A stretch of DNA of 35,721 bases from Spirogloea muscicola (Eukaryota; Streptophyta; Zygnematophyceae; Spirogloeales; Spirogloeaceae): assembly GCA_009602725.1 (NCBI GenBank), contig WELB01000030.1, forward strand, positions 143,381-179,101, read 5' to 3'. The notes beneath the pieces were generated by a model that worked only from the letters and a program-made list of their open reading frames with translations, did not search any database and had not been told where the DNA came from. Positions 1 through 35,721 of the stretch are shown in pieces. Numbering within the stretch: the stretch's first letter is position 1; each line of letters begins with the position of its first letter. A program made the position numbers and the translations under genes.

Positions 1-1705
1 GGACACCGTCGCCGCCGCTCGCGGAGGAGGCGCAATCGCGCGCTGCGGAGGAGGAACGGCGGCGGCGGCTGCAGCGGCTCGTCGCCGGGCTGCGCGATGC
101 GGCCGGCCGCGAGGACCTCGTGGAGGCTATCCGCATGGAGCTCCTGCAGCAGGTGGCCAGCGCGCACGGCTACACCAAGCTCGTCCTCGGGCTCTGCGCC
201 ACCCGCCTCGCCGCGCGCAGCCTGGCCGCCGTCGCCAAGGTCGGGCTGCGCCGCTCCCCAGTGCGCATCTCGTGGCCGCCCGCTGGCTTCCCTGCGTCGC
301 TTCCGGCCGTCTGCCTGCTGAAGGCGTGATGAGATGGAGCGTGGCGCTCGCTGCTGTGGCCAGGGCCGGGGGTTTGCGCTGCCGGCGGACGTGCAGTGCT
401 TCGACGCACGGCACCCCGTTCCTGTCGTGCTCCCACTGCGGGACTGCCTCGCCCGAGAGCTCGCCCTCCACTGCCACTTAGCGAGGTCGGACGCTCAGAC
501 AGCCGCTTCCTTCTCATTGCCATGTGACAGTCGTCTGAGCGTCGCTGCAGCCTATGGCACTTTCGGCCGACAGGCCTTTGCCTGCCCTCCTTATCTACCA
601 ATTAGCGACCTCTACTCGCTAAGTGTGGTTGCTAAGCGGGTCAGCTCAGCAGCCGGTGGTGAACATCTCTTGATGTGCTTGCCTTTGTACACGGACACGC
701 CGGCCCTCCATAATCCCATGAACGCTTTTCCCATTCTCCACAGGCTGCAGACGGCATTTGCTCCCATGCTTGCGACGATGGCACCGCCAAACGCCAGCAT
801 CAATAGCCTCGCCCACAACTTCGTCATGCTCCTCCAGGTGGGGCTTTCTCAGCTGTGCCACCTCTGCTTTTACGGGTCGCGCCTGCGTTCTTCTCTTCGA
901 CACAACACGGATGTGTCTGCTTGTCCTACGAGACGAGGTCGCGGGGGCATGGGCAGCCATCTGTCAGCCGAAACTTGCTGTCCTTCATTTGAAGTCCTTG
1001 CTTGATAGCTGAAACCTCGAAGACCTTGAATTGAAGTCGTAAACCCCAGATTTTTCAAGTACTGTGCTGCAGGAAGATAATCCATCACGTGTGCACACGA
1101 TCCTCCGCACAGTGCTCAAGCTCAAGGCGTTCCCGTTCAATCAGCCGCCGGGGATGGACGCTATCAACAAGGACGGCGTTGCACCCCCGCCTACACCCGG
1201 ACCCGATGCCGGCGACGTTTGCACATGCTCGATCTGCTCGGCACCTCTCAACGCCAAGGACTGTATCATCACCCAAGCAGACGACGCCACCCCGCCTGGC
1301 AGGGAGATTGAGGCCTTGGAAGAGGCATTCCGCCGCAGCACCTGTCGCAGCTGCCGGCACCAGGTCCTGGGCGCCGGGGGCAGTGGCAGCGCCAAGGTCT
1401 CTGGCGGTGGTATAGGCAGCCTGCTGCCCCCCACCTTGCAGGAACGGGCACTGGCGGCGGTCTCCTCCACGGCTGCAGCTCGCCGCGAGGCCGCGCGGTC
1501 AGCTGGCTCCTCACCCTGCAACAATTGTTGGGGCTTGGGATAGTCTCAGCAGGATCAGACTGTCCTTGGCTCTGGCACTGGCATAGAATTGGGGGCCTGA
1601 AGCAGTCGTCGCTGGCGGTGTCCATGGGCGCTTGGCTTGTGATGTTGCAGGTCTCAGATTCAGGAGTTCCTGCTGGACGATGGTGGCGAAGACAGTTTTA
1701 CATAG
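1..1705 (+). CDS. CTU2: Cytoplasmic tRNA 2-thiolation protein 2 (CTU2/NCS2), 5' end outside window
   Basis: CTU2 works with CTU1 in the cytosol to thiolate U34 of Lys, Glu and Gln tRNAs, taking sulfur from URM1. Exons are <3-239, 364-485, 744-837, 1073-1497 and 1651-1705 (TAG). Reading phase is kept across all four GT-AG introns. Family stretches seen are GYTKLVLGLCATRLAAR, then LPADVQ..DAR..VPVVLPLRDCLA in exon 2, ASINSLAHNFVMLLQ in exon 3, EDNPSRVHTILRT and the Cys pairs CSIC and CRSC in exon 4, and SQIQEFLLDD at the C-terminus. The N-terminal half, with its own CxxC motif, lies before the window. Intron 2 (486-743) carries a dispersed repeat. The gene converges on the BAHD gene. The family call is firm; the exact exon 4 donor is inferred from phase. 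Confidence 0.9.
603..723 (+). repeat. Dispersed repeat family R1, copy 1 (in CTU2 intron 2)
   Basis: This stretch runs from TTAGCGACCTCTA through ATGTGCTTGCCTTTGTAC to GGCCCTCCAT. It closely resembles 7373-7503 (+) and 23583-23713 (-), with a partial copy at 8877-8956. All copies lie in introns or intergenic DNA. Similarity at 511-526 (TTCTCATTGCCATG) to the DNA before the 7373 copy suggests a longer element. The class is unknown. Confidence 0.65.
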
Positions 1706-2537
1706 CGCTGCGCATTGCTGCCAGATTGATGGCTGCCGGCAACGGACACCCCAAGGGCGGCAGTCGATGCATTGCAAGTGAGCACTCCATACTCGTCTCG
1801 TTTCTTGTGTGCGTATTACAAGTGCCCAGACTTTGATTCCTGCGTTACAAATTAACCACATGTTGTGGTATCTTGATTGAGTCCCTCAGTCATCTGCTGG
1901 CACTTACTCAACCCCTAGAGGTCAGCTTGGAGGCAGGTCGAGCTGTGACCACAAGTGCCAGCATACTCAACGCTCAGAGGCTGGCTTGGAGGCAGGTGGA
2001 GCTGCGACCAAAGCAGACTTGCAACCTACTCGCTGCCACCATGAAGACTATCAGATTGAGGGGATACTGTGCAGTATGCGCCTCGCACGCTTCCTCTATG
2101 CCAATCTGGCTGGCCTGGGTCAACCATCAGAGGCTCAGTACTGCTCGGCATGTTTTCCTCCTAACTGGGCCGCCTGGTGTGAGCTATTCATCCACTCTGT
2201 GCTGCTGTGCTCTCTGTGGAGCTCCAGTCACTGTCCATGTTCGGCGCCTGCGGCTGAGTTGCGCTTGCAGGTGAGTGACAAGGCATGGAAGGACAAGCTT
2301 TGCAACTCCCGGCCCCTCTGTGCCAATGGTCGCCGTGATATGACACGGCAGTCTGAGGGCTCAAGTGCAAAATCCCTTGCAAGGCGGCATCGACTGCATG
2401 CTTGGGCTTTACACCTCATGCTGCCACCGCCCGCGTGCTTGTGGCAAAGTGTGCTGTCGCTGCATGAGGTGCTTTTAGAGCCGCACTAGTCAGGGCCATA
2501 AGCAGTGGATACCAATGTGACGAATACTATAATGTAC
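1706..2537. other. Convergent intergenic region between CTU2 and the BAHD gene
   Basis: No family-recognisable coding sequence was seen on either strand. It must hold both 3' UTRs. The one structure noticed is the imperfect tandem repeat at 1905-2009. Confidence 0.5.
1905..2009. repeat. Imperfect tandem duplication, period about 59 bp
   Basis: Two adjacent units share CTCAA, CAGCTTGGAGGCAGGT or its variant GGCTTGGAGGCAGGT, and GAGCTGTGACC or GAGCTGCGACC. The spacing is about 59 bp. It lies just downstream of CTU2. Confidence 0.6.
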
Positions 2538-5500
2538 TTATTTAACCTCGCCAAGGAAGGTGGCATCCATGCGCAGAGCACTGCTCACTGGCAAAGTCAA
2601 GGCGGCAGAGACTACACGGCCGCCGCCGCTCGAGCGCATGATGATCATGGTTCCATCAAGAAAGCTGGGGATCCAGCCGTACAGCGGGGATACTAGGGCC
2701 GGGCGGCCATTGCCAAAGTCGAGGCTGTGCATGTCAAAGCGCGCCCAGGAGGAGAGGATCAGGCCATGGCCTGGCGGCCCAGCTGTCTCCATGATTGGCG
2801 GTGGCGGTGCGTTGGGATCAAAAGTGTGCTGTGCTTCCACGTAGGCTGCATCAACGACCGCCACTCGGCTCCTCATCAAACGCGCCACCTGGCCTGCTGA
2901 CAGCCTGCAGCATTTTGTGCACTGTGTGAGGGTGAGGGCGCTCATTAGGACGATCAGTTCAGCTTATGATCGACGTGTCTGGGACATGTTGAATGGTTCA
3001 CAAGTCGTGAGCTCTGTTGTAAAATTGCCACATCTGAATTTTTGACGTACTTGTCATGGTTGGAGTGTTGAGGAAGGAGCATCGAGGGATGACACTTAGG
3101 ACTCCAGTGATGCACATGACGGGGCAGCCTTGGTCAGGGTGGGCATGGTTGTGCTAACCTCAGGAGTGTCATGGAGGTGAGCAGGATGTCGGGCCCACCA
3201 AGCACGGCATTGCCAAAGTAAGTGGCGGGCAGTGGCGGCAGCAGCCGTGGCCGCAGGTCCACTGCCCGCTTGCACAGCAGCCGCCGAGCCAACTGCATGC
3301 TGCTGAAAGGCGCTGCCCGTGCCCTCTCCACTACCTGCCCCCATGCAGCATGCCATGCGGCACCCCACTAGCTGGCTATCAGAAGGCACCCACCAGCCGC
3401 GACTGCCCCATGACAGTGGGCCAAGCCATGAGCATCTCGAGGATGAGGGTCTATGCTGGTTGTCAAAAGGAGCTTTGCCCATCGCTGGGCTTGGTGCCCT
3501 TGCTGAGGCAAGCATGCTAGGGGCCAAGAATGACGCAGAGGCCTTCTAGAAGATGGCGCAGCTGCAGATAGTGAATGACAAGGAACACAATCAACTGTAA
3601 GCCAGGAGGGTTTGTTGACGGGGTGCTGGAGGATGGAGGGAGAGAGGGAGAGAGGGCAGGAAGAAAGAGAGAGAGGGTGGCAAGACAAAGAGGCAAGAGG
3701 TTTGCAAGGCGCTGCGTACGAGCCAGAGGTGTGCACTGAGGGCGTCGTCGGTGGAGACCCAATCGACCATGGCGGCCTCAGCACCCAAGCTTTCCAGCTC
3801 TGTGCTGTGGTGGCTGTGGTCGGCAGCGACATCTCCATTGGACACTTTCTTTGCCTGATCACTGATGACACTGGCGTCTTCGCTGCCGCGCATGGCCTCG
3901 CTCTTCAAGCGCTTGAGCTTCTCCTCTGTGAACGTCAGCTGCACTGCAGCCGGGCATGCTGACATCCAGTGAAAATATGCGGCAACACACTGTCACTCGA
4001 AGCCCCTGAAGCCTACAATTGGGCTCTTTGGGGCTCTGGAAAAAAGAAGGGTCAATGGATTGCTGCAGCAGCACAGAGTTGCGGCTCCATGCAGCATGCT
4101 CAGGGCCACGGCAGCGGCGGCTCACCAGCGAGGACCTTGGGCTGGGCCACCGAGGCAGCCAGCTGGAGCACGAGCTGAGCAACCGGCCACATCCCTTTGG
4201 CCCATGCAACCAGACTCCCGGCCAGGCTGCCGGTGCGGCGACGAGAGCCTCGCCCCTGGGCCCCCTCAGCCTCCCTCCGCCCGCCGGCCATAGCGTTCTC
4301 AAAGAGGGCGCGGTCGTGCACAGGCTGGTCGGCAGGCGCAACGACCTCGCTTCGCGCAAGCGCGCCCCAGGCGGTTGTGAAGCGTGCTATGCTGGCGGCA
4401 TCGCCCACGCGGTGGTCCCAAGCGAGCGCGACGACGACGCCGCCGCACTCGAACGTCGTGCATTGCACGGAGAGCAGGGGGCGCGCTCCCAGAATGCCCT
4501 GGGAGAATAAGAGGACTCCAGCCGCCGCCGCCGCCGCAGCCGCCGCCGCCGCCGCCGGAAGACACGAACCTGCGAAGGTCAGGCGTTGCTCGAGCAATCT
4601 CAAGCCATCTCAAGCGGACGTGGTAATGACCAGCGAGGGTGATTGGCTGTGGGGACCGGCAGCAGGGCAGGGACTAGTGAGCTCACAAAGGGCGGGAGAG
4701 GTGCGAGGAGGCCTGGCGGCAGATTGCATGGCTCAAGCCGGGGGACGGCCTCCGCCAGCGTCGCATCTGCTACTGCCTCGACAAAATTCACGCCTGCACC
4801 ACCAAGCTTGCCCTGGTGTGTAAGTTAGCGCCCAGCTCAAGCATGAGCAAAGGAGCTCACGTCACAGACAACCCTTCATCTCGATAACAAGTTCAGCAAA
4901 CCCCTAGCCTTATGATATTTGAGCTAGTATTCTCCTACTTATTTCATGTTGTACTGGCAAACCTGCATTGTTGCAGTGGATGTGCTTGCAGCCATCAATG
5001 TCCTTGAGCCGGCCTGCGAAGCGCGAGCGCCGTCGCAACCACATCAGGTGTTGCTGATATGTTGCATTGCAGCAGGTGGGCAATGACAAGCCTGCTCTGC
5101 CACCCAGCTCTGAGGTACACCGAGGCGCCACTGCTGGCAAGGGCACTGGTGACGGCAGCGGCAGCGATGCTCGCCTGCAAATGGATAGTAGAGGGCCAGC
5201 GCTGCCGCCAGTGATGCCTGCATGCGTGCATACGCCATCAACAAGCTCAGCCAACGATGCGGCTGCCGCAAGCAGTCCTTAACAGCCGCATCGCAAGGCC
5301 TCACGTGAACAGTAGTGCCAGGTGGGCGGGCAAAGGTGGACCTTGAGCGTGGCAAATATTGTCCCGGCGGCAGGGGCAGTGGGAGGGCATGCTGGCGGCT
5401 TGTACACGTAGATAATGGGCACGTAGAAAGGCGGCATACGGAGGTCATTGGGGCTGCCATGGAATGGACGCAGAGCGGCAGCTTTCAGCTGCTGAAGACC

Positions 5501-5662
5501 CAAAGGCGGCTGCTGCCCCCAGCAGTGGCTCTAAATGGCGGTAGAAATTTCGGTAGCCTATGAGAGGGCTCACCTGAGGGGCAGCAGGTCGCCAAGGCGG
5601 TGGTCTGGCGGTAGCGGCCCCGCCGCGGCCACGGTACCGGCCCAAAGGCGCCGGATTCTCAT
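2538..5662 (-). CDS. BAHD-family acyltransferase (HCT-like), nine exons
   Basis: BAHD enzymes move acyl groups from acyl-CoA to alcohols or amines in the cytosol. Exons on the minus strand are 5662-5574, 5453-5342, 5217-5175, 5013-4963, 4793-4687, 4498-4126, 3958-3720, 3334-3159 and 2904-2538, giving about 518 aa (usual 430-460). Family landmarks in order are LPLSPNDLRMPPFYVPI near the N-terminus, ALYYPFAGRLKD, then GVNFVEA. The catalytic HxxxD is present as HRVGD in CGGVVVALAWDHRVGD. Later come STDDAL.AHLW and PATYFGNAV. The C-terminal DFGWG motif reads DFGNG. Extra length is mostly after the HxxxD region. Intron 3 appears to be GC-AG. The CGG/GGC run lies in intron 5. The exon 6/7 junction is less certain. 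Substrate cannot be told from sequence; clade placement would need a tree. Confidence 0.85.
4520..4558. repeat. Trinucleotide (GCC)n run in a BAHD intron
   Basis: A near-pure GCC tract, interrupted once by GCA. If coding it would give a poly-Ala stretch, but the phase and a strong acceptor (TTATTCTCCCAG) place it in intron 5 of the BAHD gene. Confidence 0.7.
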
Positions 5663-6153
5663 GGCGGCGGCGGCTGCAAAGCGTGGGGGGCTGTGACGGA
5701 CATGGGGAAGCGGCGGAGGCGGGAGGCGCGTCGCCAGGGCGCCGCCCCTAGCCGCCGCCCCCTCCTTCCCCTCGTCCCCTTCTCTTCGTCCTCTCCCACA
5801 CGCCCCTGCAGCAGCCGCCGCGGGTTGGCGCGCAGGCAAGCAGAGGCGGCTTGTTGAGGGAGCCGGGGAGAGGAGGGGGTTGTGGGTGGAGGGGGGGCCT
5901 GGAAATCTGGAGAAAAGGGGGTNGGTGCCCTCCAGGTCTGCTGCCAGCTGGACCCCGCCAGATGGGCTCCCTGATCTCAAGGTCACCCTAGGCACTCCAG
6001 CTCACGTCATGGAGGATCTGCGTGAAGAAAGAACCTTGCCCTCGACCTTTCCTTCCTCAGAAAGGAAGTACTTCCTCTTCCTTGCCCCCATTGGAAGAGC
6101 CACTACTCATTTCTCAGTAACTTGCTGACTTCAACGCCTCTAGCTCATGGGCC

Positions 6154-6318
6154 CAGGTCTATCGCATGCGCTTATCGGTCTCCCTTCAGCGGTCCATGGC
6201 ACACGCCTTGCATCTGCGTGCAAGCCGTGCTCTCGCTGCAGCCTCTGGCTTTCGCCAAGGGGATTGTTTCCCGGCAGCTAGTCTGTCGGATTTGAGGCTC
6301 CGCACTTGTCGCTACTGA
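6154..6318 (+). repeat. Decayed retroelement tail, copy 1
   Basis: One frame reads YRMRLSVSLQRSMAHALHL followed by a run like that at 7015-7182 and on the minus strand at 8280-8470. The conserved unit is R(M/L)RLS(V/L)..QRS.A.A.H.RA. Protein-level similarity among three local copies supports a once-coding repeat. Confidence 0.5.
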
Positions 6319-6395
6319 GTGGTCCCTCCTCCTCCTGTTCTGACGTAGCGCTTTAGGCCCCTCTGGCATTTTGCTCCTTCGAACCTTCGTTTCCT

Positions 6396-6460
6396 TTCGG
6401 GCTGGCTTTTCACAGCCCTTGCCCCATTGGGAGAGCCACTTCTTCTTCAGTAACGACAAG
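6396..6460 (+). repeat. GGGCTGG hairpin repeat, diverged copy
   Basis: CGGGCTGGCTTTTCACAGCCC followed by a CCATTGGGAGAGCC-like tail. It belongs to the family whose best copies lie at 8062-8120 and 11814-12541. The same tail is seen at about 6085-6120. Confidence 0.5.
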
Positions 6461-6693
6461 TCGACGTTTTTCCGCTCTCTGATAACGTGTTCTGCATATG
6501 TTGACTACAGCTCATTCAGCGTCCTTCCACATAGGTCGTAGTTTACACCTTCCGGCCGTTTCGGACCTTGCTCAGCAGGCCTCTCTTTCGGGCTGGCTTC
6601 AAAGCTCATTCTTTCCTGGCTTCGCCAATCACAGCCATCGCCCTCTTTGGATGAGCTTGTGAGAGTCTTCCTTCTTTCACAGGCAAGCCATAC

Positions 6694-7182
6694 GTGCGGC
6701 GTCTGGACGTGGTCGCCACCCCCCGGGGCGGTGGGCCTCGTCTGCTCTTGGACGTGGAACTGATCGACGCTCACAAGGCTGGCGCACCCACGTCAACCGT
6801 GTCTGGCTGGGCCACGTCCAGCGCGGAGCGTAAGAAGGAGCGGCACCACCATGACCATCCCCGAGGGGACCATCTTTACCCGTGTGCCATGGATATCTAC
6901 GGAGGCTACGGCGTGAAATGGTCCTCCCTGATCCAGCATCTGACCCGGCTGGTTGATGCGCGTCGTCGAAGTCGGGGGGGCAGCTTGGGCCACTCCAGCA
7001 TTCCGCAGGCCTTAGTTGCGTATTACAGATTGCGGCTCTCGCTTACTTTGCAGCGCTCGCAAGCATTGGCTATTCATCAACGTGCAGGGCGCGCACTAAG
7101 GCAGGCCTCCAGCTTTCGTGGCGGCGCTCCAGCTCCCCAAGTTAGCTTGTCAGATTTGTTTGTGCTCACCCATGGCTACTAA
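6694..7182 (+). mobile_element. Fragment resembling the C-terminal tail of a non-LTR retrotransposon protein
   Basis: An open frame of 162 codons starting at a GTG, with no plausible start of its own and no upstream partner. It carries RRLDVVATPRGGG and LLLDVELIDAHKAG, then a GYG.K.S.LI..L segment and LRLSLTLQRSQALAIHQRAG. This order resembles what I know of the region after the reverse transcriptase domain in algal LINE-like elements. No RT (YxDD) or endonuclease core is seen. I treat it as a 5'-truncated, probably dead copy. A host gene fragment is not excluded. Confidence 0.45.
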
Positions 7183-7247
7183 TGTCACCTTAGGCACCTT
7201 AGTTTTGGTCTCCGTATTATGTAGCCTTGTTTAGTTTGCACTCGACT

Positions 7248-7318
7248 CTGCCTGAACAATGTATTGGCTTGAATTGGCCTCCCTTTCATTTCATGCGCCC
7301 CGCGCGCCTTCTCTCTCT
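7248..7318 (+). repeat. Inverted-repeat arm, left
   Basis: GCCTGAACAATGTATTGGCT through GCCTTCTCTCT matches the reverse complement of about 8515-8595 with very few differences. The arms are about 1.2 kb apart. A diverged third copy lies near 11626-11690. Confidence 0.75.
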
Positions 7319-7372
7319 TTCACAGCCCTCGCCCCCTTTGCTTCTCAATTGCCATCCGGTATTCGGGCATCA

Positions 7373-7503
7373 GTTAGCGACCTCTATGTGCTGACTGGTG
7401 GTTATGAGGGTCAGCTTAGCAGCAGGTGACGTACATTTGTCAATGTGCTTGCCTTTGTACTTGCCCACACAGGCCCTCCATCTCTTAATACACACTCCGA
7501 TCC
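7373..7503 (+). repeat. Dispersed repeat family R1, copy 2
   Basis: TTAGCGACCTCTATGTGCTG, then AGCAGCAGGTGACGTACAT and ATGTGCTTGCCTTTGTAC, ending GGCCCTCCAT. The same order of blocks is seen at 603-723 and, inverted, at 23583-23713. Confidence 0.65.
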
Positions 7504-8061
7504 CTTTGGATGAGCTCACACTGCCCACAGCCATCACCTAATTTCGAAATTAGAAGAAAATTTGGAAATTACTATGTCTTCCTCTTCCTAATAACTAAGA
7601 GAAAATTGGAGTAAAAGGGGGCGATGGCTCTGAACGGCTAGCCAAAAGAGAAACAGACAAGATCCAAAGGGGCCGGGAAAAACTTAACCACACAGCTAAG
7701 CAAGTGGCTACTTCACATGGGCGTCAATATCCCTGGTCATCCGCTGCAAGTCAGAGTAGCTTGCGGACTTGCAGCTTGCAGACCTTGGGGACTCGTAGCT
7801 GGCGCTGGGTCATCCCCTGCATTGGCCAATGGACTGGCTACCTGCAGTAGACAGTTGCCCTGATAGACATCCTGGGGCGAGCTGTACAAGGCGTATGACA
7901 TCTCAATCCTGCAGAATCTGGCTGCCCTACTACAACACCAGATTTTCCACTCACCTTCATCCTCCCTTCAGGCATGCCCTCCCACACGCAGGGGCGGTCA
8001 TGCTGCCGGTCGTTGGAACAGACGGCGCCAGCAGCCTTCCTGGGCTGCTGGCACCAAAGTG

Positions 8062-8120
8062 TTCATTCTTTTTTGGGCTGGCATTTCCAGCCCCTATCCT
8101 CAATGGGCGAGCCCTTCTCT
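8062..8120 (+). repeat. GGGCTGG hairpin repeat
   Basis: TTCATTCTTTTTTGGGCTGG followed by CATTTCCAGCCCCTATCC and CAATGGGCGAGCCC. GGGCTGG and CCAGCCC pair to form a 7-bp stem. Near-identical to copies A to C at 11.8-12.5 kb. Confidence 0.7.
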
Positions 8121-8279
8121 CCCTGCACCCACGCAGAACACGCAGAACAACAGCTCTTCCAGTATAAGGCAAGGGCTGTAAATAGCCAGCCCAGAAGGAG
8201 TGGACAAGGTCCAACAAGCCGAAAGGCGCCTACATCACACAGCTATGCAAGAGACTACAGCGGAGACTACAGCGGATGG

Positions 8280-8470
8280 GAGCTTAATGATCCCGAGCTA
8301 GCAGCAGCAAGTCGGAGTAACTTGCAGTTGGCACCCCGACGAGAGGCAGAAGGAGCAGCCATAGCATGGCCCGCCCGCAAGTGCACTGCGTGAGCCAGGG
8401 AGCGTTGGAAGGAGACTGACAGCCGCATGCGGAACACCTGGGCAAGCGACCCGGCAAAGTTGAAGCCGGG
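8280..8470 (-). repeat. Decayed retroelement tail, copy 2
   Basis: On the minus strand this reads FRMRLSVSFQRSLAHAVHLR, matching the tails at 6154-6318 and 7015-7182. It joins the right arm of the 7248/8595 inverted repeat, so the two features may be parts of one element. Confidence 0.5.
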
Positions 8471-8514
8471 CAGCTCCCCTTGCTGACCCTGCCGACGATC
8501 GATGGCCTGCCGCA

Positions 8515-8595
8515 AGCTGCTGCAGAGAGAAGGCGCGCGGGGCGCATGAAATGAAAGGGAGGCCAATTCAAGCCAGTACATTGTTCAGGCGAAGT
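8515..8595 (-). repeat. Inverted-repeat arm, right
   Basis: Reverse complement of 7248-7318, with the same blocks GGCCTCCCTTTCATTTCATG and GCGCGCCTTCTCTCT. Confidence 0.75.
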
Positions 8596-8630
8596 CTACT
8601 GCAGCCACTCTTCTCTATGGGCCTTTGTGA

Positions 8631-8682
8631 ATTCTTTTTGGGCTGGATTTTCGCAGCCCTTGCCCCCATTGGGAGTGCCACT
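8631..8682 (+). repeat. GGGCTGG hairpin repeat, diverged copy
   Basis: ATTCTTTTTGGGCTGGATTT followed by TCGCAGCCCTTGCCCCCATT and GGGAGTGCC. Closest to the copy at 6396-6460. Confidence 0.55.
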
Positions 8683-8876
8683 TCTTCTATGGGCGAGCAC
8701 TGCTACTGCAGAGAGAACAGCGCTTCCAAACTCACTGGTGGCTGTGAGAGGCCACAGCCCAAGGTGAGAAGGTCCCGCCATCGACTGCCAAACGCCCTGT
8801 ACACGTCTATCGCCAGCGCCACGAATGCAGAACACGAAGGGCTTGATCTCGGCCGTCGTTTCTTGGAGATCGATCC

Positions 8877-8956
8877 GCGACCTCAACTCGCTGACCCGTG
8901 GTTCCTGAGCTGAATCGGCTTAGCAGCATTTGACGTCGATGTGCTTGCTCTGTGTC
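8877..8956 (+). repeat. Dispersed repeat family R1, partial copy
   Basis: GCGACCTCAACTCGCTGACC, then TTAGCAGCATTTGACGTCGA and TGTGCTTGCTCTG. It lacks the right-hand GGCCCTCCAT block. Confidence 0.45.
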
Positions 8957-9379
8957 TCTCTGCTGGCTTTCACAGCCGCTTTTCCAAACAACATATATCA
9001 GCAGCCGCATTCTCTCGTCCTCGGCACTCCGGCCCTCGAACACTCGATACAAAGCTTTTCTCACTGGGCAGCTGGCTGCGAGCGGGCCCTCACCACGGTC
9101 TCCTCACCCTCCCTCGGCATTCTTTCTCGAGCACGTCCCGCCCCTGCTGCCCCTTGTTGCTGCGGTGGCCACTGCAGGCCCGCCGCCGCCTCAGCCGCGG
9201 CTCAGCCATGGCGACTGAAAGTCTTCCTGCGACGCTTCCAGGTCAGTCGCGCCCTCCGCCAAGGAGCCCTGCTGGACAACCCTGCAGTGATGGCAGCTGC
9301 CGCGCCGCCGCCGCGAGCTGGGAAGCGCTTCCTCGTGGCCCTGCGGCGTTGCAGAGGGCGAGCTCGCTGAAAGAGGGCG

Positions 9380-10945
9380 ATGGCGAGTGTGCTGCTGCGT
9401 GGCGACGCAGGCAAGCGTACGAGAGTCGAGGCTGCCGGTGGCCAGAGCGGAGCATCCGACGAGGGTGGAGTGGGCGACCGCGGCGATGAGGGGGAGCTCT
9501 CGTCGCAGTTCCGAGTCTACGCCGGCCAGTTGGACGCCATCGTAAGACCCTACACTGACTCCTGAACAAACTCGGAGGCGCAACCACTAATCTCTATTCT
9601 TAAGTCGGTAAATCCTTGCCCGCCCTCTTTCCCATGCATGGTGCTCGCTACTGCTGCCGCCCTGGACGTTGGTGCAGCTTGGCCCACCGGTTCCCTGATG
9701 GCGTCAGCGTGGCAGGCGTGCCCCTGGCGGCATAGAACGAGCGCCGTGAGCGCCTCGTCAAGGCGAGCCGCGACGTCACCATCCACAGCAAGAAGGTCAT
9801 CTTTGCGATCCACCGGTGTGTACCGCCACCTCTTCTGCCGCCGCCAAGGCTGGTCCGTTAGCACCCTCACATCATCAGTCACTCTATACAGCCGGCCAGC
9901 ACCCTCACATCATCAGTCACTCAATACACCCGCCCAACCTTCCGCCCGCAGGATGTCAGCGGGCACGCGGGCGGCGGTACTGGAGTCGGCGGCTGCCGAA
10001 TTGGGCACTGTGCGTGTGCGCCACGCGGCGCGTATCGCCGCGGAGCTCCGCGCGGAGGACTACTGGCGGCTGCGCAGCGCGTTCTCACCGGGGGCAAGCA
10101 CACTCATCCCCAGCCACAGCCGCTGCGTATTTGATTTGCCGTCTGGCTGCCTTCCCAGATCGTGGTGCACAATTGCTGACGCCTGCACAAGTAGCACAGA
10201 TGCAGGAGTACATTGAGGCAGCGACTCTGTTGGAGTACTGCCGAGAGGGGCGGCTGCTGACGCCCGCAGAGCTGGACACCGGTCTGGCGGAGCTGGCCGA
10301 TGCAGACGGCTGCCCGTTCCGCTCCAGCTTGGCAGACTACCTCCTCGGCGTGAGCGTCGGCGCTGCGAATCGGAAGCACACCCAGCAAATAACCAAGCCA
10401 TGGCGCCAGCACGCCACTTGTTTGGCGCAGCGATACAACAGGACTGATCTGCACGTGGCTTGGTTGCCTGGCTGACCCAGGTTGCTGATCTCACTGGCGA
10501 GCTCATGCGCCTGGCTATCGGCAGCGTGGCTGGCGCTGGAAGCGGCGGCGCTGCCGGCAATAAGGCGGCAGCATCATGCAGTTTCGTTCGCGCGGTGCAT
10601 AGTGGTTTCAGCCAGCTACCGAAGGCTGGCGAGCTGGCCCGCGAGCTGCCGCGCAAGCTTGATGTCATGCTGCAGAGTCTTGGGAAGATTGAAAATGGTG
10701 AATGCCATTGCTGCTGCCAGTGTGCCTCCAACGCGCCGCGCTGCTGCTGGCGTTGATGAGTGTCATAGTGGGCGGCATGACACCGGCTGACCATCAGGGG
10801 CACTGGCTCATCGCTGCGGCTGGCTGCTGCATGTGCAGCGAGCTACGCAGTGCACGTGCGTGGACGCGAGTACCCGGCCGACATGCTGGCCGCCCAACTC
10901 CTAGGTGGCGGCGGTGATGATGGCGACATGCTGGAGATGTTGTGA
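9380..10945 (+). CDS. TSNAX: Translin-associated factor X (TRAX), catalytic subunit of C3PO
   Basis: TRAX pairs with translin to form C3PO, a Mg-dependent endoribonuclease that trims RNA such as tRNA 5' leaders and RISC passenger strands. Exons are 9380-9541, 9736-9815, 9952-10093, 10200-10349, 10481-10697 and 10839-10945 (TGA), giving 285 aa; animal TRAX is about 290. Family stretches are ERLVKASRDVTIHSKKVIF (from residue 59), MQEYIEAATLLEY, DYLLGVADLTGELMRL, SLGKIENASYAVHVRG and REYPADML. The acidic residues of the active site are present: Glu131 and Glu134 in EYIEA, and Asp181/Glu185 in VADLTGE. The start ATG at 9380 gives the expected length. Intron 3 (10094-10199) seems to be GC-AG: SPG joins MQEYIEAA exactly as in homologues. 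A GT at the TGC/GTATTT site would add 11 residues and cannot be fully excluded. Confidence 0.93.
9860..9928. repeat. Tandem repeat, two units, period 38 bp (TSNAX intron 2)
   Basis: The unit AGCACCCTCACATCATCAGT followed by CACTCTATACA or CACTCAATACA occurs twice in a row. It lies inside the intron between TSNAX exons 2 and 3. Confidence 0.85.
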
Positions 10946-11813
10946 AGCGGTGTGATGCTCATGCACCTGGTTGCTTGTGACTGCCTAAGCAGCATAGGGG
11001 GGTCGCTCGGGTGGTTATAGGAGTGCAGCTGCCCTCCTGTCCTGCGTGTGGATACCAGGTGCCTGCGCTCGGTTGTGCCAGCTCGCACCAAGTGGACGGG
11101 AGGAACAGAATGCCGTAACCACACTCTGCCTGTCTGGGAGCAGCCAGCCAGATTGAAGGAGGTATGCTGTCCCAACAAAGGGAGTTGGGGAAGCTGACAG
11201 TGCTCATTTGAGCTGTCAGTCTCGTCTTGAACCGACTCAAGGCTGGCATCCGACTGATTTTCACGTCAGTCACCTTGCCACTCAGTAGAGCATGCTGCCC
11301 ATTGAGGCCTCAGAGATCGTTGTTTGTAAGGCTTCATGCTGCTGACGACCACCTCAGCGACAGCTGTCAGGATTGGTGAGCTGATGTGAGCGTCACAATG
11401 CGCTAGGCTTGCAAAGCAAGCCAGATGAAGGTGCAGAGATATTCTCACCGGTCCAAAGAGCCAAAGCTCCTCCTAGCACTTGGCAAAGTCTTTCCAGCAC
11501 AATTGACCTTGCAACACCAATTCAAGCCCTGAGTCTTGCATTGGCAAGCCGAGCTAACTGCGCTGCACCAACACTTTCCGCTACCAGCACTGCGCATTGT
11601 CCAATATTTCCATCTATTGCTTGACTAAGCCTCCCTCCACTTCATGTACACACCGCGCCCACTCTCTTTCACAGCCACCGCTGCCGATTATAAGAGCGTA
11701 AACCTTTAGTGGAGCTGGCCTTGGCGGCGTTGAGAGAAGGCACACGTTGTGCATGAATGAAAGGGAGGGAGGCCAAGGCGTTCTCTGGCTCTGGCTCTGG
11801 CCAGGGGACCCAC

Positions 11814-11990
11814 TTCCAGGAGCCTAGCATCTCTGATCTGCGGCTGCTTAGCAGGGGTTACTGAGTGATTCGTAGCTGCATTGTTTCTTCTTGTGCTTGT
11901 TATTTCTAGCGCTTCCCCTGGCCCACTCCACGTACTTTGTGCATTCTTTTTTGGGCTGGCTTTTCCAGCCCCTATCCTCAATGGGCGAGC
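11814..11990 (+). repeat. Hairpin repeat R3, copy A
   Basis: Runs from TTCCAGGAGCCTAGC through TTAGCAGGGGTTACTGAGTG and TTCTTTTTTGGGCTGG to CTCAATGGGCGAGC. It contains GGGCTGGCTTTTCCAGCCC, a perfect 7-bp stem with a 5-base loop. Copy B is its inverted counterpart. Confidence 0.8.
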
Positions 11991-12100
11991 ACTTCCTCAA
12001 GGCGTTGGGGCCAAACCGACTGGAGCAACTGGCAAGTGTGGAGGCGCCGAGACAAGAACCCGCTCAACGACGCTCTGACTGCTCGGAGAAGAAAGAAAGG

Positions 12101-12278
12101 GCTCGCCCATTGAGGATATGGGCTGGAACAGCCAGCCCAAAAAGGGAATGAACAAAGTACCAGAAGGGGGCTAGGCGAAGCACTAAGGAAGACGAGCACA
12201 AAAAGAAACAAAGCAGCTACGAAATACTCAGTAACCCCTGCTAAGCAGTCGCAGGTCAGAGATGCTAGGCTGCTGGAA
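12101..12278 (-). repeat. Hairpin repeat R3, copy B (inverted)
   Basis: GCTCGCCCATTGAGGATATG, GGGCTGGAACAGCCAGCCC, then CACTCAGTAA-like and CCCCTGCTAAGCAG blocks. This is copy A in reverse complement, placed 110 bp after it. Confidence 0.8.
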
Positions 12279-12283
12279 GAGAA

Positions 12284-12312
12284 AGAGCTCGCCCATTGAG
12301 GATAGGGGCTGG
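12284..12312 (-). repeat. Hairpin repeat R3, short fragment
   Basis: GCTCGCCCATTGAGGATAGG followed by GGCTGGAA. Only the terminal block of the repeat is present, directly before copy C. Confidence 0.65.
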
Positions 12313-12340
12313 AAGTGGGTCCCCTGGCCAGGGGACATAC

Positions 12341-12541
12341 TTCCAGGAGCATAGCCTCTCCGACCTGCGCCTGCTTAGCAGGGGTTACTGAGTGGTTAGT
12401 GGCTGCTTTGTTTTTTCTTGTGTGCTTGTCATTTCTGCTGCTTCGCCTTAGGGCTTCGCCTGGCTTCCCCCCCCCTCTTCTTGTACTCTGTTCATTCTTT
12501 TCTGGGCTGGCTGTTCCAGCCCATATTCTCAATGGGCGAGC
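12341..12541 (+). repeat. Hairpin repeat R3, copy C
   Basis: TTCCAGGAGCATAGC, TTAGCAGGGGTTACTGAGTG and TTCATTCTTTTCTGGGCTGG, ending CTCAATGGGCGAGC. Same order as copy A, with a longer pyrimidine-rich middle. The flank GGGTCCCCTGGCCAGGGGAC just left of it is itself nearly palindromic. Confidence 0.8.
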
Positions 12542-12818
12542 CCTTCTTCTTCCTGGCCAGAGCCAGAGGCAGAGGACTAACTCGGAGAAGCCCACTCGCA
12601 GGCCCTTAAGCGCCGTCGGCTCGACGGGCGCAGGCCCGCGCCCCCCGACCGAGGAGCTCGCCGTTAGGCCGACGCTGCGAGTACATGGGGAAAGGGCGGC
12701 ATTTGACGACGGCGGGCCCGGCCCCGCTATCGGCAGTTGAGGCCCGGTGCCCGCCGCCGCCGCCGCCGCCGTCCGCTGCTCGCCGCCGCCGCTGCCACCG
12801 CGGCGATGAGGCCCCAGG

Positions 12819-13124
12819 AAAAAAAAAAAAAAAAAAAAAAAAANNNNNNNNNNNNNNNNNNNNNNNNNNNNNNNNNNNNNNNNNNNNNNNNNNNNNNNNN
12901 NNNNNNNNNNNNNNNNNNNNNNNNNNNNNNNNNNNNNNNNNNNNNNNNNNNNNNNNNNNNNNNNNNNNNNNNNNNNNNNNNNNNNNNNNNNNNNNNNNNN
13001 NNNNNNNNNNNNNNNNNNNNNNNNNNNNNNNNNNNNNNNNNNNNNNNNNNNNNNNNNNNNNNNNNNNNNNNNNNNNNNNNNNNNNNNNNNNNNNNNNNNN
13101 NNNNNNNNNNNNNNNNNNNNNNNN
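12819..13124. other. Poly-A tract and 281-base assembly gap
   Basis: A run of about 25 A residues runs directly into N at 12844-13124. The left flank (12600-12818) is extremely GC-rich with GCC runs. The right flank opens inside coding sequence of SEC24. The gap very likely hides the SEC24 start, so 12600-12843 may be its promoter, 5' UTR or first exon. I could not choose a reading frame there. Confidence 0.8.
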
Positions 13125-16100
13125 GGGGCCTCCGCAGCAGGGCTCGGCGATGCCCGGCCCTCCCCGCGGCGGCGGCGGCGGCAGCGGCGGCGGGGTACAG
13201 CCGCCGCCGGCTTTCGGAGCCAGGTTTGCCGGCCCACCGGCGGCGGAGATGCAGCACATGTCGCTGGGGCCGGCGGGCGGCCCGGGGCCGCCGCCGCCGG
13301 CGACTGGGCCGCCGCCGCCGTCCTGGGGGGCTCCTCCTCCCGGCACCACGGTGGGCACGGCTCAGCGGCGTGTGTACCCCGAGGCATACGCAGCTCAGGT
13401 CAGCTGCCAGCGCCAGCAGCATTGGTGTGGCCATCGCTGGGAGGCAGCGAGCTTGCCTTGGCAGCTTCTTGCTGCGCCACGAGGCTGATTGCGGAGTTGG
13501 TAGCGCTGCTGCTGTCTTTGAGTCCCTCTCAGTCCATTGAGTGCTCTGACTGCAACCACCGAAAAGGGATTGTAGTGAAGTGTTCGTAGTAAGCCCTGCC
13601 TTAATGTGCATTGTCAACCACTGCCTGTGGCAGCGGCTGCTGTAGCGCTCCATGTAAGCTGAGGACCGCTCTGCCGCCACTTTCTTCCGCAGAGGCAGGG
13701 CGGGCCCGCCCCAGGGCAGGGTATGCCGCCGCCGCCGCTCCCCGGCATGCCCCACGTCGCCTCGCCCCACAGCCCGAGCGGCGGCGGTGGCAACCGCATC
13801 GACCCCACGCAGATGCCGCGGCCTACGGCGTCAGACTCTGTGCTGGTTTTTGAGACGCGAGTGGCCGGCGCCGCCAATCTCCCCCCCGTAAGTGCATCTC
13901 GCCACTCCCTGTCCCAGCCCTTGCTCGCCGCTTTGCAGCAAGAAATCGAAAGCCCGCTATTGTGCCCGAGTGCAAAGCATGGCTGGACCTTGAACAGAAG
14001 CACGAGGGCGGATACCTGCTATCAGCTTGTGGCCCTGGCGGTGTAGTTGCTCTTGCTGCAAGTTATTTGATGCTTGCAGCAAGCTCTCTGATATGATCAA
14101 TCTGCCTGCCCATTATGCCCGAGTAGCCTGCCACAACATCATTCGTGGTCCGGGACACCGGCAACTGCAGCCCACGCATGATGCGCTGCACTCTCAACCA
14201 GGTGCGAAAGAGTATTCATGACCATTTGAGACTTACTGCAAGCTCTTGCAAAGCATGCTAGCCGTCTCTTCAAGGCTGCTGCCACTCAAAGTGACACCCT
14301 TGCTTGCCTATCTCTGGACAGCTCCCAGGGTCAGCCGACCTCCATGCCACGTCCTCCATGCCGCTTGCATTGCTGGTTCAGCCCCTCGCACTGCAGGACC
14401 CCAATGAAGATCCTGTCCCAGTAAGTCACTGCACGCCTCCACTGGCATGTATTGCTTACTCTGACATGTCCAGAGCCATTGACGTGCACGGTGGAGATTT
14501 ATACTCACTCTCACTCCCTCTGCCTGGACCTTGAACCCTATATTCACCTTTCAACCAGCCTAAACAGCTGGAAGCCCGCACATCAATATGTCCACGAAAC
14601 TGTTGCGCAGGCTAACGGTGTTTGGATCCATGCTTCACGTTCCTCATGGTTGTGCTGATTGGCACATGTTGGGCAGGTGGTGGACTTTGGCGAGTCTGGG
14701 CCGGTCCGCTGCCAGCGGTGCAAGGCGTACATCAACCCGTTCATGCGATTTGTAGACCAGGGCCACCGCTTCATCTGCAACCTCTGCAGTCAGCATCTCT
14801 CTTCCCTCTGCCCTCAAGCTTTCCTCTCTTTGCACCTCGCCGCCTTTGTGGAGGCCAAGAAGACCTCGATTCACTAGTCTATACTTCCATGTGATCAAGC
14901 AGAAGCTGAGGAGTGCTTTGTGGTGTCCCCCACACACTCACCTTGTACAGGTCACTCTAATGAGACCCCTCGGGATTACATGTGCAACCTTGGGCCGGAC
15001 GGACGGCGTCGCGACGCTGATGAGAGGCCCGAGCTGTCGCGGGGCTCTGTTGAATTCGTCGCCCCGACCGAGTTCATTGTGAGTGGGTCCATGTAGCAGG
15101 GCCATCTGTGAGGACCATCTTGGTTAGGTGTTTGGGGTTGCTTGCCGAGCTGGTCTACAGGAAGATATGGGGGATGCCAGTAACTGTGCATTTGCTTTGA
15201 GACGCAATTTGCAAGAGTTTCAGTCTTGTCTGTAGGGTGGCTCTTCCTGTCTCACTGTGGAGCTGTATGTAGCTGTACTACATGAACATGTCTGACTACT
15301 GTCCTCCTCTGACAGGTGCGGCCCCCTATGCCGCCAGTGTACTTTTTCCTGGTGGACGTGTCTGCCAATGCCGTTCAGGTTGGCGCGACTGCCTCGGCCT
15401 GCAGCGCCATCTCTCAAGTTCTCTCAGCGCTGCCAGTGAGGCCTCCTTTTCCTGCTCATATCCCCAACCCTGTATCATCTAGCAGTCCGCGTGTGTGTAT
15501 ATGTATTGCTTCAGCTTGCCTGTTGCCAGAGACAGCTCTATTCACGACTCCAGTAATAGCAACCACAGACATCTGTAGGCTTGCATTGATTGGGATGTTT
15601 GACCCTGTGCTCGCTGTTGACTTCACTGTCATTGGTTCACTTGGTGTTGCATCGAATCCTGTATGATTGCATCTAAACAACTGAAGAGCTCGTCATTGTC
15701 ATTCTCGTGCAACTCTTCATGTGGTACTGCTGGTCACCTGTGGCTGCAGGAAGGGGACCGAACTCATGTTGCCTTTGCTACATTTGACAGCACGATCCAC
15801 TTTTACAACCTGAATCCTTCTCTTCAGCAGGTAATTTCTTACAGTCTTTTAAGTGCATCAAGTTGTGCATTGCAGTTCTGGTAACGAAGACTGCTAGCCA
15901 GTCATGTAGCACATGGGCCTCAAGGCTTGTCATTGGCATACTTGTGGCAACTTCTCATCACAACCCCATTTCAACGTACTAGTGCACGTCTGGTTGATTT
16001 CGATGCTTGGTCAAGCATTGGGTTGATCCTAAATTACTGTCTTCAGTCCACGTAAATGTTGCCTTGCCAATATTGTAGCTTGCTTCTCTGAACCTCCATG

Positions 16101-19100
16101 TGTTGACCTGTGATTATGCAGCCGTCAATGCTCGTGGTACCTGATATCCAAGATCCATACACACCTCTACCCTCCGATATTGTCGTGCCCCTGCTCAAGG
16201 TAGGTCGTACTAACGTGTCATGCTCTGGCATGATATTGGGGTTTCTTGTGTGTGCTGGAAATGCTGGCTGCCAGTCCACGCATCTTCGCCCTTCTTGACT
16301 TTCTTGTGATGCTCAATTTGGGCGTTCTCAACAGTCACAGTTAATCAAGTCTGCAAAGCTGGTATGAATTGTGTACAAGTGATTGCAATACTAACTGTAT
16401 CTGCAACACAATAACAGTGTCGAGCAAATCTGGAACAATTGCTAGAGAATGTCCCCAACATGTTCCAGGCTGCTCGAGTGGCTGATTCCGCATTTGGTGC
16501 AGCTGTGAAAGTGAGTTTACACTTGGGTCTGATGATTGCTGCTGTTACCTGCAACTTCCATTGAGCAATTAAGGAAGTTGGTTGCATGCGAGGTTTCATC
16601 ACAGTTCAGCAAAGGCTTCGTAACTTACCAGAGATGGACGAATGTATAGGTGCATGTCTAATTGCAGCCCATAATGTAGCGCTTTGTGAGCAGCAAAGGT
16701 CAAACTTGGTCTGAGAATGTGCTCCACCATTTGCAGGCTGCATATCTTGCTATGAAGTCCACAGGTGGCAAGCTCCTTGTGTTCCAGTCTGGTAATGTCA
16801 CCACAACACACATTCAGCACATCAATTCCAGCATATCTTTGTCCTGTAGGATGTCAATTTTGATTCAAGGAGTCAATGTGTGCACAAATCTTCATCAAAA
16901 GAGTGTTGCGCATTGGCTAGATTGAGCAGCTCCAGGCAATCTAACATTGTGATAGTCTTCAGATTTTGGGCCTTGGCCAGACACTACAACAATGTCTGAT
17001 ACTGCCATCTGAGCCTTGTGCAGCATTGCCATCTGTGGGCTTTGGGTCGTTGATTGGCAGAGAAGCTGAGGGCAGGACTGGCAGTGTCATGAATGAGAAG
17101 GTATGGCTGCAACTCTCAATGTGTGTACAGGATATGTGATGTCTCGCTCCTCCATCTCTGGAGGGTGATGGTAGTGCATTATCAAGAATCCAAGGACTAG
17201 GATAACAGCACTTCTCCTATGCAGTGAGAGATTGGTATGCAGTTGGTTGTACAGCTCTTCAGGGGGGTATTGATTAATAACATGTCTAATGATAATTTAT
17301 CACCATGTCCTTGTCATTCTTTCAAAGTGAATATGCCAACAGTGGGGATCACCATATTGAGGCCTTGACGTTTCTGGACTCTGTTGTATGCTCACAGGAG
17401 GCACATAAGATGCTGTCACCTGCGGACAAGACTTTCAAGACTCTGGCATTTGAGCTGGCGGAATTTCAGGCAAGGAAGATAGTATTGACGTCCAACCAGC
17501 CAATGAAATTGCAGCATAAGATGTTGTTGTAGTTTGTCTCTCCTTTGGCTTGGAATGGCACTGGTTATCAACCATAGTTTGCAGCATATGGCACCAGACA
17601 AGTGCCTTCTCCCCCAACTGGCGCACAGTCCCCCAGAATGTTTCTCCCTGCCAACTTGAGATTCTCCTCCTTGTTGCCTACCTCCCTCTTTTACTTTTCC
17701 CCTTGCTTCTATCCTCCCTATCCTTCTTTGCTCTCCATTTCACCTTGCTTCCCCAACTTCCCCCCTGACAGGGGGTCTGTCATGCCTTGTCCTATACTGA
17801 ATCGGAATGCAGATGCCTGTCTGACTTGTGATGTTCCAGGTCTCTGTTGACCTCTTTCTGATGACTCAGTCGTTTGTGGACATTGCTTCGCAAGCTGTTG
17901 TACCCAGAACGACCGGTGGGCAGGTACTAGTGCTCTTCATTCCCAGTGGCTTTGTAAATAAGAAGGTGCACTGGGTTACACATATGCCATGGAAAGCACA
18001 CAGCCCTGATAGATAGAACATCTCCACTTCTAACATATTCATAATCACCCCAGGATTCGCTTTGCTTGGAGTAAGTGCTGTCTTAACCTTGAATGTGACT
18101 GTTGCTTGATTGCAACTGAATAAGTATAGTTCTCCGCACCTGGCACTAATGCCAATATGTCAAGTAGTCTGTCTATGTGGTGCTCTTTGGGGCGCCTCTG
18201 CACGGAAAGAGGTCCTAGGAGCACAGCTGCAGCCATCCTGTAGCAAGGCAGCTGCTTCGGAGTAAGACTCCAAAGGACTGTCCGCCTTCTCAAGAGAGGC
18301 AAGTCTGGAGCAATGCCTAAAAGCTGAGGGCTAGCAGTTGTTGTCCAGGTCTATTACTACTTCCCTTTCAATGCTGGCGTAGACAGCGCGAAGGTGTTCA
18401 ATGACTTGAGATGGAATGTCTGCCGGCCCCAGGGCTTTGAAGCCATCATGAGAGTCCGATGCTCTGCTGTACGTACTACAACATCTCATTTGTAACAGTA
18501 GCTCATACACTTTGCTTGATGTACGTGCGGTGCACAAAAGGAGCCTACCCATCAGATTGTCACTGCAAATATTGCAATTCTGAATATTGACAGGTGCACA
18601 GAAGAAGAGTTCCATTCGTGGTTTGGCTAAGCATGTGGGGTGCTCGTTGGTGCAGGGTTTGCAAGTAGTTGACTACTTCGGCAGCTTCTGCAAGCGAATT
18701 CCTACAGACATTGATCTCCCAGCTGTGAGAGTTACATAGTTGCTAGCTGAGCTCGTGTTAGTTGCACATAGCACTGGTTAACGTGTGCTCGTCGACTAGC
18801 AGGATGTTCTTGTAACGAGCTCATTACGACTCTGGGAGATGGCAAACAATACTTTGAGGCATGTTTGCAAGGCCTTGTTTTCTGACTTGGATCTTCTCAT
18901 CAATCCTTAGGAGTATCACAAGCATGCAGCCTTTACTGCTACGTTCTTGAGAAGCCTCTTTCTGATCCGCCAGGTTGACTGCGACAAGGCAGTGATGGTC
19001 ACGTTCAAGCACGACGACAAGTTCCAGGAGGGCACTGAGGCTTGCTTTCAGGCAAGTCAAAGGTTTAGCTTCTTGGCCAGTACGTGAGAATTAGGCCCTT

Positions 19101-21127
19101 GTTGCAATGCGCGCACATTTTCAAGAGCTGCTCGATCTGTCAGCTCCTGACAGTTCGCTGGTCAGGTCCCTTGTTACTCAGTGACACTCATCACGTCTGT
19201 CTTCCTCAGAGTGCAACGTTGTACACAACCATTAGCGGCGAGAAGAGGATCAGGGTGCACACGCTTTCCCTCCCAGTGACGACGGTCTTGGGTCACCTCT
19301 TCCGCGGGGCTGACCTTGACGCGCAGTTCTCCTACTTTCTCAAGCAAGGTCAGCACATCTGTCTGGACTTCCTTGACACAAGCTCAAGCACAGTCAGTGG
19401 AGATAGCATGCGACTTGAGTGTGAAGCATTGCTACCCACTTCGGAAGATGCCTGTGCTTACAAGTGTCCCCAGTCCCCGACAACAGGCTGAATCACTGTG
19501 TCTGCTGTTGTCTTTGACATTATACTTCTGTATGCGTGTGCTAGCTGCCTTGGATGTCGTCACCACCGGCCTTCCTCAAGTCAAGGACTCCGTTGTCCAG
19601 CACTGCATAAACATCCTGGCAACCTATCGCAAATTCTGTGCCTCAGCGTCATCTTCCGGCCAGCTTATCCTCCCAGAGGCTCTCAAGCTGCTACCTCTTT
19701 ACTCGCTTGGTAATGTTCACATAACTCTCGATTACGGGTATTTCAGGACTTGAGGATATCTGTTGACTGCTGAGCTGAGCTGATCAGCTTCACTAGTTAT
19801 GCAGTGCTCAGCATCTTGGGGGGACCTGTTTTGTGTTCTTGATTGCCCTGAATAATATCCGGTGGCATACATCTGGCAGCCCTGACCAAGAGCATAGGAT
19901 TGCGAAACGAGACGCGGCTTGATGAGCGGTCCTACTGGCTGTCCAAGGTGGCCAGTATAAGTGCGCCTCTAGCTGTGCCTCTCGTCTACCCCTGCATGTA
20001 CCCGGTCCACAAGCTTCCTCCCGCTCAGGTCCACCATGCTGCCACTTACTCAATTGTGCCACTTGTGTAGGCGCCTCTGGTGCTCCTCAAGCTCACCTCA
20101 AGCAGGCCTTCTTGGGATCAGCATTGCAGAATCCAGCATTCGTGTGCGCAAGTCAAATCCTCGTAGGCTTGACTGACTGCTCAGACCACGCCTATTTATG
20201 GGTGCGCAGGAGGGTGTCTCGGTGTTGCCTCCTGTCGTGTCGCTGTCAAGCGAGCACCTTGACCACGAGGGAATGTTCCTTTTGGAGAATGGTGAGGATG
20301 CCTATCTATGGGCTGGCAAGGCGGTGCCAGCCGACTTGTTGAAGCAGCTGATTGGATACTCATCTGTTGACGAGGTTGCCTCCAGTCAGGTGGGTCTGGG
20401 CACCGAGCTTGCAGGCAGTGCAGCTCACGATGTATGCAGACAGCCTTTGTGGACGGTCATACGTTCAGCAATGCTTAGCTACCATGTGCGCCTTGTTGAT
20501 AAATTGATATTCATCACCGCATTCTTGAGAGCAGCTCAGATGTCAAGTGCTCTTAGCTTCCTCAAAGCTGATGGATTTACAGATGGAATTTCAATCTCCC
20601 GCTTTGCAGTTCCTGCTTCGTGAGTTTGACAATCCAGCCAGCAAGCGTTTGAACGAGCTCGTTAATGAAATACGCCGCCATAGATGCTCCTACCTCAGGT
20701 CAGCTTTACTTATATCTGACAGACTACATGACATGTATGGCCTGCTGCTGTAATTGCCTATTGGTTAATCAATGTCGCAGCTTAATAACATCTTGAGGGC
20801 ATCTGATAGACCTGGATTTTAAGCAAAGCTATGAGCTTGTCGCTGTTGCGCAGATTATACCTGGTCAAGAAAGGCGATGCAAGTGGTGAGCAGCTGGCCT
20901 TCACCTTCTGTGTTGGTGTAGTGAGAAAATGCACATATTGACTGCTGTTATGTGCACATCCTTCCTCACCATTTAATATCTCAGAGCCTGCCTCACCCTT
21001 TGATCTCTCAACATCTGCAGAAACACGATTCTTCTCATTCCTCACTGAAGACCGAGGAGCAACGGGGATGTCTTACGTCGAGTTCCTGGTCAACTTGCAC
21101 CGACAAATCCAGAACAAGATGACATAG
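13125..21127 (+). CDS. SEC24A: SEC24, COPII cargo adaptor, plant A-like class (5' end lost in gap)
   Basis: SEC24 pairs with SEC23 on ER membranes and selects cargo for COPII vesicles. Exons are <13126-13398, 13693-13887, 14127-14201, 14322-14420, 14677-14788, 14951-15078, 15316-15435, 15750-15830, 16122-16199, 16418-16510, 16737-16796?, 16963-17100, 17398-17469, 17840-17923, 18349-18468, 18656-18724, 18974-19051, 19210-19348, 19545-19709, 19880-20028, 20210-20389, 20610-20698, 20854-20885 and 21021-21127 (TAG): about 911 aa visible. Domains in order are a Pro/Gly-rich N-terminus, NRIDPTQMPRP, the zinc finger (CQRC..CNLC), the trunk (PPVYFFLVDVS, FATFDSTIHFYN), the beta-sandwich (PRTTGGQ, ICKRIPTDIDLPA-like), the helical part and a gelsolin-like end (LENGEDAYLW, VEFLVNLHRQIQ). 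Two introns are GC-AG. One donor near 16790 is unclear. Confidence 0.94.
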
Positions 21128-21607
21128 CTAGAGTGAGGGTAGGTCAAGTATCTGGTCACTAATTTGAGTTGGCCTTAACAAGATATGTCTCAGTCAGGTG
21201 GGCCCCTCAAGTCATTCTTCGCCCCCAGATTTTGTGCAAGAAGTGTCAGTTGGGGAGACCAAGATGGATTGCATCGCTATGCCCTCTTGAGAGTAACTGC
21301 TGCAGAAATCAAGGCGACTGGGTTTGCTGGGTAAGTTTGAGACTGGCACTTGCTTTTGGTCATCGCAAATATCCGGTGGCTATGAACAAAAAGCAGCGGC
21401 AAAGAAGATTGCACGGGCGAGCTCTGCATCAGCAATCTTGTACACATGCAGGTTCTCTTGATCTAGTGATCAATGAAGGCTCATACTCTTGCATGGGCCA
21501 GCAAATTGCTTATTATTTAGTGAGAAGGGAGATTTGTACAAAAAAAAGTTGGCTGGATACAAGACAAAATTGTCATGGGTGACGAGCTTGCATCAGTGAG
21601 ACCTCAG
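21128..21607. other. Convergent intergenic region between SEC24A and TSN
   Basis: The two genes end tail to tail 480 bp apart. I see no third gene. It should hold both 3' UTRs and polyadenylation sites. Confidence 0.5.
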
Positions 21608-24049
21608 TCAATTCATCTCGACTGTATCATCTTTCTGCTCCAATAGGCCTCGTATCTTCACATCGTACAACACCTCCTCTACTCTCTTCAAGTCGTACTT
21701 CAATCCTACAGCATTTTGCAAAGAGAAGCAGAGTACAAACATATGTACATATCAAGGAGGACTGCATATGGCATGGCAGCCGAGAAGACAGTGTGCATCG
21801 GTGAGCTTGATGTGTCAGTAGGCTACAACACCTCATGCCCATGATCACGGATGGCAGACTAGAGATCTCATCGTCAATTCCCCGGGATATCTCCGCAGCT
21901 TCGATTCAAGCTAAAGTATGTCTTGGAGCAGCTCTACTGGCAGCAGGAAGGAAGAAGATCAATACCATCAAAGCGCTTGCGAAGGAAGTCATTGCGAAGG
22001 TTGAGGAGGCGGAAGGCTGCAAAGAGCTCGCTCAGGAAGGATGAGACGCGTCTGGGGCAGTCATAGTCACCAGCCGTCACCTGGTTGACCACATACCTCG
22101 GCTGCAACAAGCAGAGGTATACATAAGGAGTCACGCAGGATGACATACCGAAGCAGTACAGGCTACTGCGGTATGTCATTTGACATGTGCATAGCTAGCC
22201 AGAGTGCAAGGGTGTCTGATGAGAACATTGTTTGAGCGAAGATCAGACCATCAAATATAGACAACTTTCTTGTGGTGCAGCTGCTTCTGTCTCCGGATAC
22301 AAGTCTTGTGCTGCTTCAGCAGCACAACGTTCTCGAGGACTTGAAGTAAAATTGAGCATGGCGGTGTATGGGCAACAAGTAGCATGAACAAGGACCGCCG
22401 GCCCCTGGGACTGGACCGCCAGCTGACCATCTCATTGGAGACGCTGCAGACACCTGCTCGCGGCCAGAGCACAAGGAATTGAGCTTAATGCCTGTAACAT
22501 ATACCATAAAGAGCCAGCCATGCTTTTTGCAATCGCGAGCATTTATGCTGTTTTCATCTATCTCCAAGTGGCGGATGAGGTTTGAGAATGCAAGAGTCAG
22601 GTTCGGATGAGTGCGTACCAAGCAGGTAGTCTTCCAAGTCCAAGGGAAACTCTGGAGTCACTGCCACATCGGGCTTCAGAGCCCGTCACAGAGCACGAGA
22701 GCACATCAGAGCCCGGCTCCCAGCTCGCACTACGAGCTAGGAAAACTCATCAGAGCTTAGGACCTCATTTGATCAGTAAATCAGAAAATCCACTGGCAAT
22801 CTCGAGACCTGCAGGTCTTCGCAAAGCAATGCTCACATCCCAGGCGCTCCTGCAGCTCCTGGTGCGAGTGGAGGGAGCCCGTGCGGAGCCAGCCGATGAA
22901 CGCCAGCAAGAAGACGGCCGTCTGCGTCTGGTGCCTCCAGTGGTCGTGGTATCTGTGATGACGCCGGTTGCCCAACGTCAGTGCTCGTGAAACCAAGCAC
23001 AGCTATGCTCGTCTCGCTATCTCGGACCTGCGCCCGGCAAGCTCGGGCGAGGTTCAGGGCGCCTCTTGCAAACGGTGGCATTCGCGATGGCGGTCATGAC
23101 AAGAGGTTTCGTCGTGCGCTGGCCCAACGGTTGAGCATAGCACTGCCGGCTCCCGCTGCGACGTCCTGGGAGCGCAGCTTCGAGACTGGGGGCGGCGGCA
23201 TGGCCGCTTTCCCGGTGCGGCGACGTCAACGGGCTCGCTCCCAGAGCGGGAGCTCGGCAGCCAGCATCGGACCTGTAGAACTGGCCAGGGCGGTCAGCCA
23301 TGATGGCGGCCAGCTCGGCGTAGACGCCGCGCAGCTCCGGGAGGTGGGCCTCGGCGCGCTCCAGCGCCTGCGCGGCTGCCAGCGCCACCGCCGCGGCCGT
23401 CAGCAGCGACCGCCCATTGCGCGCGTCTGAACCCTGAGTCCTGATCCTAACCCCAAACCCAAGAGGCCGAGGGCGAGGCCGAGCGGCTGCGAAGCTCCGC
23501 GGAGCAGCCATGGCGGCCCTCCACTCCATGGACTGAGCTACACCTAAACCCCAAACCCTGGACCCATGACGTGCCGAGGAGATGGCGTGTGTACTGGGTG
23601 ACGGAGGACCTGAGTGGCCAAGTCCACTGGCAAGCACAGAGACAGGTGCACATCTCCTGCTGCTGAACTGACCTGCTCAGTGACCACGAGACGGCACGTA
23701 GAGGCCGCTGACCGATGCCCGAGTACCAGACGGGAACTGGGCTCACCGGCGGGCGGCGCGGCGCCGTGGACGGGCAGCAGCGCCGAGTGCATGCGCCGCG
23801 CGGCGTCCTCCAGGCGCGAGGCCACGTCTCGCAGCCGCTCCTTGACGGCGCTCGCCGCCTCCAGCTGCGCCCGGAAGGACGCGAACAGCGCCGCGATCTC
23901 GTCGCCGCCGCCGCCGCCGCCGCCTCAGGCGGCGTGGATGGTGCCAACGCCGCCAGCGCCAAGTACGAGGTTAGCCTGGCCCTGGCGCTGCCACGCAAGC
24001 TGCTGCGCTGCCTTAGTGCTGAGGCTCTAGCCAACTGAAGTCCTCGCAT
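21608..24049 (-). CDS. TSN: Translin, RNA-binding subunit of C3PO
   Basis: Translin binds single-stranded RNA/DNA and forms the C3PO shell with TRAX. Exons on the minus strand are 24049-23995 (tentative), 23923-23747, 23426-23273, 22952-22837, 22660-22619, 22453-22428, 22101-21966 and 21705-21608 (TGA), about 267 aa. Family stretches are FYRYHDHWR (exons 3-4), FPLDLEDYLLGVCSVSNEM, PRYVVNQVTAGDYDCPRRV, FRLLNLRNDFLRKRFDGLKY and DLKRVEEVLYDVKIRGLL. The wording is plant-like. Exon 6 is a 26-base micro-exon, supported by phase on both sides and by alignment length. The first exon is the weakest part: an Arg/Ser/Ala-rich, acid-free 18-residue leader joined by a 71-base intron. It would suit an organelle presequence like that of Arabidopsis translin. 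An in-frame TGA at the exon 2 edge shows translation cannot simply start there. Confidence 0.92.
23583..23713 (-). repeat. Dispersed repeat family R1, copy 3 (in TSN intron)
   Basis: On the minus strand it reads GGTCAGCGGCCTCTACGTGC, then CAGCAGCAGGAGATGTGCAC and CTGTGCTTGCCAGTGGAC, ending AGTACACACGCC. Same block order as 7373-7503. It lies between TSN exons 2 and 3 and is flanked by telomere-like strings. Confidence 0.6.
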
Positions 24050-24117
24050 GGCAGCCTCGCTATGGCCGGTCTTCCAAGTGAGGAGGCCCGGCTCCCGTCC
24101 TGCTGCCGCTCGCTCAG

Positions 24118-24959
24118 CCCGTGCACGCCCCTGGCTGGCGGGCGCTGCTGCTGCAGTTCCTGGACGAGCATGGGGAGGTGGAGGTGCGCGTGAGGCTGCC
24201 GGCCGACACGGCACGCTGTCGCGTGGCGGTGGACACTCAGGACGACTCCCTCATCGTCGCCGCGGCACCGCCAGCAGACGGTGGCGGGGGCGACGGCGCC
24301 GGCAGTGCTTCGGCGCAGGGGTTTCCGTTGCCGCTGCTCGTGGCGCGACCACTCTACGATCGCGTCCTGCCTGCTGAGACAGTGTGGTGAGGCTGTCATG
24401 ACGTTTTCCGAAACCCTGATCTAAACCCTCCCTCAAAACCTTCCCTCTAAACCCTACTCCTAAATCCTTTACCCTTAACAGTAACCCTCCGGCCCGGTAT
24501 TATGGTGTAAGGCTTGAGCACAAAAAGCTTCAGCATTTGTGCTCAAGCCTTACCGACCAGGTTGAATTTTTTCAGGGTTCTAGAGTTTAAGGACTTATGG
24601 TCCAGATTGCTTGTAAGTGTTCGATTAGGGTCAAGGCTTGCAGGCTCCGCGCTGCAGGCGACTCAAGCCAGCGTGTGGTGCACCCTGGCTGCTTTGTCGC
24701 GAGGCTTAGGTTCCTTGACGAGGACGAGGGCGAGGTCGTGGTGAGCCTCCGAAAGGTGCAGCCCGGCAAGCCATGGCCGGCGCTGGTGCAGGAGTGGGCG
24801 GCTCTCGTTCGTGGCATGGGGCGCACGCTAGCCGGCACCTCAATCTACATTGTCGGCGCTGATAGCGCAGCCAGCTGGGCAGTTGCTTGCGAGCTCGCCG
24901 GCGGCCTCCAGTTGAGCCCCCTTGGCCTGCACCTGCATCTTTCAAGGTCCAGGGCCTAA
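24118..24959 (+). CDS. Inactive shikimate-kinase-like protein (SKL2 type), fragment
   Basis: Plant SKL2 is a plastid protein with a CS (p23-like) domain followed by a kinase-like domain that lacks activity. Two exons are seen: 24118-24386 and 24710-24959. Exon 1 gives the CS-like part (GEVEVRVRLP, PLYDRVLPAETVW). The phase-2 junction restores ETVWFLDEDEGEVVVSLRK, as in the family. Exon 2 continues with PGKPWPALVQEWAALV and GTSIYIVGADSAASWAVACE, where an active kinase would have a GxxGxGK P-loop; here the glycines and lysine are missing. The frame ends at TAA 24957, or at a CAAG/GTCC donor just before it. The C-terminal half of SKL2 is not found. A possible start is ATG 24048 (MAASLWPVFQ) with a 40-base intron, but that intron is doubtful. 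Confidence 0.72.
24408..24490 (+). repeat. Degenerate telomere-like tract (CCCTAAA type) in SKL2 intron
   Basis: Seven-base units such as CTAAACCCT, CTCTAAACCCTA and TTACCCTTAACAGTAACCCT recur without a fixed register. The pattern is that of the C-rich strand of plant-type telomere repeat, heavily decayed. Confidence 0.6.
24507..24553. repeat. Perfect 18-bp inverted repeat with 11-base loop
   Basis: GTAAGGCTTGAGCACAAA at 24507-24524 and its exact reverse complement at 24536-24553, separated by AAGCTTCAGCA. It lies in the SKL2 intron directly after the telomere-like tract. It could form a hairpin in RNA or cruciform in DNA. Confidence 0.95.
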
Positions 24960-25074
24960 TGGTTAGATGTGACGTTTAGAGCTTCATAAGCTGTGTCTGT
25001 CAATCGTCAAAGTTGAGCTTGGGGATTGTGTGAGTGGAATACAGCTTTTCAGTACAGAGATGCTCAAGTTTCAG

Positions 25075-28000
25075 NCGTACGCCGCGGCCGCGCCGCCTCT
25101 GTACCAGGGCGGCATGGACCCCAGCGCCGCAGTGCGGCAACCCCTGCTCGACGGCCACGGGCCCGCGCCGCCGCCCCTGGGGGGCCAGCCGGGTACGGCA
25201 GCGGGAGCCTACGACGCAGCGGCGGACGACGGCTGCCAGTTCCTGGAGGTCGTCCCATCGCCGGGCTCTGCTGCCGGGGGGCTGAACGTCTTCGCCCTGC
25301 CCCGGCCGACCGACAGCCCGGACGTCGCGCCGAGCACTGGCGCCGGCAACTGCGACGCCCGCTTCGTGCGCATGACCACCAACGTGATGCCCAACTCCGA
25401 GAGCCTCCGGCGGCGGTGGCACCCCCCGCTTGGCGCAGTCATCCACCCCCTCGCCAAGATGCCAACTGGGGTATGGTGCTGCTCCTCCTCTCTCCTCTGC
25501 GAATGCAGCCGCTGTCATCCACGACTCGCTCGCACTGGTGGGAGGAGGAGGGCTAGCGCATGCCCTGGATACCTGCTGCGATGGCTCTGTCAAGCTTATA
25601 TGAATCCCCATGGCTGTCTGTGCACGCCTGCTGGCCTTCGAGAGCAACAGTTTAGTGAATTGACAAGGGACACCCAGCTTCTTGGATGGTCAGGGTTTAG
25701 CTGGTGGTGCTGTCGAGGTTTAGAGGTTTGGAGGTTCGTTTCAAGGTTTTGGAGTACAGGTCCTGAGGGTTATTGCAGTTAAGCTGTTGCCCACAAGCTG
25801 TCGTTTGTTGTTCTGTTTCTCCAGGAGGACGTCCCGGTGGCCAATCCCGGAGGAGGCGGCATCGTCCGCTGCCGCCGGTGCCGGACGTACGTCAACCCCT
25901 ACGTGGAATTCACCGACGCCGGCGCCGCTGGAAGTGCAACGTCTGCGGGCTCCTCAACGAGGGTGAGAGCTGCTCCCTGTCTGTAGTGCTTCGCTTTGTC
26001 ACCTCGTGTAGAGTCACTGAATCACGAGCGCCGTACTTGATGTCGAACTTGCATTGGCTTGCCTTCTTTGTTTGAAAGGAGAAGCGATCAGACAAGCTTG
26101 GTTGTCTGCTCCATCCTGATGTCAGCCTGTCATGTATGACGTGGGCCTGCACTTTTGAGGCTGGTCTCATATGAGACAAAATGTTGACAAGTGGTTGGGG
26201 CTTTAGCTGAGCGACCAACTCAGACATATCTGGTAGGGGTTGTATCATTCAAGCCCCTTGACCTGTTGACATTATCTTTATCAAAACCCTGATACCAATG
26301 CGAATGTCTTCATGTTTATGTTTATCAGTGCCAGCGGACTATTTCTGTCCATTGGATCCTTCCGGACGAAGGAGGGACGCCGAGGAGCGGCCTGAGTTGG
26401 CCAAAGGCAGCGTGGAGTTCATTGCCTCTGCCGATTACATGGTCCGCCCACCGATGCCTCCCGTGTACTTCTTCCTCATTGACGTCTCCTTCTTCTCGGT
26501 GGTTTCCGGCATGCTGCAGGTACTGCTTCCCACCACACCAATCTGCTTCTCTGCCTTGCCGCAAGTGGTGCTCCTTTGATTGATCCCATATATCAGCAGG
26601 GCCACAAGCCAATCTGGACGTTTGTGCAGTGCATGCTGCAGAGCTGTCTTCTGAAGAGTCAGAGGTGTGGAATCTAGAGCTAAAAAGTAGCTTGCAGTAC
26701 AGGATAATATGTCGATGAATATATCGAACTTCAAGTAACCCAGGCTGATGTAGTCACTGGTCGACATTGGTGAGTATTCTGGTATCAATTCGTTTGCTAT
26801 GGATGTGCAGGTGACTGTGGACACAATAAAGGCCTGCCTCAAGAAACTTCCAGGTGACTCGAGGACGCAGATTGGCTTCCTCGCAGTGGACTCCTCCCTC
26901 CATTTCTTCAACCTCAAGGCCTCCCTCAGCCAGCCCCAGCTCATGGTTGTGGCGGACCTTGAGGAGCCCTTCCTGCCGCTACCAGACGACCTCCTGGTCA
27001 ATCTGTCGGAGTCGCAGGGCGTAGTGGAAACGCTACTGGACTCGATGCCAGCTATCTATGCTGCCAACACCAATCCTGACTCGGCACTGGGACCCGCCAT
27101 CAAGGCAGCTTACCTGATTCTGGTGTGAGATACAGTCCTGCAGTGTGTGCCAAACTCAATTAGACCAGCAATACTATGCAAACATTGTCGTTTATCCCAT
27201 GTTGATGAATCTCATATCGAACAAACACTTCATGTATGCCTGACCTCAGCACTTGTCTTGGCTTTTGTATGTTTCAGAGTCAGCTGGGTGGCAAGTTGAT
27301 GATATTCCAGAGCACATTGCCTTCATTGGGGCCCGGCCGACTGAAGCTTCGGGGCGAGGATGCACGCGTCTATGGGACTGACAGGGAGCACATCCTCAGG
27401 ACAGCGGAGGATCCATTCTACAAGCAGATGGCTGCAGACCTCTCACGAGTCCAAATCTGCGTCGACGTTTTTGCCTTCTCCGACCACTATACTGACATTG
27501 CCAGTCTTGGTGAGGTGCAAATAAGCAAAAGGCACGTAGGGCTTGCTTGTGCACTGAACATTACAAGCTTGCTCAATGACTCATTCATGTGTTCTTTGAG
27601 ATCACATTAGTACTGATGTCATGATCACAGTCATGTGACCTCAGTGTTGCTAATTGTGTTACGTGCTCTACTGGTTTACCTCAACAGGCACACTGGCAAG
27701 ATATACAGGCGGGCAAGTCAACCACTACCCTGGTTTCAGGATTGGCAGGGACGGGGACAAGTTCAGCCGGGAATTTGCACGGGTACTCGTTCGTGAGACG
27801 GGGTGGGAAGCTGTTATGCGGATACGGTGCGGCAAAGGTAATTATAGGCGGGCATTTATTACTCACCCACGTGCCTTTTTGAGTGGTAGGACCCATGTGC
27901 CTTTTTGAGTGGTAGGTCCCTTTTGTTGCAGAGAGCAATGCCACGATGACTATGTCACTCAGTCTGACTGCATGCTCCGTGTCTGTGCAGGGCTGAAGAT

Positions 28001-29968
28001 TTCCAGTTTTCACGGCCACTTCTTCATCAGAAGTACAGACCTTCTGGCAATGCCAGCCGTCGACTGCGACAAGGCCTTTGCAATCCAGATTTCTCACGAG
28101 GAAACGTTGCTGACGACCCCAACAGTATACCTACAAGCTGCCCTCCTGTATGGCCGAGCTACCCTGCTACTTTTCACGATCTCAGATACCCTGCTGATGT
28201 CGCAGAATGCGCAAGTGTATGTCTCAATGGCACAGAACAGAATTTGACATACTTCTATCACTTCAGCCTGTCCACTTTATTATCTGAATGAATGTGCTTC
28301 ACAACTCACATAGTGTTTGATGCCACGTACATACAGGTACACCTCATCCTCTGGTGAGAGGAGGATTCGTGTACACACAATGGCTATCCCGGTGGTTGCA
28401 GACCTCGGAGAAATGTATCGGGCTGCTGATGCCGCAGCAATCACCGCTGTCATGTCAAAACTTGGTGGGTCCATCTACCTCCTCATGCCTATGACAAATT
28501 TCATCATCAATAATCGGCAGGGCTCATCAGAGGCCCGGTGTGCAGTAAAGAGGCAAGATTGCAATGGAAGCCATCGCTGGCTGGCTAACAGCCTGACTTT
28601 GTGCATTGCAGCCATTGAGAGGTGCCTCACAAGCCGCCTGGAGGATGCGAGGCAGATGGTCCAGACCAAGTGCATACAGGCCTTACGAGAGTACCGTGGG
28701 CTGCGCCACCCGCGGTACTCGAACAGAGGAGGCGTGCTTCTGTTCCCTGAGAGCCTGAAGCTCTACCCGCTCTTCTCACTGGCGCTCTGCAAGACGTCTG
28801 TCCTGCGAGGTGGCTTCCAGGAAGTGCCCATTGATGAGAGGTCGGCTGCCCTTTTTGAGATGATGAACATGCCAGTCCACCGATTGCTGAAATACCTTTA
28901 CCCCTCATTCATGCGGATTGACGACATGGACGCTGATGTAAGATACTACACTCACCAGACCCAATATCAGCTAGTCTTACATGACACATGAATCTTGCTT
29001 AACCTTGGCTGGCGCAGGCCTTGTTGGGCTGTGATTTGATGGTAAGTATAGCCAGCATGTTGGCTTATCAGCACACTAAGTGGACGCCAGGTGTAACCAA
29101 ATATAAGTTGCTTCTGATGGCAGCATTTGCTGATGCCACACGGATTGCAGCGCAACATAGTACCAACCTTTGCTTAACCTCAGCTTTTCAAAGGCTCCAG
29201 CAGCTTTACATCTGAAGCAGTAGCCAGCATCTAGGCTCATTACTCAAATCGTGCAGGCCAGCACCATTGCTTCACTGGCTCACTTGCTGATGTGAACAAC
29301 CTGCGTGGCAGTGTGGCAAGGTCATCGATGGTTTGGTCAAGATGCCCCGTGTGCTCCCTCTCATCAGTAAGCTGCTGGATGGGGCCGGGGCCTACCTCCT
29401 GGATGATGGGTTGCGGATTATATTGTGGCTAGGGCGGGAGCTCCCGCCTCAGTTTCAGGAGCGATTGCTTGGGCCAGCCGCTGGCATTCCGAATCTCAGC
29501 CAGGTGAGTCGCCTGGCTCTTTGAGGAGCATCTTGACCTGAACTCCTTGGATGGGGCCCTTGTTGTGCCAAATGTCCACATTGCAAATGAATGTTCCAAC
29601 TTTGTGATATATGGAATTCTGCCCTCAATGATTTGTTGTACAATGAGCATGCTTGTCAAAACGGAATGGTAGTTCTCCGACATGATCCAGCTTGAGCACA
29701 TACTAACAGCTGTCATACCCCCTGCTGGCTGCCCAAGCAGGTCCCCGTGATTCCTCAGGACAACCCTCTGTCTCGGCAGGTCTTTGCCATAATGGAGGAG
29801 CTGAGGCGGGAGAACCCCGTCTACCAGCAAGTGATGGCCATCCGGCAAGGCGAGTCAAGCAGGGAACTGCTTCTCTATCACAACATGGTGGAGGACCGCA
29901 GCGCAGCAGGTCTGAGCTATGAGGAGTTCATGAGACATGTGTACAATCAAGTCCAAGCGAGGGCCTGA
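25075..29968 (+). CDS. SEC24C: SEC24, COPII cargo adaptor, plant C-like class (5' end missing, one apparent frameshift)
   Basis: Exons are 25075-25470, 25825-25962, 26329-26519, 26811-27122, 27278-27509, 27688-27837, 27991-28147, 28337-28464, 28612-28937, 29312-29503 and 29741-29968 (TGA): about 816 aa, against roughly 1,080-1,100 for plant SEC24C, so about 250 Pro-rich N-terminal residues are absent. Class-specific stretches are [129 protein letters not shown] and [10 protein letters not shown]. Exon 2 is 138 bases where phase requires 139: after TDAG one base is missing, so the second zinc-finger half ([10 protein letters not shown]) is in another frame. All introns are GT-AG. Downstream of a lone N, probably an assembly join. 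Confidence 0.93.
25686..25772 (+). repeat. Degenerate telomere-like tract, G-rich strand, in SEC24C intron 1
   Basis: CAGGGTTTAG, GAGGTTTAGAGGTTTGGAGG and TTTCAAGGTTTTGGAG follow one another. It looks like TTTAGGG-type repeat in the opposite strand sense to the tract at 24408-24490. Confidence 0.45.
27867..27918. repeat. Tandem repeat, two units, period 26 bp (SEC24C intron)
   Basis: CACGTGCCTTTTTGAGTGGT then CATGTGCCTTTTTGAGTGGT, each followed by AGGACC or AGGTCC. It lies in the intron after exon 6. Confidence 0.9.
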
Positions 29969-31064
29969 GGCATGTCCCTGGCCTTGGCTCAAGCTCCATT
30001 GAGACGGCTGAGTGCCGAAGAGGGCACCCCAAAGCAGGGGTGACCTCTCTCCTCAGATTTGGGCACCTTAAATCATGCCCGCTGGTTCGGTCCAGCTCCT
30101 CGGTTGTGCTCTACGGGTGCACTTTGACGAGGGTTGCGAGATTGGGTTGCTACATCACGCACTTAAGTTTGCACTGGCACAGTGCATCTTGTGGTACCAA
30201 TGCCACATCAACTGAATGCATTGGGGCCTGACATCATAGCCTGACTCAATAATTGGAGGGTCAACATGCGCAGCAGCAACATAGAGTTGTGTATAGATTC
30301 ACATCTTGACATCCCATCTGGGCAAGAAGAAGCTGATTAATGTGTGACAGGGTGGAGGATGTAAGTCTGCGCATAATCATTTGTCAACAAGCTAACAAGA
30401 TACATTGACAAGCCTCCTACTCTACCAAATAGATCTGCAGTCCTTCACCATTGCAGACTAGTTGACTGAGACAGGATAAACAGCCAATGTGTCCTCTAAC
30501 AGCTCAGTTTGTAGATAAAAGCAACACCCAGTGGCCTGTGACGTGAATGAGAGCTTTAGCTTGTGACGTGCTCAAATGCGTCCTTCTTTAGCACTCCCCT
30601 GGCGGTCCAACTCGACAGCTACTAATCAGGACAAATATAGAATGGCACGCAACTTGCAAATGACCAGATGCAAGACTGCTTCCTCCATGCCTTCTCCAGA
30701 AACGCTCCAAAGACCACGACACTGATGCGTTGACCTACAGATACATAGATCTCCTTGCGAGTGCAAAGCATGCGCATTTGCATGAATAGTAGATAGACCC
30801 ACATGGCAGGCCACAACAAGCCGTTATCTGACCAAGCAGGATCAATGGAGTCAAGGCAGCATGAGGCTCCATAGACTCTTGGCAGCGAGCCTGTACGGCG
30901 CGCGCAGCGAGACGGGCGCCGCCCAAATCAATGATGATTGTTACGCCAGCAGCCAATGGTAGCTGCTGCAGCAGAGACACACTTCGACCCCGCTATGATG
31001 GCCGTATCTGGTTTGTGCCATCTGACCTCAAGCAACACAAGTTAATGGGGGCTGCGTGGCAAGC
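29969..31064. other. Convergent intergenic region between SEC24C and CP12
   Basis: About 1.1 kb in which I recognise no gene on either strand. It is less GC-rich than the exons and should hold two 3' UTRs. Confidence 0.5.
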
Positions 31065-31304
31065 CTAGTCCTCGTAAGTGCGGCACTCGTCAGCCTCGGG
31101 GGAGTCCTGGCAGAACTTCTCGAGCGGGTCGGACGCCTCGGGGCTCTTGGCCCGCAGCCGCTCGTCCGCGAGCGTGGCCGACACCTCCTCCACCTCGTCC
31201 CAGGCGGCGGCGCACTCCCCGTCCTGCGTCGGGTGCGCGCACGCCTCCTCCGCGTCCGAGATCATCTTCTGGATGTCCACCTTGCTCGGCGGCGGGCTGG
31301 CCAT
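31065..31304 (-). CDS. CP12: CP12, redox regulator of the Calvin-Benson cycle (plastid)
   Basis: CP12 is a small disordered stromal protein that, when oxidised, ties GAPDH and phosphoribulokinase into an inactive complex. From the Met at 31304 the frame gives 79 aa, the size of a mature CP12, ending at TAG 31065-31067. Both Cys pairs are present: EEACAHPTQDGECAAAWDEV (C-x8-C) and FCQDSPEADECRTYED (C-x8-C). The signature AWDEVEE and the GAPDH-binding tail CRTYED are intact. In the same frame upstream, an Ala/Arg-rich run ending RRLRRAVVA looks like a transit peptide cut just before MASPPP, so the coding region must extend to about 31390 or beyond. No ATG for that leader is found before the N/poly-G tract at 31574. 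Probably an upstream exon, or sequence lost at the tract. Confidence 0.93.
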   Translation of the reverse strand: MASPPPSKVDIQKMISDAEEACAHPTQDGECAAAWDEVEEVSATLADERLRAKSPEASDPLEKFCQDSPEADECRTYED

Positions 31305-31573
31305 GGCCACCACGGCGCGGCGCAGGCGCCGCGGCGCCGGAGCGGCCCACCGGGCGGCAGCGCGGGCGCCGGCGGCGGCGGTGCAACTTTCGATGCAGGT
31401 ATCCTGGCCTGCACAGCGGCCCTGGTCCAACACCCGGCCTTCCTGGAGACGCCGGCTGCTGTGCACCAGGCCTCCCTGCCTGTGAGCCGAGGGGGTCTGG
31501 GCTGCCGCCCGCTGGCTCGTGCCTGCCGGGCAGCACACCTGGGGAGTTGGGCGCAGGTTGCGGCTTCGGTGGC

Positions 31574-31645
31574 NNNGGGGGGGGGGGGGCGGGCGGGGGG
31601 GGGGGGGGGGGGGGGGGGGCGGCGACGACGTCGTCGTCGTCGCCG
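31574..31645. other. NNN, poly-G tract and CGA/TCG near-palindrome
   Basis: Three N are followed by a G-dominated run to about 31619, then GGCGACGACGTCGTCGTCGC, which folds back on itself almost perfectly. Such DNA sequences poorly and may be collapsed. It lies between the divergent CP12 and amidase genes, so it is also the likely shared promoter region. Confidence 0.7.
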
Positions 31646-31658
31646 TTCCGCTGGCTCC

Positions 31659-33825
31659 ATGGCAATCTCCGCGCCGCGCCTGGCCTTCAGGGCCGCGCCG
31701 CCGCCGCTGTCCGCAGCGCACTGCCGCGCGGCGGCGGCGGCGCCGGCGGAGGGCCGCGCGGGCGCCATGGTCAAGGTGGCGGTCGGCCAGATGACGGCGT
31801 CGGGCGACCAGGAGGCCAACTTCCGGGTCTGCCGTGGCCTCGCACTGGTGCGCACACAGGGCCTTCACATTGCTTCAAGAAGGTCCTATGATTTAGCTTA
31901 CTTGAGCTGAGAGGCTTCGTGCATGTGCTGCTTCTGAGGACACCTAGGCAGAGGTACCTACGATGCCAATAGGTTGGCGCTGCTGCACTTGCGGTACCAG
32001 GAAGCTGCCGCAGCGGATGCCAAGCTGCTCAGCCTGCCAGAGTGCTTCTCGTTCATCGGAGCCCGGGACGGCGAGTCCTTAGCAAGAGCCGAAGCTTTGG
32101 ACGGAGCCGTGATGCAGCGGTACCAGGCTTTGGCCAGGTGAGCATGTTGTTAATGACAACTCCTGTCTGCACCAGTGCGATGGCCCGCTTGGCCGATCAA
32201 CCCCGGATACTACTGAAGCCTGCAGCCGCTGATATATTTTTGTAATTGTAATTGGATGAGGAATTGGATGAGGAATGAATATGCTCTTTCTGAATTACTC
32301 ATCAAGTTTCCTGTGCAGGGAGACGGGCATTTGGCTGGCACTGGGGGGCTTCCAGGAGGTTGGGCCAGATAGCTCGCATCTGTACAACTCACATGTAATC
32401 CTCGACAGCGAAGGCTCCATTCGTGCTTGCTATCGTAAGATCCACTTGTGAGCGCCTGACCTTACATACTGCGCTTTTGGAGGAACTAGTTGTCAATGGA
32501 GCATCGAGTTTGGAGTAAAACAAGGCACCGTCTGCACAGCTTGCACTCTTTAGGTAGAAGTCGTCACGCCTTTGTAAGCCTTGTAATGCATGCAGCCTAC
32601 ACATTTTGGCTGAAAGACAATTGGTGAAGAGAGCCCTTGTTGAGCCGTGTGCATCCAGGTTCGACCTTGACATCCCTGGACAAACCCGCTTGGTAGAGAG
32701 CAACTCAACAGCAGCAGGCGACGAAGTCGTTGCAGTTGACAGCCCTGCTGGCCGACTTGGTTTGACAATATGCTACGATCTTCGCTTCCCTGAGCTTTAC
32801 CAGCGACTGAGATATTCGGAGGATGCCGAGGTAGGCATTGGCAGTCTGCCAATTGTGGGGAAGGACCTCAGAAGAGAGCTATGATTTTGGTCACTGTCCA
32901 ATAAGAAATTTCTCTGTGCTTGTTTGGGTGGATATGGAGTCATATGTAGAAGCTTCAACATGAAGAGGCCTTGATGTCCAATTGATGCAGCACAAGAATT
33001 GAATATTTAGTAAAGCATGTGTAAATAAGTGCATTGGGCTGATCATGAAGAAGCAGTGAGGTGTAACCCTCACTTTCGTGTGCTAATTCTTGCAGATACT
33101 CCTCGTCCCGTCAGCATTTACCAAGAAAACGGGAGAGGCACATTGGGAAGTTCTCCTTCGAGCACGTGCTATAGAATGTCAATCGTATGTGAGTACAATC
33201 ATTGCTGCTCGTCACAGGGGTTAGTGACAAAGCTCTTTGACGTGCCTGCACTGGAGTTTCCAGCGTCAGGGCATGCCAGTTGACAGGCATTTGATCTGAG
33301 CATTGCTTCAAGTGCAAATGAGCAGGTTGTTGCTGCTGCGCAAGCAGGGAGGCACAATGACCGCAGAGAAAGCTTCGGCCATGCTCTGATCATTGACCCT
33401 TGGGGTAATGTAATAGCTCGCTGCAAAGGTACGGCTGCATGCCTCTCATGACAAGCATTTTCCTGCAGTGGCTGAGAGCAACAATTGTGGAGAAGGATGT
33501 GTATTCTTGGGGCTCTTCCATGCTCATATCTATGATGTTCTCGCTTGCGCCCTGCTGGCAGATCCTCTTGCCACAGGCATTGCTGTGGCTGACATTGATC
33601 ACGACTTTCTTACCTCAGTCCGGACAAATATACCTGTAGAGCAGGTGCAAGCACAATGTCCTTGCCATTATAATGACGGTCTATCTAATGTGCCATGCTT
33701 GCACATGATTGTCAGTGTCTTGATTGGCTGGAAGCTTCCCAAGTGACTCACAAATTGCTTATTTGATGTGGCAGCACCGGCGCTATGACATATATGGAAT
33801 GAAAAGGTCAGATGCCAGGATGTGA
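31659..33825 (+). CDS. Deaminated glutathione amidase (nitrilase superfamily, NIT1 type)
   Basis: This enzyme repairs glutathione that was deaminated by transaminase side reactions. Exons are 31659-31847, 32001-32137, 32319-32447, 32659-32830, 33096-33188, 33326-33428, 33562-33644 and 33775-33825 (TGA), giving 318 aa (family about 280-310). All junctions keep phase. The catalytic Glu-Lys-Cys triad is visible: Glu77 in LSLPECFSF, Lys149 in CYRKIHLFD and Cys190 in [12 protein letters not shown]. Further family stretches are [48 protein letters not shown] and LIIDPWGNV. The first 36 residues are Ala/Arg/Pro-rich with no acid before [11 protein letters not shown], which suggests an organelle transit peptide with a second in-frame Met. 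It diverges from CP12. Confidence 0.93.
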
Positions 33826-34497
33826 AGGAAATGTCACTGCATTTTCCGATTTCTGTACAATTCACATAGGCAACTCTGTTGCAAGAATATTCAATTTAGA
33901 GTGGGCACTCCAACATAGTCAAAGCTAGTGCCCCATATCTTTCAAGAGTATTTGCAAACCGCTGTACTGTCAGACGTTGAGTGACTAGGCTTGTACCATG
34001 TCAATGCTCAACCTGCCTAGCTAAAGTTCTTCGAGCAGGCGGATGTATGACTGCACAGAAGGAACGGTTGGAGAGTGTACGAGAGGGATGTCTTTGTCTC
34101 ATTTTTATAACAACCACACGCAGACTCAATAAGCTTGGATGCCCCATTCGGATGATCAAACGTGCTGCCTGATGCTGAATGCAACTCGCACAAGAGGTGT
34201 GGCAGGAGTTAGTTTGTAGCATCTTGCAATACACTGACAAGCTACTAGGTGTATACTGGCAGTGGCTTCACTGTGCAAGCTGGCTATACCTCACGCAAGA
34301 AAACCCTTCACAATCAGGACAGGGCAATGAGCATGATGTGCGCAGTAGTCAGTAACACTCCCAAGTAACAACCTGGACAAACCAACAATAAGTCCTTGGA
34401 AAGGCCTCTGGCAACATTTGCGCTCTTGCTTATTAGGACAAACACGATAAGCGATATGAAAATCACGCATAATGGAAAGGGCTACGCAGCCTTCTAA
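33826..34497. other. Intergenic region after the amidase gene
   Basis: About 670 bp with no recognisable gene on either strand. It includes the amidase 3' UTR. Confidence 0.45.
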
Positions 34498-34645
34498 TCA
34501 TGCAGGCTTGCCAGCCTCTAAGTAACCTCTGCTTGCTACTTCATCATGTGTGATGTCAAACTGCAACAGCAGTCGAATATGCTGCCCACTCTCACAGTTT
34601 TTCCTCACATATACACGCAGTCGATGAGGGGGAACCAGCACGGAG
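34498..34645 (-). CDS. Possible terminal exon, unrecognised protein
   Basis: On the minus strand a CGCCAG acceptor opens a frame that ends in TGA at 34498-34500. It reads SVLVPPHRLRVYVRKNC, then HIRLLLQFDITHDEVASRGY. The mix of residues looks coding and is not a shadow of another exon, but I do not know the family. It could be the last exon of the universal-stress-like gene that starts at 35702 on the same strand, though it does not show that family's ATP-binding glycine motif. Confidence 0.3.
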
Positions 34646-35137
34646 CTGGCGCCAGATAAGCAAGTACCTTGACAATGTACCTCGCTCATGAGAACCCAGA
34701 ACAAGCAAGTCCGCCTTCATGGCAATGGCAGCCATACAAAGGCTTTCCCCTGCCTCTCCCACTGTCACCTCTCCGGTTGCATCAACCTGGGAATGGAGCA
34801 GAGGCAGATGACAGTACAGGACATATCTTTGTCACAATTCCCGCATTTGTTGCTCTTTCTCACGCTGAAGTTAGCAAGTGCTTGGCTCATTTCTAGCTCC
34901 AATATACCAAAGAGCTGTCAACTGGGGCTTCCAGATTTGTGGCCACGATGTCCAGGAAAAGGTGGTGCTGGGCTCTCATCTCAAGCATGGGCATTCACCT
35001 GCCTTAGCAAGCAGGAGCTGATGGCTTCCTTCATCAGATTGTTTGCCTCCAGTGACCCGCTTGTCTCGCGCAAGTGCACAGCACTGGCAGACATGGGGAA
35101 GGCTGCCAAGGAAACATGTGAAGGAAGTCTGATGCAG

Positions 35138-35506
35138 TGCATGTTGGGGTACACTGGGGATATGGAATCAGCGAGGAGGATGCTTTTGACATCTCCCTGG
35201 TGGACAAAGCACGTTAAGTTGCCTAATGAGCAGATTGGGGTTGTGCCTTCAAGGGTGGTTGATGGCTAGCTCATGACGCTGTAGTTGCAGACTGGAATTT
35301 CAACTTTGACAAAGATTTCGACGCTCGAGAAGCTGCACGGCACCATATCAGTCTGAAACGAAGCAATGGGCTCAAACTACGACAGAATTTCAAAGGCAGA
35401 GTGCAAGCTTTCCAGCATCCAGGAGCTTATGCCTACTGGCACCCTTATAGCGAAAAGCCGCTGCAGTACGCTCATAACATGAGGACGACGCTCTGCGAGC
35501 GCGGAG
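35138..35506 (+). CDS. Two exons of an unrecognised plus-strand gene, running off the window
   Basis: Exon 35138-35212 (acceptor GATGCAG, donor C/GTTAAGT) and exon 35291-35506 (acceptor GTTGCAG, donor G/GTAAGG) join in phase. The junction gives DISLVDKAHWNFNFDKDFDA. Other visible strings are VGVHWGYGISEEDAFD, RHHISLKRSNGLKLRQNFKG and GAYAYWHPYSEKPLQYAH. The consistent phase and strong splice sites argue for real coding sequence. The upstream exons were not resolved and the rest lies past 35721. I do not recognise the family. The second exon ends 31 bp from an antisense stress-protein exon. Confidence 0.45.
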
Positions 35507-35536
35507 GTAAGGCGGGGTGGGAGTGGGGCGCAGCAC

Positions 35537-35702
35537 CTGGGCCGGGGTCCATGATGCTGGGGAGCGGCAGGACGTGGAGGAGGTGCAGCTCGTCGCGCGG
35601 GTCCAGCAGGAAGTCCAGCGCCCAGGCCAGCGCGGCGCGGCCGCGGCGCCCGCCGTCCAGCGCCACCAGCAGCCGCCGGCCGCGCCGCGAGCTCTCGCCC
35701 AT
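35537..35702 (-). CDS. First exon of a universal stress protein (USP)-like gene
   Basis: From ATG at 35702 the frame reads RRLLVALDGGRRGRAALAWA and then a DELHLLHVLPLP segment. This is the first beta strand, the Asp-containing nucleotide loop and the second beta strand of the USP fold. A donor CCCAG/GTGCTG follows. The second half, with the G-x2-G-x9-G(S/T) ATP-binding motif, was not found to the left, where the gene should continue. It may lie in exons I failed to see, or the gene is truncated. A plus-strand exon sits antisense inside its presumed first intron. Confidence 0.6.
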
Positions 35703-35721
35703 GCCCGCCGCCGCGCCCGCC

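Follow-up and report, generated by a model that had tools for sequence, protein, structure and literature searches.

A three-copy cluster of TSNAX, TSN and two SEC24 genes in the genome of the streptophyte alga Spirogloea muscicola

Four housekeeping genes belonging to two unrelated two-member families, translin and SEC24, are found side by side in the genome of Spirogloea muscicola. In the window, that is, the whole stretch of 35,721 nucleotides that was analysed (C30:143381-179101), sequence reading, splice models and comparison with PDB and Pfam give the order TSNAX(+), SEC24(+), TSN(-), SEC24(+) within ~20 kb, from ~9.4 to 30.0 kb. A preliminary description of this DNA had noticed TSNAX before one SEC24 and TSN before another in a single locus, and all four genes were confirmed close to where it had put them. 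As far as could be seen in the assembly searched (153 Mb, 471 contigs), this genome has its translin and SEC24 genes all in one neighbourhood, which is present three times. We consider it probable that the four genes were regrouped by ordinary rearrangement in the algal lineage before the genome triplication. Clusters of non-homologous genes occur in eukaryotes and likewise consist of neighbours without sequence relation, but here two paralogue pairs of pre-plant age are brought together. A literature search, covering titles and the openings of abstracts, returned no description of a translin-SEC24 linkage.

TSN and TSNAX are the subunits of the C3PO ribonuclease. The TSNAX gene (9380-10945, plus strand, ~6-7 exons) has human TRAX as its top PDB match (105 bits versus 25 bits for the best translin) and TSN (21608-23899, minus strand) matches human translin with 154 bits versus 36.5 bits for TRAX; on these bit scores, used here in place of a tree, the first is clearly TRAX and the second clearly translin. 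Both encode a full Translin domain (155.8 bits for TSNAX and 168.8 bits for TSN, with a Pfam cut-off of 25.9). TSN had initially been drawn from 21608 to 24049; the gene is there, but it ends at ~23900, on the minus strand, where its 5' end is truncated by a wrong gap fill, and its start codon is visible in the C28 copy. A profile search of the 153-Mb assembly placed all Translin-domain matches (14/14) within three loci, on C30, C28 and C76. As with the translin/TRAX (C3PO) genes of other organisms, each genome copy has a single TSN and a single TSNAX, both with a full Translin domain. To our knowledge the two are not neighbours in well-known genomes; in this alga they are ~11 kb apart, with a SEC24 gene in between.

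The two SEC24s are alternative COPII cargo adaptors. The first gene, at 13 kb (13125-21127, plus strand, ~24 exons), scores 448 bits with human SEC24C, 404 with SEC24D, 347 with SEC24A and 346 with SEC24B, and the second, at 25 kb (25076-29968, plus strand, N-terminus missing in the window), 432 bits with SEC24A, 417 with SEC24B, 337 with SEC24C and 322 with SEC24D. In a tree of nine sequences and 559 columns, none of them a plant, yeast or Sec24III sequence, the 13-kb gene groups with human C/D and the 25-kb gene with the human A type (the human A group being supported at 99.5/100). Scores and tree both reverse, relative to the human names, the labels first given to these genes, SEC24A for the 13-kb gene and SEC24C for the 25-kb gene. 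A duplication of SEC24 in the alga only was rejected (AU p=0.0013 for the tree forcing the two algal genes together). By sequence comparison, the 13-kb gene is Sec24II and the 25-kb gene is Sec24I in the nomenclature of Schlacht and Dacks (PMC4419792), and the split between them, as read from the tree, is older than the plant-animal split. Passages of the same source assign both Sec24I and Sec24II to the last eukaryotic common ancestor and also name a Sec24III. The alga likewise has one member per old clade, but, unlike in this known system, both share one locus beside translin genes. The early suggestion that these are paralogue pairs with old family splits is therefore borne out for SEC24, whose split predates plants in the tree, and agrees with the clear distinction of TRAX and translin by score. 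According to automatic gene models, one intron position is common to the two translin genes and three to the two SEC24s; because of their source, these positions are given no weight here. One scan each with a Sec24I query against viral contigs (44 pattern stretches) and prokaryote contigs (23 pattern stretches) yielded no relatives.

A search of the assembly for Sec23/24 domains gave 12 Sec23_helical matches, half of them at the three cluster loci and the other six on C4, C45, C13, C256, C234 and C168. Sec23_trunk gave 36 matches, 13 at the cluster loci and 23 on these same six contigs plus C158 and C32. C4 and C256 carry SEC23, as human SEC23A scores far above any SEC24, and C158 carries a divergent SEC23-like gene; C234, C168, C45 and C13 were assigned only by their similar match pattern, and C32 was taken as far as translation. 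The divergent SEC23-like gene is found on two contigs only (C158 and C32), the other Sec23/24-domain genes being in three-contig sets. No third SEC24 locus was seen in this search, in which C4, C256 and C158 were compared and the probes did not include Sec24III, and in which a missing match is not proof of absence. The assembly searched amounts to 153 Mb, versus 174 Mb in a table entry for Spirogloea (PMC11096116), so that some genes may be missing from it.

The four-gene block is found in the same order on C30, C28 and C76. DNA identity around the four genes is ~84-91% among copies, somewhat lower toward the right end, and the three copies are collinear across nearly the whole window, with breaks at 6-9 kb and at an insertion at ~11.8-12.5 kb. 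This insertion (11785-12545) is TE-like, with inverted repeats, and matches only C76rc 37084-37296; it sits between TSNAX and SEC24 and has no counterpart between these genes in C28 or C76. A recent genome triplication has been described for Spirogloea muscicola (PMC10487979, PMC7994812, as far as the parts consulted go), and, like the homeologous blocks of that triplication, the cluster forms three collinear, diverged copies. The table entry that gives 174 Mb for Spirogloea lists an N50 of 566 kb (PMC11096116). Between copies, the four genes have dS values of 0.10-0.18 and dN/dS of 0.07-0.33, which points to purifying selection on the aligned codons; these counts come from window-based models with some false small exons, and gapped codons were dropped, which makes frameshifts invisible. 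One C28 codon in the TSN codon set is a stop. The splice models were derived from conservation among the three homeologous copies, and the gene models are automatic.

The block is interrupted by assembly gaps at two positions, the same ones in each of the three copies. The first gap measures 281 N in the window (12844-13124), against 177 N in C76 and a single N in C28. To its left, the window and C76 have an ATG, from which a Pro/Ala-rich frame starts in C76; the coding sequence to its right is Pro-rich, so that this gap is probably inside exon 1 of Sec24II. The probable start codon and first codons (12806-12843, plus strand) lie left of the gap, where ATGAGGCCCCAGG is common to the window and C76rc. 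TSNAX and SEC24 would then be contiguous in two copies, the window and C76, where no gap intervenes between TSNAX and the probable start of Sec24II. The reading frame across the gap is offset by 2 in both copies, which does not speak for continuity but, the gap lengths being estimates, is given no weight in either direction. The junction of Sec24II and TSN has no gap in any of the three copies, whereas every copy has one between TSN and Sec24I (1, 500 and 963 N); gap-free copies thus exist for Sec24II/TSN and probably for TSNAX/Sec24II, but not for this last junction.

Two of these gaps have been filled with foreign sequence. In the window, the 1175 bp at 23900-25074 match C171 with 100% identity and break off at a GCC repeat on one side and at the single N on the other; the homeologues that C171 has on C8 and C42 are 90% and ~85% alike. 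This stretch is therefore a gap-filling error. It had been taken for an SKL2 fragment lying between TSN and the following SEC24 gene, but it is chimeric sequence foreign to the locus, for which the SKL2 name is unconfirmed and no Pfam match was found, and the identity to C171 rules it out as a real neighbour. The same type of error occurs at the first gap of C28, where 353 bases (C28:535868-536220), next to a single-N join, are identical to C164. The 445-bp stretch upstream of TSN in C28 has no long match on other contigs, only short repeats. Runs of A, likely artefacts, abut gaps in the C28 copy (~120, block ~23717-23838) and in the window (~25, ~12819-12843). Gap filling in this assembly is untrustworthy, and its users may meet up to ~1 kb of foreign sequence beside a single N.

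These defects, and the recurrence of gaps at the same two places in every copy, would fit an assembly effect in which TSN and Sec24I, or other parts, had been wrongly joined and homology between the copies had repeated the error three times. We regard this as very improbable, since Sec24II and TSN are joined without a gap in all copies, TSNAX reaches the probable Sec24II start without a gap in two, and the order of TSN and Sec24I is the same on three contigs despite different gap lengths. A mis-join at 12844-13124 or 25074, flagged at the outset as a possibility, can be dismissed as a single event, as the same gene order stands on three contigs. If scaffolding used homology between copies, however, the three are not independent at the TSN/Sec24I gap.

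Could each translin gene and its SEC24 neighbour descend from one ancestral pair? In that case a single duplication of a proto-eukaryotic translin-SEC24 pair, older than the last eukaryotic common ancestor, would have produced TSNAX-Sec24II and TSN-Sec24I, and the two would still be linked today. An early split in both families (for Sec24, passages of PMC4419792) and the fact that each translin gene adjoins a SEC24 of a different clade agree with this. The two halves, however, differ in relative orientation: TSNAX and its SEC24 are both on the plus strand, and TSN is on the minus strand with its SEC24 on the plus strand, so that a duplicated unit needs one added inversion. Nor is any gene common to the outer flanks: the left one carries a gene of the Transferase family (PF02458), and the right one has genes for CP12, a carbon-nitrogen hydrolase and a universal stress protein. 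The single-exon CP12 gene (31068-31304 of the window, minus strand, 72.3 bits) adjoins that of the carbon-nitrogen hydrolase. We also know of no linkage to SEC24 of the human or Arabidopsis translin genes, which speaks against such a relic. The three SEC24 genes of Arabidopsis are at separate loci (At3g07100, At3g44340 and At4g32640, in the part of PMC3934973 consulted), again against it, and, the SEC24 split being older than the plant-animal split, an extremely long close linkage would be required. The original idea thus holds in that two paralogous pairs share one locus, but orientation and the age of the SEC24 split remove the duplication of an ancestral pair as a unit from the leading place; we see it as the remote rival, very improbable indeed. 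Were it correct, this linkage would rank with the oldest known between genes, and both families would trace their origin to a single segmental duplication.

Chance is an unlikely explanation for the grouping, which looks real. Random gene order would give 3e-7 to 3e-5 clusters per genome in which four consecutive genes make up two complete two-member families, assuming 12,000-15,000 genes and 300-2,000 such families, and in a genome of 51 Mb the probability that the four named genes fall within 20.6 kb is 2.6e-10; these figures are weakened by the cluster having been picked from an unknown number of windows. As a control, among 66 loci of old paralogue families (27 proteasome, 16 MCM and 23 TCP-1, the counts including homeologous copies and exon fragments, and 87 of the 113 TCP-1 candidates having been scored), one locus pair was found within 30 kb. 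Such linkage is therefore not general in this genome, though not unheard of. The control pair consists of two different MCM genes, ~24 kb apart (C114:316664-318317 and 342477-343680), with likely homeologues on C399, C216 and C260.

As random regrouping is improbable, something besides chance may act. The main rival explanation is selection for co-regulation, by which shared regulatory DNA would hold together the four genes, or at least TSN and Sec24I, with C3PO and the COPII adaptors co-expressed. Clustering far above the random expectation would be accounted for, as would the arrangement of the genes, TSN and Sec24I being head to head and Sec24II and TSN tail to tail with ~480 bp between them in the window, and the retention of all four in three copies. 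Genes outside the four, however, have also been kept in three copies across nearly the whole window, so that this retention is not special to them, and we know of no functional tie between C3PO and COPII. We therefore hold co-regulation to be rather unlikely, while giving it more weight than an assembly effect or an ancient pair.

Regrouping by ordinary rearrangement is what we retain. It agrees with the three collinear copies, the confinement of the Translin-domain matches to these loci, the dS and dN/dS values between copies, the mixed orientation (+ + - +), the old SEC24 split and the different outer flanks, and has against it the very low chance expectation and the gap between TSN and Sec24I in every copy. 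The timing and the cause of the gathering we infer as follows. Rearrangement in the streptophyte algal lineage would have brought TSN, TSNAX, Sec24I and Sec24II together, and the genome triplication would then have yielded three copies of the cluster, all of them kept. Each gene would keep its usual role and a shared mechanism would be unnecessary; the head-to-head TSN and Sec24I may share a promoter. Should the cluster prove older than the algal class, it would represent a rare and checkable deep linkage, or a case of selection on gene order joining genes of RNA processing and of ER export; should it be young, it would illustrate how so improbable a grouping can form and polyploidy then multiply it.
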